Origin: Marinitoga litoralis
GTDB lineage: Bacteria; Thermotogota; Thermotogae; Petrotogales; Petrotogaceae
Assembly (NCBI RefSeq): GCF_016908145.1
Contig: NZ_JAFBDI010000007.1
Span: forward strand, 1 to 64,000
Length of the DNA: 64,000 bases
Direction: 5' to 3'
Each line of letters opens with the position of its first letter. Within the stretch, counting starts at the first letter, position 1. The position numbers were made by a program, and so were the translations under genes. The notes beneath the pieces are model-generated. The model saw only the letters and a program-made list of their open reading frames with translations, had not been told where the DNA came from and did not search any database. Of the stretch, positions 1 to 64,000 are shown piece after piece.

Positions 1-323
1 ATTCACTGAGAAAACAAACAATAGAAAGAGTATTTGCAGACTTAAAAGAAAAACATGCAATGAGATGGACAACATTAAGAGGTCACGAAAGAGTGACCAA
101 TGAAGCATATATGGTATATACAGCAATGAATATCAAAAAAATGGCCATGTGGTTATGGAAGAAAGTAAAAGGGAAGGGAAAATTGTCTATTTTTTCTCCA
201 ATATTGCATTATTTTATGAAAAAATTCATAAAAATACTTAAAAATTTCCAATATTTCTCAAAAAAATACCCCATCCTTGGCTATACCGGGATGGGGTTTG
301 TCTACAATCTGAACAATATCTGA
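1..323 (+). CDS. Transposase, C-terminal part (IS1182-like DDE family), cut by window edge
   Basis: The open frame enters from the left edge (frame set by position 3) and stops at 321-323. It carries a typical DDE-transposase tail: the catalytic-Glu region reads IERVFADLKEKHAMRWTTLRG, followed by YTAMNIKKMAMWLW, which is characteristic of IS1182/IS5-group enzymes. About 107 residues are present; the N-terminus and the left end of the element lie outside the window. The last ~40 residues (FMKKFIKILKNFQYFSKK onward) are low-complexity and read into the hairpins that close the element. Whether the element is intact cannot be judged. The family is clear; the subgroup is an inference. Confidence 0.8.
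   Translation, partial: SLRKQTIERVFADLKEKHAMRWTTLRGHERVTNEAYMVYTAMNIKKMAMWLWKKVKGKGKLSIFSPILHYFMKKFIKILKNFQYFSKKYPILGYTGMGFVYNLNNI
268..297 (+). terminator. Hairpin near the end of the transposase frame
   Basis: ACCCCATCC at 268-276 pairs with GGATGGGGT at 289-297 around a 12-nt loop. It lies inside the last codons of the transposase frame. It may be part of the IS right end or a weak terminator; no strong U-run follows. Confidence 0.45.
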
Positions 324-347
324 CACAGCGTCAGATATTGTTTTTTA
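312..347. terminator. Bidirectional terminator between transposase and ddl
   Basis: A perfect 13-bp stem, 312-324 with 330-342, has a 5-nt loop (ACAGC) and is followed by T6 on the plus strand. On the minus strand it follows ddl, and the ddl stop codon (331-333) lies inside the right arm. It therefore serves two convergent genes. Confidence 0.8.
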
Positions 348-1224
348 TTAATATATCTATTAATTCTTCAAATGATAAACCGTATGCATATGCAGATTGC
401 GGTAGATCGCTTAGTTTTGTTAGTCCGGGTACAGTATTCGCCTCAAGTATATAATATTTATTATCTTTTATAATCGCATCAATTCTTGCAAAATCTTTTA
501 GACCGAGCATTTTAAAAATATTTTTAAAATCTATATATATTGTTTCTTCTAAATTTTTATCAATTTTTGCAGGTACCTCAAAATTAGTTAAACCTTCTGT
601 ATATTTTGCTTCAAAATCATAAAATTCTTTTTTGGGTATAATTTCAAGAATAGGAAGAACTATTATTTCATTTTTTTTCTCAATTATACTTACTGAAATT
701 TCTCTTCCTTTAATATATTCTTGAATTAACATATCGCCATATATATCTATTTCTTTTTTTAAATAGTATTCATATTCATTTATATCATGACATATGTGAA
801 CACCTAAACTAGAACCACTTTTTCGAGGTTTAATTATTAATGGGAATTCAAAAGGTGGATCAATATATTTTCCACTATTAACATATTTAGGAATGGAAAA
901 TTTATTTTCTATAGACTTTATAAATGATAACTTATCAAAAGTATTTTCAGATACTATAGAATTAGAACCTATATATTTTATATTTAATTCTTCTAATTTC
1001 TTTTGTAAATTTCCATCTTCCCCTTCATAACCATGAACCACATTAAAAACCAAGTCAATATTATTATATTCTTTTAAAAATAGATCAAAATCTGTTTTTA
1101 AATCATATTTATATACATTATATCCAAGATTATTAAGTGCTAATTCTACATTCTTAGCACTTAAAATAGAAATATCTCTTTCATTGGAATTTCCTCCATA
1201 TATTAGTGCTATATTATAATTCAT
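331..1224 (-). CDS. ddl: D-alanine--D-alanine ligase
   Basis: This ATP-grasp ligase makes D-Ala-D-Ala for peptidoglycan in the cytoplasm. The 297 residues match the usual 300-310. Visible motifs are the N-terminal GGNSNERDIS (10-19), HGYEGEDG (64-71), the ATP-binding KPRKSGSSLG (132-141) and the Mg/ATP site ARIDA...EANTVPGLT (246-269). It is the last gene of alr-yhaM-topA-ddl, and its ATG overlaps the topA end by 11 bp, so it is probably translationally coupled. Having alr and ddl in one operon puts both D-alanine steps together. The stop codon lies in the terminator stem. Confidence 0.95.
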   Translation of the reverse strand: MNYNIALIYGGNSNERDISILSAKNVELALNNLGYNVYKYDLKTDFDLFLKEYNNIDLVFNVVHGYEGEDGNLQKKLEELNIKYIGSNSIVSENTFDKLSFIKSIENKFSIPKYVNSGKYIDPPFEFPLIIKPRKSGSSLGVHICHDINEYEYYLKKEIDIYGDMLIQEYIKGREISVSIIEKKNEIIVLPILEIIPKKEFYDFEAKYTEGLTNFEVPAKIDKNLEETIYIDFKNIFKMLGLKDFARIDAIIKDNKYYILEANTVPGLTKLSDLPQSAYAYGLSFEELIDILIKNNI

Positions 1225-3460
1225 TCAACTCACTCTCTTTATAATATATTTTTTCATCTGGACAATATAACATTTCTTCTTTATTTTTTCTTTTATAATA
1301 TAATGGACCATTACAAGAAGGACATCTATAGTCAGAAGGTTCATCCCAGAACATTTCTCCACATTCAGAACATTTAAAATATAGTTTCCCTTTTTTGCTT
1401 TTTAATTTATTAACAACTCCACCGCATTTAGGGCATTTTCCTCTTGAAGGTAGTGGTGAGGTATATTTACAGTCAGGATAATTTGAACAGGCTATAAATT
1501 TTCCAAACCTTCCACTTTTTATTATTAAATCTCCACCGCATTCAGGACATTTTTCTCCAGTTTTTTCTTCTTTCCCTTTTTCTGTGGTTGTAATAATATC
1601 TGCATTAATATACACCATACTATTTAAAGTAACTCCAAGAACATCTTTTGGCAAGCTTTTATTTTCGTCGCATTCTGGACATTTTAAAAACAAACCATAT
1701 CTGCCAAATTGTAATTCCATATCAGAGTCGCATTTGGGACATTTTATATTTGATTTATAGTAGAAATCTAAAGCTTTTTCTTTCATTTTTTGTTCAGTAT
1801 TAGATAAGAATTTTTCAAATTCATTATAAAATTCATTTAATACCTTTTTCCATTCTATTTCTCCAGATTCGACTTTATCAAGTTTTTCTTCCATGTTTGC
1901 TGTAAATTTAATATCAACAATTTCAGGGAAGTTCTTTTCTAATAGATCTGAAACTATAAATCCAACGAGTGTTGGTATCAAATTGTTTTTTTCTTTAATT
2001 ACATATTTTCTATTTAATAATGTAGTTATTATTGTTGCATAGGTTGAAGGTCTTCCTATGCCTTTAGCTTCCATTTCTTTTACTAAAGAAGCTTCTGTAT
2101 ATCTTGCTGGAGGTTTGGTTTCATCTTTTTCAACATTTAATTCTACAGGTTTTAAAATACCAGATTCTGGTATTTCATATTCTTTTTCTGATGTAGAAGA
2201 TTGCCAAAATTTTTCAAACCCTTCAAAGATTCTTTTTCTTCCTACTGCTTCAAAAGTATATTTTTTTGATTCATCAACAATAGAATATGTTTTTTCTAAG
2301 TAAACAGAAGGTGATGATTGTGATGCCACAAACCTGTTCCAAATAAGTGTATATAATTTCAAATTATCTCCAGACAATAGTTTTTTTGCTTTTTGAGGAT
2401 CAATAAATACATCAGTTGGTCTTATAGCTTCATGTGCATCTTGTATTTTTTTAGATGATTTTTTTATTTTAAAATTACCAGCATATTCTTTTCCAAAATT
2501 ATTTAGCAAATATTCATTAGCCTTATTTTGTGCTTCTTCGGATACTCTAGTAGAGTCAGTTCTCATGTATGTTATAAAAGCTATAGGTCCTTCGGGAGTA
2601 TCAATACCTTCGTATAATTTTTGAGCTATCTGCATTGTTTTTTTAGAAGACCATCCAAACTTTGAAATAGCACTTTGTTGTAAAGTACTAGTAATAAATG
2701 GTTGTGGAGGATTTCTTTTTATTTCTTTTTCTGTGGTTGAGTCTACGTTAAAAGATTTATTTTCTAAATCTTTTAAAATTTCATTTTTCTTTTTTTCTGT
2801 TATTGACTCATTTTTGAATTTTTTACCGTTAATTCTCACTAAAGGTATGTTTTGATCCAAATACTTTAAAAATATTTTATAATACTCTTTTGGTTTGAAT
2901 TGGAAAATTTCTCTTTCTCTATCTACTAATAATTTTAAAGCGGCAGATTGTACTCTACCTGCACTAGTATTATAGTCTTTTAATATTCTCCACAATATAG
3001 GACTTATCTTATAACCTACAATTCTATCTAGAATTCTTCGTGCCAATTGTGCACCAACTTTATTATTATCTATTTTTTTAGGATTTTTAATTGCTTCTAA
3101 AATTGTATTTTTAGTAATTTCTGAAAATATAATTCTATTTGATTCATTTTCATTTAGTCCTAGTAAATGACTCAAATGCCAGGCAATAGCTTCTCCTTCT
3201 CTATCCATATCAGGTGCTAAAAATACCTTTTTGCCTTTTGTAACTTTTTTTAATTCTGAAACGACTTTCTCTTTTCCAGGCATTAATTCAAATTCCGGTT
3301 CAAATCCCTTATCTATATCAACGCCAAATTTTTTTTGTGGTAAATCTCTAATATGTCCTTTTGAAGCAACCACCTTATAATCAGATCCAAGATATTTTTC
3401 TATAGTTTTAGCTTTTGCAGGAGATTCAACAATAACAACATTTTTAGGTGTTTTTGGCAT
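1214..3460 (-). CDS. topA: DNA topoisomerase I (type IA)
   Basis: This enzyme relaxes negatively supercoiled DNA through a 5'-phosphotyrosine intermediate. The TOPRIM domain has VVIVESPAKAK with Glu12 and DMDRE at 84-88. The active-site tyrosine is Tyr298 in ITYMRTDSTR. The C-terminus carries a series of Cys4-type zinc ribbons (CPKCDSD..., CPECGGD...CSNYPDC, CPKCGG...CSEC, CPSCNG...CPDE). At 748 residues it is of normal length for the zinc-ribbon form. Its ATG shares one base with the stop of the upstream yhaM-like gene (TAATG) and is preceded by GGAGG. Confidence 0.97.
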   Translation of the reverse strand: MPKTPKNVVIVESPAKAKTIEKYLGSDYKVVASKGHIRDLPQKKFGVDIDKGFEPEFELMPGKEKVVSELKKVTKGKKVFLAPDMDREGEAIAWHLSHLLGLNENESNRIIFSEITKNTILEAIKNPKKIDNNKVGAQLARRILDRIVGYKISPILWRILKDYNTSAGRVQSAALKLLVDREREIFQFKPKEYYKIFLKYLDQNIPLVRINGKKFKNESITEKKKNEILKDLENKSFNVDSTTEKEIKRNPPQPFITSTLQQSAISKFGWSSKKTMQIAQKLYEGIDTPEGPIAFITYMRTDSTRVSEEAQNKANEYLLNNFGKEYAGNFKIKKSSKKIQDAHEAIRPTDVFIDPQKAKKLLSGDNLKLYTLIWNRFVASQSSPSVYLEKTYSIVDESKKYTFEAVGRKRIFEGFEKFWQSSTSEKEYEIPESGILKPVELNVEKDETKPPARYTEASLVKEMEAKGIGRPSTYATIITTLLNRKYVIKEKNNLIPTLVGFIVSDLLEKNFPEIVDIKFTANMEEKLDKVESGEIEWKKVLNEFYNEFEKFLSNTEQKMKEKALDFYYKSNIKCPKCDSDMELQFGRYGLFLKCPECDENKSLPKDVLGVTLNSMVYINADIITTTEKGKEEKTGEKCPECGGDLIIKSGRFGKFIACSNYPDCKYTSPLPSRGKCPKCGGVVNKLKSKKGKLYFKCSECGEMFWDEPSDYRCPSCNGPLYYKRKNKEEMLYCPDEKIYYKESELNEL

Positions 3461-4491
3461 TATTTTTCCTCCAATTTAGAAATTTTTATCTTTCTTCCAA
3501 GATTTTTATTATATTCTGTCCATTCTTCATTATTTGATTCTGAAATATGATTAATAATTTGATTAACTTTTGAACTTAAATTATCAGCAAAATGAAGAAT
3601 AAATGCTTCTATAGTTTTTGGTAAAATTGGACTTCCCCATTCTAATTCTCCATGATGTGAAGCTATCATATGAAGTATTTCATCTAATAAATGTTTTGGG
3701 AAATTAGATATTTTTTTAGCATATTCAGAAACTAAATGTATTCCAATTGCAATATGCCCTACTAATTCTCCTTCATTTGTTTTTTCAATACCTGAAGGAG
3801 TAATTTTATATTCTTTAGTTTTTCCAATATCATGAAGCAAAGCACCAGCTATTAATAAGTCTTTATTCACAATATTATTATAATTTTCTGCAATAGAATT
3901 ACATAAATTAGCAACATCAATAGTATGTTCTATTAAACCGTTTTTATATGCATGATGAACATTTATAGCTGCAGGTGCATAGGAAAATTCATTTGAAAAT
4001 TTTTTGTCTTTTATAAAAATATATTCTAATAATTCTTTAATATACTTATTATCAACATTGTCAATAATTGCTTTTAATTCATCATTTAGTTGAGACACAC
4101 TTTTTTCAGAAGTTTTAATGAATTTTTCTTGGTTAATTTCATCGTTTTTTAAAACATATATATTATAGTCTTTTTCAACATTTAATTGAAGTCTATTTTC
4201 AAAAACAACAATTTTTCCTTTAACTCTAATAATATCACCAATATTTATTTTTTCAGAATTTTCTTTAGCATTAAACCAGTCGATAGCTCTTAATGTTCCA
4301 CTTTTATCGGAGATAGTAAAAAGCAAAAAATCTTTACCATCTCTTGTGGTTTGTAATCTTTTACTAATAACCTTACCTTCAATTTCTTTATTATCATTTG
4401 GTTTTAAATCACTAATATAGTATTCTTCTATTAAATCTTCTGATAATTGACCTTTTTCCCTTAATAGGTCGCCCAAATTCATACCATTCAT
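3460..4491 (-). CDS. OB-fold/HD-domain protein, YhaM-type 3'-5' exoribonuclease
   Basis: An N-terminal OB-fold (about 37-110: EGKVISKRLQTTRDGKDFLLF...GDIIRVKGKI) is followed by an HD phosphohydrolase domain with HHAYKNGLIEHT (179-190) and ALLHDIGK (217-224; His220-Asp221). This two-domain order is that of YhaM/CBF1, which degrades RNA or DNA from the 3' end. The frame opens further upstream with TTG, but AGGAGG occupies codons 2-3 there, so the ATG at 4491 (343 aa) is chosen. It starts one base after the alr stop. Exact substrate is not visible. Confidence 0.85.
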   Translation of the reverse strand: MNGMNLGDLLREKGQLSEDLIEEYYISDLKPNDNKEIEGKVISKRLQTTRDGKDFLLFTISDKSGTLRAIDWFNAKENSEKINIGDIIRVKGKIVVFENRLQLNVEKDYNIYVLKNDEINQEKFIKTSEKSVSQLNDELKAIIDNVDNKYIKELLEYIFIKDKKFSNEFSYAPAAINVHHAYKNGLIEHTIDVANLCNSIAENYNNIVNKDLLIAGALLHDIGKTKEYKITPSGIEKTNEGELVGHIAIGIHLVSEYAKKISNFPKHLLDEILHMIASHHGELEWGSPILPKTIEAFILHFADNLSSKVNQIINHISESNNEEWTEYNKNLGRKIKISKLEEK

Positions 4492-4492
4492 T

Positions 4493-5599
4493 TTATTCCT
4501 CCTCAATATAAATACGTGGAACTCTTTTTGTTATTTTTGACGTTATATCATAATTAATAGTTCCTGCTAATTGTGCGAGTTCTTCTGCTGATAGGGAATT
4601 ATTATCTTGTTTTCCTATTAACACAACTTCTTCTCCTAATTTTACTTCATTTAATTGTGTAGTTTCAACTACAAATTGATCCATACATACTCTTCCTATT
4701 ATATTACATTTTTTCCCTTGTATTAAAACATACCCTTTGTTTGACAATTGTCTAAAATATCCATCTGCATAACCTACTGGTATAGTAGCAGTAGGAATAT
4801 TATCTTTAGCAAAATAAGTTCTCCCATAACTTACACTTTCATCTTTTTTTAATATTCCAACTCTTGCAACAGTACTTTTCCAAGTTAAAACAGGTTTTAA
4901 CTCAGGTTCAATTTTTATATCTGATGGTTGCATCCCATACGTTGCAATTCCGGGTCTAACATAATCTAAAGCATATTCCGGAAAATATAATGAAGCAGCA
5001 GAATTACATACATGTTTTACAGGAATTGATATATTAGCATCTTCAATATATTTAGTTGCATAAATAAATTTTTCATATTGTTCCTTAACAAAATCATCTA
5101 AATTATCAGCTGTTGCAAAATGAGAGTATGCTCCACTAATTTTAATATTATATTCTTTAATTAATGCTATAATCATATCCAAATTATCAATATCAATACC
5201 CATTCTATTCATTCCGGTATTAATGTTAAGATGAAATTTAATATTACTAATGTCTTTTCCAAAATAATCTATTAATTCTTTTAACTGTTGTAAAGAACCT
5301 ATAGTATATATATAACCATCAATGTTATCTTTAATTGCTTTAGGAGTTGCGTAATTAAAAACAAGTGTTTCTATATTTATTCCTGCCTTTCTAATTTCAA
5401 TACCTTCGCCCAAAAAAGCTACAGCAATTAATTTTTTTCCTTCTTTTTCTAGAGCTTTAGCAAGTCTAATTGCTCCATGACCATATGCATCAGCTTTTAA
5501 AACAGGAATAACTTCTGTTTTTGTTTTATTTTTAATAAAATTTATATTGTGAAGATAGTTTTTAATATTTATTTCTACAAATGTTTTTCTATCGAGCAT
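4493..5599 (-). CDS. alr: Alanine racemase
   Basis: This PLP enzyme converts L- and D-alanine, feeding Ddl two genes downstream. Lys35 in VLKADAYGHG binds PLP; the second catalytic residue is Tyr258 in ESVSYGRTY; NRMG and ATYG are also present. At 368 residues it is full length. GGGGGTG precedes the ATG. It is the first gene of the minus-strand operon and is divergent from the MFS gene across a 160-bp gap. Confidence 0.96.
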   Translation of the reverse strand: MLDRKTFVEINIKNYLHNINFIKNKTKTEVIPVLKADAYGHGAIRLAKALEKEGKKLIAVAFLGEGIEIRKAGINIETLVFNYATPKAIKDNIDGYIYTIGSLQQLKELIDYFGKDISNIKFHLNINTGMNRMGIDIDNLDMIIALIKEYNIKISGAYSHFATADNLDDFVKEQYEKFIYATKYIEDANISIPVKHVCNSAASLYFPEYALDYVRPGIATYGMQPSDIKIEPELKPVLTWKSTVARVGILKKDESVSYGRTYFAKDNIPTATIPVGYADGYFRQLSNKGYVLIQGKKCNIIGRVCMDQFVVETTQLNEVKLGEEVVLIGKQDNNSLSAEELAQLAGTINYDITSKITKRVPRIYIEEE

Positions 5600-5711
5600 T
5601 TTGCACCCCCGGTTTAAATTTAAGCTATATAATAATAAATGAAAAAGGTTAAAAAAACATTACAATGCAATATATTAATTTTTTGAAATGCATCCATAAA
5701 ACGGCTAAAAA

Positions 5712-5720
5712 TGGTATAAT
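5712..5720 (+). promoter_or_regulatory. Extended -10 promoter for the UMF1-type permease
   Basis: TGGTATAAT is a perfect TGn-TATAAT extended -10. No good -35 lies at 16-18 bp spacing. The GGGGGG ribosome site at 5749-5754 follows after about 28 bp. Confidence 0.6.
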
Positions 5721-5759
5721 ATATATAATTTATATAAATTTATTCAATGGGGGGATAAC

Positions 5760-6998
5760 ATGACAAAAGAAGAAAAAAGCTGGATTATGTATGACTGGGC
5801 TAATTCTGCATATACTCTTGTTATAACCACGGCGGTTTTGCCTATTTTCTTTAAAGATGTAGCTGCAAAAGGTTTGGAAGGTTATTTGTCTACAGCTTAT
5901 TGGGGTTATGGTAATACTATAGCCACTATGTTAGTTGCATTGTTAGCTCCAATTTTAGGTTCAATAGCAGATTATAAAAATTATAAGAAAAGATTTTTGA
6001 CCTTTTTTTGGCTAATTGGAGTTATATCTACATTTCTTTTAACTTCTGTTGGAGAAGGTGATTGGGTTAAATGTATTATTATTTATGTTTTTTCTGCAAT
6101 TGGATTTTCTGGAGCTAATATATTTTATGATTCTTTATTAGTTGATGTTACTACCAATGAAAAAATGGATTGGGTTTCTTCTAATGGTTTTGCATGGGGA
6201 TATATCGGTAGTACTATACCTTTTATATTAAGCATGGCTATAATAATGAAACCAGGATTGATAGGATTAAGTAGCACATTGGCAGCAACAAAATTATCTT
6301 TTGTAATTACTGGATTATGGTGGTTAATATTTTCAATTCCAATATTAAAGAATGTTCAACAAAAATATTATATAGAACCCTCCAAAACTCCAATAAAAGA
6401 TAGCTTTTTAAGAATAATTTCTACATTTAAAGAAATAAGAAAATATAAAAATATATTTTTATTCTTATTAGCTTACTTTTTTTATATAGACGGAGTAGGA
6501 ACTATTATAAAAATGGCAACAGTATATGGTAAGGATGTTGGTATTGATACAACTCAATTATTGTTAGCGCTATTTGCGACTCAAGTAGTAGCTTTTCCTT
6601 TTGCTTTAATATATGGTAAATTAGCCCAAAAGTGGAATGTAAAAACAATGTTGTTTACGGGGATAATTGTATATTTTTTAATTACTATATATGGTTATTT
6701 CCTAGATTCTGCCGTAGATTTTTGGGTATTGGCTATGTTAGTAGCAACCTCTCAAGGAGGTATTCAAGCATTGAGTAGATCGATGTATGGAAAATTAATT
6801 CCAAAATCAAAATCTGCAGAATTTTTCGGTTTTTATAATATTTTTGGTAAATTTGCAGCTATTTTAGGGCCATTTTTGGTAGGATTCTTTTCTCAAATAT
6901 TCAAAAGTTCAAGATTTGGTGTATTAAGTATAAGTATATTGTTTATAATTGGTAGTATTCTTTTAATTAAAGTAAAGGAAGAAATAAATGAAAGATAA
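5760..6998 (+). CDS. MFS permease of the UMF1/Atg22-like family
   Basis: A 412-residue inner-membrane protein with about 12 hydrophobic segments. The opening [22 protein letters not shown] is the hallmark of UMF1 permeases. [17 protein letters not shown] (about 69-85) is the conserved MFS loop. Related eukaryotic Atg22 exports amino acids from vacuoles, but the bacterial substrate is unknown and cannot be read from the sequence. It is a single gene with its own promoter and terminator. Confidence 0.85.
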
Positions 6999-7001
6999 TA
7001 T

Positions 7002-7028
7002 AAAATAGCCCTGCGCGGGCTATTTTTT
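7002..7028. terminator. Bidirectional terminator between permease and tex
   Basis: AAAATAGCCC (7002-7011) pairs with GGGCTATTTT (7017-7026) around TGCGC, with T-runs on both strands. It closes two convergent genes. Confidence 0.85.
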
Positions 7029-9177
7029 ATCGTAATTTTAAATTAATTCTTTTTAAATCCTTATCAATATCTAAAATTTCTACGGTAACAATTTGATTAA
7101 TGCTTAGAACTTCTGAAGGGTGTCTAATAAATTTATCTGAAACGTTTGATTTATGGATTAATCCATTTTCTTTAATACCCAAATCAACAAAAGCACCAAA
7201 ATCAGTAATATTAGTTACTCTACCTTGAAGAATCATACCTACTTTTAGATCTTCGAATGTTAATATATCATCGTATAATAGTGGTTGAGGTAATTCATCT
7301 CTTAAATCTCTTCCAGGTTTTTGTAATTCTGAAATAATATCCTTTAAAGTAAATTCTCCAATATCAAGTTTTTCAGATAATTCTTTAATTTTTTCATTTG
7401 TTGTATATTGATTTAATTCATTTCTTATCATTTCAAGTTTCTCTTCATTAAGTATATCTTCCTTTTTAAAACCTAAGAAATTAAGTAATTCTTCAGTTTT
7501 TTCATAACTTTCTGGATGTATACCTGTTATTTCTAATGGATTTTCACCATCGAAAATTCTTAAAAAACCAGCAGCTTGTTCAAAAGCTTTAGGTCCAAAT
7601 CCATTTACATTTAATAATTCTGCTCTTGATTTAAATGGTCCATTTTCTTCTCTGTACTTTACAATGTTTTCCGCTAATTTAGGGGTTATTCCAGAAATAT
7701 ATTGTAGCAATGCAGCAGATGCAGTGTTTAAATTTACACCAACTAAATTAACAACATGTTCTACGGTATTTTCTAATTTTTCTTTTAATAATTTTTGATT
7801 CATATCATGTTGATATTGACCAACACCTAATGATTTTGGATCGATCTTTACAAATTCAGCTAATGGATCTTGAACCCTTCTTCCAATACTTATAGCTCCT
7901 CTTACTGTAACGTCTAAATCTGGGAATTCTTTTACAGCTAATTTTGAAGCTGAATAAACAGAAGCACCAGATTCATCAGAAAAAATATATTTTAAATTTA
8001 AATTATGTTTTTTAATAGTATCAACAATAAATTTTTGTGTTTCCCTTGATGCAGTACCGTTACCAATAACAATTAGATTTAAATTATATTTTTTTATTAA
8101 TTCTAAAACAATTTTTTCTGCATTTTCAAAATCGTTTTGTGGAGGCACTGGATAAATTGTAGCATTTTCTAAAAATTTACCTGATTCATCTAAAGCAACA
8201 ACCTTACATCCTGTTCTGTATCCAGGGTCAATAGCTAAAACTCTTTTATGTTTTAAAGGTGGAGTTAATAATAATTCTTTTAAATTTTTTGAGAATAATT
8301 CAATAGAACTTTCTTCAGCTTTTTGAGTTAAAAGATTTCTTACCTCATTAGAAATAGAAGGGAATAACATATTTTTAAATCCATAATCTAACCCTTCTTT
8401 AATTATTTTATTGTTTGTATCATATTTAGTTAAATAATTTCTATATAATTTTTCAATATACTTATCTTCAATAGTAAGTTTTACAGATAGTACACCATCT
8501 TTTTCTCCACGATTTATTGAAAGAACTCTATAATTTGGGATCTTAGAAATTTCCTGAGAAAATTCATGATATGTATCATATTTAGTTTTTTCTTCTAAAT
8601 ATTTTTTCTTTTTATTACTTTCAATTTTTCCGTATTTTAAAAGATCATTTCTTAAAGTTTGCCTTATATTCTCATTGTGGGCAAAGTATTGACCTATAAT
8701 ATTTTTAACGCCTTCTAAAACCTCTTCTATTGTTTTAAAATTTTCATTAATATATTTTTCAGCTTCTTTATCAATATCAACTATTTCTTGTAATAATAAC
8801 TTTTGAGCAAATGGTTCTAATCCGTTTTCTATAGCAATATCTGCTTTTGTCTTTTTTCTTTTTTTATATGGTAAATATAAGTCTTCAACTTCGCTTAATT
8901 TCATAGCATTCAATATCTTATTTTTCAAATCTTCAGTTAATTTTCCTTGCTCTTCAATTGATTTAATAACGCTTTCTTTTCTCTTTTCTAACTCAGTATA
9001 ATATTGAAGTAATTCAGAGATTTTTCTAACTTCTTCCTCTTTTAAATTTCCAGTAGCTTCTTTTCTATATCTGCTAATAAAAGGAACAGTATTTCCATTG
9101 TTTAATAATTCTATAGTATTTTTTACTTGCCAGTCTTTTACATTTAAATCATTAGAAATAACATTTATAATATTCAT
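7027..9177 (-). CDS. tex: Tex-family RNA-binding transcription accessory protein
   Basis: A 716-residue protein in the standard Tex order: helical N-terminal Tex domain (NTVPFISRYRKEATGNL near 30-46), RNase H-like YqgF domain (VLAIDPGYRTG, about 314-324), helix-hairpin-helix region (LNTASAALLQYISGI, then NVNGFGPKAFEQAAGFLRI) and C-terminal S1 domain (about 645-716; GRVTNITDFGAFVDLG). Tex proteins bind nucleic acids and act with the transcription and ribosome machinery. AGAGGTG precedes the ATG. It lies downstream of tig across a 46-bp gap holding a hairpin. Confidence 0.95.
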   Translation of the reverse strand: MNIINVISNDLNVKDWQVKNTIELLNNGNTVPFISRYRKEATGNLKEEEVRKISELLQYYTELEKRKESVIKSIEEQGKLTEDLKNKILNAMKLSEVEDLYLPYKKRKKTKADIAIENGLEPFAQKLLLQEIVDIDKEAEKYINENFKTIEEVLEGVKNIIGQYFAHNENIRQTLRNDLLKYGKIESNKKKKYLEEKTKYDTYHEFSQEISKIPNYRVLSINRGEKDGVLSVKLTIEDKYIEKLYRNYLTKYDTNNKIIKEGLDYGFKNMLFPSISNEVRNLLTQKAEESSIELFSKNLKELLLTPPLKHKRVLAIDPGYRTGCKVVALDESGKFLENATIYPVPPQNDFENAEKIVLELIKKYNLNLIVIGNGTASRETQKFIVDTIKKHNLNLKYIFSDESGASVYSASKLAVKEFPDLDVTVRGAISIGRRVQDPLAEFVKIDPKSLGVGQYQHDMNQKLLKEKLENTVEHVVNLVGVNLNTASAALLQYISGITPKLAENIVKYREENGPFKSRAELLNVNGFGPKAFEQAAGFLRIFDGENPLEITGIHPESYEKTEELLNFLGFKKEDILNEEKLEMIRNELNQYTTNEKIKELSEKLDIGEFTLKDIISELQKPGRDLRDELPQPLLYDDILTFEDLKVGMILQGRVTNITDFGAFVDLGIKENGLIHKSNVSDKFIRHPSEVLSINQIVTVEILDIDKDLKRINLKLR

Positions 9178-9192
9178 TAAATCACCTCTTTA

Positions 9193-9225
9193 AATTAAAA
9201 CAGGGAACTAGTCCCTGTTTTAATT
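9193..9225 (-). terminator. Hairpin between tig and tex
   Basis: A perfect 14-bp stem (9193-9206 with 9212-9225) has loop ACTAG and overlaps the tig stop codon. On the minus strand the downstream side reads TTTTAATTTAAAGAGG, so the U-run is part of the stem and weak. It could be a partial terminator or 3' stabiliser between two genes of one transcript. Confidence 0.5.
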
Positions 9226-10504
9226 AATTTTCTTCTTTATTTTCTTCGTTTTGTTTTTCTTCAAAATTTTCAATTTCAACAATTTCAACATTTTTTGAAA
9301 TATGTTCTGCAACTTTTCTGCTTAATATATCCCACATTAAATTACCTAATATTTCTGCATTTGAATAGATAATTTCTCTAGCTTTATCATGAGGGATTCT
9401 ATACATATGAGCGAATGAATGAATAGCTTCGCTTAATTCTTTTTCTTCAACTTTTATATTATTTTCTTCTGCAATTTTATTGATAACTGTCATTTCTTTA
9501 ATAGCCTTAATAGCTTGTTCTCTTAATTCTTCTAAATATTTTTCTTCTCCGCCGTATTTTTCAACTTCTTCGTCATATTTTCCTGATTGTTTTACTCTTT
9601 CTAATGATTTTTCAACAAAATCATCAATAGTTTCTTCAGCAACATCTATTTCAACATATTTATTTAATTGAGAAATTATATAATTTTTAATATAATCATC
9701 TTTCCATGCTTTGAATGATTCTGCGCCTTCATTTGCTAATTTTTCTTTTAATTCTAAAACAGAATTAATTTCTGCATCTAATGTTTTAGCAATTTCATCA
9801 TTTAAATCAGGAATAATTCTATTATATACACCTTCTACATTAATTTGATATACATATTTTTTGTCTTCAAATTCTCTGTTTATTTCAACATAATCTCCTT
9901 TTTTCTTTCCAACTAAATCAGTAACCATAGGTCTGTTATCTTCTTCGTATAATACATATTCACTTTCTTTATCTTTGAATAATTCTTTACCTTCTTCATT
10001 TAATACATTGTATTTAACTTTTACTAAGTCGCCAATTTCTGCTGGGCCATCTTTTTCTTCTAAAATTGGATTTTCTTCTAATAATTCTTTTATTCTATCT
10101 TCAACGAATTTTTCAACCACTTCTTTTTCTGTAGGAACTTCAACCTTCATTTCTTCAAATTTTGTTGATACAACTTCAGGGTGTTCATGTACTAATACTT
10201 CAACTTCTGCAGAATCATTTTCGAATGCAAATGATTCGATATATGGACCAAATAATAATTTAGCATCTTTATATTCTTCTTCAACTTGTTCTAATAATAC
10301 TTCCTTAACCATTTCGATAAAATCTTCACCGAATTTAACTTTCATAACATTTTTTGGAACTTTTCCTTTTCTAAAACCATGAAAAGTGTATCTTTGGTTT
10401 AATTCTCTAACTATTTGATTTTCTGCTTTTTCTATGTCGTTTTTGTCAAATTTTACCAAAAATCTTTTTACGTTTTTTTCTTCTGAAATTAATTCTTTTT
10501 GCAT
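9224..10504 (-). CDS. tig: Trigger factor, ribosome-associated chaperone/prolyl isomerase
   Basis: It binds nascent chains at the ribosome exit. The ribosome-binding signature GFRKGKVP lies near residues 43-50, followed by an FKBP-like PPIase domain (GDLVKVKYNVLNEEGKELF...) and a long helical, charged C-terminal chaperone domain ending in a Glu/Asn-rich tail. An upstream in-frame GTG at 10513 has its SD (AAAGGAG) touching the codon. The ATG at 10504 has that SD 8 bp upstream, so I choose it (426 aa). It is divergent from the GGDEF gene. Confidence 0.95.
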   Translation of the reverse strand: MQKELISEEKNVKRFLVKFDKNDIEKAENQIVRELNQRYTFHGFRKGKVPKNVMKVKFGEDFIEMVKEVLLEQVEEEYKDAKLLFGPYIESFAFENDSAEVEVLVHEHPEVVSTKFEEMKVEVPTEKEVVEKFVEDRIKELLEENPILEEKDGPAEIGDLVKVKYNVLNEEGKELFKDKESEYVLYEEDNRPMVTDLVGKKKGDYVEINREFEDKKYVYQINVEGVYNRIIPDLNDEIAKTLDAEINSVLELKEKLANEGAESFKAWKDDYIKNYIISQLNKYVEIDVAEETIDDFVEKSLERVKQSGKYDEEVEKYGGEEKYLEELREQAIKAIKEMTVINKIAEENNIKVEEKELSEAIHSFAHMYRIPHDKAREIIYSNAEILGNLMWDILSRKVAEHISKNVEIVEIENFEEKQNEENKEEN

Positions 10505-10541
10505 ATTCAACACTCCTTTTCTAGATTGTTATTTCTATTAT

Positions 10542-10547
10542 ATTATA
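10542..10547 (-). promoter_or_regulatory. Probable -10 of tig
   Basis: The minus strand reads ATGTATAAT, with TATAAT at 10547-10542, about 38 bp upstream of the chosen ATG. The best -35-like hexamer, TTAACA, is 20 bp away, so the -35 is weak. Confidence 0.4.
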
Positions 10548-10679
10548 CATGTAATTTATCTTAATACTGTTAAAATTAGGTCAAAAAAGGATTTCATAGA
10601 AGTAATAAAATTAAAACATTTTCAATGTAAAATGTGTGTAAATTAATTAATTTAAATAGAAAAAATAAGTTTTTTGGTA

Positions 10680-10685
10680 TATAAT
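10680..10685 (+). promoter_or_regulatory. -10 element of the GGDEF gene
   Basis: TATAAT at 10680-10685, in TTTTTTGGTATATAAT, precedes GGGGGTGAGG and the ATG at 10707. It overlaps a longer upstream in-frame ATG at 10674, which argues against that earlier start. Confidence 0.55.
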
Positions 10686-10706
10686 ATCAATAGCGGGGGT
10701 GAGGCT

Positions 10707-12383
10707 ATGAATAAGAAAAATTTGCGTAATTTTTTATTCACAAATACATTTTTTATAGTATTGTTTTTAGGCATTTTAATGGTTATATCATTATTCATAT
10801 CTTCAAATATATTATTTAAAAATATATATGATTCAACAATTCAAAACTCAGTACATTCTATATCTGAATTATATAATGAAAATATGAAATATTTTGAATA
10901 TTTCAGTTCAAAGTATCAAGATATTGTATCAGAAATATTGGATGAATTATATAAAAATTATATAAATAATATACCGTTTTCTTCTAATTTGACAATAGAA
11001 AACTTTAGAAAAATAGGAATTTTTAAAAACGTTGATTATTATATTATCAATAAAAATGGAATAATTATTGAAACTAGTTATGATAAGGATTTAGGGCTGA
11101 ATTTGGCAAATAGAGTTCCTAATTATTGGAAAAAACTAAATGAAGAATTAAATAAAAACAATAAATATATAGAAGGAATTTCTTACGAAATAAAAACTAA
11201 TAATCCTAGGATATATGGTTATTTGAGGATGGAAGATGGTAATATTTTTGAAATAGGTATTTTGATTGATGAAAGGGCTATACCTAATTTTCCTAAAACA
11301 GTATCAAGTCTTAATTTAAATTTTATTAAATCAATTTATACTTATAATATATCTTTTATTCCATATTCATTTGAATTTCCGCTGTTAGATGAAGAAGATA
11401 AAAATATATTTAATAGTTTAGAGATATCAAAAGGAGAAATAAAAACATATACATTAAGAGAAAATTCTAATGGTAAGGAATCATATGTTTATATAAAATG
11501 GGTTCCGGATAAAGTTAATAACAAAGAATTCAATTTTACAGTATTAACAAAAATAAGCATTGATTTATCTAGTATAGTTATTTTAAAAAATTCTATAATA
11601 TTTATTTTTATTGTTTTAATCTTTTTTGTGATATTTTCATTAGCATTGTATCTTAATTATATGACAAATAGAATAGAAAAACCTATAATGAAATTAATAA
11701 ATAATATTGAATCCGGGAAAGTAGATGCTGATGCTGAAACTAATATTTTAGAAATAGATACATTAATTAAATATTATTCGCATTTAGTAAATACATTAGT
11801 AGAAAAGTTAAAAGAGGAAGAAAGAGATTATCTTGAATTAAAAGAAAAACTACAAATGATAGAAAAAGAAAAAGATTTATTATATGAGATGGCATTAAAA
11901 GATGATTTGACTAAACTATTTAATAAAAAAGGATCTGTTCAAATAATACAGAAACTAGTATTAAATAAGGAATCATTTAGTGTAATTTATTTAGATATTG
12001 ATAATTACAATAATATATTAGAAAAGCTTGGGCAAAATGAAGCAAATGATGCAATATTATCTTTGGTTGAAATTATGAAAACTATATTTAGAGATAGAGA
12101 TTTTATTTTTAGAGTTGATGAAAATGAATTTTTAATTTTGCTTAGATTTGTTAATTTAAGCATAGCTCAAAAAATACTTAAAAGATTTGTAGATGCATTG
12201 AAAAAATTCAATATTACTAGTGATAAACCATACAAAATTTCTGTGAGTTATGGGATAATTGAATATAAAGGACAAAACATAGAAGATCTTTATAATGAAG
12301 CTAGAAATAAAATGGAAATGATGAAAATGAAAAAATTAGAACTATTAAAAAAATTGAGTGACGTTAATGCGGAGGAAAATTAA
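10707..12383 (+). CDS. Membrane protein with extracytoplasmic sensor region and degenerate GGDEF domain
   Basis: Two membrane segments (near residues 10-35 and 298-325) enclose a ~265-residue extracytoplasmic region, probably a ligand-sensing domain. A HAMP-like linker and coiled coil (EEERDYLELKEKLQMIEKEKDLL) and a GGDEF domain follow. The first metal Asp is present (YLDIDNYNNILEKLG), but the signature GGDEF reads DENEF inside RVDENEFLIL, so cyclase activity is doubtful. ATG 10707 (558 aa) is chosen for its SD GGGGTGAGG. Its TAA shares a base with the next ATG (TAATG), coupling it to the MBL hydrolase. Confidence 0.85.
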   Translation: MNKKNLRNFLFTNTFFIVLFLGILMVISLFISSNILFKNIYDSTIQNSVHSISELYNENMKYFEYFSSKYQDIVSEILDELYKNYINNIPFSSNLTIENFRKIGIFKNVDYYIINKNGIIIETSYDKDLGLNLANRVPNYWKKLNEELNKNNKYIEGISYEIKTNNPRIYGYLRMEDGNIFEIGILIDERAIPNFPKTVSSLNLNFIKSIYTYNISFIPYSFEFPLLDEEDKNIFNSLEISKGEIKTYTLRENSNGKESYVYIKWVPDKVNNKEFNFTVLTKISIDLSSIVILKNSIIFIFIVLIFFVIFSLALYLNYMTNRIEKPIMKLINNIESGKVDADAETNILEIDTLIKYYSHLVNTLVEKLKEEERDYLELKEKLQMIEKEKDLLYEMALKDDLTKLFNKKGSVQIIQKLVLNKESFSVIYLDIDNYNNILEKLGQNEANDAILSLVEIMKTIFRDRDFIFRVDENEFLILLRFVNLSIAQKILKRFVDALKKFNITSDKPYKISVSYGIIEYKGQNIEDLYNEARNKMEMMKMKKLELLKKLSDVNAEEN

Positions 12384-13024
12384 TGAAATTAATTTATTCG
12401 AAAAATGGAATAAATATTTATATAATTACATTACCTCCTTTAGGAGTTAATTCATATATAATACAAAAAAATAATACATTAATTATAGTAGATCCTGGTA
12501 AAGGAATAAATATTATACATAAGTATTTAGAATTAGATAATTATAAGCATAAAGGGATTTTAATTACACATAGCCATTTTGATCATATATATGGATTAAA
12601 TGAATTAAAAGATTTTGTAATATTAATTTCTAAAAATGATGAAGAAGGTTTAAAAGATTCATCTAGAAATTTAAGTTATTATACAAATGAGAATATAGAA
12701 TTTGATATTAATTATGATACATTATATGAAGGATATCATGATTTTGGAGATTTAAAATTTTTAGCTAAATACTTTCCTGGTCATACACCAGGTTCAATGT
12801 TATATGATTTTGGAGATTTTATATTCACAGGAGATTTTGTTTTTTCAGATAGTATTGGTAGAACAGATCTACCATATAGCAATGAAGCTTTAATGATGAA
12901 ATCATTAGAAAAATTTAAAGAATATATAAAAACAAAGAATAAAGAAACATTGATTTTCCCAGGTCATATGGATTATTGTAATTTAAATGATTTAATAAAA
13001 AATAATGTATTTATTGGAGGTTAA
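12383..13024 (+). CDS. MBL-fold (glyoxalase II-like) metallohydrolase
   Basis: A 213-residue metallo-beta-lactamase-fold enzyme. The metal motif is THSHFDH (His63, His65, Asp67, His68), with further ligands in FPGHTPGSM (about residue 134), FTGDFVF (about 152) and FPGHMDY (about 194). Such single-domain proteins include hydroxyacylglutathione hydrolase-like thioesterases and related hydrolases; the substrate is not visible. It is coupled to the GGDEF gene upstream and ends 2 bp before purB. Confidence 0.85.
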   Translation: MKLIYSKNGINIYIITLPPLGVNSYIIQKNNTLIIVDPGKGINIIHKYLELDNYKHKGILITHSHFDHIYGLNELKDFVILISKNDEEGLKDSSRNLSYYTNENIEFDINYDTLYEGYHDFGDLKFLAKYFPGHTPGSMLYDFGDFIFTGDFVFSDSIGRTDLPYSNEALMMKSLEKFKEYIKTKNKETLIFPGHMDYCNLNDLIKNNVFIGG

Positions 13025-13025
13025 A

Positions 13026-14321
13026 ATGATTGAAAGATATTCTTTGTCTCCCATGAAGGAGCTTTGGGGTGAAGAAGAAAAATTTAAAAGATGGTTAGAA
13101 GTTGAATTGTCTGTGATCGAAGCATTTGAAGAAAAGGGATTAGCTCCTAAAGGTACAGCAAATAAAATTAGAATGAATGCTAAAATAGATGTGGAGAAAA
13201 TATTAGAAATTGAAAGTGTTGTTGATCATGATGTTATTGCATTTATAAAGTCTATAACAGATGGAATAGGGGATGAGGCTAGATACTTCCATAAGGGGTT
13301 GACTTCTTCAGACATAGTTGACACAGCATTATCATTGGGCTTAAAAAGAGCAGGAGAAATAATTTTAAAAGAATTAAAGGTATTATCAAATATTTTAAAA
13401 GAAAAAGCAGTGAAATATAAACATTTATATACAGTAGGTAGAACACATGGAGTTCATGCAGAACCAACATCTTTTGGATTGAAGTTATTATCTTATTTAT
13501 CTGAAATAGAAAGAAATATTGATAGGCTAAAAAAAACAATAGAAAATATTTCATATGGGAAATTAAGTGGTGCAGTAGGAAATTATGCAAATATTGATCC
13601 AGAAATAGAATATATTGCATTAAATAAATTGGGATTAAAACCTGAACCAGTTGCTACTCAGGTTGTGCCGCGTGATAGACATGCAGAATATCTCTCTGTA
13701 TTATCATTAATTGGAGCAGGAATAGAAAGAATAGCAGTTGAAATAAGACATTTGCAAAAAACAGAGGTTTTAGAAGCACAAGAACCATTTAAAAAAGGAC
13801 AAAGAGGTTCTTCTGCAATGCCTCATAAGAAAAATCCGATATTATGTGAAAGACTTACAGGTATGGCAAGAATGCTTAGAAGTTATACAGTAGCAGGGTA
13901 TGAAAATATAGCATTATGGCATGAAAGAGATATTTCACATTCTTCTGTTGAAAGAGTATTTTTACCAGATGCTACATTAATAGCTTATTATATGGTTAAA
14001 AAAACTCAATATTTAATGGAAAATCTCATTGTGAATGAAGATAGAATTAAAGAAACATTTGAAAGATCATATAATTTAGTATATTCTCAAAGGGTTTTGT
14101 TATCATTAATAGATAAAGGAATGAGTAGAGAAGAAGGGTATAAGTTTGTTCAAAAATGTGCATTAGAAGCATGGGAAACTAGAAAAGATTTTAAAGAATT
14201 GTTATGGAATAATGAAAGAATTAGAGAATTATTTTCAAAAGAAGAATTTGACGAGATATTTACACCGGACTATTATTTAAGAAATATAGATGCAATATAT
14301 AGAAGATTTGGATTAAAATAA
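13026..14321 (+). CDS. purB: Adenylosuccinate lyase
   Basis: It splits SAICAR and adenylosuccinate in purine synthesis. It has the fumarase/aspartase-superfamily signature GSSAMPHKKNP (261-271), with catalytic Ser in the flexible loop, plus GRTHGVHAEP with His141 and TSSDIVDT (93-100). The frame could begin at 13005, but TTGGAGG lies just inside it; the ATG at 13026 is correctly spaced (431 aa, normal). It is the last gene of the GGDEF-MBL-purB operon. Confidence 0.97.
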   Translation: MIERYSLSPMKELWGEEEKFKRWLEVELSVIEAFEEKGLAPKGTANKIRMNAKIDVEKILEIESVVDHDVIAFIKSITDGIGDEARYFHKGLTSSDIVDTALSLGLKRAGEIILKELKVLSNILKEKAVKYKHLYTVGRTHGVHAEPTSFGLKLLSYLSEIERNIDRLKKTIENISYGKLSGAVGNYANIDPEIEYIALNKLGLKPEPVATQVVPRDRHAEYLSVLSLIGAGIERIAVEIRHLQKTEVLEAQEPFKKGQRGSSAMPHKKNPILCERLTGMARMLRSYTVAGYENIALWHERDISHSSVERVFLPDATLIAYYMVKKTQYLMENLIVNEDRIKETFERSYNLVYSQRVLLSLIDKGMSREEGYKFVQKCALEAWETRKDFKELLWNNERIRELFSKEEFDEIFTPDYYLRNIDAIYRRFGLK

Positions 14322-14346
14322 GCTGCCTACGGGCAGCTTATTTTAA
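14315..14346. terminator. Terminator after purB with UACG tetraloop
   Basis: A 13-bp perfect stem, 14315-14327 with 14332-14344, closes a C(UACG)G tetraloop, one of the most stable loops known. It includes the purB stop (14319-14321) and overlaps the last codons of the convergent ABC gene. Confidence 0.85.
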
Positions 14347-15887
14347 ATAGAATTTTCATAAGTTTCATTTTTTGCATTATTAATTGAATCTATGCTCAAT
14401 TTTTCATCAAAAAGATCGTGAAATTCTTTTTCTCCATGTAATACCATTATTAAAATTTTATCCTTAGTTTTTTCTAATATCAACTCAATAATTTTCTTTT
14501 TACTTTTTTCATCTATATTTGCTACTGGTTCATCGAATATATATACATCTCCTTCTTTTTCCAGTGCTATTCCAACCCCTACTTTTTGTTTTTCTCCTGC
14601 TGATAATTTTGATGTTTCTTTTTCTTTTAGTTTTTCTAAATCAAGTTTTTTAAGTATTTCTTCATCTTTTATCAATTCTTTTATTTTTAATTCTGGTAAT
14701 TCTAATGGAGCAGTTAATGATATTACTGTTTGTGGCCTTGTTATTTTTCCATTATCTGGTAATAGATAACCTGATATTATATCTAAAGTTGTTGTTTTTC
14801 CAATTCCATTTTCTCCTACTATTAATATTTTTTTTGATGGTTCTATACTTAATTCTTTTATGTCTAATATATTTTTATTTTCGTAAGATAATTTGATATT
14901 TTCCAATTTTATTTTATTATCTATATCATAATATTTTTTATTCTTTAAATCTAATAAATTTATTATTCTTTCCAATATTTCTGAAAATCTTTGTACTTCA
15001 GGTATTGATTGTATTATTCCGAATAATGAGGATACTGCTCGCCAGAATGAATTTATTATTGCTACAAATCCACCAAAACTTAATTTGCCTATTAATACAA
15101 AATATCCTGCTACTATTAATGAAGTTGCATCTGCAGAATTTCTTATTATATCTCCTAATACCTGTGCTGATTTTATTGCTTTATGACTTTCATAACTGCT
15201 ATTTAAATATTCTTCTAAGTATTTTCTATGTTTAGTCGCACTTTTCTCAAATATGTGGGTAAATATTTTTAATATTTTAAAAGCTTTTAGTGTTTTAGTT
15301 AAATAGTTTAAATATTCTCCTTCTTTTTCTCTTTCAATTGAAGTCTTATCTCTTACTTTTTGACTAACAATAGTTGCTATGTACATTAATGGTGGAACTA
15401 TTATAAATAATATTAATGATGCCTTCCAGGATATATAAAACATAGCGATTGATAATGCTATTTCTGATATTATCATTGATACCATATTTAAAATCATTTC
15501 TATGTATGGGACTATACCTTCTTGAACATCTTTGTGTATTGAATTTACAAAATATCCGAATCCTTTTTTATTAAATTCTTTTAAATCATGATTTAATGTT
15601 TTTTTCAATAATTCTGATTCAAGGTTTAACACTATCTTATTTTCAAATTTTTTTTTCCATAGACTATGTATATAAAATAATATTACAAATGTTATTCCCA
15701 ATCCAAGATAAATAATGCTTAATAATACAAATTTTATAAAATTCATTTTTAATATTGCTTCATCAAATAACCATTTAACCATTAATGGTTGTATTAATCC
15801 TTCAAAAAAACTCAATATACCTGTAAATATTAAAAGTGATATAAATTCCAACCTTTTATTTTTTATTATTTTCAAATATTGCTTCAT
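14343..15887 (-). CDS. ABC exporter, fused membrane and ATPase domains, next to a decayed LanC-like gene
   Basis: About six membrane helices (residues 1-300; one region is ISEIALSIAMFYISWKASL) precede an ATP-binding domain with Walker A GENGIGKTT, signature KLSAGEKQK, Walker B DVYIFDEP and a switch His in MVLHGEK. At 514 residues it is a half-size exporter expected to dimerise. The ATG at 15887 has AAGGAGG at ideal spacing; the frame is open further upstream but that part belongs to the remnant gene. The context suggests export of a lanthipeptide; this is inference. Confidence 0.85.
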   Translation of the reverse strand: MKQYLKIIKNKRLEFISLLIFTGILSFFEGLIQPLMVKWLFDEAILKMNFIKFVLLSIIYLGLGITFVILFYIHSLWKKKFENKIVLNLESELLKKTLNHDLKEFNKKGFGYFVNSIHKDVQEGIVPYIEMILNMVSMIISEIALSIAMFYISWKASLILFIIVPPLMYIATIVSQKVRDKTSIEREKEGEYLNYLTKTLKAFKILKIFTHIFEKSATKHRKYLEEYLNSSYESHKAIKSAQVLGDIIRNSADATSLIVAGYFVLIGKLSFGGFVAIINSFWRAVSSLFGIIQSIPEVQRFSEILERIINLLDLKNKKYYDIDNKIKLENIKLSYENKNILDIKELSIEPSKKILIVGENGIGKTTTLDIISGYLLPDNGKITRPQTVISLTAPLELPELKIKELIKDEEILKKLDLEKLKEKETSKLSAGEKQKVGVGIALEKEGDVYIFDEPVANIDEKSKKKIIELILEKTKDKILIMVLHGEKEFHDLFDEKLSIDSINNAKNETYENSI

Positions 15888-16272
15888 ATTATCCTCCTTC
15901 CAATGAATTTTATTATACATATCAAGCATTAAATCATCAAAGTGATCATTAATTATTCTGTTAAGGACATATAATACGCCTGCAACTCCAGTTCCAAAAT
16001 CACACGAAATTCTTAATCCCCTTTCTACTAAACAGCAAAAACATTTTTATTATTAAAATTATATTTTATATTTGAGTTCTTTGCAGGGTTAAATATATGC
16101 ATATTTAAAAATCCATCTAATTGATTACTTAAAGGTGAAAATAATCATCTTTTTTACTAAACAATATAATATCGAATAAAGTATCAATTATTCCAGATAC
16201 TCCGAACAAATATCCTGGTAAAACAACATATTTTCTTTTTAAATCATTTAAAAGTTCATCAAAAATATATTT
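15888..16272 (-). pseudogene. Remnant of a LanC-like lanthipeptide synthetase domain
   Basis: Minus-strand translation gives protein-like pieces in different frames. KYVVLPGYLFGVSGIIDTLF ends at a stop near 16142, and ERGLRISCDFGTGVAGVLYV runs from about 16025 to the ABC gene, in whose frame it continues without a stop. Both resemble the glycine-rich repeats of LanC-like alpha/alpha toroid domains (…GVSGI…, …FGTGVAGV…). At least one frameshift and stops (TAGTAG near 16027-16032) separate them. No zinc ligands or kinase part remain. The family call rests on the motifs and the exporter next door. Confidence 0.5.
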
Positions 16273-16646
16273 ATATATAAAGCAATAAATATAATTTTAG
16301 ATTTTAATTTATAATAATTTTATCAAAAAAAAAAATCAACTACATTAATGTAAAATCGATGTAAATGTTTATTTTCTTAAATTTAATAAATTTACAGTTT
16401 TATCAAATCATTTGATACAATTTTATTGTTAATTTTTTGTTATATATTTTATTAATATAATGAAATCAATATATTTTACTAAAAGAGATATAAAAATTAA
16501 TATTTTAGATGTGGGAAAAAGAAGTATATTTTTTATTTGATAAAGAAGATTTTTGTGAAGGATTTATCATATATAAGTTTTGAATAAAAAATATTTTTTG
16601 AATTCTTGAATATTGTTTTTTACAAAAAAATCATCGCCAAGTTAAA
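16273..16646. other. Intergenic region with a duplicated upstream element (copy R1)
   Basis: This AT-rich stretch holds an element at 16313-16444 that resembles 54378-54517. It contains the perfect palindrome TACATTAATGTA (16341-16352) and the dyad TATCAAATCATTTGATA (16401-16417). A 24-codon plus-strand frame at 16509-16583 (starts MWEKEVYF) has no ribosome site and was not called a gene. The rest is featureless up to the ispE terminator. Confidence 0.6.
16313..16444 (-). repeat. Element R1, diverged copy of R2 (54378-54517)
   Basis: It shares AATAATTTTATC plus an A-tract, the TACATT-ATGTAAA block, TAATAAATTTACA, and TGTTAATTTTTTGTTATA with R2 in the same order and spacing. Both copies lie on the upstream side (minus strand) of a peptide-export locus and downstream of an unrelated gene's terminator. 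By eye it is roughly 70-75 % alike. Confidence 0.65.
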
Positions 16647-16658
16647 CTAAGCGATGAT
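16624..16658 (-). terminator. Terminator of ispE
   Basis: ATCATCGC (16630-16637) pairs with GCGATGAT (16651-16658); on the minus strand a T7 run follows. The ispE TAG stop lies in the loop and the last five codons in the stem. Confidence 0.8.
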
Positions 16659-17429
16659 ATTATGAGATTTTATACTTTTTATTGAAAATATAGTGCTTCC
16701 AGAGCCGCTCATTAATGAAACAATGGAATTTTTTGACATTTCTTCTTTAATATTTTTTAAATTTGGATATTTAGGAAAAACAGCCTGTTCAAATATGTTA
16801 AAAGAATTTTCTCTTATTTTTCTGATATTTCCTTCTTTATAAGCCTCGTATAATTTCATTGGATCGCCTAAATGTTTTAAGTTGTTCCAATTATTATCTA
16901 TTTCATTGTACATTTCAGGAGTTGAAACATGTATTCCCGGAAATTTAAATTCAAAATCCAGGGTTAGAGGTTCTAAAAATGTCAATTTATCTCCGATTCC
17001 TTCAGCAATAGCAGTGCCTCCGAATATTAAAAAAGGCACATCGCCACCGACTTTTGACCCAATTTCTATAATATCTGAATTGCTTATTTTATAATGTTCT
17101 TTTAAAAATTTTAAAAGAGCAGCAGCATCGGCGCTTCCTCCACCGATTCCGCCACCTTGAGGTAATTTTTTATTTAAATGTATTTTTAATTTGAAATTAT
17201 AACCAGTCAATTTTTTGAATGTATCAATAGCTTTTTTAATAATATTCTTTTCCCAGGGGAAATCTAATATAGGATCTGATGTAAATATTTCTTTTTCTGC
17301 AAAACCTATTTCAATTTCATCATATAATGGAATACTTTGGAATAAAGTTAGAATGTTATGGTAACCATCATCTCTTTTTGATAAAACATCAAGAAAGAGA
17401 TTAACCTTAGCATATGCTTTTAAAAGCAT
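16647..17429 (-). CDS. ispE: 4-diphosphocytidyl-2-C-methyl-D-erythritol kinase
   Basis: A GHMP kinase of the MEP isoprenoid pathway. It has KAYAKVNLFLDV at the N-terminus, the ATP loop LPQGGGIGGGSADAA (89-103) and the C-terminal SGSGSTIFSI. It has 260 residues and stops only about 10 residues after SGSGSTIF, whereas relatives usually run 20-30 further, so the C-terminal helix/strand may be missing. The end coincides with the terminator and with the start of the region containing R1. Its ATG shares a base with the upstream stop (TAATG). Confidence 0.9.
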   Translation of the reverse strand: MLLKAYAKVNLFLDVLSKRDDGYHNILTLFQSIPLYDEIEIGFAEKEIFTSDPILDFPWEKNIIKKAIDTFKKLTGYNFKLKIHLNKKLPQGGGIGGGSADAAALLKFLKEHYKISNSDIIEIGSKVGGDVPFLIFGGTAIAEGIGDKLTFLEPLTLDFEFKFPGIHVSTPEMYNEIDNNWNNLKHLGDPMKLYEAYKEGNIRKIRENSFNIFEQAVFPKYPNLKNIKEEMSKNSIVSLMSGSGSTIFSIKSIKSHNIIA

Positions 17430-18013
17430 TAAATCACCTCAAGTGCTTTTAATGCTATTTTTGACCAACCTTCAAATTCACCATCAAATTTTTGAAAATC
17501 AGAATCGTTCATCCATAGTTCATTAAAATTTTCTTTTTCTCTAATATCAGCATTAGTAACATATGCAATAAATAGTATTCCCAAGTGTACTCTAGATACT
17601 TCAGTTGAATTATCTAAAATAAGACCTACATATTCTAATGACTTTAGTTTGTCTATATATAACTCTTCATTTAATTCCCTATTTAAACCATTATAAAATG
17701 TTATTTCAGAAATATCATTTTGATCTATAGGATTAATATGTCCACCGATGCCAACACTGTATAAATTATGTAATCTTTTTTCAGTTTGTTTTTTTGTTCT
17801 TTGAACTACTAAAATTTGATTTTTTTCATTTTTCACAATTACATATGGAATTATTTGTTTTTTAGATTCATCTGTTTCTGCTATATTTCTGTCAATAAAA
17901 TATGCATTATTAAAAATTTTTTCAAGTATATTTTGTTCTACAATTGTAAATCCATTAAAAAAGTTTATACCATTTAAAACTTCATTATCAATTACCCAAA
18001 CTTTTTCATTCAT
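17429..18013 (-). CDS. NUDIX-fold hydrolase
   Basis: A 194-residue protein with a NUDIX domain: [20 protein letters not shown] forms the first strands, and GGHI...RELNEELYI is a NUDIX box with an enlarged G-to-REXXEE spacing. The N-terminal ~55 residues contain no known motif. Substrate unknown. It overlaps hslV by 4 bp (ATGA) and ispE by 1 bp, so the three genes form one operon. Confidence 0.7.
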
Positions 18014-18543
18014 TCAATAACCTCCACAGTAATGTTTTGATTAGTATAAATACATATTTCTCCTGCTATTTTTAAAGCTTTTTCAGCAATTTCTTTAGCA
18101 TCTAAATCTGTATTTTGCATTAAAGCTTTTGCTGCGGCTAAAGCATAAGGACCACCGGAACCAATAGCCATAACATTTTCTTCTGGTTCTATAACTTCAC
18201 CATTTCCAGAAATTAATAATAAATAATCTTTATCTCCTACTAATAACATAGCTTCTAATTTTCTTAATACCTTATCTGTTCTCCAATCTTTTGAAAGTTC
18301 TACAGCTGCTTTTAAAAGATTTCCAGCATTAGCCCTATATTTTGTTTCAAATCTTTCAAATAATGCAAGAGCATCAGCAACTGATCCTGCAAAACCAGCT
18401 ATTACTTTACCTTCTCCCAATCTTCTAACCTTTCTAGCAGTTCCTTTGAAAATAGTATTTCCTAATGTTATTTGTCCGTCACCGGCTATTACAGTTTTTC
18501 CATTTTTTCTAATACCAACAATGGTTGTTCCTCTGAGTTCCAT
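18010..18543 (-). CDS. hslV: ATP-dependent protease peptidase subunit HslV
   Basis: A Thr-protease of the HslUV complex. The mature N-terminus is [19 protein letters not shown] after the short MELRG propeptide, so the catalytic residue is Thr6 of the precursor. [14 protein letters not shown] (near 128-141) is typical. Full length (177 aa). AGAGGTG precedes the ATG. The partner ATPase gene hslU is not adjacent: the next gene upstream is divergent and unrelated. Confidence 0.95.
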
Positions 18544-18578
18544 AATATCACCTCTTAAGTAAATTTTAAGTTTTATTT

Positions 18579-18584
18579 ATTATA
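18579..18584 (-). promoter_or_regulatory. Possible -10 of the hslV operon
   Basis: Minus-strand TATAAT at 18584-18579, about 36 bp upstream of the hslV ATG. No convincing -35 at normal spacing. Confidence 0.35.
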
Positions 18585-18636
18585 ATTAAAGTAATTAATT
18601 GATTTGTAAAGTATTTTAACTATAATTATTGTACGA

Positions 18637-18642
18637 TATAAT
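18637..18642 (+). promoter_or_regulatory. -10 element for the exported-protein/two-component operon
   Basis: TATAAT in GTACGATATAAT, 42 bp before the ATG at 18684; only a weak -35 (TTTTAA) lies 17 bp upstream. Confidence 0.45.
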
Positions 18643-18683
18643 ATTATCATCACAAATATTATAACATAAAGGGGGTTAAAAAC

Positions 18684-19133
18684 ATGAAAAAAATATTCAT
18701 TATTTTAGTTATTATTGTTATGGGTATTACTACAATATTTTCAGCTAAGTCTGTATTTTCACTAGACATTGTTATACCTACATTAGAAGATGTAAATGGT
18801 AGATTTGATGGAATTTTATCTTTTAAAGAGGTAAGTAATATAAAATATGGATTTGATTCAGGTTTTTATTTTCCATTTATACGATATTACTTGTATGATT
18901 TAAAAGGTACTTTTGATTTCAGCACCTTAATAGATACCTTGGATAGCAAAACAAAATTTTCAATTATGGCAACATTTGGCAAAAGAGAAGCATCGATTAT
19001 TATTGAACAACCAATATCATCTGAATTAGATTTTTCAACCAAATATGGTATTAAATTTTTCTTTGAAAGTTTTGGTGGATATTTAATGATTCAAACTACA
19101 TTAAAAGAATTATATATAGGTTTTTCATACTGA
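18684..19133 (+). CDS. Exported protein of unknown function, probable outer-envelope beta protein
   Basis: 149 residues with a clear signal peptide (MKKIFIILVIIVMGITTIFSA). The mature part alternates polar and hydrophobic residues and ends in an aromatic residue (IGFSY), as outer-membrane beta-barrel proteins do. It may belong to the toga sheath; no family is recognised. AAGGGGG precedes the ATG. It lies just upstream of a response regulator/kinase pair, 10 bp away, and may be linked to their signal. Confidence 0.6.
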   Translation: MKKIFIILVIIVMGITTIFSAKSVFSLDIVIPTLEDVNGRFDGILSFKEVSNIKYGFDSGFYFPFIRYYLYDLKGTFDFSTLIDTLDSKTKFSIMATFGKREASIIIEQPISSELDFSTKYGIKFFFESFGGYLMIQTTLKELYIGFSY

Positions 19134-19143
19134 AGGTGATTAG

Positions 19144-19806
19144 ATGTTTAAAATACTAGTTGTAGAAGATGATAAAAGTATATCAAGATTATTAGAATTA
19201 GAATTAAAGCATGAAGGATATAATGTTGAGGTTGCTAATAATGGTAAGGAAGGAATTGAAAAATATGAAAAGTTTAAACCTGATATTATACTATTAGATT
19301 TAATGCTTCCAGAAATTGATGGTATGGAAGTAGCTGAGTCTATACGAAATTTTGATCATAATGTTGGAATAATAATGCTTACAGCTAAAGGAGATTTGGG
19401 ATCTAGAGTAGAAGGATTAAAAACTGGAGCTGATGATTATATTGTAAAGCCATTTGAAATTGAAGAATTATTAGCAAGAATCGATGCTTTACTTAGAAGG
19501 TTAGGAAAGCATGAATTATTAACAGCATCAAATATTGAAATTGATTCAGAAAAAATGGAAGTTAGGGTGAATGGTAAGGAAATAAATTTAACCTTAACTG
19601 AATTTAATCTATTAAAGTATTTGGTATTAAATAAAAATTCAGTTATATCAAAAGAAAAATTGTTAGAAGAAATATGGGGATATGATGATCCAGAAAATAT
19701 AAATTTAGTAGAGGTATATATCAACTATTTAAGAAAAAAATTAGGTAATGAAGGTAAAAAAATAAAAACTGTGAGAGGTGTTGGATACGTTTTTAAAGAA
19801 GACTAA
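19144..19806 (+). CDS. OmpR/PhoB-family response regulator
   Basis: 220 residues. Receiver domain: acidic Glu8-Asp9-Asp10, phosphoacceptor Asp52 in ILLDLMLPEIDG, Thr80 and Lys102 (YIVKPFE). A winged-helix DNA-binding domain follows (about 125-218: LTLTEFNLLKYLV...VEVYINYLRKKLG...TVRGVGYVF). GAAGGTGAT precedes the ATG. Its partner is the overlapping histidine kinase. Target genes unknown. Confidence 0.95.
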   Translation: MFKILVVEDDKSISRLLELELKHEGYNVEVANNGKEGIEKYEKFKPDIILLDLMLPEIDGMEVAESIRNFDHNVGIIMLTAKGDLGSRVEGLKTGADDYIVKPFEIEELLARIDALLRRLGKHELLTASNIEIDSEKMEVRVNGKEINLTLTEFNLLKYLVLNKNSVISKEKLLEEIWGYDDPENINLVEVYINYLRKKLGNEGKKIKTVRGVGYVFKED

Positions 19807-21106
19807 AAAAAGTGTAGTTTGGAATTTGACATTAATTTATACTATAGTAATTGCAATAATCTTACTGACGATAATACTTTCTATGAGATATTTTGTAGAA
19901 ATTATGTCGGTAAGATCATATGCTTTGATTTTAAGACAGCAAATAGAAAAAATGTCTCAGCCTGTCGATAGAATGAATATGATGATGAGAGGACCTAATA
20001 TTTTAAGAGATACTGAAAAATTGAAAAATAGTATATTATCAAATAAGGTTGTTATTTTAGATGGAATAGTTTTAAATGATCCATATGGTATTATAAATGA
20101 TGAAATATATAATATTGAACAACCATATGCTGTGTATAAAAAGGATGGTTTATATTATATATTTATTAAAACAAAAATGTTTGATGATTTAGATTTAATA
20201 ATTGGCGGTCCATCTTTAGAATATACAGCATTATTAAATACATTTAATATATTAGCATTGAGATTAGGGTTATTAAGTATTATAATTTCATTGTTGGTAT
20301 CTTATTATTTTGCGAAAAAATCTTTAAAACCGTTATTAGAAATTTCAGAAGAAATATCAGAAATAAATGTTGAAAGTTTAGATAAGAGAATACCAAAACA
20401 GAAATTTTCTGAATTTGATAATTTAACGCAAAATATAAACTCAATGTTAGAAAAAATAAATAAAGGATATGAATTGCAAAAACAATTTGTATCTGATGTT
20501 TCTCATGAATTGAGAACTCCTTTAACTTCAATTATAGGTTATATAAAATTAGTTGAAAGATGGGGAAAGGAAGATGAAAAAATCTTTCATGAAGCTTTGG
20601 AGAATATAAAGGAATCATCGAATTATTTAAAAGAAATGATAGAAAACTTATTGTTATTAACAAAAGTTGATGAAGAAATAAAATTTGAAAAGGTTAACTT
20701 AAAAGAGGTTGTAGAAAAAGTTATCAATATATATAAAAATGATGATATAACTATAAATGCTAACTTGAAAGATGTTTATGTGGAATCAAATAAAGAATAT
20801 TTATCTATTATGTTAAAGGTCATTATTGAAAATGCTATTAAATTTACAAAATTAAATGGTGAAAAAGATATATATATTAATATAAATGATAAAGAGATAG
20901 AGATAACAGATAATGGTCCAGGAATACCTAATGAAGAAATTCCAAAAATATTTGAAAGATTTTATAAATCAAATAAGTCGCGTTCTGACAAAGGGTTCGG
21001 ATTAGGGCTTTCTATTGCTAAAAGAATCAGTGAAAAAATTTACACCAAAATAGAAGTTATTAGCGATGAGGGAAAAGGAAGTACATTTAAGATTAAATTT
21101 TCTTGA
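19778..21106 (+). CDS. Sensor histidine kinase
   Basis: Two membrane helices (about 15-38 and 155-178) flank a ~115-residue extracytoplasmic sensor. A HAMP segment, dimerisation domain with phosphoacceptor His243 (SDVSHELRTPLTS) and catalytic domain (N box IIENAIKFT, G1 DNGPGIP, F box FERFYK, G2 GFGLGLS) follow. The likely GTG start at 19778 overlaps the response regulator by 29 bp; a TTG directly after is equally possible. Signal unknown. Confidence 0.9.
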   Translation: MLDTFLKKTKKSVVWNLTLIYTIVIAIILLTIILSMRYFVEIMSVRSYALILRQQIEKMSQPVDRMNMMMRGPNILRDTEKLKNSILSNKVVILDGIVLNDPYGIINDEIYNIEQPYAVYKKDGLYYIFIKTKMFDDLDLIIGGPSLEYTALLNTFNILALRLGLLSIIISLLVSYYFAKKSLKPLLEISEEISEINVESLDKRIPKQKFSEFDNLTQNINSMLEKINKGYELQKQFVSDVSHELRTPLTSIIGYIKLVERWGKEDEKIFHEALENIKESSNYLKEMIENLLLLTKVDEEIKFEKVNLKEVVEKVINIYKNDDITINANLKDVYVESNKEYLSIMLKVIIENAIKFTKLNGEKDIYININDKEIEITDNGPGIPNEEIPKIFERFYKSNKSRSDKGFGLGLSIAKRISEKIYTKIEVISDEGKGSTFKIKFS

Positions 21107-21111
21107 AAATT

Positions 21112-21140
21112 TTGTTTTTTTAAAAATTTTGGTGTATAAT
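21112..21140 (+). promoter_or_regulatory. Promoter of the yicC-remA-gmk-rpoZ operon
   Basis: -35 TTGTTT (21112-21117), 17-bp spacer, -10 TATAAT (21135-21140). AAGAGGTG and the yicC ATG follow. Confidence 0.65.
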
Positions 21141-21163
21141 GTTATAAAAAAAGAGGTGAAATT

Positions 21164-22039
21164 ATGAGAAGTATGACTGGTTATGGGAGAATAGAGGAAA
21201 ATATAGGAAATTATAGTTATACTGTTGAAATAAAATCATTAAATGGGAAACATTTAAATATAAAAACAAATTTACCATGGATATATTCATCCTTGGAATT
21301 AAAGGTAAATGATATTTTAAAAAAATATTTTAAAAGAGGCTCTTTAAATGTTTATATAGATATTAGATTAATTCAACCTAAGGATATAATTAAAATTGAT
21401 AAAGCATTAGCTAAATCATATTACGATGCATTAAATGAACTTGCAAAATATCTTCACTTAAGTGACTTACCTGATTTAGAATTATTAGTTAAATTTAAAG
21501 AGATTATGAGATATTCCATAGATGAAAAGGATTTAGAAGCAATTTGGGATGGATTAGAAATAGTAGTTAAAAAAGCTATAGAAAAAGTTATAGAAACACA
21601 AAAATCCGAAGGTGAAAAAATAAACAAGGTTATAATGGAATATGTCGATAATATAGAAAATATAACAAATGATATAGAAAAATACGCAGGGGATATGAAA
21701 AAGTATTATAGTGATAAACTAAAAGAATCTTTAAAAGATTTAGATTTAGAAATAGAATATAATAAAGAAAGATTGGAATATGAAATCGCTTTAATTCTTG
21801 AAAGAGGAGATATAACAGAAGAAATAGATAGATTAAAAATGCATATAAAGAAATTTAGAGATGTAGCATTATCTAACGTTGAAGCAATGGGGCAAAACTT
21901 AGACTTTTTAGCTCAAGAAATGCATAGGGAATTTAATACAATAGCTTCAAAATCTAAATTAAAAGAAATTACAGCATTATCTATAGATGGAAGATTATTC
22001 GTTAACAAGATAAAAGAACAAGTTCAAAATATTCATTAG
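21164..22039 (+). CDS. YicC-family endoribonuclease
   Basis: 291 residues with the family N-terminus MRSMTGYGR and the conserved C-terminal block LKMHIKKFRDVALSNVEAMGQNLDFLAQEMHREFNTIASKS. Members are manganese-dependent endoribonucleases affecting RNA turnover. First gene of a long operon; the order yicC-remA-gmk-rpoZ is common in Firmicutes and Thermotogota. Confidence 0.93.
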   Translation: MRSMTGYGRIEENIGNYSYTVEIKSLNGKHLNIKTNLPWIYSSLELKVNDILKKYFKRGSLNVYIDIRLIQPKDIIKIDKALAKSYYDALNELAKYLHLSDLPDLELLVKFKEIMRYSIDEKDLEAIWDGLEIVVKKAIEKVIETQKSEGEKINKVIMEYVDNIENITNDIEKYAGDMKKYYSDKLKESLKDLDLEIEYNKERLEYEIALILERGDITEEIDRLKMHIKKFRDVALSNVEAMGQNLDFLAQEMHREFNTIASKSKLKEITALSIDGRLFVNKIKEQVQNIH

Positions 22040-22099
22040 TAAATTTCATTAAAAATATTCAATATTAGTATATTAATTATTATATCGGAGGTGTAAACT

Positions 22100-22393
22100 G
22101 TGTACGGTTTAATTAATATCGGTTTTGGTAATGTAGTTATAGGTGATAGGGTAATAGCTATAGTTAATCCTGAATCATCACCATTAAAAAGATTAAAGGA
22201 TATAGCAAAAGAAGAAGGTAAATTAATTGATGCAACATATGGTAGAAAAACAAGAGCTATCGTTATAACAGATAGTAATCATATTATTTTAAGTGCTATT
22301 CAACCTGAAACTATAAGTGGAAGATTTATGCAAAACTTCTACGACGTTGAAGCAGCTTTAGAAAAAATTAGGAAAGAGGTTTATAATAGATGA
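22100..22393 (+). CDS. RemA/DUF370-family DNA-binding protein
   Basis: A 97-residue small protein with the family pattern INIGFGNVV...[16 protein letters not shown]...[19 protein letters not shown]. In Bacillus RemA activates biofilm matrix genes; here its targets are unknown. GTG start with GGAGGTG 6 bp upstream. It overlaps gmk by 4 bp (ATGA). Confidence 0.9.
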
Positions 22394-23013
22394 CAAAAGG
22401 GATACTATATGTAGTTAGTGGTCCTAGTGGAGTAGGAAAGTCATCGATTATAAAAAATGCAATGTCCAAATTACAAGGATTTGCATTTTCTGTTTCCTAC
22501 ACAACAAGGCCTCCTCGACCAGGTGAAGTGGATGGAAAAGATTATTTTTTCATAAGTGAAGAAGAATTTAATAAAATGATTGAAAATGATGAATTTTTAG
22601 AGTATGCCGAGGTTCATGGCCAATTAAAAGGTACATCTAAAAAACATATAGAAGATTTATTAAATAAAGGATATAATGTTGTTTTGGATATTGATGTTCA
22701 AGGAGCATTAAATGTAATAAGGAAAATGCCTAAAGATACCGTACTTACTTTCATCGCTCCTCCTTCATATTCGGAGTTGAAAAAAAGACTTATCAATAGA
22801 GGAACTGAGAGAGAGGAAGATTTAAAGGTAAGATTAGAAGATGCGAAATGGGAATTATCTCAAATAAATCAATTTCACTATTTAATAGTGAATGAAGATT
22901 TAAATGAGGCAATAAATCAACTTATATCTATATTTATAGCCGAACAAATAAAAACAAGTAGAGTTATTGAACATTTAGGAAAATATTCATTTTTCAAAGT
23001 GGAGGAGGAATAA
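22390..23013 (+). CDS. gmk: Guanylate kinase
   Basis: Phosphorylates GMP to GDP. P-loop GPSGVGKSS (11-19), GMP-binding [19 protein letters not shown] (36-54) and Y-A-E-V-H. Normal length (207 aa). It sits between remA (4-bp overlap) and rpoZ (1 bp apart). Confidence 0.97.
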
Positions 23014-23014
23014 T

Positions 23015-23257
23015 ATGTCAATGGATTTTAATTACGATGAAATTATAAAAAAAGTAGGTTTTAAATATGCAGTTCCAGTTATGGTGGCTAAAAGGGTACA
23101 AGTTTTAAAAGAAGATGGATTTGATACAACTTCAAAACCATTGGTTAAAACTTCAGATAATAATTTGGTTACCATAGCATTTAAAGAAATAGAAAAAGGT
23201 TATGTAAGATTAAAGAATAAAGATAAGTTAGAGGAAATAAAACCTGAGGTGAAATAG
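23015..23257 (+). CDS. rpoZ: RNA polymerase omega subunit
   Basis: 80 residues, matching the RpoZ fold segments (VMVAKRVQVL near 22-31; TIAFKEIEKGYVRL near 54-67). GGAGGAAT precedes the ATG. Position after gmk is the usual one. Its TAG overlaps the next gene's GTG by one base. Confidence 0.9.
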   Translation: MSMDFNYDEIIKKVGFKYAVPVMVAKRVQVLKEDGFDTTSKPLVKTSDNNLVTIAFKEIEKGYVRLKNKDKLEEIKPEVK

Positions 23258-23799
23258 TGAAAAAAGGACTTTTGTTTTTTTTCATTGTAATTTCATTGAT
23301 ATCTTTTTCCATAAATTTTGATATAGGTATGTCTATATTAACAGGAGAAAATAACTGGAATATGGGTTTAAGATTGGGACTTGAAGAAAGTAATTTTGAA
23401 TTTTCCAGTGATATAACATATGTTAGTACTCCTGATTTTTCTTTTATAACAGTAATAGATGTTAGTACATCTATATTAAAAATAAATGATTATAGTAATA
23501 TAGATTTTGGAATATCTTGGTTTAATGATAGAATAACAAAAGAAGCTACAGTAAATAGAAGTATATTTTTAATGTATTCAGGGTTGAAATTAACATTAGA
23601 AAATATTTCCTTAAAAGCTGGGTTTGGATATCCATTATCTCAAGAAACATATTCAACAAATTTAACAGATTATATGTTTTTTAAAATAAGTTATATAGTT
23701 CCTCCGCCAGAGGATTTTATAGATGATTTAAAATTAGAATTTAGATTTATCAATGGCAGAAAAGATTTTTCAATATATTTTTCGGAGCCTATTAGATGA
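23257..23799 (+). CDS. Exported protein of unknown function, probable envelope beta protein
   Basis: 180 residues with a signal peptide (MKKGLLFFFIVISLISFS). The mature part has alternating beta-strand patterns (FDIGMSI, WNMGLRLGL, FEFSSDITY, LKLEFRFI). No known family recognised. The GTG start overlaps rpoZ by 1 bp and its end overlaps the prepilin-like gene by 4 bp, so it is translated with them. Confidence 0.6.
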   Translation: MKKGLLFFFIVISLISFSINFDIGMSILTGENNWNMGLRLGLEESNFEFSSDITYVSTPDFSFITVIDVSTSILKINDYSNIDFGISWFNDRITKEATVNRSIFLMYSGLKLTLENISLKAGFGYPLSQETYSTNLTDYMFFKISYIVPPPEDFIDDLKLEFRFINGRKDFSIYFSEPIR

Positions 23800-24248
23800 A
23801 AAAAATTTTTAATAAAAAAGGTTTTTTAATGTTAGAAACCGCTTTTTCGATTATATTAATATCTATAATATCAATAATTGTCCTTGCATTTTTTGCAAGG
23901 ACAATTATTATGTTTGATGAAATATTGAATAGAGAATTTACAAGAATTAATGTAGAGAATTCTATGATAAATCTTTTTCGATTTTTTAGAGATGATATAA
24001 AAGTTGAAACAGTAATATATAAGGATATTGGATATAAAAAGTATTTTGAATTTTATAGAAGAAACAATGAAAAAATACAACTTGAAAAAAGTTCAAATTA
24101 TTTAAAAATGATATTTATAGACGCATATAATAGAAAAACAATAGAATATTTATATACAGGTAAAATAATTGATATAAATAAAAGAGATAATATGTTAGAA
24201 TTTCAATTTGAAGATTATTTTTTAAATATTTATTCCAAGGAGTGGTAA
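23796..24248 (+). CDS. Type IV prepilin-like protein (minor pseudopilin type)
   Basis: The N-terminus NKKGFLMLETAFSIILISII is a prepilin signal: short basic leader, cleavage between Gly and Phe, Glu at +5, then a hydrophobic helix. The 150-residue length and lack of pilin cysteines suit a minor pseudopilin of the PilW/ComG kind. Together with comF three genes on, it hints at DNA uptake. A 16-bp perfect inverted repeat lies within the coding region (23873-23909). Confidence 0.7.
   Translation: MKKIFNKKGFLMLETAFSIILISIISIIVLAFFARTIIMFDEILNREFTRINVENSMINLFRFFRDDIKVETVIYKDIGYKKYFEFYRRNNEKIQLEKSSNYLKMIFIDAYNRKTIEYLYTGKIIDINKRDNMLEFQFEDYFLNIYSKEW
23873..23909 (+). repeat. Perfect 16-bp inverted repeat inside the prepilin-like gene
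   Basis: Arms 23873-23888 and 23894-23909 are exact reverse complements around a T5 loop. The stem has CCTTGCA/TGCAAGG at its tip. It encodes part of the membrane helix (IIVLAFFARTIIM). Confidence 0.85.
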
Positions 24249-24249
24249 A

Positions 24250-25524
24250 ATGGCTAATCCAATTATTGAAGCATATAAAATATTGCAAGAAAGAATAAGA
24301 CAAGAAAATATGAAATTATATTTAGAATTATTAGACTCAAAAGTATCTACTGTAAAAGCAAAGTCTATTCAAGAACTGCAAAAACAAAAGGTAGAAATTA
24401 CTCATATGCATGAGATGTTAAAAGATAATAGTCCAAATGTTAGATTATCAGCATTAAAATATTTAGAAAAAATGGGAAGGTTAGATTGTGATATTTTAAA
24501 AGAGTTATTTAATGATATATCTCCTGTTGTTAGAAAAGAAACGATAAGATTATATCTTTCATTAGGATGTGAAGATATTGAAGCAATATATCCTTTGACA
24601 AAGGATCCTGACTTTAAAGTGAGATTTCAATTAGTAAATTCTTTTATAGAATTTTATCCTGAAGACTTAGATAAAATAAGGGATAAGTTTAAAGACGACC
24701 CTAATCCACAAATAAAAATATTATTAAATGTTTCTGAAAATATTAGTGAAATAATATTATCAGAGGATGTTCCTATTTCTTTAAAAAAGTTAATTTTAAA
24801 AAGATATTTTGAATCAAATGATTCTGTGACTGTTTTTAATACATTTAGTACAATATATAATGAATCAAATAAAGATATAAAATTATTATTAATTAAATTT
24901 ATCTCAGGCCTTCCATGTGAGATATCAAAAACATTTTTTACAAATAAAATTGATGAAGAAGCGGATATTGAAATATTATTTGAGTTAGTAAATAAGGGTA
25001 AGAAAATATGTGGAAATGATATAATTCAAGATTGGGTTATTGATAAGTTTATTGATTCAGAAAATCCAAAAATTAAAAATTTTGGATTTAAATTAGCTAT
25101 GGAAAAAGATGATATGAATTATGTTGATTATGCTAGAAGCTTATTAGATGTAGTTGAAGATGATATGTTAAGTGGTGCTGTATCATATTTGTTGCATTTT
25201 TTAGATTATACATTATTAGAAAAAGTGCCAGATTTTTTAAATTCATTATCTTCAAAAAGAAAGAATTTTGCTTTACAAATAATAAAAAAATTAAAAGCAG
25301 ATCAGTTTTTACTAGAAGTTTCTCAAATTGCAGAGAATAAATTATATCCGTTAAACTTGAGAAAAAATGCATTGAGTATATTAAAAATATTAAAAGCAAA
25401 TAATTATTGGGAGACACCATATAAAATATTAAAAGATGAAAATGAGAATGGAGCTTTAAAACTAACAGCATTAACAGTATTATTAAAATTAAATCCTGAG
25501 GTAGTTCCTAGTGTTCTTGAATGA
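24250..25524 (+). CDS. HEAT-repeat protein
   Basis: 424 residues, no signal peptide, built of ~35-residue helical pairs with HEAT spacing (SPNVRLSALKYLEKMG at about 60-75; SPVVRKETIRLYLSLG at about 90-105; DPDFKVRFQLVNSFIEF). Such repeats bind other proteins; no catalytic motif is present. AAGGAGTGG precedes the ATG. It overlaps comF by 14 bp. Role unknown. Confidence 0.75.
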   Translation: MANPIIEAYKILQERIRQENMKLYLELLDSKVSTVKAKSIQELQKQKVEITHMHEMLKDNSPNVRLSALKYLEKMGRLDCDILKELFNDISPVVRKETIRLYLSLGCEDIEAIYPLTKDPDFKVRFQLVNSFIEFYPEDLDKIRDKFKDDPNPQIKILLNVSENISEIILSEDVPISLKKLILKRYFESNDSVTVFNTFSTIYNESNKDIKLLLIKFISGLPCEISKTFFTNKIDEEADIEILFELVNKGKKICGNDIIQDWVIDKFIDSENPKIKNFGFKLAMEKDDMNYVDYARSLLDVVEDDMLSGAVSYLLHFLDYTLLEKVPDFLNSLSSKRKNFALQIIKKLKADQFLLEVSQIAENKLYPLNLRKNALSILKILKANNYWETPYKILKDENENGALKLTALTVLLKLNPEVVPSVLE

Positions 25525-26128
25525 GATTTTTCCCAATAAATGTAAAATATGTGGTCAAAATATTTTATTAAATAAATTATTATGCGAGTCTTGCGAAGAC
25601 TCGCTTTTTATGCCATCAAATAGTATAAAAAGAAATATTAATATTTACTTTTCTAGCGTATACGAAGATCCAATGTCAAATTTAATTAAAGAGTTTAAAT
25701 TTAAAAGCAATATTAATTTTGCGAAAATTTTCGCAAAATTAATATATAATACATATAAATATTATAATATTGAATTTGAAAATGCTCCAGAAATATTATA
25801 TATCCCATCAACAATTGATCATTTAAAAAATAGAGGATATAATCCAGTGAAATTAATAGCTAAAGAATTACATAAGATAACAGGTTTTGAAATAAGCAAT
25901 GATTTGAAAATTAATAAAAAATATTCTAAATCTCAAATAGATGCAAAAAATTATTTTGAAAGAAAAACTCAAATAAAAGGTAAATTTAAGTTTGTTGGCT
26001 CAAATAAGAAAAATTATATATTAATTGATGATGTTTATACAACAGGAGCGACAGTTGAAGAAGCGATAAATGAAATAAGAGGAAACGTAATTCCTATAAT
26101 TCTTTGCAAAAATGTTAAAAATAGATAA
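25511..26128 (+). CDS. comF: ComF-family phosphoribosyltransferase-like protein
   Basis: 205 residues. An N-terminal zinc ribbon (CKICGQ...CESCED) precedes a PRTase fold with the PRPP loop YILIDDVYTTGAT (about 174-186). ComF proteins act in competence. GTG start at 25511 with GAGGT upstream; TTG at 25517 is an alternative. The gene contains two long perfect inverted repeats (25584-25604 and 25710-25745). It is the last gene of the operon from yicC. Confidence 0.85.
   Translation: MFLNEIFPNKCKICGQNILLNKLLCESCEDSLFMPSNSIKRNINIYFSSVYEDPMSNLIKEFKFKSNINFAKIFAKLIYNTYKYYNIEFENAPEILYIPSTIDHLKNRGYNPVKLIAKELHKITGFEISNDLKINKKYSKSQIDAKNYFERKTQIKGKFKFVGSNKKNYILIDDVYTTGATVEEAINEIRGNVIPIILCKNVKNR
25584..25610 (+). 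terminator. Terminator-like hairpin inside comF
   Basis: GCGAGTCTT (25584-25592) pairs with AAGACTCGC (25596-25604), then TTTTTA. It has the form of an intrinsic terminator about 75 nt into the gene and spans the zinc-ribbon cysteine codons. Function is inference. Confidence 0.55.
25710..25745. repeat. Perfect 36-bp palindrome inside comF
   Basis: Positions 25710-25727 and 25728-25745 are exact reverse complements with no spacer; the centre reads GCGAAAATTTTCGC. It encodes INFAKIFAKLIY. Confidence 0.85.
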
Positions 26129-26204
26129 TCTTTATTAATCTTAAATTTCAGTTATTATGTAATAATAATTACTATTATGCATATAATACTCCGTTATTCT
26201 TTTG

Positions 26205-26232
26205 TTTGCTAAAAAAAAATATGTGATACAAT
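26205..26232 (+). promoter_or_regulatory. Promoter of the DUF4912/GH57 genes
   Basis: TGATACAAT (26224-26232) is an extended -10; a -35-like TTTGCT (26205-26210) lies 16 bp upstream. GGGGGT and the ATG at 26267 follow. Confidence 0.55.
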
Positions 26233-26266
26233 TTATTTGGCAAACAAATATAATGGGGGTCTAACA

Positions 26267-27046
26267 ATGATAATTGATAAAAAGCTTTCCAATTTATTAG
26301 ATAGTGAAGAGCCTAGTATTCAGGAATTAAGGAATATTGCAAAAAATATGGGAATAAAATTAAAAAGATCAATGAGAAAAAAGGATATAATAAGGGTTAT
26401 AAAAAACAAATTGATTCAATTAAAAGAGGAAGGTCTTATAACAGAAACTTCATATACGTATTCATTAAATAAAATTTCGATAGGAAATATAAATCTCATT
26501 GATGATAAACCATTAAATAAAAATATGCTTATTATAACAAGTGTAAATGCTCATTGGATATATGCTCAATGGTTTTTTTCAAAAGAATTAAGAATGAAAA
26601 TAAGTAATATGCCAGAAAATATTAAACTTGTCATGAGATTTTATGAAATAAAAGAAAACACCTTTGAAGATATTAATAGAATATATGAATCAAATAATGA
26701 TTTAAGAAATTATAAAAGTTATTATTTTTTTGTTCCAGAACCAAATGTTGAATATATTGCAGAAATAGGATATTTGGATTATGATAAAAATTTTATTCCG
26801 TTAATTAAAAGTAATAAAATTAAAATGCCATCTGAAAAAATAAATATATCAGAAAACTTAGTAATATATAATTTAAAATCAAATAAAAAGAAGAAAATTA
26901 GAAAAAAAGTTGATGTAAATATTGTAGAAAAGATTCCTAGTTTAGCAGCTGGAAATATGGCATTACATCAATTAGGAGATAAACCTCCTATTTCTGGTGG
27001 AGGCTCGTTTGTTTGGAATTTGTATTCTAGGGGGACAAAGAAATGA
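26267..27046 (+). CDS. DUF4912 protein with N-terminal SAP/Rho-N-like motif
   Basis: The N-terminal ~45 residues (SIQELRNIAKNMGIKLKRSM...IIRVIKNKL) form a SAP/Rho-N-like helix pair. The middle part (ITSVNAHWIYAQWFF) is the start of DUF4912, an immunoglobulin-like domain often next to GH57 genes. The ATG at 26267 has GGGGGT at good spacing, so I prefer it to one 30 bp upstream (259 aa). The end overlaps the GH57 gene by 4 bp. Probably helps glycan metabolism; mechanism unknown. Confidence 0.75.
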   Translation: MIIDKKLSNLLDSEEPSIQELRNIAKNMGIKLKRSMRKKDIIRVIKNKLIQLKEEGLITETSYTYSLNKISIGNINLIDDKPLNKNMLIITSVNAHWIYAQWFFSKELRMKISNMPENIKLVMRFYEIKENTFEDINRIYESNNDLRNYKSYYFFVPEPNVEYIAEIGYLDYDKNFIPLIKSNKIKMPSEKINISENLVIYNLKSNKKKKIRKKVDVNIVEKIPSLAAGNMALHQLGDKPPISGGGSFVWNLYSRGTKK

Positions 27047-28629
27047 ATCAACGCGAATCAGGAAAAATGATATTTGTATTACATTCACATTTGCCATATG
27101 TTAGACATCCAGATTATGAAGAGTTTATGGAAGAAAGATGGTTATTTGAAGCAATTACAGAAACATATATACCTTTAATTAAAATGTTTAAAAATTTAGA
27201 AGCTAAAGAAATAGATTTTAAATTGATTATGAGTTTTTCCCCAACATTAATAGAAATGTTAAATAGTATAGATTTGCAAGAAAAATATATTAGATATTTA
27301 AAAAAAATAATAGAATTAGCAGAAAAAGAATATGAAAGAACTAAAGATGAAGAAATAATTAAACATAAAATGGCTAATTATTATTTAAATAATTTCAGAG
27401 ATATATTATATATTTTTGAAAAAGAATATAATAAAAATATATTAATGGCTTTTAAAGAGTATGAAGAAAAAGGTTATTTAGAATTAATAACAACATCAGC
27501 AACACATGCTGTATTACCAATATATTCTGAGTATCCCGAGATAATAAAATATCAAATAAAATATGGTTTAGAAACATTCAAAAACACCTTCGGTCATTAT
27601 CCAAAAGGTTTTTGGTTACCAGAGATGGGGTATTATGAGGGATTAGATGAAAAATTAAAAGAGTTTGGTATAGAATATTTTTTTGTTGAAAAACATGGAT
27701 TAATTTACGGTAACCCATATCCTATATACGATGTGTATTATCCTGTAATGACAAATTCTAATGTATTTGTATTTGGAAGAGATAAAGAAAATAATATGGA
27801 TGTTTTTGATGTAGAGACAGGTTATTTAACAGATCCTAGATATAGGGAGTTCTATAGGGATATTGGATTTGATAGAGAATATGAATATATTAAAGATTAT
27901 ATTGATAAAAGTGGAGTTAGATGTAATACTGGAATAAAATATTATAAAATTACAGGAAAAGATAAAGAATTATATGATAAACTATTATATGATATTGATG
28001 AAGCGTATGTTGCTGTTAAAGAAGATTCAAAAGATTTTATTCAAAAAAGAATAAATCAAATAAAAAAATTAAAGGAAAAATATGATAATATAACACCTAT
28101 TTTAACTTATGCATTTGATACAGAGTTTTTTGGACATTGGTGGTATGAAGGGGTTATGTTTTTAGAAAAGTTAATTGAATATGTGTATTATAATGATGAA
28201 ATATCCTTAACAACTCCGGAAGAAGTAATAAATGAAATAGAAGAAGTGCAAGTATTACAACCTTCAAAATCATCCTGGGGAATAAATGGATATTTTGAAG
28301 AGTGGATAAATGGAAATAATGATTGGATTTATCCTGCGATACATGAAATGATAGAAATATTTGAAAGTAAAAAAGATAATGAAAATAAGGATATTTTAAA
28401 TATGATGTTAAAAGAAATAATGCTTACACAATCAAGCGATTGGGCGTTTATTATCAGTTCTGGAACAACTGTGGAATATGCCGTTAACAGAATTAAAACA
28501 CACGTGAAACGTTTTTTTGAACTAAATGCAATGCTTAATAGTGGAAAAAGTGATAAAAATAAGTTAAAATATTATATGTGGATGGATAAAATTTTTGAGA
28601 ATATAGATTTTTCAACATTTTGCGATTAA
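27043..28629 (+). CDS. GH57 1,4-alpha-glucan branching enzyme
   Basis: 528 residues with the GH57 N-terminus FVLHSHLPYVRHP (11-23). The nucleophile is probably Glu194 in FWLPEMGYYEG and the acid Asp359 in LTYAFDTEFFGHWW. A C-terminal helical domain of DUF1957 type follows (SSDWAFIISSGTTVEYA). Family enzymes make alpha-1,6 branches in glycogen-like glucans in the cytoplasm. Amylase-type specificity cannot be excluded from sequence alone. No terminator separates it from porC. Confidence 0.85.
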   Translation: MNQRESGKMIFVLHSHLPYVRHPDYEEFMEERWLFEAITETYIPLIKMFKNLEAKEIDFKLIMSFSPTLIEMLNSIDLQEKYIRYLKKIIELAEKEYERTKDEEIIKHKMANYYLNNFRDILYIFEKEYNKNILMAFKEYEEKGYLELITTSATHAVLPIYSEYPEIIKYQIKYGLETFKNTFGHYPKGFWLPEMGYYEGLDEKLKEFGIEYFFVEKHGLIYGNPYPIYDVYYPVMTNSNVFVFGRDKENNMDVFDVETGYLTDPRYREFYRDIGFDREYEYIKDYIDKSGVRCNTGIKYYKITGKDKELYDKLLYDIDEAYVAVKEDSKDFIQKRINQIKKLKEKYDNITPILTYAFDTEFFGHWWYEGVMFLEKLIEYVYYNDEISLTTPEEVINEIEEVQVLQPSKSSWGINGYFEEWINGNNDWIYPAIHEMIEIFESKKDNENKDILNMMLKEIMLTQSSDWAFIISSGTTVEYAVNRIKTHVKRFFELNAMLNSGKSDKNKLKYYMWMDKIFENIDFSTFCD

Positions 28630-28651
28630 CTTTTGAAAGGAGGGCATAAGA

Positions 28652-29227
28652 GTGCCAGAAAAATACTTTGAAATCAGATGGCATGGAAGAGCTGGTCAAG
28701 GAGCAAAAAGTGCTTCACAATTCTTGACAGAAGCTGCTGTGGAAGCAGGATTATATTCTACAGCTTTCCCAGAATATGGTGCAGAAAGATCAGGTGCGCC
28801 AATGAAAGCTTTCAACAGAATAGCAGAAGTTCCAATTAGAATAAGAAGCGGTATCGAAAATCCAGATGTTGTTGTTGTATTTGATGATACAATGTTAGGA
28901 TTACCAGATATAACAGCAGGTTTAGCAGAAGATAAGATCTTATTAGTAAATACTGTATTATCTCCTGAGGAAGTAAGAGAAAAAACAGGATTCAAAGGAA
29001 AAATATATACAATTCCAGCAACAGACATTGCTTTAGAAGAAATTAAAAGAGGTATTCCAAACACTGTTATGATTGGTGCATTAGTTAAATTAACAAATGT
29101 TGTTCCTCTAGATGCTATAAAAAGTAAAGTTAAGAAAACATTTGAGAAAAAATTCTCACCTGAAGTTGTAGAAGCAAATATAAGAGCTGTTGAAAGAGGT
29201 TATCAGGAGGTGAAAGGCGATGCCTAA
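28652..29227 (+). CDS. porC: Pyruvate:ferredoxin oxidoreductase, gamma subunit
   Basis: 191 residues, opening with EIRWHGRAGQGAKSASQFL, the gamma-subunit hallmark, and PEYGAERSGAPMKAF. Part of the four-subunit cytoplasmic enzyme that turns pyruvate and CoA into acetyl-CoA, CO2 and reduced ferredoxin. GTG start with AAAGGAGGG upstream. Overlaps porD by 8 bp. Confidence 0.96.
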   Translation: MPEKYFEIRWHGRAGQGAKSASQFLTEAAVEAGLYSTAFPEYGAERSGAPMKAFNRIAEVPIRIRSGIENPDVVVVFDDTMLGLPDITAGLAEDKILLVNTVLSPEEVREKTGFKGKIYTIPATDIALEEIKRGIPNTVMIGALVKLTNVVPLDAIKSKVKKTFEKKFSPEVVEANIRAVERGYQEVKGDA

Positions 29228-29528
29228 ATATGATAGCTGGAAAGAAATGCCTATTGCTGGTGTTATAGATAAACCAGCTACAGCAAGAGAATATAATACA
29301 GGTACATGGAGAATAATGAGACCGATTATAAATAAAGATGCATGTATTAATTGTATGCAATGTTGGTTATATTGTCCAGATATGGCAATTAATGGAAGAG
29401 TAAAAGAAGATGGGAAAACAGAAATGTTAGGATTTGATTATAATTACTGTAAAGGTTGCGGAACTTGTGCGGAAATTTGTCCTGTAAACGCAATTGAAAT
29501 GAAACCTGAAACGGAATTTTTGAAATAA
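29220..29528 (+). CDS. porD: Pyruvate:ferredoxin oxidoreductase, delta (ferredoxin) subunit
   Basis: 102 residues with two [4Fe-4S] motifs, CINCMQCWLYCPD and CKGCGTCAEICPVNAIE. It passes electrons out of the complex to ferredoxin. AGGAGGTGA precedes the ATG inside porC. Confidence 0.96.
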   Translation: MPKYDSWKEMPIAGVIDKPATAREYNTGTWRIMRPIINKDACINCMQCWLYCPDMAINGRVKEDGKTEMLGFDYNYCKGCGTCAEICPVNAIEMKPETEFLK

Positions 29529-29543
29529 GGAGGTTGAGTATAA

Positions 29544-30713
29544 ATGCCTACAAGATTAGCGGTAACTGGTGCAGCTGCAGTAGCTCATGCTATGAGACAA
29601 ATTAATCCTGATGTAGTAGCTGCATACCCAATAACACCACAAACACCAATTGTTGAATATTATGCACAATTTGTAGCTGATGGACTTGTAGATACAGTAA
29701 TGGTACCAGTTGAATCTGAACATTCTGCAATGAGTGCTGTTGTTGGTTCTGCAGCAGCAGGAGCAAGAACAATGACAGCTACAGCAGCTAACGGTTTAGC
29801 ATTAATGTTTGAAGTTGTATATATAGCAGCATCAATGAGATTACCTATTGTTATGCCAATAGTTAACAGGGCATTATCAGGACCAATTAACATTCACGGA
29901 GACCATTCAGATGCATATTCAGTAAGAGATGCTGGGTGGATACAATTATTCTCTGAAAATTCACAAGAAGCATATGATATGACAATAATTGCTACAAAAT
30001 TAGCAGAAAGAGAAGAAGTTTTAACACCTGCAATGGTTAACTTAGATGGATTTATTACATCTCACGGTGTTGAAGGTGTAGATTTATTAGATGATGAAGT
30101 AGTAAGAGATTTTGTTGGAATTTGGGAACCAAAATATCCATTATTAGATGTTGATAATCCAATTACACATGGTCCATTAGATTTATTTGACTACTACTTT
30201 GAACATCATAGACAACAACAAGAAGGTTTAAAAAATGCATATAAAGCATTACCAGAAGTATTTGCTGAATATGAAAAAATTTCTGGAAGAAAATATGATT
30301 TCTTAGATTTATATAGAATGGAAGATGCAGAATATGTTATGATTGTTTTAAACTCAGCTGCATCAACAGCTAAATACGTTGTAGATGAATTAAGAGAACA
30401 AGGTATTAAAGCTGGTTTAATTAAACCTTGGGTATTTACACCATTCCCTAAAAAAGAATTATTAGCTGCTTTAGAAGGAAGAAAAGCTATTATGGTTCTT
30501 GATAGGGCAATGTCATTTGGTAAAGAAGCTCCATTATATTCATTAGTAAAATCCGCATTATATGAAGCTAAAGATAGACCAATGATAGGTTCATACGTAT
30601 ATGGTTTAGGTGGAAGAGATGTAACACCTGCAATGTTAAAAGTTCCATTTGAAGATGCATTAAAAGGTGACTTAGATCCAAACGAAGAAAGATATCTTGG
30701 TTTAAAAGAATAA
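29544..30713 (+). CDS. porA: Pyruvate:ferredoxin oxidoreductase, alpha subunit
   Basis: 389 residues. The N-terminal TPP pyrimidine-type domain has VVAAYPITPQTPIVEYYA and VPVESEHSAMSAVVGSAAAG, and the C-terminal part has the transketolase-C fold. The order gamma-delta-alpha-beta is that of Thermotoga. Confidence 0.96.
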   Translation: MPTRLAVTGAAAVAHAMRQINPDVVAAYPITPQTPIVEYYAQFVADGLVDTVMVPVESEHSAMSAVVGSAAAGARTMTATAANGLALMFEVVYIAASMRLPIVMPIVNRALSGPINIHGDHSDAYSVRDAGWIQLFSENSQEAYDMTIIATKLAEREEVLTPAMVNLDGFITSHGVEGVDLLDDEVVRDFVGIWEPKYPLLDVDNPITHGPLDLFDYYFEHHRQQQEGLKNAYKALPEVFAEYEKISGRKYDFLDLYRMEDAEYVMIVLNSAASTAKYVVDELREQGIKAGLIKPWVFTPFPKKELLAALEGRKAIMVLDRAMSFGKEAPLYSLVKSALYEAKDRPMIGSYVYGLGGRDVTPAMLKVPFEDALKGDLDPNEERYLGLKE

Positions 30714-30728
30714 TGGAGGTGAACAATA

Positions 30729-31703
30729 GTGCCTGTAAATATGAAGCAATTAATTAATTTGGTAGAAAAAGAAGATTGGCCATTTACACAAGGACATAGG
30801 TTATGTCCAGGATGTAATGCACCAATGGTAGCAAAATGGGCTACAATGACTGCAAAAGCTTTAGGATATGAACCAGTAGTAGGTGCAGCAACAGGATGTT
30901 TAGAAGTTTCTACAACAATCTATCCATTCACATCATGGAATGTGCCATATATTCATAATGCATTTGAAAATGTTGCAGCTACAATTACTGGTGCTGAATC
31001 AGCATATAGATCATTATTAAATAGAGGAAGAATAAAAACAGATAAACCAATTAAATTTATAGCATTTGGTGGAGACGGTGGAACATACGATATTGGTCTT
31101 CAATCATTATCAGGAGCTGTAGAAAGAGGTCATGATTTCTTATACATCTTGTATGATAATGAAGGTTATATGAACACAGGTAACCAAAGATCAGGTTCTA
31201 CACCTCCAGGTGCAGATGCAACAACTGAACCAGTAGGAAGAAAAAGTACAGGAAAAATACAATTTAAGAAAAATATAGTTGAAATAATCGGTGCTCATGA
31301 AAATGTATATGCTGCAACAGCTGTTACATCAGATCCATTTGACTTTATGGCTAAAGTTGAAAAAGGTTTAAAACATGAAGGGCCAGCATTTATTGCTGTT
31401 TTAGCTCCATGTGTAAGATTCTGGAGAATCCCAGAAAGTACTGGCCCACAAGTTACAAAATTGGCTATGGAAACAAAATACTGGCCAGTATATGAAATTG
31501 ATAGAGGTGTTTACAAAATTACAAGAAAACCAAGAAACTTCAAGCCAATTGAAGAATATGTAAATGCAGTTGGAAGATTTAGAAAAGCATTACAACATCC
31601 AGAATACAAAGAAATGATTGAAGAAATGCAAAGATACGTAGATACAAGATGGGAAAGATTATTAAAATTAGAAGAAGTAACAAAAGATTTATACTTAAGA
31701 TAA
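30729..31703 (+). CDS. porB: Pyruvate:ferredoxin oxidoreductase, beta subunit
   Basis: 324 residues. It binds TPP/Mg through GDGGTYDIGLQSLSGA...DNEGYMNTGNQRSG and a proximal [4Fe-4S] cluster through LCPGCNAPM, GCLEVS and a downstream Cys in APCVRFW. GTG start with TGGAGGTG upstream. Last gene of porCDAB. Confidence 0.96.
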   Translation: MPVNMKQLINLVEKEDWPFTQGHRLCPGCNAPMVAKWATMTAKALGYEPVVGAATGCLEVSTTIYPFTSWNVPYIHNAFENVAATITGAESAYRSLLNRGRIKTDKPIKFIAFGGDGGTYDIGLQSLSGAVERGHDFLYILYDNEGYMNTGNQRSGSTPPGADATTEPVGRKSTGKIQFKKNIVEIIGAHENVYAATAVTSDPFDFMAKVEKGLKHEGPAFIAVLAPCVRFWRIPESTGPQVTKLAMETKYWPVYEIDRGVYKITRKPRNFKPIEEYVNAVGRFRKALQHPEYKEMIEEMQRYVDTRWERLLKLEEVTKDLYLR

Positions 31704-31712
31704 TAACAAAAC

Positions 31713-31741
31713 AAAAACCGGGGCTTGCCCCCGGTTTTTAG
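31713..31741 (+). terminator. Terminator of porCDAB
   Basis: AAAAACCGGGG (31713-31723) pairs with CCCCGGTTTTT (31729-31739) around CTTGC, giving an 11-bp stem with the U-run in the right arm. Confidence 0.85.
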
Positions 31742-31745
31742 GCTA

Positions 31746-31751
31746 TATAAT
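31746..31751 (+). promoter_or_regulatory. -10 element for the PpiC-type foldase gene
   Basis: TATAAT directly after the por terminator. TTGCCC within the hairpin is 15 bp upstream and could act as a -35. AGAGGGGG and the ATG follow. Confidence 0.4.
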
Positions 31752-31779
31752 AAAAGTTAAGGCTAGAGGGGGTTTATAG

Positions 31780-33744
31780 ATGAGAGATTGGTTCCTAAAA
31801 TGGGAAAAAATAATAGTTTGGGCAATAGTTATACTATTTACAGCAGGTATAGTATGGTGGTCAGTTGCAACATATATGGGGGCATCAAGAGGAGGCGCTG
31901 TTAATACAGCAAAACCATCAAAAGATGATGCAGTAGCAGTAATTACAAAAGATGGAACAGATTTGGATTATCCATATTGGATAATGAGTTATGAAGTAAA
32001 TGATGAGGTATCTCAATTAAGACAACAATATACAGCGTATGGTCAAACATTAGATCCTGTATTTGATGAATTATCCTTATCATATAATTCAGTAAACCAA
32101 TTATTTGACATTAAGGTAATAGAATATTATGCTGAAAATAATGGATTATTACCTACAGATAAAGAAGTAGATACTGAATTCGATAAGTTTATTGATGATC
32201 AAATTGCAAAATTAAAAGAAAATGAAGAAAATTGGAAAAAATATTTAGATTATTATCAATCAGAAGAAAATTTAAGAAATGTTATTAAATCAAATTATAG
32301 AAATGCATATAGAACACAATTAATTATTGATAGAGTAAAGAATAGTGTTTCAAATATATCAAAAGAAGAAGGATTAAAATATTTAGAAGAGAATTTTGAA
32401 GATTTAAAAACTCAATATGAAGAAGTAAAAGCGCAACATATATTAGTTTCAGATGAAGCTACAGCAAATATGATAAAAGAAATGATAGAGAATAAAGAAA
32501 TAACTTTTGAGGATGCAGCTGCAAAATATTCCAAAGATACATCGAATGCTACAAGTGGTGGAGAATTGGGTTGGTTTAAACACAATACAATGGTTAAACC
32601 ATTTGAAGACGCATCATTTGGGGCAACTGTTGGAGAGTTGGTTGGGCCAGTAGAAACTGATTATGGATATCATTTAATTAGAGTTCAAGATAAAAAAGTA
32701 TTTGATAATCCTGCAGATATAATGGATAAATTCCCAGAAATATATACAGAAATAGAAAACAAATTAAAAGATGAAAAATTCGTATCTTGGCTTAAAGATT
32801 ACAAGGAAAATGAAAAATTAGGTTTAAATTATTTAGATGAAAATTTAGCATATTATAATAGATATGTTGAATTACAAAAATCAAATGATGAAGAAAAAAT
32901 TAGAGAATTTGTAAAAGAATTAGAAAATTTAGTATTTGATGAAAATGGTGAAATAGCTATAGAAACATCAACAGATGAAATGGCAATATACATCAATACA
33001 ACAAACTTATTAAAATCTATATTAGAAGATAGACTAGACAAATTCACAAAATACTTAACATTAAAAGATGATGTTGATGAAGAAATATTAAATCTTGGTT
33101 TAGACAAAATAAATGAAAAATACGATGAAATTAGTAATAAAATGAAAGATGTAGAAGGAGAAGAATATACACAGTTATTAAAAGAAAGATTTAAATATGA
33201 AGATGCAAAAGAATTCTTAACATTAAAAGACGAATTAAAAGAATATACAGAAGATCAAATCAAAAATGGAAAAGTTGAATTAGAAAAAGAATTAGAAATT
33301 TTAAAGGCAAATAGAATAAAAGTATTAGATGAATTATTTGTTGAATATCCAAGTTCTTCAAAAACAATAGAATTATATTACCAAGAAGCTCCAGAAAATC
33401 CTGAAGTAGCTTTAAAATATTCACAAAATAAATTTAATACATACAAACAATATTTAGCATATATAGATGCAAATTCTATGTTCCAATATTTTGGACAACA
33501 ATTAAGAGAAATAAGCTTTAATTTAAACAGAGTTGCATTCTCTAAAGCATCTACTGAAACAAGAATAGAAGCATTAGAAACATTGATAGATTTCAATGAT
33601 ATTTTCTCTCAAGATAAATTCTCAAAAATTGGATACTTAGAAGAAATAAAAAAATTAGATCCAGAATATCCTGGAATAGATAAAATGATCGAAGAAGCTG
33701 AAAAAGAATATCAAGAATCACAAAATGCAACTGCAACAAATTAA
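31780..33744 (+). CDS. Membrane-anchored PpiC-type peptidyl-prolyl isomerase/foldase
   Basis: 654 residues. A single N-terminal membrane helix (about 11-33) without a cleavage site anchors it, with the rest outside the cytoplasm. A SurA-like N-region is followed by a parvulin domain (about 222-310: AQHILVSDEAT...FEDAAAKYSKD...GGELGWF...YGYHLIRV) and a long, Lys/Glu-rich helical tail. Likely folds envelope or toga proteins. It has its own promoter and terminator. Confidence 0.85.
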   Translation: MRDWFLKWEKIIVWAIVILFTAGIVWWSVATYMGASRGGAVNTAKPSKDDAVAVITKDGTDLDYPYWIMSYEVNDEVSQLRQQYTAYGQTLDPVFDELSLSYNSVNQLFDIKVIEYYAENNGLLPTDKEVDTEFDKFIDDQIAKLKENEENWKKYLDYYQSEENLRNVIKSNYRNAYRTQLIIDRVKNSVSNISKEEGLKYLEENFEDLKTQYEEVKAQHILVSDEATANMIKEMIENKEITFEDAAAKYSKDTSNATSGGELGWFKHNTMVKPFEDASFGATVGELVGPVETDYGYHLIRVQDKKVFDNPADIMDKFPEIYTEIENKLKDEKFVSWLKDYKENEKLGLNYLDENLAYYNRYVELQKSNDEEKIREFVKELENLVFDENGEIAIETSTDEMAIYINTTNLLKSILEDRLDKFTKYLTLKDDVDEEILNLGLDKINEKYDEISNKMKDVEGEEYTQLLKERFKYEDAKEFLTLKDELKEYTEDQIKNGKVELEKELEILKANRIKVLDELFVEYPSSSKTIELYYQEAPENPEVALKYSQNKFNTYKQYLAYIDANSMFQYFGQQLREISFNLNRVAFSKASTETRIEALETLIDFNDIFSQDKFSKIGYLEEIKKLDPEYPGIDKMIEEAEKEYQESQNATATN

Positions 33745-33756
33745 AAATTAAATCTC

Positions 33757-33788
33757 AACGAAGAGCGTTTAGCTCTTCGTTTTTTTTT
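33757..33788 (+). terminator. Terminator of the PpiC-type gene
   Basis: AACGAAGAGC (33757-33766) pairs with GCTCTTCGTT (33772-33781) around GTTTA; about nine T's run on from the stem. Confidence 0.9.
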
Positions 33789-33919
33789 AATATAATGTGA
33801 AATATTGCATTAATGATATATTAACGATAATAATTATATATAAATAGGTGTAATTGATTATAAATATATTTGTTATTTTTTTTAATTAAGTAGTAATATT
33901 ATATTAGGAGGTGGATAGT

Positions 33920-34339
33920 ATGGAAAAATATTATGAAAAAACATTATTAGAAGAACTGCATGATATTCAAGATACATATGGTTATATTCCAGAAGAACAA
34001 ATAATAAGAATTGCTAAAAAAAGGAATATGCCAAAATCAGAATTATATGGAGTAATTTCATTTTATTCTATGCTTCATGTTAAACCTCGAGGAAGATATA
34101 TTATAAGAGTATGTGATAGTCTATCCTGTCATTTAAATAATTCTAATAATTTAGTAGAAACGATAAAAGAGTATTTAGGAATTAATTCGGGAGAAACTAC
34201 ACCTGATAAAAAGTTCACTTTAGAAGTTGTAGAATGTTTAGGCCATTGTGGTGAAGGACCAGTTATGTTAGTTAATAATAAGATATATACTAAGCTTACT
34301 CCTCAACAAGCGATTTCCATTCTAAAAGAATGTATATAA
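33920..34339 (+). CDS. hydC: [Fe]-hydrogenase subunit HydC (NuoE-like, thioredoxin-fold [2Fe-2S])
   Basis: A NuoE-like protein of 139 residues. The four [2Fe-2S] cysteines are in CDSLSC and CLGHC, as in NuoE. SELYGVISFYSML is the typical N-terminal block. AGGAGGT lies 7 bp before the ATG at 33920; an earlier in-frame GTG overlaps that SD. First gene of hydCBA, whose relatives form an electron-bifurcating hydrogenase using NADH and reduced ferredoxin. Confidence 0.92.
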   Translation: MEKYYEKTLLEELHDIQDTYGYIPEEQIIRIAKKRNMPKSELYGVISFYSMLHVKPRGRYIIRVCDSLSCHLNNSNNLVETIKEYLGINSGETTPDKKFTLEVVECLGHCGEGPVMLVNNKIYTKLTPQQAISILKECI

Positions 34340-34352
34340 GGTGGTGGGAGAG

Positions 34353-35561
34353 ATGTTAGAAGAAAAAATTTTTTTAAAAAATGATTTAGATAAGAGTATG
34401 GATAATTATGAATTTATAGGTTTAAAAAAATCTTTGGGAATGAATTCTGAAAATATTGTGAAAAAAATAACTGATTCTGGTTTAAGAGGTAGAGGAGGAG
34501 CGGGATTTCCTACAGGTAAAAAATGGGAATTTGCTTTAGCTCAAGAAAGTGATGTGAAATTTTTAATATGTAATGCTGACGAAGGAGAACCAGGAACATT
34601 TAAAGATAGATTTTTGCTTGAAAATATGCCATTTAAGGTTTTAGAAGGGATAATAATAGCAGCATATGCAGTAAAGGCTAACTTTGGATATATATATATT
34701 AGAGGAGAATATTCAAAAGCTATTGAAATATTTGAAAAAACAATAAAAGATGCATATCATATGGGGTTATTAGGGAAAAATATTCTAGGTAGTAATTTTA
34801 ACTTTGAATTAAAGCTTATTAAAGGAGCAGGTGCATATGTCTGTGGTGATGAAACATCTTTAATTAATTCAATTGAAGGAAAAAGAGGATTTTCTAGAAT
34901 AAAACCTCCATATCCTGTTCAAAGAGGATTGTATGATAAACCTACAATAGTAAACAATGTAGAGACTTTGGCAACAGTAGCAGAAATAATGAAATATGAT
35001 GATAATGTATATGCTAAATTAGGTACAGAAAAAAGCAGAGGAACAAAGCTAGTATCAATAAGTGGAGATGTTAAATTACCAGATGTATATGAAATAGAAT
35101 TTGGAAGTGGTACTATTAAAGATATTGTAGAATTAGCTGGTGGTGAAAGAGGAGAATTGAACTTTGTTGTTCCTGGTGGATTAGCAACTTCAGTTTTAAA
35201 GTCTGATGAATTAGATGTATTATATACATATGAAGATTTAGAAGAGGCAGGCTCTTCTGTTGGTTCTGGAGGAATGATAGTTGTTTCAAAGGAACATGAC
35301 TTAGTAGATATTTTACTTAATGTATCAGACTTTTTTGTAAAAGAAACATGTGGAACATGTTTTCCATGTAGAGAAGGAAATAGGAATATAAAAGAAATAT
35401 TATTAAAATTGAAGAGAAAAGGTTATAAGGAAGAATATAAGAAAACTATAGGGGAATTAAAAGAAGCAATATTACTTGCAGCTAGATGTGGGTTTGGACA
35501 ATCATCTGTTAATTTTATCTATTCTGTTTTGGATAAATTTTTCCATGAAGAGGTGATATAA
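34353..35561 (+). CDS. hydB: [Fe]-hydrogenase subunit HydB (NuoF-like, compact form)
   Basis: 402 residues. GRGGAGFPTGKKWEFAL and the following NADEGEPGTFKDR form the FMN/NADH site; ETCGTCFPCREG and a later Cys hold the [4Fe-4S] cluster. The Thermotoga-type HydB I know has an extra N-terminal thioredoxin-like part and C-terminal ferredoxin part; both are absent here. The ATG at 34353 is preferred over GTG at 34341 because the AGGTGG site falls between them. It ends 1 bp before hydA. Confidence 0.92.
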   Translation: MLEEKIFLKNDLDKSMDNYEFIGLKKSLGMNSENIVKKITDSGLRGRGGAGFPTGKKWEFALAQESDVKFLICNADEGEPGTFKDRFLLENMPFKVLEGIIIAAYAVKANFGYIYIRGEYSKAIEIFEKTIKDAYHMGLLGKNILGSNFNFELKLIKGAGAYVCGDETSLINSIEGKRGFSRIKPPYPVQRGLYDKPTIVNNVETLATVAEIMKYDDNVYAKLGTEKSRGTKLVSISGDVKLPDVYEIEFGSGTIKDIVELAGGERGELNFVVPGGLATSVLKSDELDVLYTYEDLEEAGSSVGSGGMIVVSKEHDLVDILLNVSDFFVKETCGTCFPCREGNRNIKEILLKLKRKGYKEEYKKTIGELKEAILLAARCGFGQSSVNFIYSVLDKFFHEEVI

Positions 35562-35562
35562 T

Positions 35563-37272
35563 ATGAAAATTTATATAAATAATAGAGAATATGATATGCC
35601 ACAAGATATATCTATTTTAGAAGCTGTAAAAAAAGCAAATATTAAAATACCAACATTATGTTATGTTGAAGGTATGGAACCATATGGTGGATGTAGGCTT
35701 TGTGTAGTAGAAGTAGAAGGATCAAAAACTTTAGTTCCTTCATGTGCAGTAAAGATTAGTGAAGGAATGAAAATAAAAACTCATTCAGAAAAAGTTAGAA
35801 AAGTTAGAAGGACCATTATGCAATTAATTGTGGCTTCGCATGGGATAAGTTGCGAATTAAATTGTTTAACCTGTCCAAAAGCAACATCATGTGAATTAAA
35901 AACAATTGCAGAAGAAATTGGAGTAACAAAGATAAATATTCTACCTGTTGAAAAAATGCTTCCTACTGATTTTTCAAGTTATTCAATAGTTAGAGAACCT
36001 ACAAAATGTATTGTTTGTGGTAGATGTATAAGAGCTTGTTCAAATATTCAAAGTGTTAATATATTCACATTTGCAAATAGAGGTCCAAATACAATAGTAA
36101 CAACTTTTATGAATGAAGGAATGGGTAATGTCGATTGTACGAATTGTGGTCAATGTGTTATGAATTGCCCTACAGGAGCATTACATGAAGTATATCATAT
36201 TGATGGCGTTTGGAATGCAATAAATGATCCAGAAAAAGTTGTTGTTGTTCAAACGGCTCCAGCTGTAAGAGTCGCTTTAGGAGAACCATTTGGTATGGAA
36301 CCAGGAACAATATCTACTGGAAAAATGGTTGCAGCATTAAGATTATTAGGCTTTGATAAAGTTTTTGACACTAATTTTACTGCAGATTTAACAATAGTAG
36401 AAGAAGGAACTGAGTTTATCCATAGGTTTAAAGAAGGAGGAAAATTGCCATTATTTACTTCATGTAGTCCTGGATGGATAAAGTTTATTGAGCATAATTA
36501 TCCAGAATTTTTACCTCATTTATCAACAGCTAAATCTCCTCAACAAATGTTTGGAGCAGTAGCTAAACATTATTATGCAAAAAAATTAGGTGTTCCAAAA
36601 GAAAATTTAGTAGTAGTATCAATAATGCCATGTACAGCAAAAAAATATGAGATGAATAGACCAGAACTGGTAGGAGATGTTGATTATGTATTAACTACTA
36701 GAGAATTAGCAAAAATGATAAAAGAATCAGGAATTGATTTTAAAAATTTACCAGATGAAAAATATGATGATCCATTTGGCATAACAACAGGTGCAGCAGC
36801 AATTTTCGGAACTTCTGGTGGAGTTATGGAAGCAGCATTAAGGACAGCATATGAAATTTTGACTGGAAAAGAATTAGAAAAACTTGATTTTGTTGGAGTT
36901 AGGGGATTGAATAAAGTAAAAGAAGCTGAAGTTGAAATAAATGGTAAAAAAATAAAGGTTGCAGTTGTAAATACATTAGGTGCAGCTAGAAAATTACTTG
37001 AAAAAATGAGAAATGGAGAAGTAGAATATCATTTTGTGGAATTTATGGCTTGTCCAGGTGGATGTATCGGAGGTGGCGGACAACCAATTCCAACAACTGA
37101 AGAAGTTTTAATAAAGAGGATGGAAGCAATATATGAAATAGATTATGATTCGAAATTAAGAAAATCTCATGAAAACCCTGCAGTAAAGAAATTGTATGAA
37201 GAATTTTTGAAAGAACCACATAGTGAAATTGCACATCATTTATTACATACACATTATGTTGCTAGAAATTAA
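35563..37272 (+). CDS. hydA: [Fe]-hydrogenase catalytic subunit HydA
   Basis: 569 residues: N-terminal [2Fe-2S] domain (CYVEGMEPYGGCRLCVVE), a His-ligated [4Fe-4S] region (SHGISCELNCLTC...C), two [4Fe-4S] clusters (CIVCGRCIRAC, CTNCGQCVMNCP), then the H-cluster with motifs TSCSPGWIKF, MPCTAKKYE and FMACPGGCIGGGGQP. It lacks the C-terminal [2Fe-2S] extension of the longer Thermotoga form. Evolves H2 from NADH plus ferredoxin (family knowledge). Confidence 0.95.
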   Translation: MKIYINNREYDMPQDISILEAVKKANIKIPTLCYVEGMEPYGGCRLCVVEVEGSKTLVPSCAVKISEGMKIKTHSEKVRKVRRTIMQLIVASHGISCELNCLTCPKATSCELKTIAEEIGVTKINILPVEKMLPTDFSSYSIVREPTKCIVCGRCIRACSNIQSVNIFTFANRGPNTIVTTFMNEGMGNVDCTNCGQCVMNCPTGALHEVYHIDGVWNAINDPEKVVVVQTAPAVRVALGEPFGMEPGTISTGKMVAALRLLGFDKVFDTNFTADLTIVEEGTEFIHRFKEGGKLPLFTSCSPGWIKFIEHNYPEFLPHLSTAKSPQQMFGAVAKHYYAKKLGVPKENLVVVSIMPCTAKKYEMNRPELVGDVDYVLTTRELAKMIKESGIDFKNLPDEKYDDPFGITTGAAAIFGTSGGVMEAALRTAYEILTGKELEKLDFVGVRGLNKVKEAEVEINGKKIKVAVVNTLGAARKLLEKMRNGEVEYHFVEFMACPGGCIGGGGQPIPTTEEVLIKRMEAIYEIDYDSKLRKSHENPAVKKLYEEFLKEPHSEIAHHLLHTHYVARN

Positions 37273-37305
37273 AAATAACCCTTGGATTTTCCAAGGGTTA
37301 TTTTT
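37271..37305 (+). terminator. Terminator of hydCBA
   Basis: A perfect 16-bp stem, 37271-37286 with 37290-37305, has a TTT loop and ends in T5. It is symmetrical, but no gene converges on it. Confidence 0.88.
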
Positions 37306-37462
37306 ATGAGATGTGATGTTGCAAAAAAACCAATTAAGTTAAAATAATTGAAGATTATTGTATGTATTTAAACTCAAATAGGTTTAAGTGAGATTTAAAT
37401 TTTATATAAAATAATGTAAAATTTAATATGGTTGAAAAGTAAAAAAAATAGGGGGATTTTTG

Positions 37463-38686
37463 ATGAAATACAAATTAAGATGTATTAGTTGTGGGAAATT
37501 ATATGAACCAGATGAGGTTGAGTATACATGCCCAGTATGTGGCGATAGATTGGGAACATTAGAGGTTATATATAAGTATGAAGATATTAAAATAAGTAAG
37601 GAAGAATTTTCAAAATTTGATAATATATGGCAGTTTGAGAAAATTTTACCAATTGAGGAAGGTAGTTACAGGACAAAATTACATGTTGGAGGAACTCCAT
37701 TATATAATGTGCCTGAAATGGCAGAAGAATTAGGAATAAAAGAATTAACCATAAAATATGACGGAACTAATCCTACAGCATCATACAAAGATAGAGCTTC
37801 TGCAATAGCTATAACTAAAGCATATGAAAAAGGTTATGATACAATTTATTGTGCTTCAACAGGAAATGCAGCAAGCTCTCTTGCTGGATTAAGTGCTCCT
37901 ACTAAACTAAAAACATATATATTCTTACCTGCATCTGCACCTATAGCAAAAATTTCCCAATTATTTATATATGGCGCAAAAGTTATTCCAATAGATGGTA
38001 GTTATGATGATGCATTTGATATTTCATTAAAAATTGGAGAAGAAAAAGGATGGTATTGCAGAAATTCTGCAATAAATCCTTATTTACTTGAAGGTAAAAA
38101 GACTGGTGCATTAGAAATAGTTGTTCAAAATAATTGGAATGTACCAGATTATGTTTTTGTAAGTGTAGGTGATGGTACTGTCATTAGTTCGTTTTATAAA
38201 GGGTTCTATGATTTCTATAACTTAGGATTAATAGATAAAATACCAAAGATTATAGGTGTGCAAGCAGAAGGTGCGGCTGCTATTAAAAGGGTATTTGATA
38301 AAGGGGAACCATTTATTCCAGAAGATATAGAAACTAATACTATAGCTGATAGTATTAGTGTTGGAAAACCTCGTGATGTTATTAAAGCATGTAAATATAT
38401 AAAAGCAAGTGGGGGATATTTTATTTCAGTTTCTGATGAAGAAATATTAAATGCTATATATGAATTGTCAGTTAAATCTGGGATTTTTGCTGAACCAGCT
38501 GGAGCAACATCATATGCTGGTTTAAAAAAGGTTGCCAGTAAATTAGGAAAAGATGCAAAAGTATCCATTGTTGTGACTGGCAATGGATTAAAAGATATAA
38601 AAGCAATAGAAAAATTTGTTGATTTAAAAAAAGTTAAACCGGATATAAATGCTGTTAGAGAGGTGATTGCCGAATATGAAAATTAA
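37463..38686 (+). CDS. Threonine synthase-like PLP enzyme
   Basis: 407 residues. A small N-terminal Cys-rich ribbon (CISCGK...CPVCG) precedes a fold-type II PLP domain with the lysine in NPTASYKDRAS and phosphate loop STGNAASSLA. Canonical ThrC usually reads NPT.SFKDRG, so this is a variant. It lies upstream of, and overlaps by 11 bp, a molybdenum hydroxylase operon, so a catabolic deaminase role is also possible. The ATG at 37463 follows GGGGGATTTTTG. Confidence 0.75.
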   Translation: MKYKLRCISCGKLYEPDEVEYTCPVCGDRLGTLEVIYKYEDIKISKEEFSKFDNIWQFEKILPIEEGSYRTKLHVGGTPLYNVPEMAEELGIKELTIKYDGTNPTASYKDRASAIAITKAYEKGYDTIYCASTGNAASSLAGLSAPTKLKTYIFLPASAPIAKISQLFIYGAKVIPIDGSYDDAFDISLKIGEEKGWYCRNSAINPYLLEGKKTGALEIVVQNNWNVPDYVFVSVGDGTVISSFYKGFYDFYNLGLIDKIPKIIGVQAEGAAAIKRVFDKGEPFIPEDIETNTIADSISVGKPRDVIKACKYIKASGGYFISVSDEEILNAIYELSVKSGIFAEPAGATSYAGLKKVASKLGKDAKVSIVVTGNGLKDIKAIEKFVDLKKVKPDINAVREVIAEYEN

Positions 38687-39134
38687 ATTTAAATTAAATG
38701 GTAAAGATGTAGAATGTGAAGTTTTGGAATATAAAAGGGCACTTGATTTTTTGCGTGATGATATGAGAATGACATCTGTTAAAGAAGGTTGTGGTGAAGG
38801 AGAATGTGGGGCTTGTACCATAATTTTAAATGGTAAAAATGTTAATTCTTGTATGGTATTAGCAGTTGAACTTGATGGTCAAGAGGTTTGGACTCTTGAG
38901 GGATTGAATGAAATAGGTGATACAAGAATTCAAGATGCATATGTTGAAAAAGGGGCAATTCAATGTGGTTTTTGTACTCCTGGCTTTATAATGTCAACAA
39001 AAGCATTATTGGAAAAAAATCCAAATCCAACTGATGAAGAAATAAAAGAAGGACTTGAAGGTAATTTATGTAGATGTACAGGATACACAAAAATAATAGA
39101 AGCAGTAAAATTAGCGGCAAGAGGTGAAAAATGA
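38676..39134 (+). CDS. Molybdenum hydroxylase small [2Fe-2S] subunit, copy 1
   Basis: 152 residues with the plant-type cluster (EGCGEGECGACTI...C) and the second cluster (CGFCTPG...CRCTGY) of xanthine dehydrogenase/CO dehydrogenase small subunits. The ATG at 38676 lies within the end of the threonine synthase-like gene, with GAGAGGTGA upstream. It overlaps the FAD gene after it by 4 bp. Confidence 0.9.
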   Translation: MKIKFKLNGKDVECEVLEYKRALDFLRDDMRMTSVKEGCGEGECGACTIILNGKNVNSCMVLAVELDGQEVWTLEGLNEIGDTRIQDAYVEKGAIQCGFCTPGFIMSTKALLEKNPNPTDEEIKEGLEGNLCRCTGYTKIIEAVKLAARGEK

Positions 39135-39958
39135 TGTTTAAATACTATAAACCTCAAACAATAGAAGAATTAAGTGAATTAAAAGCAAAATATAATTCTA
39201 AATTATTATCTGGTGGAACAGATTTAATGGTTAAAATGAGAGCTAAAGTAATAAAGCCTGAAGCTGTTATAGACACTAAAGGATTAGGAAAAGAAGAGAT
39301 TACATTTGATGGTTGTAAAGTAAGAATACCTTTAAATACAACATATGATGATTTATTAAATAATAAAGAATTTTGTGATAGATTTCCAATGGTTGTAGAT
39401 ATTATAAAACAAATAGGTTCTCCGCAAATTAGAAATAGAGCTACACCTATAGGAAATATTGGGAATGCGTCACCAGCTGGAGACTTTTTGCTTGCTACTT
39501 ATATATTTCATGGTTATGCAGAAATAAAACCATATAATAAAAAAGTAAGAGTACATCAATTAATTGATGGGCCTGGTAAATTAAGACTTAAACCTGAAGA
39601 GTTTATTTATTCTATTGAATTAAAAGAAAGACCAGGTTTTAAATATTATTATGAAAAAGTAGGTAAAAGAAATGCAATGAATATTTCTATAATAAGCTTA
39701 GGGCTATTAGTTAAATTAGATGGAGATAATATAGAAGAATTAAAAATAGCATATGGTTCTGTAGGTCCTACAGTGGTTAGGTTTAAAGAGCTAGAAGATG
39801 AAGTTATAGGTAAAAAGTTTTCCAAAGAATTATTTGAAGAATTAGCAGAAAAATATTATGAAAGAATTCATCCAATAACAGATGTTAGAGCATCCTCAGA
39901 ATATAGGAAGAAAATGGTTAAAAATTTAATGTTAAAAGCTTATTATAATTTAAAATAA
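39131..39958 (+). CDS. Molybdenum hydroxylase FAD-binding subunit, copy 1
   Basis: 275 residues with both FAD loops intact: KLLSGGTDLMVKM (about 25-37) and ATPIGNIGNASPAGD (about 112-126). CoxM/XdhB-type medium subunit; carries electrons from the iron-sulphur subunit to NAD or another acceptor. Confidence 0.88.
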   Translation: MMFKYYKPQTIEELSELKAKYNSKLLSGGTDLMVKMRAKVIKPEAVIDTKGLGKEEITFDGCKVRIPLNTTYDDLLNNKEFCDRFPMVVDIIKQIGSPQIRNRATPIGNIGNASPAGDFLLATYIFHGYAEIKPYNKKVRVHQLIDGPGKLRLKPEEFIYSIELKERPGFKYYYEKVGKRNAMNISIISLGLLVKLDGDNIEELKIAYGSVGPTVVRFKELEDEVIGKKFSKELFEELAEKYYERIHPITDVRASSEYRKKMVKNLMLKAYYNLK

Positions 39959-39982
39959 TAATTTCAGGGAAGGGTGATAAGG

Positions 39983-40765
39983 GTGATTGAGATTAAAGAA
40001 TATTGTAGGCCAAAAACTGTAGAAGAGGCATATGAAAAATTAATAAATATAGAAGGTGCCGAAATAATTGGTAGTGGAGCATTCATGAGATTATCATCTA
40101 GAAAAATAAATTTAGCTATTGATTTACAAGATGCGGGATTAAATTATGTAAAGTTAGAAAATGATGAGATTAAAATAGGAGGGGCAACGCCATTAGGTGA
40201 TGTGGAAAGAAATGAAATAATTAAAAATGCTTTTTCTGGCAAATTAGTAGAGGTATTTCAAATGATATGGTCTGTTCAATTAAGAAATATTGCTACTATT
40301 GGTGGAACAGTATTTCCTAGATTGGGATTTTCTGATTTGATTACAACATTATTAGCATTAAATGCAGATGTTGTATTGTTTAACAATGGAAGAATGCCAT
40401 TAGAAGTCTTTTTAGAAGAAAAAATAAGAAAAGATATTTTAGTTGAAATAATATTAAAGAATAAAGATATGAAGTTTTCATTCCAAAATGTAAGAAATTC
40501 ATTCTATGATTTTTCTATTTTAAATGCAGCCGTTTCTGTAGATAAAGATAATAATTATAGAATAGCGATAGGAGCTAGACCTGCTGTAGCAAAATTAGCT
40601 ATTAATGCTATGAATTATTTAAAAGAAAATAAAAACATTGAAGAAGTTGCTAAAATTGCAGCTCAAGAAATGGATTATGGAACTAATATCAAAGGATCAA
40701 AAGAATATAGAGAAATGGTTGCTCCTGTTCTTGTTAAAAGAGGTTTAGAGGAGGTAATAAAATGA
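39983..40765 (+). CDS. Molybdenum hydroxylase FAD-type subunit, copy 2 (degenerate FAD loop)
   Basis: 260 residues of the same family. The second loop is good (RNIATIGGTVFPRLG), but the first reads EIIGSGAFMRLS instead of a GGTD-type loop, so FAD binding may be altered. Two GTG starts exist; that at 39983 is better spaced from GGAAGGGTGA than that at 39974. It overlaps the second small-subunit gene by 4 bp. Confidence 0.8.
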   Translation: MIEIKEYCRPKTVEEAYEKLINIEGAEIIGSGAFMRLSSRKINLAIDLQDAGLNYVKLENDEIKIGGATPLGDVERNEIIKNAFSGKLVEVFQMIWSVQLRNIATIGGTVFPRLGFSDLITTLLALNADVVLFNNGRMPLEVFLEEKIRKDILVEIILKNKDMKFSFQNVRNSFYDFSILNAAVSVDKDNNYRIAIGARPAVAKLAINAMNYLKENKNIEEVAKIAAQEMDYGTNIKGSKEYREMVAPVLVKRGLEEVIK

Positions 40766-41220
40766 AAATAAAAATGACAATAAATAATGTGCTAAAAGAA
40801 GTAGAAGTATCTCCTTCAGAATTTTTATTAGATGTATTAAGAAGACTAGATTATATGAGTGTAAAAAAAGGTTGTGATACAGGAACATGTGGAGTTTGTA
40901 CAGTACTAATGGATGGAAAGCCAGTACTATCTTGTTCTGTTTTAGCTGCATCTGCAGATGGACATAAAATAACAACTATAGAAGGATTAAGAGATGATCC
41001 TGAATTTAAAGCTATATCTCAAGCATTATTAGATGAAGGAGCAGATCAATGTGGTTTTTGTAGTCCTGGACTAATTTTAAATGTATATGCAATGAAAAGA
41101 GATTTAAAGAATCCAACTGAAGAAGAAATGAAAAAATATTTAGTAGGAAATCTATGTAGATGTACAGGATATGTGCCACAAATGAGAGCTATAAAAAAGT
41201 ATTTTGAGGTGAGATCATGA
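40762..41220 (+). CDS. Molybdenum hydroxylase small [2Fe-2S] subunit, copy 2
   Basis: 152 residues with KGCDTGTCGVCTV...C and CGFCSPG...CRCTGY, all eight cysteines present. Same layout as copy 1. Overlaps the large subunit by 4 bp (ATGA). Confidence 0.9.
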   Translation: MKIKMTINNVLKEVEVSPSEFLLDVLRRLDYMSVKKGCDTGTCGVCTVLMDGKPVLSCSVLAASADGHKITTIEGLRDDPEFKAISQALLDEGADQCGFCSPGLILNVYAMKRDLKNPTEEEMKKYLVGNLCRCTGYVPQMRAIKKYFEVRS

Positions 41221-43520
41221 AAGAAGTAAAAAGACCTATTAATAAAGTTGATGGATATGGATTAGTTAGTGGACAACCAGTATATACAGATGATTTAGCA
41301 CCAAAAAATTCTTTAGTTGTAAAAATATTAAGATCTCCACATGCATTTGCAAGAATAAAAAATATAAATACTGAAAAAGCAAAATCTTTAGAAGGAGTAG
41401 AATGTGTTTTAACATATAAAGATGTTCCAAGAAATATTTTTACTAGAGCAGGTCAAGGATATCCAGAACCATCACCATATGATAAATATATATTAGATGA
41501 ATACGTAAGATATGTAGGTGATGAAGTAGCTGTAGTAGCTGCTAGAGATGAATTTACAGCTGAAAAAGCATTGAAGTTGCTAGAAGTTGAATATGAAGTA
41601 TTAGAACCTGTTTTGGATTTTGAAAAAAGTAAAGGATCAAAATCTATTATTCATCCTGAAAAAGATTATAAAAGTGAAAGTTTTGTAAGTTCAGATCCAA
41701 AAAATAATATTGCAGCTACATATGAAATGAGTATTGGGGATATAGAAAAAGAAATAGAAGAGTCAGATGTTGTTGTAAAAGAAAGATTTTATACTCAAGC
41801 ACAAGCTCATGTTATGATGGAACCACATGCAGCTTATTCATATATTGATATGCAAGGAAGATTAGTTATAGTTTCTTCAACTCAAGTACCTTTTCATGTA
41901 AGAAGAATTCTTGCTAGAGCATTAGGTATGCCTATAAAAAAGATAAGGGTAATTAAACCTCGTATAGGTGGAGGATTTGGAGGAAAACAGGCTATTCATG
42001 GAGAGCCATATGTAGCTTTAGTTACATTAAAAACTGGTAAACCAGCAAAAGTATATTATACAAGAAAAGAAGTTTTTGAATCTACTTATACAAGGCATCC
42101 TATGCGATTTGATGTAACTATAGGTGCAGATAAAAATGGAAAAATAAATGTAATTGATGTAAGAGGACTTTCAGATACAGGAGCATATGGAGAACATGCA
42201 TTAACAACATTTATGGTTGCAGGTTCAAAAGTATTACCAATGTATAATAAGGTAAAAGCTGTTAGGTTTGGTGGAGATGTAGTATATACTAATCATCCTC
42301 CGGCTGGAGCATACAGAGGATATGGAGCAATACAAGCCAATTTCGCTATTGAATCTGCTATGGATATGTTAGCTGAAAAATTAAATATGGATCCTGTAAA
42401 ATTAAGAGAGATAAATATGATTAGAGAAAATGAAACCTCTCCTATCTTCAAAATTATGGGTGAAGGTAGAGAAGGTGTTGATATGATAGTTAGAAGTTGT
42501 AAATTAGATGAGTGTGTGGAAAAGGGTGCAAAAAAAATAGATTGGGAAAATAAGTTTAAAGCTAAAAAAGAAGGTAAAAAAGTTAAAGGTGTAGGAATGG
42601 CAATTGCTATGCAAGGTTCTGGTATTGCTAAAATAGATATGGGAGCTGCAACATTAAAATTAAATGAAGATGGATCATTTAATTTACTAATAGGTGCTAC
42701 AGATATAGGTACAGGTAGTGATACTATATTATCTCAAATAGCAGCAGAAGTATTAAATGTTCCTACAGAAAGTATAATACCATATTCATCTGATACTGAT
42801 GTAACGCCTTTTGATGTTGGTGCGTATGCATCCTCTACCACATATGTATCAGGAAATGCAGTAAGAATAGCAGCTGAAAAAATGAAAGAAGAAATAATAA
42901 AAGCTGGAGCAGAATACTTTGAGGTACCAATAGAAGAGGTTGAATTTGATGGAAAAGAAATTAAAACAAAGGATAATAAAATTACTTTACAAAAATTAGC
43001 AGAAATATTATATTATAATGAGAATCAAAAACAATTAAGCACAACAGGATCATATGTTGGAGATGAATCACCATCACCATTTATGGCTGGATATGCAGAG
43101 GTAGAAGTAGATACAGAGACAGGTAAGGTGGATTTATTAAATTATGTAGCTGTTGTTGATTGTGGAACTCCAATAAATCCAAATCTTGCTAAAGTTCAAG
43201 TTGAGGGAGGACTTGCTCAAGGTATTGGAATGGCTATGTATGAAGAAGTTATATACGATAAAAATGGAAGATTATTAACGAATAATATGATGAATTATAA
43301 GATACCATCACGAGTAGATATTAAAAATCTTGATGTAGAATTAGTTGATAGTTATGAACCAACAGGGCCATTTGGCGCAAAAAGTGTTGGAGAAATTGGA
43401 ATAGATACACCTCCAGCTGCAATTGCTAACGCTGTTTATAATGCTGTGGGAGTTAGAATAAAAGATTTGCCAATTACTCCAGAAAAAGTATTAAAAGCAT
43501 TAAAAGAAAAACAGAATTAA
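41217..43520 (+). CDS. Molybdenum hydroxylase large (molybdopterin) subunit, xanthine dehydrogenase type
   Basis: 767 residues. Moco-domain features: GGGFGGKQAIHGEPY, PPAGAYRGYGAIQANFAIE, TDIGTGSDTILSQIAAE and the catalytic-Glu region GAKSVGEIGIDTPPAA. Family enzymes hydroxylate purines or other N-heterocycles/aldehydes; substrate is not readable. It is the only large subunit for two small and two FAD subunits. Accessory genes for Moco sulfuration are not in the window. Confidence 0.88.
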   Translation: MKEVKRPINKVDGYGLVSGQPVYTDDLAPKNSLVVKILRSPHAFARIKNINTEKAKSLEGVECVLTYKDVPRNIFTRAGQGYPEPSPYDKYILDEYVRYVGDEVAVVAARDEFTAEKALKLLEVEYEVLEPVLDFEKSKGSKSIIHPEKDYKSESFVSSDPKNNIAATYEMSIGDIEKEIEESDVVVKERFYTQAQAHVMMEPHAAYSYIDMQGRLVIVSSTQVPFHVRRILARALGMPIKKIRVIKPRIGGGFGGKQAIHGEPYVALVTLKTGKPAKVYYTRKEVFESTYTRHPMRFDVTIGADKNGKINVIDVRGLSDTGAYGEHALTTFMVAGSKVLPMYNKVKAVRFGGDVVYTNHPPAGAYRGYGAIQANFAIESAMDMLAEKLNMDPVKLREINMIRENETSPIFKIMGEGREGVDMIVRSCKLDECVEKGAKKIDWENKFKAKKEGKKVKGVGMAIAMQGSGIAKIDMGAATLKLNEDGSFNLLIGATDIGTGSDTILSQIAAEVLNVPTESIIPYSSDTDVTPFDVGAYASSTTYVSGNAVRIAAEKMKEEIIKAGAEYFEVPIEEVEFDGKEIKTKDNKITLQKLAEILYYNENQKQLSTTGSYVGDESPSPFMAGYAEVEVDTETGKVDLLNYVAVVDCGTPINPNLAKVQVEGGLAQGIGMAMYEEVIYDKNGRLLTNNMMNYKIPSRVDIKNLDVELVDSYEPTGPFGAKSVGEIGIDTPPAAIANAVYNAVGVRIKDLPITPEKVLKALKEKQN

Positions 43521-43662
43521 AATTAACCAAAAATACAAGAACGAGGATTTATTGTAACATTAAATTAATATATCTAAGATATAATAATTTTGAAATCCCC
43601 ATCCCCCGATTCCATATAAATATATGGCATCATAAAAGCTCCGGAGCAATCCGGAGCTTTTA
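43521..43662 (+). other. Intergenic region after the molybdenum hydroxylase operon
   Basis: An AT-rich stretch with a small hairpin (CCATATA at 43612-43618 with TATATGG at 43621-43627) followed by the strong terminator at 43631-43660. No gene seen. Confidence 0.6.
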
Positions 43663-43664
43663 TT
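43631..43664. terminator. Terminator with GCAA tetraloop
   Basis: A perfect 13-bp stem, 43631-43643 with 43648-43660, closes the GNRA loop GCAA, followed by TTTT. It ends the molybdenum hydroxylase operon and also faces the minus-strand pseudogene. Confidence 0.85.
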
Positions 43665-44078
43665 TTATAATTCAATATTATTTCTATTTTTTTCTGTTAT
43701 TTCTATGACATTTAAAGAAGATAAAAACGAATCTTGAAAGAATAATCTAACATAAAATTTTTGGATTCATAAATAATTCTTTTTAATTCTTCTAAAAAAA
43801 GCGGATGTTTTTCTTCTAAATACCCTATTTCATCTATAACAAAAAACTCAGGGTATTTAATTCATCAACAAGATTATTAAAATCTTCTTCATTTATTTAC
43901 ATACCATAATTAGATTTTTTTCCAATAATATATTTTTGTTGGAATTTAATAGCCACGCATAAACATTTTCACCAATTTTTTTGGTGAAAAAGCCATTTTT
44001 TATATTATATTTATTTATAGCTTTTTTCAATATAGTACTCTATCCAACACCCATTTTTCCTGTTAATAGTATTTTCAT
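43663..44078 (-). pseudogene. THEP1-type nucleoside-triphosphatase, inactivated
   Basis: The minus strand from ATG 44078 reads MKILLTGKMGVG, then TAG in place of the P-loop Lys codon, then STILKKAI...GFFTKKIGENV. Walker B (FVIDEIGYLEEKHPLFLEEL) follows in another frame, and the end (SSLNVIEITEKNRNN) in a third. Order and motifs match THEP1-family NTPases (~170 aa). At least one nonsense change and two frameshifts make it dead. It sits directly after uppP, 4 bp away. Confidence 0.75.
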
Positions 44079-44082
44079 TTTC

Positions 44083-44826
44083 CTAAACCATAAAACTCAA
44101 TATAGCAGCTATTATAGTATAATATCCAAAATATTTTAATTTTCCATTTATAACAGTCTTTTTTAATATAAATAATCCTAAAACCCCAAAAATGAATGTA
44201 AATATTCCAGAATATATAACAGGTGCAGTAAAGTTAACTTTTTGTATTTCAAGTATTCCAGCACCAAAAGTTACTGGTAAGCTCATTAAAAATGAATATT
44301 TTAAAGCTGATTCTTTTTTAGTATTCATAAGTAATGCACCAAATAATGTAAAACCACTTCTTGAAATTCCTGGGAATATAGCAGCTGCTTGGAATAATCC
44401 AATAATAATTGCATCAATATATGTTATATCTATTAATTCTTTTTTTCCATTAAATCTATCTGATAATATCATTGCTATTGAAGTGAAAAAGAAAAATACA
44501 CCTACTAGTTTTAATGATGAAAAAGCTTCACTAACTTGTTCTTCAAACATTAATCCAATAAAAGCTGCAGGAATAGAAGATACTATAATTTTTAAAGCTA
44601 AGTTCCATGCATCTTTTTTACCAGTAAACATTCCTTTTAAAATAAACCATACTTCTTTATACACGAATAATAATACAGCAAAAAAAGTCATTAAATGAAG
44701 AAATGCAAAAAACGAAACATTTGGATCAAAATTAATCAATTTAGAAAATAAAGCTAAATGTCCAGAACTGGAAACTGGTAAAAATTCTGTTAAACCTTGA
44801 ATAATGCCTAATAATATCTCTTGCAA
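44083..44826 (-). CDS. uppP: Undecaprenyl-diphosphatase
   Basis: Removes one phosphate from undecaprenyl-PP on the outer face of the membrane so the lipid carrier can be reused. 247 residues, polytopic, with motifs GLTEFLPVSSSGH (11-23) and FPGISRSGFT. Start is TTG at 44826 with AGAGGTGAT upstream. Next to a DUF368 gene on the same strand. Confidence 0.93.
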   Translation of the reverse strand: MQEILLGIIQGLTEFLPVSSSGHLALFSKLINFDPNVSFFAFLHLMTFFAVLLFVYKEVWFILKGMFTGKKDAWNLALKIIVSSIPAAFIGLMFEEQVSEAFSSLKLVGVFFFFTSIAMILSDRFNGKKELIDITYIDAIIIGLFQAAAIFPGISRSGFTLFGALLMNTKKESALKYSFLMSLPVTFGAGILEIQKVNFTAPVIYSGIFTFIFGVLGLFILKKTVINGKLKYFGYYTIIAAILSFMV

Positions 44827-44859
44827 TTTATATCACCTCTTTTATTTATTAATTTTTAA

Positions 44860-45636
44860 TTATTCATTTAATATTTTTTCTAAATATTTTGAGATAAAAA
44901 TTCCTAATACAAAAAATACATATGTAATCCATTTTGATGTAATAGGAAATATTAATATAGTTCCTGCAATAGTTAAACCAATTAAAAACGCAATTACTTG
45001 TTCATGGAATTTTTCCATTAGTTTTTCTAATAATTTAATAATCAATACAAGACCTAAAATAACCCCCATACCTACAGGTATTAAAATATTTAAATTAATA
45101 TTAGAAATAGCATCAATTACAGGCTTATAAATTCCCATTATTAATAACATAGAAGAACCACTAATTCCTGGTAATACCATTGTTGCTGCACCAACTATTC
45201 CTCCTAATATTAAATACCAAAACGAAACATTTCCATTAGTTGATTCGAAGTTTTCAGCAAATTTTAATAAAAAGAATGAAATAATAAAAGAAATGGTAAT
45301 AACAGAAATATTTGAAGTTTTCTTGAAATTAATTTGATTTAGTAAATATAATAAACCTCCTATAATTAATCCAGTAAATATACCATATGAATATTCAGGA
45401 TATTTTTCAAATAAAATTGAAAGTATTTTTGATAATAATATTATAGAAGTAGCTATTCCAGCACCTAAAAATATTATGACATTTAATGATTCTTTTTTCC
45501 ATTTTAATGAAACAAAATCTGATGCTGCTTTTAAAATAATTTCATATCTTCCTGAAATTGCAGCAATAGTTCCACCACTAATTCCAGGTAAGAGGTTAGC
45601 TATTCCCATTAGTAGTCCAAGTATAAAATCTTTCAA
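44860..45636 (-). CDS. DUF368 membrane protein, candidate undecaprenyl-phosphate translocase
   Basis: 258 residues with 8-9 hydrophobic segments. Family marks are GIANLLPGISGGTIAAISGRYE and, in the second half, the inverted-repeat-like VLPGISGSSMLLIMGIY. DUF368 proteins (PopT) have been reported to recycle undecaprenyl phosphate across the membrane. The next gene, uppP, makes that substrate, which supports the call. TTG start with GGAGGTG upstream. Expression with uppP is likely (33-bp gap). Confidence 0.8.
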   Translation of the reverse strand: MKDFILGLLMGIANLLPGISGGTIAAISGRYEIILKAASDFVSLKWKKESLNVIIFLGAGIATSIILLSKILSILFEKYPEYSYGIFTGLIIGGLLYLLNQINFKKTSNISVITISFIISFFLLKFAENFESTNGNVSFWYLILGGIVGAATMVLPGISGSSMLLIMGIYKPVIDAISNINLNILIPVGMGVILGLVLIIKLLEKLMEKFHEQVIAFLIGLTIAGTILIFPITSKWITYVFFVLGIFISKYLEKILNE

Positions 45637-45708
45637 TATAACACCTCCAGAAATAATGAATTTTATTTATTTTTAAATCTCTTGAAAAAGGAAAAATAAT
45701 CAAACCTT

Positions 45709-46674
45709 TTAAGATATAAATTTAAAAGAATTAAAGTTGAAATCAAAAGTATATAATCCAGAAATTAATGACAATGTTAGAGTATAAGTATATACAGCGA
45801 ATACTCTGTCAATGAAATTAAAATCTGGTGAATCTAGTTTAACTAACTCATATGAAACATTATTATCGTTCACATGGACTTTAATATAATGGTAAAAATC
45901 ATGATCAGGATTCTTACCCACCAATTCTGCACCCGCGCCGCCAGTTACCGTATAGGGAACATTTTTCATTTGCCTATGTAATAACCGTGAATATGTCCAA
46001 AAAATATTTGAGTTATATCATAGTTGTTCAGAAGATTTAACAATTCTTCTGCATTAGATAAATTTTTTAATGAATGCCCGATTATTAATATCCTTTCTAG
46101 GATCATATATAGGGACATGCATAAAAACGAAAGTATATTTATAATTTTTAGATTTTTCCAATTCGTCTTTTAACCAATTCATTTGCCATGGATCTAATTC
46201 TTCTTTATTTGAATTATTTAACATTATAAAATAGGAGTTTTTTAAATTGAATGAATAATATAATGGTCCAAATATATCAATATATCTACCAACTCCGCCA
46301 TCTGCGACATCATGATTACCAACTACAGGTAACATAGGTTTATTTAAATTTTTGAGTTGTTTTAAGAAAAAATCATATTTTATAGGGTTACTATCAAAAA
46401 CCATATCTCCTGTATTAATAACAAATTTAACAGAATTATCATTATTTATTTGTTGAATAATTTTATTAAAAGTAGATATAGAGTTTTTGTTATCTCCAAG
46501 AACAACAAAAGTATAATCATCAGAAGTTACATTGTTTTTGACTAAATTAGTATTCTGAAATATCAGATTTTCATCGCTATCTTTTATAAATGGATATGAG
46601 ATTTTAAAAATCGAAATAATTCCTATTTGAAAAATAAATAGTATAAATATTTTTTGTTTATTTAAATTAAGCAT
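45709..46674 (-). pseudogene. Exported metallophosphoesterase, broken by two frameshifts
   Basis: The first part (ATG 46674) has an N-terminal membrane helix, then FVVLGDNKNS, INTGDMVFD, VVGNHDVADG and FVFMHVPIYDP: calcineurin-like metal motifs. Its frame ends at 46054. The next frame carries NLSNAEELLNLLNNYDITQI...FFGHIHGYYIGK, and a third frame (45969 to 45709) the C-terminal beta region (VPYTVTGGAGAELVG). One base at each A-tract (near 46065 and 45972) would restore one protein of about 320 aa. Its C-terminal part uses GGC/GCG codons unlike the neighbourhood. Sequencing error is possible. Confidence 0.7.
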
Positions 46675-46748
46675 AATATTCCAACTCAAAAATTTTTAGT
46701 CAATATATTATAACATGAAAAATATAAAAGTAAAATGAGTTATTTTTA

Positions 46749-46757
46749 TGATATAAT
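46749..46757 (+). promoter_or_regulatory. Extended -10 promoter
   Basis: TGATATAAT, a full TGn-TATAAT, 37 bp before the ATG at 46794. No clear -35. Confidence 0.6.
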
Positions 46758-46793
46758 GTTATGTTAAATTAAAACAGATTGGGGAGGGATAAT

Positions 46794-48380
46794 ATGAAAA
46801 AACTATTTTTATTATTTATGATTTTGCTTATGGTTATTTTATCTTTTTCATCTAATATAGTAAGTATTTCAGATGCAAGACAATTAAAGGATTTACAAAC
46901 TGTAGTTATACGAGGAATAGTTACAGTAGAACCAGGACCTTTTGATGTAAATATTATCTTTTTGCAAGATGAAACTGCTGGTATTAATTTGTATTTTAGA
47001 GGTGGAGAATTTAAAGATGTTAAAAGAGGGGATTTAGTAGAAGCACGTGGTTATATATGGACACATAGAAATAATACCGAACTAGTTTTAGAAAGTGATA
47101 ATAATAGGCATTATTTTAAAATATTATCTAGAAATAATAAATTACCAGAACCATTAGAAATAAAAACCAAAGAAATAGATAATAATGATTATGAAGGATT
47201 ATTAGTTAAAGCAAAAGGTAAAATTGTTGAAATTGATAAATTTGATATGAGGAAAATATATATAGATGATGGTAGTGGAAAAGGTATGGTGTTTATTAGA
47301 GAAAATACAGGAATAAACCCTGCATTATTTAAAGTAGGAATTAATATTGAAGTAATAGGTGTTTTAGGCCAATATATGACTATTCATGAATTATGGCCTA
47401 GGAATATGGAAGATATAATAGTAGATGATTTATTTCCACCAGAAGTTAAAACATATGCAGTAAAAGATAATTCAATTATTGTAGAATTTAATGAACCACT
47501 TAATGAACAAAGTATTATAGCTAATAAGTCTGTTAGAATACTAAAAGGCAATATAACGAATGTTGAATTATTGAGAAATAATACTATACTAAAAATAAAT
47601 TTAGAAACAGTACCGAATGAGTTTAAATTAGTATTAAGAACCATATCAGATAAAAGTGGAAATAAAACAGGTATGATAATAATACCTATGAATAAAATCG
47701 AAGATAGTTATAGTAATAAGATTTTATTTGATAATAATCATGGACAAACAGCTGGAAATGCTGATTGGGTAATTAATGGAGGTTATTCTGATTTTGCAGA
47801 TGCTTCAAAAGAATTAGGTTTAAAAGTTGATGAAATAAAAGAAGATATTGATGAATATATCCTTGAAATGTATAAGATATTAGTTATTCCAGAACCAAAT
47901 AAACCATTTAAAGAAGAAGAAATGTCTGCAATATTGAATTTTGTTAAAAGTGGAGGATCATTATTTATCATTGCTGATCACGGTAATTCAGATAGAAATG
48001 GAAATGGTTGGGATTCTCCAAGAATATTTAATACATTTGTAGAGGAATTTGGATTTAAATTTGTTGGAGATGATTTAGAAGAAGCGCCTTTAAAATATGT
48101 ATATGATCATGAAATTACTCAAGGAATTAAAAATATAGGAGTTTGGAATGGAACTTCTATTGAAATATTAAAAGATAATGTAAAAGTTTTGATTGCCAAC
48201 TCTGAAAATAAACCATATATGGTAGTTACTAATTATGGAAAAGGAAAAGTAGTCGCAATTGGAGATAGTTCACCATTTGATGACGGAACTGGAGATTCAG
48301 GAGATATTTTACATAATGGTTGGCAATGGGGAGATGATGCACAACTTGCAATAAATACAATTAAATATTTAATGAAATAA
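46794..48380 (+). CDS. Exported multidomain protein: two OB-folds, Ig-like domain, GATase-like domain
   Basis: 528 residues with a signal peptide (MKKLFLLFMILLMVILSFSS). Two OB-fold-like segments follow (about 30-110: VVIRGIVTVEPGPFDVNIIFLQD; about 125-200: LLVKAKGKIVEIDKFDMRKIYIDDG). Next is a Big_5/SbsA-like beta domain (PPEVKTYAVKDNSIIVEFNEPL), and last a DUF4350/type-1 GATase-like domain (ILFDNNHGQTAGNADW...SGGSLFIIADHG). No catalytic triad is evident. A role in extracellular polymer binding is a guess. Confidence 0.7.
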   Translation: MKKLFLLFMILLMVILSFSSNIVSISDARQLKDLQTVVIRGIVTVEPGPFDVNIIFLQDETAGINLYFRGGEFKDVKRGDLVEARGYIWTHRNNTELVLESDNNRHYFKILSRNNKLPEPLEIKTKEIDNNDYEGLLVKAKGKIVEIDKFDMRKIYIDDGSGKGMVFIRENTGINPALFKVGINIEVIGVLGQYMTIHELWPRNMEDIIVDDLFPPEVKTYAVKDNSIIVEFNEPLNEQSIIANKSVRILKGNITNVELLRNNTILKINLETVPNEFKLVLRTISDKSGNKTGMIIIPMNKIEDSYSNKILFDNNHGQTAGNADWVINGGYSDFADASKELGLKVDEIKEDIDEYILEMYKILVIPEPNKPFKEEEMSAILNFVKSGGSLFIIADHGNSDRNGNGWDSPRIFNTFVEEFGFKFVGDDLEEAPLKYVYDHEITQGIKNIGVWNGTSIEILKDNVKVLIANSENKPYMVVTNYGKGKVVAIGDSSPFDDGTGDSGDILHNGWQWGDDAQLAINTIKYLMK

Positions 48381-48388
48381 TACATTTA

Positions 48389-48435
48389 ATACATAACTCC
48401 TGGGAATTCCCAGGAGTTATGTATATATTTTATTT
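48389..48435 (+). terminator. Perfect 36-bp palindrome terminator
   Basis: 48389-48406 and 48407-48424 are exact reverse complements (centre GGGAATTCCC), followed by ATATTTTATTT. It ends the exported-protein gene. Confidence 0.75.
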
Positions 48436-48529
48436 AATAATATTGTAATTTATATAAACTTAATTGTTAACAATTGAGTCTTATAATTAATATATGTTGT
48501 GATTTTTTTAATTAATATGGGGTGATAGG

Positions 48530-49663
48530 ATGAAGAAATTACTTATTATTTTATTATTGTTGCCTTTGATTGCATATGCATCTATTACTGTTAATTTGAA
48601 TCAAACAAAAGTTGGTATGATGCAGACATTATTTAATCCAATAGTTTTATCTCAAAAGCCATCAGAAATTTTAGTATATCCAAATCTTGAAAAGATTCAA
48701 TTTGGAAAAATTAATATTGGTAATAGTTATTTTAATGTGATTACAGGGATAAAAAATAATAAAAGGGTTATTATTGTAGATTCGAATAATAATAAAAATT
48801 TGACAGATGATTATACAGATAACTATATATTTGAAAGTCTGGATAATAAAATATATGATTTTACAACAATTAATTACAATTTTGAAGGACAAAATTATGA
48901 ATATACTATTGTATTAGAATATTTTTTAGATAAATTTGGATATTTTGGTATAACAAGAAAAGAAAGTTATGTTGATATTAATGGTAAAAAGTATAAAATG
49001 TTTATTGCAGATACAAACTCTGATGGAATATATGATTTGGAAAACATCATATTGGGTATAGATTTGAATTTTGATTACAAATATGAAAGTAATGAAATAT
49101 TTAGAAAGTTTATTAATATTGATGGAGAGAATTATGAAGTAACAGAAATTTCAAAAAATGGAGAGAGGATTGTTTTTAATAAAACGAATGAAAATATAAT
49201 TAGTGATATTGGAAATAAATTTTCTAAAACTATAAATTTAGGTAATAAGAGAATAGAATTAGAAAGTAATAAAAAGTGGAAAATTATTTTGTTTGCACCA
49301 TTGAACAAAGAATATAATAAGATATTTAAGTATTTAAATGATAATGTTTCTGATAAATTAGAAGTTAAAATTTTACTCTTAGTAAATAAAGAAGAAAAAG
49401 ATAATATAAAAGAAATTATGAAAAAAGAATATTCTAATTTAGAAGTTACTTTAATTGAGGGAATAAATGATTATGAAATTATTCAAGAAAAAATGAAATT
49501 ATTATATCCCCATACAATAATCATATTGAATCAAGATAATACAATAGTATATAAAACTAAAGCGGAAATCTTTGAAGAAGAACCAATATGGAAAATACAA
49601 ATGCCAACTTTAAAAGAAGAATTTAAAATTTTAAGAATTTTTATAGAAAATGTATTGTATTAA
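48530..49663 (+). CDS. Exported protein of unknown function
   Basis: 377 residues with a signal peptide cleaved after AYA (MKKLLIILLLLPLIAYA). The middle has repeated Asp/Asn-rich turns (VDSNNNKNLTDDY, ADTNSDGIYDLE, LNFDYKYESNE) resembling calcium-binding loops. The C-terminal ~120 residues (WKIILFAPLNKEYNKIFKYL...) have an alternating alpha/beta pattern that may be thioredoxin-like, without a CxxC. GGGGTGA precedes the ATG. Confidence 0.6.
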   Translation: MKKLLIILLLLPLIAYASITVNLNQTKVGMMQTLFNPIVLSQKPSEILVYPNLEKIQFGKINIGNSYFNVITGIKNNKRVIIVDSNNNKNLTDDYTDNYIFESLDNKIYDFTTINYNFEGQNYEYTIVLEYFLDKFGYFGITRKESYVDINGKKYKMFIADTNSDGIYDLENIILGIDLNFDYKYESNEIFRKFINIDGENYEVTEISKNGERIVFNKTNENIISDIGNKFSKTINLGNKRIELESNKKWKIILFAPLNKEYNKIFKYLNDNVSDKLEVKILLLVNKEEKDNIKEIMKKEYSNLEVTLIEGINDYEIIQEKMKLLYPHTIIILNQDNTIVYKTKAEIFEEEPIWKIQMPTLKEEFKILRIFIENVLY

Positions 49664-49672
49664 TATTCAATA

Positions 49673-49706
49673 AAAAGTGTCTGATTTTAAATCAGACACT
49701 TTTGTT
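49673..49706 (+). terminator. Terminator after the 377-residue exported protein
   Basis: AAAAGTGTCTGATTT (49673-49687) pairs with AAATCAGACACTTTT (49689-49703); the inner pairs form the loop. Confidence 0.85.
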
Positions 49707-49730
49707 ATAATATTTTATTTATTTTTTATA

Positions 49731-49739
49731 TGATATAAT
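49731..49739 (+). promoter_or_regulatory. Extended -10 just upstream of the AAA/PD-(D/E)XK gene
   Basis: TGATATAAT; the GGAGGTGG ribosome site begins only 7 bp later, so transcripts from here would have a very short leader. Confidence 0.4.
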
Positions 49740-49758
49740 TAAGTTGGAGGTGGAACTG

Positions 49759-51318
49759 ATGAAAAAATTGCCAATAGGAGTTCAAGATTATAAAAAAATA
49801 ATAGAAGGAAATTATGTGTATGTAGATAAAACAAAATATATATATGACCTGATAAGTTCAGAAGTGCCAATATTTTTATCCCGTCCAAGAAGGTTTGGAA
49901 AGAGTTTAACAGTTTCAACATTGTATTATATATTCAAAGGAGAAAAAGAATTATTCAAAGATACATATATATATGACAAATGGGAATTTAAGGAGTATCC
50001 AATAATAAAACTGGACATGTCTGATAACATGCTAACAACATATGAAGATTTTATAGAATCATTAAATGAAAAAATGGAAAAATTATATAAAAGTGAAGAT
50101 ATACTTCCTATAAAAAATAATCTACCCACACAATTTGGAAATTTAATAGAAGAATTAAATAAAAAATATAAAGAAAGAGTAGTAATATTAATAGATGAAT
50201 ATGAAGCGCCAATATTAGAACATTTAAACAACAAAGAAGAAGCAGAGAAAGTAAGAAGATTTCTAAGAGAATTCTATAAAAAAATAAAAACAAAAGATGA
50301 ATACATAAAATTTGTATTCATAACAGGGATAACCAAATTCACAAAAACAGGAGTATTCTCTGCATTAAACAATTTAAACGATATATCATTAAACAAAAAA
50401 TACTCACAGATGTTAGGATATACACAGGAAGAACTCGAAAATTATTTCAACGAACACATAAAAGAAACATCAAAAGAAATGGGAATAAGTGAAGAAGAAT
50501 TATTAAAAGGATTAAAAGAGTATTATAATGGATTTTCATTTGATGGAGAACATTATGTATATAATCCATTCTCAATATTGAAATTCTTTGAAGAAAAAGA
50601 ATTTAAAAATTACTGGTTTGAAAGTGGATCGCCATCATTCTTATACGAATACATAAAAAACAGAAAGATAACCTATGAAGACTTAGTAAAAGACACAGTA
50701 AGTGCAATGGATTTCTCGACAAGAGAAATAGAAGATGCAAATGCAAATATATTCTTCACACAGGCAGGATATTTAACATTTAAAGGGATAAAAAAATTAG
50801 GATTAAAAAAGAAATATATACTTGATTATCCAAACATAGAAGTAAAAAGTAGTTTCTCAAGATTGATATTAGAAGCAAACTATGGATTAAAAGGATTAGA
50901 TGAAGCAGAAAACATAATATATGAAAAAATATACAACAATGATATAAAAGGATTAATAGAAGAAATAAAAAAAGTAATAAGTGCAATACCGTATAATCTA
51001 CATCAAAAAGAAGAAAGATATTATCACTCATTAATATTTGCAATACTGGCAATAGCAGGATTAAATGTAAGAGCAGAAGAAATGACAAATTTAGGAAGAA
51101 GCGATGTAGTATTGGAATTTAATGAAAGTGTATATATCTTTGAAGCAAAACTGGACAAAAGTGCAGAAGAGGCAATAAAACAGATAAAAGAGAAGAAATA
51201 CTATGAAAAATACAAAGGAAAAGAAATATATCTCATAGGAATAAATGTAAATTCAGAAAAAAGGAATATAGAGGATTATATTATTGAAAAAGGCACTTCG
51301 CTTCGCGAAGGGGTTTAG
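49759..51318 (+). CDS. AAA-ATPase-like / PD-(D/E)XK nuclease-superfamily protein (PF09820 + PF08011 type)
   Basis: 519 residues. The N-terminal part reads LPIGVQDYKKIIEGNYVYVDKT and RPRRFGKSLT (the family's P-loop variant), with a Walker B-like VVILIDEYEAP. The C-terminal part has a PD-(D/E)XK core, DVVLEFNESVYIFEAKLD. Members are abundant, fast-changing and often on mobile DNA; role unknown. The ATG at 49759 is 7 bp from GGAGGTGG. Codons for the last residues form a small GC-rich hairpin (51296-51310). Confidence 0.85.
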   Translation: MKKLPIGVQDYKKIIEGNYVYVDKTKYIYDLISSEVPIFLSRPRRFGKSLTVSTLYYIFKGEKELFKDTYIYDKWEFKEYPIIKLDMSDNMLTTYEDFIESLNEKMEKLYKSEDILPIKNNLPTQFGNLIEELNKKYKERVVILIDEYEAPILEHLNNKEEAEKVRRFLREFYKKIKTKDEYIKFVFITGITKFTKTGVFSALNNLNDISLNKKYSQMLGYTQEELENYFNEHIKETSKEMGISEEELLKGLKEYYNGFSFDGEHYVYNPFSILKFFEEKEFKNYWFESGSPSFLYEYIKNRKITYEDLVKDTVSAMDFSTREIEDANANIFFTQAGYLTFKGIKKLGLKKKYILDYPNIEVKSSFSRLILEANYGLKGLDEAENIIYEKIYNNDIKGLIEEIKKVISAIPYNLHQKEERYYHSLIFAILAIAGLNVRAEEMTNLGRSDVVLEFNESVYIFEAKLDKSAEEAIKQIKEKKYYEKYKGKEIYLIGINVNSEKRNIEDYIIEKGTSLREGV

Positions 51319-51330
51319 ATGAAAATGATA

Positions 51331-51361
51331 AATAGACCGCTGTGTTTACCACGGTCTATTT
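51331..51361. terminator. Terminator between the AAA/PD-(D/E)XK gene and the RiPP island
   Basis: AATAGACCG (51331-51339) pairs with CGGTCTATT (51352-51360). The right arm runs into direct repeat A. The terminator beyond pcrA (54551-54572) has the related arms GGCCGC/GCGGCC. Confidence 0.75.
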
Positions 51362-51407
51362 GTTATTCAGTATAACCAATTTTCCAATATTCTACAAGTC
51401 TTTTGGG
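51356..51407. repeat. Direct repeat A: 52-bp copy of the pcrA 3' end
   Basis: Identical over 52 bp to 54572-54623. It contains codons for the pcrA tail (PKRLVEYWKIGYTE and stop, minus strand) plus 7 bp beyond the stop. Here it is not joined to any helicase frame. It marks the left boundary of the peptide island. Confidence 0.92.
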
Positions 51408-51460
51408 GAGTTATACGAAAAATTTCAATCTATTATATGTTCGGAAAGATTTTAAAGTAT

Positions 51461-52654
51461 TTAATTAAAATCCGTTTGAGTTTTTTTAAATTTTTGTTTG
51501 AGAAATAAAAAAGGAATTGAAGATACGATAATGAAAAATCCTGAAATGACAATAGTTAAATTATAACCTACAATCTTATATATATTACCCCATAAAACTC
51601 CACCAAAAATAATGGCTGAACTTTCAAAAAAAGACAATAAAGAAAGCATTAAAGCTCTATTTTCATTTATATTTTTATTAATCAAAGTCATTCTGATAGG
51701 TCCTGTAATTCCTAAAATAATATTATATCCACAATAGAGAATTAAAGATAAAATAATATTTTTTATAAGTGCTGTGGAGATCAATAAAACACCACCTATT
51801 ATTAATGAATAAAAGAAAAGATAATGCTGATTAAACTTTTTAAGTTTTTTTAGTAAATAACTACCTAAAATACTAGAAAAAGTTGTTAAAGTATAAATAT
51901 ATCCCACAATATATGAAATGTTATTATTTAATTTATTTATGAATAAAGGCTGCCAATAAATGAATATGGCATTTATTCCTAATATAAAAACAGTTGATGT
52001 TGTAAATATTGAAAATAAAATTTTGTTTTTATATATTTCAAATAGAGAATTTTTTATATTATTAAATCCAATATAAAAATTTAAATGTTTTTTTCTTTTG
52101 TTAAATTTAAATGATATTTTTGCAAATATTAAGAATATACTCAAAAGAATTATTTTTACAAAAAGGATAAGATAAATTGGATAGTCTACTTTTAAATAAA
52201 ATAAATAACCTCCTATTAAAGAACCTGATATTTTCGAAATTAGACTCCAAATGTTAGTTTTTCTAAAAAAATCATCATATTCCTTAGTTGAATTAGTAAA
52301 AGTTTCAAGTAACCATGCTGTTGATGAGCCAGATAACAAGGCATTTGAAATACCTTCGAGAAAAAAAATGAGAATTAAATAAAATAAAGAATTAGAAGTA
52401 ATAAATAAAATTGTCGAAAATATAGAAAACAAAAAACCCAAAAGAATAGAATTTTTATGTCCATAATAGTCGGCAAAAATACCTGTAGGTATTTCAAATA
52501 AAAGAGTAATTAAAGCTTTGAGAGAAGCCAAATATCCAATCCATTCAGGTCTAATTCCTTTATTTAAAATATAAAGTGTAATAATTGAAAAATATATTCC
52601 TATAGTAAAATTATTGCTAAAAATATAAAAATGCAAAAACTTATTTTTTTTCAT
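51461..52654 (-). CDS. MFS-type exporter of the RiPP island
   Basis: 397 residues, about 12 membrane helices, with the MFS loop FADYYGHKNSILLG (residues ~60-73) and FEIPTGIFADYYG typical of drug/peptide exporters. Its ATG overlaps the radical SAM gene by 4 bp (ATGA), with GGAGG upstream, so the two are translated together. Likely exports the mature peptide or gives self-protection; inferred from position. Confidence 0.8.
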   Translation of the reverse strand: MKKNKFLHFYIFSNNFTIGIYFSIITLYILNKGIRPEWIGYLASLKALITLLFEIPTGIFADYYGHKNSILLGFLFSIFSTILFITSNSLFYLILIFFLEGISNALLSGSSTAWLLETFTNSTKEYDDFFRKTNIWSLISKISGSLIGGYLFYLKVDYPIYLILFVKIILLSIFLIFAKISFKFNKRKKHLNFYIGFNNIKNSLFEIYKNKILFSIFTTSTVFILGINAIFIYWQPLFINKLNNNISYIVGYIYTLTTFSSILGSYLLKKLKKFNQHYLFFYSLIIGGVLLISTALIKNIILSLILYCGYNIILGITGPIRMTLINKNINENRALMLSLLSFFESSAIIFGGVLWGNIYKIVGYNLTIVISGFFIIVSSIPFLFLKQKFKKTQTDFN

Positions 52655-53808
52655 AAAATAAAAGCCTCCGAATGGTAGAAAATTAATTTTTTGGTTATCA
52701 ATTTGTAGAAATCACAAATTTTTTCACGATTTTTTGGAGATAAATTATTTTGTGAAAGATGACAACCGCCTAAACATAATCCTTCTAATTCACAACCATC
52801 ACATTGCTTTAAATTTTCTATCCAAAATTTATTTAATTTATCGATATAATTCTCCCAATTCCAATGTTTATTATTGAATAAATTATTAATATTATCAAGA
52901 TAAATATCTTCGTAAATACATAAACTGATATTTCCATCATTTTGAATACTTACAATTTCACCGTTGTAAGGAGAACAAAAAGCCATTCCTAATTCATTTC
53001 TACTTTTGAACAAATTATAATAAGGTTTCTTCCAATATCCTATTATTTCGATATGATGTGCATTTGCTTTTTTTTCGAATTCTAGTAATATATTAGTTAA
53101 TTTATCTAAATCTGGATCTATTAGTTCAAGCATATCTGGATCAACTCGCAATTTTTTTACATTTAAAATTTTTAATAGTTTTATAAATTCATCTATATTT
53201 AAATCCAAATTTTCTTTAGTTAAAGTCAAAGAAATTACATCTAATTTTATTTTTTCATTATTTAGTTTTTTTATATTTTTAATAATTTTATTAAAAGAAG
53301 GCGTGCCATTTTTGAATATTCTAATTTTATCATGTTCTTGTTTGTTTCCATCCAAACTTATTGCAATAGTAAAATTGTAATCCTTAAAAAACCTTATTAT
53401 ATCATTATTTATATAAGTTAAGTTTGTATTCATAGCATAAGTTATATTAAACTTATTTTTATATTTTGATTCAATATATTTTACTATCTCATTTATAATA
53501 TCGAATTTCAGCAAAGGTTCACCACCAGTAAAACTTACATTTACATTAAATTTGTTATGTTTTTCATATTCAGAAAAAAAATAATCAATAGTTTTTATGG
53601 CTTTAGGAAAATTTAAAATATTATCCGCATTTTTTTGTGTTTTTGAGACAACGCAATATTGGCAATTTAAATTACATTCATCGGATACAAAAAAGCCTAT
53701 GTCTGGTATAATTTTTTTAATTTTTTTTAAGTGATTTTCTGATAACTTTTTAATTAAAATTGATATATAATTATTTTCTTCTATTCCTTCAGGAATTAAA
53801 ATTCCCAT
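52651..53808 (-). CDS. Radical SAM/SPASM peptide maturase, main frame
   Basis: 385 codons from ATG 53808. The radical SAM motif is CNLNCQYC (Cys45, 49, 52); SFTGGEPLL binds SAM. The C-terminal SPASM region has FCSPYNGE, SLCIYED, CDGCELEGLCLGGC and a final CDFYK, enough for two auxiliary [4Fe-4S] clusters. The ATG lacks a good SD and the frame continues upstream without a start up to the frameshift at 53867-53873, so the real enzyme is probably about 440 residues (see the 53851-53972 entry). Maturases of this type form thioether or C-C links in short peptides. Confidence 0.9.
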   Translation of the reverse strand: MGILIPEGIEENNYISILIKKLSENHLKKIKKIIPDIGFFVSDECNLNCQYCVVSKTQKNADNILNFPKAIKTIDYFFSEYEKHNKFNVNVSFTGGEPLLKFDIINEIVKYIESKYKNKFNITYAMNTNLTYINNDIIRFFKDYNFTIAISLDGNKQEHDKIRIFKNGTPSFNKIIKNIKKLNNEKIKLDVISLTLTKENLDLNIDEFIKLLKILNVKKLRVDPDMLELIDPDLDKLTNILLEFEKKANAHHIEIIGYWKKPYYNLFKSRNELGMAFCSPYNGEIVSIQNDGNISLCIYEDIYLDNINNLFNNKHWNWENYIDKLNKFWIENLKQCDGCELEGLCLGGCHLSQNNLSPKNREKICDFYKLITKKLIFYHSEAFIL

Positions 53809-53850
53809 TTCTAATAATTTATTTATAATTTCATAATCTTTTATAAGATG

Positions 53851-53972
53851 TAATTTTTTTAATTCATTTTTTTACAGACTAAAGCATCTCCTATCTTTGG
53901 ATTATAAATTAATATATTATTTATATCAATATTATAATTAATCAAAGATGAAGCTAACTTATAATTACCCAT
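53851..53972 (-). pseudogene. N-terminal part of the radical SAM gene, in another frame
   Basis: ATG 53972 with AAAGGAG-AAGAAA upstream begins MGNYKLASSLINYNIDINNI...PKIGDALVC and hits TAA 37 codons on. Adding one A to the A7 tract (53867-53873) joins it to ...KKNELKKLHLIKDYEIINKLLE and then the main radical SAM frame, giving a smooth 440-residue protein. The N-terminal part would be the usual precursor-recognition region. The interruption may be a real mutation, transcriptional slippage on A7, or a homopolymer sequencing error. Confidence 0.75.
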
Positions 53973-54017
53973 TTTCTTCTCCTTTCATATTTTGATATTG
54001 TTTAATTTTTTAGTTAC

Positions 54018-54051
54018 AATTAAAGAGGCGAATTAATTCGCCTCTTTAATT
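54018..54051 (-). terminator. Perfect 34-bp palindrome between precursor and maturase genes
   Basis: 54018-54034 and 54035-54051 are exact reverse complements (core GAGGCGAATTAATTCGCCTC). It starts 7 bp after the precursor stop. The following U-run is poor, so read-through into the maturase is likely, giving more precursor mRNA than enzyme mRNA. Confidence 0.7.
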
Positions 54052-54057
54052 ATAAAA

Positions 54058-54141
54058 TTAGCATCCACTGCACCATGTAATATTTGTAGAAATCTTTTCT
54101 TTGTCACCTTTTTTTTCAGATACAATTTTTATTTTTATCAT
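54058..54141 (-). CDS. RiPP precursor peptide, 27 residues, C-terminal WCSGC
   Basis: A short frame from ATG 54139-54141 to TAA 54058-54060. The first ~17 residues (MIKIKIVSEKKGDKEK) are charged and leader-like; the last ten (STNITWCSGC... minus leader: ISTNITWCSGC region) hold Ser/Thr, Trp and the only two Cys, spaced CxxC. AAGGGGGGTG lies 4 bp before the ATG, one of the strongest ribosome sites in the window. A hairpin and a radical SAM/SPASM gene follow. Precursor status is inferred from size, core and context; no known family recognised. Confidence 0.75.
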   Translation of the reverse strand: MIKIKIVSEKKGDKEKISTNITWCSGC

Positions 54142-54161
54142 AGACACCCCCCTTTCTATAT

Positions 54162-54167
54162 ATTATA
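54162..54167 (-). promoter_or_regulatory. -10 element of the precursor gene
   Basis: Minus-strand TATAAT (54167-54162) 21 bp before the start codon. The -35 region is occupied by the palindrome at 54178-54191, which suggests an operator. Confidence 0.5.
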
Positions 54168-54177
54168 GTTAAAGTAA

Positions 54178-54209
54178 TTCTGATATCAGAACAAAAATCA
54201 GTCGACTGA
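54178..54209 (-). promoter_or_regulatory. Two adjacent perfect palindromes upstream of the precursor promoter
   Basis: TTCTGATATCAGAA (54178-54191) and TCAGTCGACTGA (54198-54209) are both perfect, with centres 19 bp apart. The first covers the expected -35. They look like operator sites for a dimeric regulator; no regulator gene lies in the island. Confidence 0.55.
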
Positions 54210-54377
54210 AAAAATTAAAATTCTTAATATAATATTACGATAAAATTGTCGATAATCAAAATTTAACTTTTTATAAAAGAATAAAATTGTACTTTTTATC
54301 ACTTTCCAATCTTCAAATATTTAGGATTCATTCTTTTATATTATCCATTAAAGATTTTTTTCACTTATTCAATTCAC

Positions 54378-54517
54378 AATAATTTTATCAAAAAAAAAAA
54401 AAAAAAAATCAATAACATTGATGTAAATTTAAGGTGAAATTTATTTTTCGTAAATCTAATAAATTTACATATTTATTATATCAATTGGTATATTTTTAAT
54501 GTTAATTTTTTGTTATA
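54378..54517 (-). repeat. Element R2, related to R1 (16313-16444)
   Basis: It shares the ordered blocks listed for R1, with a longer A-tract and ATATCAATTGGTATAT in the position of the R1 dyad. It lies about 240 bp upstream of the precursor ATG. Confidence 0.65.
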
Positions 54518-54550
54518 AAATCTATATTATAGAAATTAAAAATAAATAAT

Positions 54551-54572
54551 GGCCGCAAAAACTGCAGCGGCC
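54551..54572 (-). terminator. Terminator of the pcrA operon
   Basis: GGCCGC (54551-54556) pairs with GCGGCC (54567-54572); on the minus strand ATTATTTATTTTT follows. Confidence 0.7.
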
Positions 54573-54623
54573 TATTTGTTATTCAGTATAACCAATTTTC
54601 CAATATTCTACAAGTCTTTTGGG
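54572..54623. repeat. Direct repeat B: 3' end of pcrA
   Basis: The copy within the helicase gene, identical to 51356-51407. The repeat unit covers the last ~14 codons, the stop codon and 7 bp of the downstream region. It marks the right boundary of the island. Confidence 0.92.
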
Positions 54624-56558
54624 AATTTTGTCTGTAAAATCTGGAAGTTTTTGTCTCATATAAAAGGAATTTCCATAATAGGGTTTTGTTGTGCCGGTTA
54701 ATTGCTTAACTATATAAAGCTCGTCTTTTGCCCGGGTTACTGCAACATAGAATAGTCTTTCTTCTTCATCTATTTTCTTTTCTTTTAAAGCCATTCCATT
54801 TGGAAAATCGCCAGGGTTTACAGAAATTATAATAACAACTTTCCATTCAAGCCCTTTTGCTCCATGAACTGTTGTAAGTGTAATCTTTTCAGTTTTCCTA
54901 TCCTTTTCTGCTCCCTGAATTTCTATATTTTCACTTAAAGCTAATTCTTCAAGAAATTTATTAAGATTTTCATATCTCGAGGCAATTTCTGATAATCTTT
55001 CGATATCTAATTTTCTTGAATAAGCATCTTTGAAATTTAATTCAAGATATTCTCTATAGAACTCTAAATAAAGATAATCTATTAAATCCTGTGGGTTTTC
55101 TGTTTCATTTTCATAGAGATACAATATAATATCCTTTAATTTTGGATATTTTTTTAAGTTAATATTTTCAAAAGCATCATATGGTGTTGTATATTCCATC
55201 AAATTAGCATAAAATTCATTTGTAATTTTTGTCATTGTTTTTTGACCAATTCCAGGAAATAATTTTAATACTCTTGACCAAGATATATTATCAAAAGGAT
55301 TATTAATTATTTTTAAAAATGCCATAATATCTTTAATATGTCTTGTTTCTATAAATCTTTTTCCAGATAATAATTTGTAGGAAATTTTATTTGCATCAAG
55401 TTTTTGTTGTAATGTCATAGATAAACTGTGAGAACGATATAATATAGCAATATCTTCTGGTGAAATACCTTCATCGAATTTATTTTCTATTAATTGAACT
55501 ACAAAATCAGCCTGTTCTAATTCATCATATGTTTTTATAATTTTTGGTTTTATATTATATGAAGATCTAAAAGGTTTTAATTTTTTTGGAATAGAATGAG
55601 TAGGTATTAAAAAATTTTCAAGTTCAACAATTTCAGGAACACTCCTGTAATTTGTTTGTATTTTAAATAATTTCACATTATCATGATTTTGAAAATCTTC
55701 AACATTTTCAAATCTAGATCCTCTAAATGAATATATACTTTGAGAATCATCACCAACTACAATTAGATTATTATGAACACTTGATAAAAATTCGACTATT
55801 CTTAACTGAACTAAACTAGTATCCTGAAATTCATCTACTAAGACCCATTTGTATTTTGAAGCAATGTGATTTCTTATCTCTTCATTTTCTTCTAATAATC
55901 TTAAAGTGTAAATTAACATATCATCGTAATCCATAGCATTTATATTTTTTTTCATTTCCAAATAATTCATATATATTTTTTCAATATCATCTTCATAATC
56001 AATTAAATATGAGGCTACATCTAAAATAGCTTCTCTTATTGATTTTAATGTATTTGCAGCGTATCCTATTATTTTTAATATAACTCCCTCATTAGGAATT
56101 TGTTTTGCTTCTTCTTTTGTAAGATTTCCTTTATATTCATTTTTAGCAACTCTCATTACATCTTTCGCATCTTCAGCATCTAAAATAGAAAAATTATTTT
56201 CAAATCCAACTAATTTTGCATATTTTCTAAGCAACATATTACATACATGGTGAAATGTCCCAGCAGTTAAAGAAGATGTATCAATGTTAGTTACATTTCT
56301 AACTCTTTCAATCATCTCTTTTGCAGATGCTCTAGTAAAAGTAACTAACAAAATATTCTCGGGTTTTTCTCCTTGGGACAAAAGATATGCAATTTTATAA
56401 GTAATAACCCGGGTTTTACCTGAACCCGGGCCAGCAATTATTAATGACCTACCATTAGAATTAATTACAGCATCTAATTGTTCTTCATCTAAATCTTCTT
56501 TAATAAATTCTGGAATAGTATATTCACTTTTTTTAATATTAAACACTTTATCTTCCAT
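54579..56558 (-). CDS. UvrD/PcrA/Rep-family DNA helicase
   Basis: 659 residues; superfamily 1A helicase. Q motif region LDEEQLDAV, Walker A GPGSGKT (43-49), motif II VDEFQDTS, motif III VGDDSQSIYSFRGS, motif IV QTNYRS, motif V TVHGAKGLEW, motif VI VAVTRAKDELY. Works in repair and fork restart. The C-terminal tail is shorter than in Bacillus PcrA and its last codons form direct repeat B. GGAGG precedes the ATG; it lies 13 bp after rpoD. Confidence 0.93.
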   Translation of the reverse strand: MEDKVFNIKKSEYTIPEFIKEDLDEEQLDAVINSNGRSLIIAGPGSGKTRVITYKIAYLLSQGEKPENILLVTFTRASAKEMIERVRNVTNIDTSSLTAGTFHHVCNMLLRKYAKLVGFENNFSILDAEDAKDVMRVAKNEYKGNLTKEEAKQIPNEGVILKIIGYAANTLKSIREAILDVASYLIDYEDDIEKIYMNYLEMKKNINAMDYDDMLIYTLRLLEENEEIRNHIASKYKWVLVDEFQDTSLVQLRIVEFLSSVHNNLIVVGDDSQSIYSFRGSRFENVEDFQNHDNVKLFKIQTNYRSVPEIVELENFLIPTHSIPKKLKPFRSSYNIKPKIIKTYDELEQADFVVQLIENKFDEGISPEDIAILYRSHSLSMTLQQKLDANKISYKLLSGKRFIETRHIKDIMAFLKIINNPFDNISWSRVLKLFPGIGQKTMTKITNEFYANLMEYTTPYDAFENINLKKYPKLKDIILYLYENETENPQDLIDYLYLEFYREYLELNFKDAYSRKLDIERLSEIASRYENLNKFLEELALSENIEIQGAEKDRKTEKITLTTVHGAKGLEWKVVIIISVNPGDFPNGMALKEKKIDEEERLFYVAVTRAKDELYIVKQLTGTTKPYYGNSFYMRQKLPDFTDKIPKRLVEYWKIGYTE

Positions 56559-56571
56559 AATAATCCTCCGA

Positions 56572-57834
56572 TTATAATTCTTTACCCAGCATGGAACTTA
56601 ATTCTTTTAATTGAGAACTTCTACTTGGATGTCTTAATTTTCTAAGAGCTTTAACTTCAATTTGTCTAATTCTTTCTCTTGTTACATTAAAGTATTGACC
56701 AACTTCTTCTAATGTTTTTACTTTACCATCAAGGAGACCATATCTCATTTTCAATACCATAGCTTCTCTTGGTTGCAATGTATCTAAAATCTTTTCTAAT
56801 TCTTCTCTTAATAACATTTTCATAGCAACTTCAGATGGTTTGTCTAAAGAATCATCAGCAATAAAATCACCAATAGTAGAATCATCTTCATCAGAAGCAC
56901 CTAAAGGTGAATCAGCTGAGATTGTTTCTCTAGCAGTTAATAATATTTCATTAACTTTTTCAACAGGTTTTCCTGTTAATTCAGATAATTTTTCTGGTGA
57001 AGGATATTCACCATATTCTTGAAGATATTCTCTTATTATCTTATTGAATTTATTAATAGTTTCTACCATATGAACAGGTATTCTTATAGTTCTAGCTTGA
57101 TCAGCAATGGCACGTGTAATTGCTTGTCTAATCCACCATGTAGCATATGTACTAAATTTAAATCCTTTTTTATAATCAAATTTGTTAACGGCTTTAATAA
57201 GTCCAATATTTCCTTCTTGTATTAAATCCAAGAAAGATAATCCTCTTCCAACATATTTTTTTGCAATTGAAATAACAAGCCTTAAATTTGCTCTTATCAA
57301 TTCATCTCTGGCTTTTTTATTTCCTTCTTGTGCTCTTTTAGCAAGCCTTTTTTCTCTTTGAGGAGTTAATAATTTTATTTTTCCTATTTCTTTTAAATAT
57401 ACTTTAATAGGATCTTTTAAAGACATATTATCAAAAACTTGTGTCTCACCATCTTCCAAATAATCCATTAATTCTACTGTAGAAGCACCTTCAGATTCAA
57501 TTATTTCTTCAATTTCATGGATGCTCTGGTCATCTAATTGAGAACCATCATCAACCATAATTCCTTCTTTTTCTAAAGCTTCGTATACTTTTTCAATTAG
57601 TTCTGTATCTAATTCAGATGGAAGTGTTTTATCAATATCTTCATATGTTAATACCATATTGTTTTTTTTAGCTTTTTTTATTAACTCTTTCATTATTTTT
57701 TCAAATGGTTTTGGAGGTTTATAATTTTTTTTGGATTTCTTTTTTACTTCAACAAATTCTTCAGATTTATCAATTTCACCAATTTCCAAATTACCAATTT
57801 CTTCAATAGCTTTCATAATATCTTTATCTGCCAT
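56572..57834 (-). CDS. rpoD: Primary sigma factor (sigma-70)
   Basis: 420 residues. Regions 2.1-2.4 include [19 protein letters not shown] and [17 protein letters not shown]; region 3 [15 protein letters not shown]; region 4.2 [22 protein letters not shown]. The promoter motif TATAAT seen across the window fits this factor. ATG 57834 overlaps the dnaG stop (TGATG); a TTG just before it is less likely. Confidence 0.96.
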
Positions 57835-59561
57835 CAAAAAACACCCCCTCGCTTTTTGAGATTAGCGAGTATTTCAAAAATCCTACGCATTATCTCTTTT
57901 TTTTCTTTTGGATCAGAAATAGAATTAAGTTTTTTTCTTAATTCTTTTACTTCATTTTCTTTTCTTATTCTTTCCACTGAATTAATTAGACTTGTAAAAA
58001 TCATTTCTGGTTCTATTTCATAATCGAAATTCCATGTAATTTTTATTAATTCAATTAATTCTTCGCTACCTTCTTCTAAAATTTGAGATAAATCATAGCC
58101 ATTTTCTATATATTCTAAGAACTCTCTTCCATATTTTTCAAAATCTCTTGAAGATAATTTCTCTTTTATATAATCTCTATATTTTTTATGTTTTACCCAT
58201 AACCAAATTAATTGTTTGTCTAATTCACTATATTTTTTTTCTGATGTAGATATATTTTCTTCATCAGAAACATAAGGAATTATTTTTTTATTAAATTTTT
58301 TATATTTTAAAATATTTTCAATAGCCTTTTTTATATTATTTTCGGGTTTTAAAAGAATTAATGAAATTCTTTTTATAAAAGTATCTAATATAGCAGCATG
58401 TTTTGAACGTTGGAATTTTAAATACCATTCTGCCATTTTCTCTAAATATTGTTCAATTCCAAAATCATCATTTATATTATATTTATCCTTATAATATTCA
58501 GGAATAAATTCATAGAATTTTTTAGAATTTTCTAATGTTGTAAAAACACCATTTTTCCCTGATTTTTTAATTAGTTCATCAGGATCTTTTGTGTTATATT
58601 GTGCAATAGCTACTTGAAAACCATATGATAATAGATATTCTAATGATTTTAAAGTAGCATTCTGCCCAGCAGAATCCATATCAAACATCGTAATAACTTT
58701 ATCGGTTAATTTTATTAATTTTTTAGAGTGATTTGCAGTAAATGCAGAACCAAGTATAGCAACAGTGTTCTCAAAACCATTAATATGCATGTTTATTGCA
58801 TCAAAATAACCTTCAACTAATATAGTGTATTTTTCTCTTTTAATAATATTTTTTGCTCTATCATATAAAAATAATATATTAGATTTTTGGAAAAATTTAT
58901 TTTCTGGACTATTTAGATATTTAGGAGTTTCATTGTTTATACTTCGTCCAGCAAAAGCAACGACTCTACCAAAGTCATCTTTAATAGGTATAATAATTCT
59001 ATTATTTAAAAGTTCATTGCCATCTTTTCTAAGAATTCCTAATTCATTTCCTAAAGAAATAGGTAAATCAAATTTATCCAACACAGATGATTTTAATGAA
59101 TTATTAGAAAAACCCAATTCGAATTTTTCTACATAATTTTCAGTAATACCCCTATTAATTAAATACTTCCAAGCTGGATGGCTTTTTGGTAAATTTAATA
59201 ATATCTCTTTATATTTATTGTGATAATTTTCAAAGATTTGGAGTTCTATAGGTAATTCTCTTTGTTTTAAGAATTTTGATATATCGACACCAGCTAAAGA
59301 AGATGCTTTTTTTATAGCCTCAACAAAATTTAATTGTTCATATTTTTGTATAAAAGTTATGGGATCGCCATGTGCGCCACAACCAAAACAATGAAAAGTA
59401 TTTGTTGATGGAAAAACAAAAAAAGAAGGAGTATCTTCTGGATGAAAAGGGCATAATGCAGTATAATTCTTTCCTGTTTTTTTCAAGGAAAGATAATTTC
59501 CAACTATATCTACAATACTTAATCTTGAATTTATATCTTCAATAACTTCTTTTGGTATCAA
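57834..59561 (-). CDS. dnaG: DNA primase
   Basis: About 575 residues. Zinc site Cys37, His40, Cys58, Cys61 ([11 protein letters not shown]...CFGCG); Toprim motif LVEGYFDAI and MFDMDSAG. I start it at TTG 59561 because GGAG is 8 bp upstream and the protein then begins [10 protein letters not shown], as primases do; a TTG at 59585 is open too. dnaG-rpoD is a common bacterial pair, here followed by pcrA. Confidence 0.95.
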
Positions 59562-59591
59562 AATACCATCTCCATATAATAGCAAAAGTAT

Positions 59592-59612
59592 GGGAACGGA
59601 AAAACCGTTCCC
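59592..59612 (-). terminator. Hairpin between rpsI and dnaG
   Basis: GGGAACGG (59592-59599) pairs with CCGTTCCC (59605-59612), loop A5. On the minus strand there is no proper U-run after it, so it may only partly separate the ribosomal genes from dnaG-rpoD. Confidence 0.45.
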
Positions 59613-59644
59613 TTATTATGCAACATTTTGTAGTGAAACCAAAA

Positions 59645-60043
59645 TCATCTCTTTGAGAATTGTGGAGCTCTTCTTGCTTTCTTTAAACCGTATTTCTTTC
59701 TTTCTACTTCTCTTGGGTCTCTTGTTAATAATCCATATTTTCTTAATACAGGTCTTAAGCTTTCGTCGTAGTTTAATAAAGCTCTAGCAATACCTAATCT
59801 AATAGCTCCAGCTTGACCGTTCATTCCGCCGCCTTCAACAGTTATAACTAAATCGAATTTTCCTTCATTACCTGTAACTGCTAAAGGTTCTAATGCGTGT
59901 TTTGACCAAACAGGATTATTATTTAAATATGCTGTTAAGCTTTCATATTCTTTTTTATTAACTCTTACTTTACCTTCACCAGGTCTTAAGTGAACTCTTG
60001 CAACAGAAGTTTTTCTTCTACCTGTTCCGTAATAATCTATCAT
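59645..60043 (-). CDS. rpsI: 30S ribosomal protein S9
   Basis: 132 residues, [17 protein letters not shown] at the start and the basic tail [12 protein letters not shown], which reaches the P site. Paired with rplM as usual, 14 bp apart. Confidence 0.97.
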
Positions 60044-60057
60044 TCAATATTCCCTCC

Positions 60058-60504
60058 TTATAATTCCAACTTTTCTGGTTTTTGCGCTTCATGAGGGTGA
60101 TTAGAACCAGAATAAACCTTTAATTTTTTAAACATATGTCTTCCTAATGTTGTTTTTGGAAGCATACCCTTTACAGCTTTTTCAATTAATCTTTCTGGAT
60201 ATTTTTCTAAAATTTCTTTAGCTGTTTGTTCTTTTATTCCACCTGGATAACCAGAATGTCTATAATATTTCTTTTGGGTTAATTTTTTACCTGTTAATAC
60301 TATTTTTTCAGCATTTATAACAATTACATAATCACCTGTATCAACATGTGGTGTATATGTTGGTTTGTGTTTTCCTTGTAAAACTTTAGCTACTTGTGAA
60401 GCTAATCTACCTAATGACATTCCTGTAGCATCAACTACATACCATTTTCTTTCAACTTCTTCGTTTTTTGCTAAATAACTCTTTTGAGTCATAATTGAAG
60501 CCAT
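60058..60504 (-). CDS. rplM: 50S ribosomal protein L13
   Basis: 148 residues with [29 protein letters not shown] and [17 protein letters not shown] precedes the ATG with correct spacing. First of rplM-rpsI, following ribU closely. Confidence 0.97.
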
Positions 60505-60521
60505 TTTGCTGTCCTCCTTTC

Positions 60522-61052
60522 TTAGGAAAAAAAGTTCTTTGTTCTCTTATATAACAAGTCGCCTAAAATTGCGTCTATAATAAATTTTATTAAATTAAAA
60601 GATATTATAGTAATTATTAATGTCCATGTAGATAATCCAAAGTATTGAGCTGCTTCGCTAAAAGACATTTTAAAATAGATTGGAATAATAATCATATTCA
60701 TTAAAACCATTACAATTCCAACGCCAAAAGCTCCTATAACATATTTTATATATCTGTTAATATTAGCTTTGAAAAATGCAAGAATTGTAATAAAGGTTAA
60801 AATAGCTACAAAATCCATTGAAACACCAATTAAATCTCCAGACTTGACAAAATAAAATACAATGTCTTTAGTTATCAATGAAAATATTGCAGTTTTCCAA
60901 TCAAATAAAAATAATGAAGCAATTATTAACAATGCACTTGGATCGAATTTTAAAAAACTTGCAAAAGGAAATATTGGAAATTCTAAAAACATTAATAATA
61001 CTGATAATGCTCCCAATATTCCTGCCGTTGATAGTCTTTTTACACGGCTCAT
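60522..61052 (-). CDS. ECF transporter S component, RibU-type (riboflavin)
   Basis: 176 residues, about six membrane helices. [20 protein letters not shown] matches the RibU substrate-binding motif (E.P.FP..LK.DPS), and the N-terminus ([12 protein letters not shown]) contains the Ala motif that docks the energy-coupling module. The place between rplM and rpmA is shared with Thermotoga. No FMN riboswitch is seen upstream, where it follows rpmA closely. Confidence 0.85.
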
Positions 61053-61064
61053 ATTATCACCTGC

Positions 61065-61340
61065 TTATCTTTCAGGATAAACGCTAACGATTTTTCTGTT
61101 ATTTTTAACTTCAAATTTAACGTAGCCTTCTATTTTAGAATAAATTGTGAAATCTCTACCCATTCCAACATTGTTTCCTGGGTGTATTCTTGTTCCTCTT
61201 TGTCTAATAATAATGTTTCCTGGAATTACTTTTTGTCCATCGCTTTTCTTTACTCCGAGGTACTTTGGTTTGGAATCTCTTCCGTTTTTTGCAGTACCTC
61301 CACTCTTTTTAGAAGAAAAGAGTTGAAGATTTATTTTCAT
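61065..61340 (-). CDS. rpmA: 50S ribosomal protein L27 with cleavable N-terminus
   Basis: 91 residues; body [22 protein letters not shown] and [20 protein letters not shown]. The N-terminus [15 protein letters not shown] carries the LQ(F/L)F element removed by Prp in Firmicutes. The prp gene directly precedes it with a one-base overlap (TAATG). Confidence 0.95.
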
Positions 61341-61633
61341 TACTTATTCACCTCCACTTTCAAGTTATCAGGATAACTTTCTTCGATACCTTTTAATGCA
61401 TCATGTAAATACATAATCAATTTATCAGACAATTCATTGTTAGTCCATGTAATCTTCAAATAACCATCTTTTTTCTTATAATTACCGTTTTTTTCATTTT
61501 TTATTATTTCGGCTACAAATTGGGTTAAAACACTTACTGCACTACAAACAATATCTTTTCCAAATTCATCAAATTCTGCATGTCCTTTAATTTCAACAAA
61601 GTTTTTTCTAAAATTAAATTTTACATCTATCAT
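61340..61633 (-). CDS. prp: Ribosomal-processing cysteine protease Prp (DUF464)
   Basis: 97 residues; catalytic His18 ([10 protein letters not shown]) and Cys30 ([10 protein letters not shown]), the two conserved residues of the family. It trims L27 so that its mature N-terminus can reach the peptidyl-transferase centre. Lies between rplU (4-bp overlap) and rpmA. Confidence 0.92.
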
Positions 61634-61941
61634 GCTTCGATCTTTTTAATTTTTAAAGCTGTGTAGTGTTGGCGATGTCCTTTTTTTCTTCTGAAGTTTT
61701 TTCTTCCTTGGAACTTTACAACTAATACTTTTTTATCTTTTCCATGTTCTACAACTTCAGCAACAACCTTAGCATTTTCCACATAAGGTTTTCCGATTTT
61801 TGCAGAATCACTTTTTACGAATAAAACCTTGTCTAAAACAACTTCTGAACCTGGTTCGTATCCGTTTAATTTTTCTGTGTAAAGTTCCATACCTTCTTCT
61901 ACTCTGTATTGTTTTCCGCCAACTTCAATGATAGCGTACAT
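61630..61941 (-). CDS. rplU: 50S ribosomal protein L21
   Basis: 103 residues, [17 protein letters not shown] start, [22 protein letters not shown] end. First gene of rplU-prp-rpmA-ribU-rplM-rpsI. GAGGAGGTGACT precedes the ATG. Its leader can fold (61972-62010). Confidence 0.97.
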
Positions 61942-61971
61942 ATAGTCACCTCCTCTTGAAATAATAATGCT

Positions 61972-62010
61972 GGGCTAAGGTACCATTATTGGATTTAAAA
62001 CCTTAGACCC
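61972..62010 (-). ncRNA. Structured 5' leader of the rplU mRNA
   Basis: GGGCTAAGGT (61972-61981) pairs with ACCTTAGACCC (62000-62010) leaving one bulged base. The hairpin lies between the promoter at 62021-62029 and the rplU ribosome site. It resembles in position the L21 leaders of Firmicutes; autoregulation is an inference. Confidence 0.5.
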
Positions 62011-62020
62011 TTTCCGGAAT

Positions 62021-62029
62021 ATTTTATCA
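62021..62029 (-). promoter_or_regulatory. Extended -10 promoter of rplU
   Basis: The minus strand reads TGATAAAAT (62029-62021). Transcription would begin near 62014, just before the leader hairpin. Confidence 0.5.
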
Positions 62030-62066
62030 TATTTCACACTAAACATTGATTAAACTTATGTTAAAA

Positions 62067-62831
62067 TTATAAATCAATTTCAATGCCAATTGGACAATGA
62101 TCAGAACCCATAACATCAGAAAGAATAAATGCATTTTTTAATTTATCTTTTAATGGTGTACTTACATAGAAATAATCTATTCTCCATCCTATATTTCTTT
62201 CTCTTGCTCGCGTTTTGTAATCCCACCATGTATAATTATTAGGTTCTTTATTAAACATTCTAAATGAATCAATGAAACCGCTTGCTAATAATTTATCAAT
62301 CCATTCCCTTTCTATTGGTAAAAATCCTGAAACATTTTCATTTTCTTTAGGTCTTGCAAGATCGATTTCAGTATGAGCAGTATTAACATCCCCGCATATA
62401 ATAATATTTGGTTGTTTCTTCTTATAATCTTCTAAAAATTCTAATAAATAATAATAGAAATCCATTTTATACTGTAATCTCTCATCACGTGCTTTTCCAT
62501 TAGGAAAATAAATATTAAATAATGAAAAATTTTCATATTCTGTTATTAATGTTCTGCCTTCTGAATCGAATTTTTCATTTCCAAAACCTTTTAATACATT
62601 TTTTGGCTCAATTTTAGTAAAAGTTGCAACACCACTATATCCTTTCTTTTCAGCAGAAACAAAATATTTTTTCCAAGGTCCATGTTCAAGAAACTTTTTG
62701 GTTAGCTGTTCTTCTCTTGCTTTAGTTTCTTGGATACATAATATATCAGGATCTTCTTTATCAAGAAATTCTACAAATCCCTTTTTTATTGCTGCTCTTA
62801 TTCCATTAACATTCCAAGATAATATTTTCAT
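62067..62831 (-). CDS. xth: Exodeoxyribonuclease III / AP endonuclease
   Basis: 254 residues of the EEP nuclease fold: [23 protein letters not shown] (metal Glu), [15 protein letters not shown] and the final SDHCPI. Cuts at abasic sites in base-excision repair. The ATG at 62831 has AAGGAG upstream; an upstream in-frame start would overlap this SD. Single gene with its own promoter. Confidence 0.95.
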
Positions 62832-62865
62832 ATATTCACACTCCTTAAATTGTATCATTATTATA

Positions 62866-62874
62866 ATTATATCA
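62866..62874 (-). promoter_or_regulatory. Extended -10 promoter of xth
   Basis: The minus strand reads TGATATAAT (62874-62866), 35 bp before the ATG. Confidence 0.5.
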
Positions 62875-63230
62875 TACTATACTTGTCTAAAATAAAAGAA
62901 AAAAATTTTTGTATGTTAGTTTCACTACAATTATATTTTTATTTATTATATATATAATCTTATGAAATTAGAATTTGCGCATTAATTTGGAAGAACATAT
63001 CACATATGCGGCTTTATTAGTTTTACATCTAATATTCAAAGAGTTTTTTTAAATAATGATTAAAATATATGAATTATTTCAAATTAATATATGAATTTAT
63101 ATCAAGTTTTTATATAAGTAATAATAAAAAATATTATTATTGAGCTCCCTTTCTTTTTTTCTTAATGTTTGCATCATAATGAATTAATTAACAATATATT
63201 GATTAATAAATTATTAGGAATAATTATAAT
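62875..63230. other. Gene-free region between xth and pepD
   Basis: Very AT-rich. It has a weak hairpin (TAATAATA 63119-63126 with TATTATTA 63132-63139) and a short protein-like minus-strand stretch around 62980-63050 (…NIRCKTNKAAYVICSSKL…) with no start or ribosome site. No supported gene. Confidence 0.55.
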
Positions 63231-63258
63231 TTGTTATGCGAAATATATATGATATAAT
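63231..63258 (+). promoter_or_regulatory. Promoter of pepD
   Basis: -35 TTGTTA (63231-63236), 16-bp spacer, -10 TATAAT (63253-63258) within the extended form TGATATAAT. AAGGAGG and the ATG at 63292 follow. Confidence 0.7.
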
Positions 63259-63291
63259 ATTATAGAAATTATAATACAAGGAGGAATTTAA

Positions 63292-64000
63292 ATGAGAGTT
63301 TTAGAAGGGATAGAGCCAGAAAGAGTATTTTACTTTTTTGAAGAAATTAGTAAAATACCAAGATGTTCAGGTAATGAAAAAGCAATAAGTGATTATCTTG
63401 TAAATTTTTCTAAGGAAAGAAATTTAGAATATATTCAAGATAAAGCATTAAATGTAATTATAAAAAAACCAGCAACTAAAGGATATGAAAATGTACCTGG
63501 AGTAATTTTACAAGGACATATAGATATGGTATGTGAAAAATCATCTGATTGCGATCACGATTTTTCAAAAGATCCAATTAAGCTCCAAATTGAAGGGGAT
63601 TACATTAAAGCTACAAATACAACGTTAGGAGCAGATAATGGTATTGCAGTTGCATATGCATTGGCATTATTAGATTCAAAAGATATTGAACATCCTGCAA
63701 TAGAAGCATTATTTACAACCGAAGAAGAAACAGGCATGACAGGAGCAAATGAATTAGATCCTAAATTATTAAATGGTAAAGTATTATTAAACATAGATTC
63801 TGAAGAAGAAGGAATATTTTATGTGAGTTGTGCAGGCGGTTTAAGAGATATTATAACATTACCTGTAAAATATGTAGAATCAAAAAATAATCATGGTTTT
63901 AAATTAAAGATTTCTGGTTTACAAGGCGGACATTCTGGAATGGAGATAATTAAACAAAGAGGAAATTCTAATAAATTATTAGGAAGAGTATTATATGATT
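63292..64000 (+). CDS. pepD: Beta-Ala-His (aminoacyl-histidine) dipeptidase, N-terminal part
   Basis: 236 codons are visible before the window ends; the family is about 480 long. Features of M20-type PepD: FEEISKIPRCSGNEKAIS, the metal His/Asp in LQGHIDMVCEKS, the bridging Asp in GADNGIAVAYALAL and the Glu pair in TTEEETGMTGA, then GLQGGHSGMEI at the lid-domain boundary. A cytoplasmic peptidase of broad dipeptide range. It has its own promoter and strong SD (AAGGAGG). Confidence 0.92.
   Translation, partial: MRVLEGIEPERVFYFFEEISKIPRCSGNEKAISDYLVNFSKERNLEYIQDKALNVIIKKPATKGYENVPGVILQGHIDMVCEKSSDCDHDFSKDPIKLQIEGDYIKATNTTLGADNGIAVAYALALLDSKDIEHPAIEALFTTEEETGMTGANELDPKLLNGKVLLNIDSEEEGIFYVSCAGGLRDIITLPVKYVESKNNHGFKLKISGLQGGHSGMEIIKQRGNSNKLLGRVLYD

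Follow-up and report, generated by a model that had tools for sequence, protein, structure and literature searches.

The described systems closest to the locus reported here are the PapA/PapB pair (freyrasin), in which a radical SAM/SPASM maturase has a short Cys-bearing precursor alongside, and, by virtue of a similar radical SAM core, CcpM (TIGR04068) and SCIFF/CteB. PapB needs a Cys followed by an Asp/Glu; when the order was transposed to Asp-to-Cys, it formed no crosslink in vitro (PMC9413430). As regards promoter architecture, the nearest likenesses are Bordetella fim (PMC1891110) and Neisseria nadA (PMC2791445), where a promoter homopolymer or simple repeat differs in length between close relatives; in Bordetella, a one-base change in the promoter tract altered the fimX transcript 3.8-fold (PMC1891110).

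Here we describe a gene cassette in a 64,000-nucleotide stretch of Marinitoga litoralis DNA (the window), whose minus strand encodes a small peptide ending in WCSGC, a radical SAM/SPASM maturase and an MFS transporter. We consider it fairly probable that this is a RiPP cassette, made up of a leader/core precursor, a SPASM maturase and an MFS protein, under a shared and putatively phase-variable promoter. Its features, together with a second copy of the promoter-like element elsewhere in the window, are as follows:

16304-16440, minus strand: second element copy in the window (nhmmer E 4e-20; T11 at 16325-16335)
51352-51412, minus strand: distal direct repeat, a duplicated 3' end of a helicase gene, followed by the presumed ancestral terminator
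51461-52654, minus strand: MFS transporter, presumed exporter (PF07690, 1.8e-24; a G012 homologue in the same place)
52651-53871, minus strand: remainder of the maturase gene, radical SAM/SPASM, in the -1 frame (Pfam, NCBIfam, cysteines)
53859-53972, minus strand: 5' portion of the maturase gene, encoding the beginning of the N-terminal domain, with a stop after 37 codons (aligns with the N-terminus of the intact G012 maturase)
53867-53873, minus strand: A7 tract at the maturase frameshift (read from the sequence; same break in G044)
54014-54055, minus strand: hairpin between the precursor and maturase genes (by folding)
54058-54141, minus strand: precursor peptide gene (ORF of 27 aa, MIKIKIVSEKKGDKEKISTNITWCSGC)
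54145-54157, minus strand: strong Shine-Dalgarno sequence of the precursor, AGAAAGGGGGGTG
54178-54191, minus strand: palindrome TTCTGATATCAGAA, candidate operator, overlapping the -35 of the candidate proximal promoter
54198-54209, minus strand: palindrome TCAGTCGACTGA, candidate operator (from the palindrome count in element copies)
54356-54513, minus strand: promoter-like element copy (nhmmer E 8e-33)
54390-54408, minus strand: T19 tract, the -35/-10 spacer, between TTGATT (54412-54407) and TAAAAT (54387-54382)
54568-54628, minus strand: proximal direct repeat, the native 3' end of a UvrD-like helicase gene (61 bp, 95%)

The precursor carries a KIKIVS leader and a C-terminal end, ITWCSGC, directly followed by the stop codon. 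A close maturase was found in three of 103 Thermotogota genomes (G000, G044 and G012), and a search of the 103 for the pattern T-W-C-x-G-C-stop gave three true cases: the window, G044, which is another species of the genus, and G012, which belongs to another family of the class. TWCKGC in G039 was rejected as a precursor, being a chance frame within another gene, as were the matches in G078 and G079, where TGG stands in place of the stop codon at both sites. In G012, the maturase is intact and 55% identical, and the operon has the same order as in the window, i.e., precursor, hairpin, maturase and MFS gene. Its precursor reads MKIKIISKEIEYSQRMPASITWCSGC, followed by a stop, and shares KIKI(V/I)S and the terminal ITWCSGC-stop with that of the window, while the middle differs. 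Within the last eight codons, the two genes show three synonymous and no non-synonymous differences. A retained leader and end around a variable middle, with synonymous-only change in the end, is what a leader/core precursor would show. Neither precursor has an Asp or Glu in the conserved end or after it.

The first-pass annotation had recognised no known kind of precursor here and had suggested looking for the small ORF beside homologous maturases. Both points were borne out: the precursor matched no NCBIfam or Pfam family (nor did that of G012 match any in NCBIfam), the maturase scored below all cut-offs shown, and in G012 an ORF with the same C-terminus accompanies the homologous maturase. 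A search of a limited collection of papers gave no match to the WCSGC motif. In both the window and G012, a gene-encoded precursor with a conserved core thus lies next to a modifying enzyme, the arrangement by which a RiPP is recognised, and on sequence grounds the WCSGC cassette probably represents a new RiPP family, real but present in few genomes. The candidate RiPP system proposed earlier therefore stands in that the precursor/maturase pair recurs, but the maturase is frameshifted here, and the WCSGC precursor lineages are two independent ones only. As a side observation, WCSGC (window 54058-54072) resembles the thioredoxin-type WCxxC active-site motif.

The gene order read earlier from the minus strand (an ORF with a strong Shine-Dalgarno sequence, a palindrome, a SPASM-type radical SAM gene and a coupled MFS gene) was found as described, except that the maturase gene is split over two frames. 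Its start at 53972 is preceded by a good Shine-Dalgarno sequence, and the frame breaks in the context TGT-A7-TG, with a stop just after. In the -1 frame, the first ATG lies at 53808, and no ATG, GTG or TTG occurs earlier. The frame from there (52651-53808) matches PF04055 (1.5e-17, Pfam) and has a SPASM domain above cut-off; within this 385-aa frame, the CxxxCxxC of radical SAM enzymes (Cys45/49/52) and seven SPASM cysteines (278, 297, 336, 339, 345, 349 and 365) are present. When the 385-aa frame was modelled by itself, the predicted structure reached a pLDDT of 48 and was discarded. The MFS gene overlaps the maturase stop, and the two halves of the maturase align with the intact G012 homologue on either side of the break. 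The frameshift is identical in G044, whose cassette differs from that of the window by one T; no other indel occurs across the cassette, which argues against a sequencing error, although the two genomes may share a systematic miscall.

The cassette also bears the marks of an insertion and of a recent exchange. The two direct repeats bracket it at a spacing of 3216 bp, corresponding to an insertion of ~3.2 kb, and G041 presents the empty site, in that its helicase end continues into the sequence found here past the distal repeat. No integrase gene was seen between the repeats. Elsewhere, three cassettes that bear the promoter-like element, L088 (G039), L081 (G044) and L101 (G041), adjoin a TPP riboswitch, and each is surrounded by an imperfect repeat of 115-377 bp, with part of the riboswitch duplicated across the cassette; a fourth, L110, has a 59-bp repeat. 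Such repeat-flanked cassettes could have arisen by single-crossover integration of a circle carrying short host DNA. As for exchange, ~8 kb of the window (~46500-54940) is near-identical to G044 (contig C22, L033), while the flanks differ by ~10%, indicating that the cassette region was recently exchanged and that two species hold one allele. Immediately downstream, and convergent, lies a gene of an AAA-ATPase-like/PD-(D/E)XK family (49744-51318), and the same family follows the element loci L091 and L092.

These observations bear on whether the cassette is simply a pseudogene decaying in this lineage, without reversible control and with the frameshift a plain loss. We regard this as possible but doubtful. 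The frameshift does fall in the N-terminal domain and is shared by descent in two species, and a genome this rich in AT has many A7 runs; yet the rest of the cassette is intact and was recently exchanged as a unit, and a single base added at A7 would restore the maturase frame.

Upstream of the precursor lies a copy of a ~155-bp promoter-like element that is present in all seven genomes of the genus. A profile search gave 46 matches in loci fetched from these genomes (the strongest of a BLAST search, with downstream genes assigned by a simple script); slightly fewer of these are distinct and complete copies, because L100 overlaps L101 and the L106 match is cut by the locus end. The consensus reads ...GTAAATTTATtnAATTTa... 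TTnTTGA (T)n G(A/C)TAAAATtATtgTgAATTgAATAAGTgAAAA, and in most copies a homopolymer separates -35-like and -10-like hexamers, defined by consensus only; this is clearest in G042, G043, G039 and G052. Among the copies of G042 and G043 are ones with a clear -35 hexamer (TTGACA/TTGACT) and a spacer of 16-18 nt. Downstream of the element we found short Cys-bearing ORFs with SPASM maturases, a C39 peptidase and ABC exporters, as well as uberolysin-type circular bacteriocins and secreted proteins of unknown function; the second copy in the window precedes an ABC transporter gene (14343-15929; PF00664, PF00005). The association is partial in both directions: the element cannot be recognised at many SPASM loci of the genus, and the genes behind some of its copies have no known tie to peptides. 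The element matched nothing among plasmid and phage records. We also considered a CRISPR leader and rejected it, as ordinary short ORFs and operons fill the downstream stretches inspected, in which no direct-repeat array was seen.

Between the element and the first gene, palindromes of at least 10 bp with at least 4 G/C occur in 19 of the 46 copies (1.8 expected), and CTGN4CAG or CAGN4CTG occurs in 19 copies (0.3 expected); the copies being related, these are not 46 independent trials. The palindromes look like operators. In the window, one of them falls on a candidate proximal promoter (54189-54162). RNA structure in the 5' UTR found no support (z = +1.7), and Rfam matches near the operon were below gathering score only and hence uninformative.

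The tract within the element varies in length. T-runs range from 4 to 21 across the element copies, apart from a T82 in G041, these lengths being taken from assemblies, which are error-prone at long homopolymers; those of the visibly noisy G041 were set aside because its paired loci show many homopolymer indels and no substitutions. Three near-identical cassette pairs differ by one T each, at 19/20, 17/16 and 19/18: the first is the window, with its 19-nt spacer, and its G044 counterpart (T20), and the last comprises two paralogues in the sister genus (G052). The T-tracts of the two element copies are the only A or T homopolymers of at least 10 in the 64 kb of the window. Moreover, T9-G(A/C)TAAAAT occurs at 34 sites in the seven genomes, as against none in a reversed control. 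In the closed genome G039, three of the five T-runs of at least 12 are element copies; the fourth reads TTGACTTC-T14-GATATAAT, a pattern that the fifth (TTGACTTTTC-T14-ATAATTAT) follows less clearly. In the sister genus, the element has diverged to AATAGTTGA-T18..23-G(A/C)TATAAT and precedes a circular bacteriocin (57 bits, cut-off 30.7), radical SAM maturases and loci that start with a Cys-protease-like gene. That the plan of the element is kept while its sequence has diverged argues for function.

An equally doubtful, though conceivable, reading is that the element serves as a conserved module, either a promoter or bent DNA, in which the length of the tract is subject to neutral drift and switches nothing. 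In its favour, the lengths vary widely (4-21) and some copies have no clear -35 at 16-18 nt. It sits less well with a tract placed exactly between hexamer-like sequences in two genera whose elements have diverged, or with the 3.8-fold effect of a single tract base on fimX in Bordetella (PMC1891110). Set against the Bordetella and Neisseria cases, which concern surface structures of pathogens, the present element family stands before many RiPP/bacteriocin cassettes in Thermotogota, and the poly-T is itself the spacer. On the reading of a phase-variable promoter, the WCSGC cassette is probably silent at present in this strain, since its 19-nt spacer is off the 17-nt optimum and its maturase is out of frame.

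Turning to the enzyme, the window maturase fell below every NCBIfam cut-off shown. PapB (NF047865) was the best match, at 153.6 bits for the window and 153.3 for G012 (cut-off 340). CcpM reached 141.1 of 500 bits, SCIFF (TIGR03974) 100 of 425, and RumMC, a maturase of sactipeptides, whose links join a Cys sulfur to an alpha-carbon, 84 of 720. As regards a possible RRE domain for leader recognition, the maturases have a conserved N-terminal domain, and the alignment of the CcpM model to the G012 enzyme begins at its N-terminus, but Pfam is blank over the N-terminal region in the window. The nearest solved sequences are 8VPO and 5WGG; the latter, entered in the database as a radical SAM domain protein, we take to be CteB. 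CcpM and SCIFF/CteB differ further from the present system in that the window precursor is not Cys-rich: it has two Cys, as opposed to the six in ~45 residues of SCIFF. The maturase appears to belong to a subfamily that has no name as yet and lies close to PapB and CcpM. The G039 and G080 maturases, at 29 and 26% identity to that of G012, were set aside as different systems. Viral contigs held no relatives, plasmid and phage collections held distant maturases only (<40% identity), and the only match in a single scan of genome contigs was a 23%-identical Lachnospiraceae stretch.

The top rank of PapB raises the possibility that the product is an ordinary PapB-type ranthipeptide, which we hold to be unlikely. 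The score is less than half the cut-off (153 against 340 bits), the two Cys of the precursor lie at its extreme C-terminus, and there is no Cys-X3-Asp/Glu motif; from the core onwards the peptide carries no acidic side chain, and the C-terminal carboxylate is the only acidic group. Since the transposed Asp-to-Cys order was not crosslinked by PapB (PMC9413430), its exact chemistry is improbable on ITWCSGC.

The hairpin between the precursor and maturase genes (54055-54014) has 19 bp and a predicted energy of -24.3 kcal/mol (z = -7.8 against shuffles), and a hairpin of unrelated sequence occupies the same place in G012 (z = -6.4). It has no strong T-tail and was not called by a terminator scan; a partial terminator or processing site is its probable role. 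A short Trp/Cys ORF directly followed by a stable hairpin could suggest a regulatory leader peptide with an attenuator instead of a RiPP precursor, but this is very improbable given that KIKI(V/I)S and ITWCSGC are kept in a distant genome with a synonymous-only end and beside a homologue of peptide maturases, that the operon holds no amino-acid biosynthesis gene, and that the hairpin has neither a strong T-tail nor a call in the terminator scan.

If the locus is indeed a RiPP cassette with a leader/core precursor, we envisage that it arrived behind the helicase gene as a repeat-flanked insert. Transcription would probably start at a promoter type common to many RiPP/bacteriocin cassettes of the genus, and gain or loss of bases in the T-run spacer would tune or switch each cassette individually by phase variation. 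The KIKI(V/I)S leader would most likely dock on the N-terminal domain of the maturase, which would introduce one or two links into ITWCSGC; as a first guess, these would be thioethers that join Cys24, Cys27 or both to a carbon close by. An unknown protease would then cut off the leader, and the MFS protein would export the product, which may be a bacteriocin-type or signalling peptide.

More tentatively, and as something we find quite possible but short of probable, the lineage as a whole may hedge its bets: unrelated RiPP/bacteriocin cassettes, some moved as repeat-flanked modules, would each sit behind a slipping T-run promoter, such that clones mix cells expressing different peptides. The WCSGC peptide would then be one of the products, bearing a novel crosslink in its WCxxC-like segment. 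Should the T-runs switch, homopolymer phase variation, best known from pathogen surface antigens, would extend to antimicrobial-peptide production in Thermotogota. As it stands, a conserved precursor/maturase pair occurs in two lineages outside every named RiPP family, and the intact G012 maturase makes the pair amenable to simple co-expression. In addition, the signature TTGA, T-run, TAAAAT or TATAAT may point to short-peptide loci of antimicrobial type in these Thermotogota, whose precursors often escape annotation because of their small size.

Several further peptide loci lie behind the element. A second radical SAM-peptide-MFS cassette (L074 in G000:C27 and L077 in G044:C6, with T17 and T16, respectively) encodes a maturase of 419 aa, the peptide MKVLKKRISVKDLKKHIVYSCGSTPYSVFVQKTKCS and an MFS protein. 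A RiPP-like locus after atpC (L040, G039:C1:1488000-1499000) combines a maturase resembling PapB (216 bits) with three precursor paralogues, MSFKII(S/G)LNEP...CDSDPGAGDGGMSCLF..., two of which precede large secreted proteins. More precursor families were observed beside SPASM maturases at L107 (G043:C49), L089 (G040), L103 (G042), L086 (G039) and L109 (G043), and their short Cys-bearing ORFs matched no model where tested. Lastly, uberolysin-family circular bacteriocins above curated cut-offs lie behind the T-tract element at L111 (G043:C16), L082 (G044:C22) and L136 (G052). In G043 and G044, members of this circularin A/uberolysin family (TIGR03651) immediately follow the same element, and in G052 they follow the diverged one; the WCSGC peptide is not of this family and has the upstream element alone in common with it.
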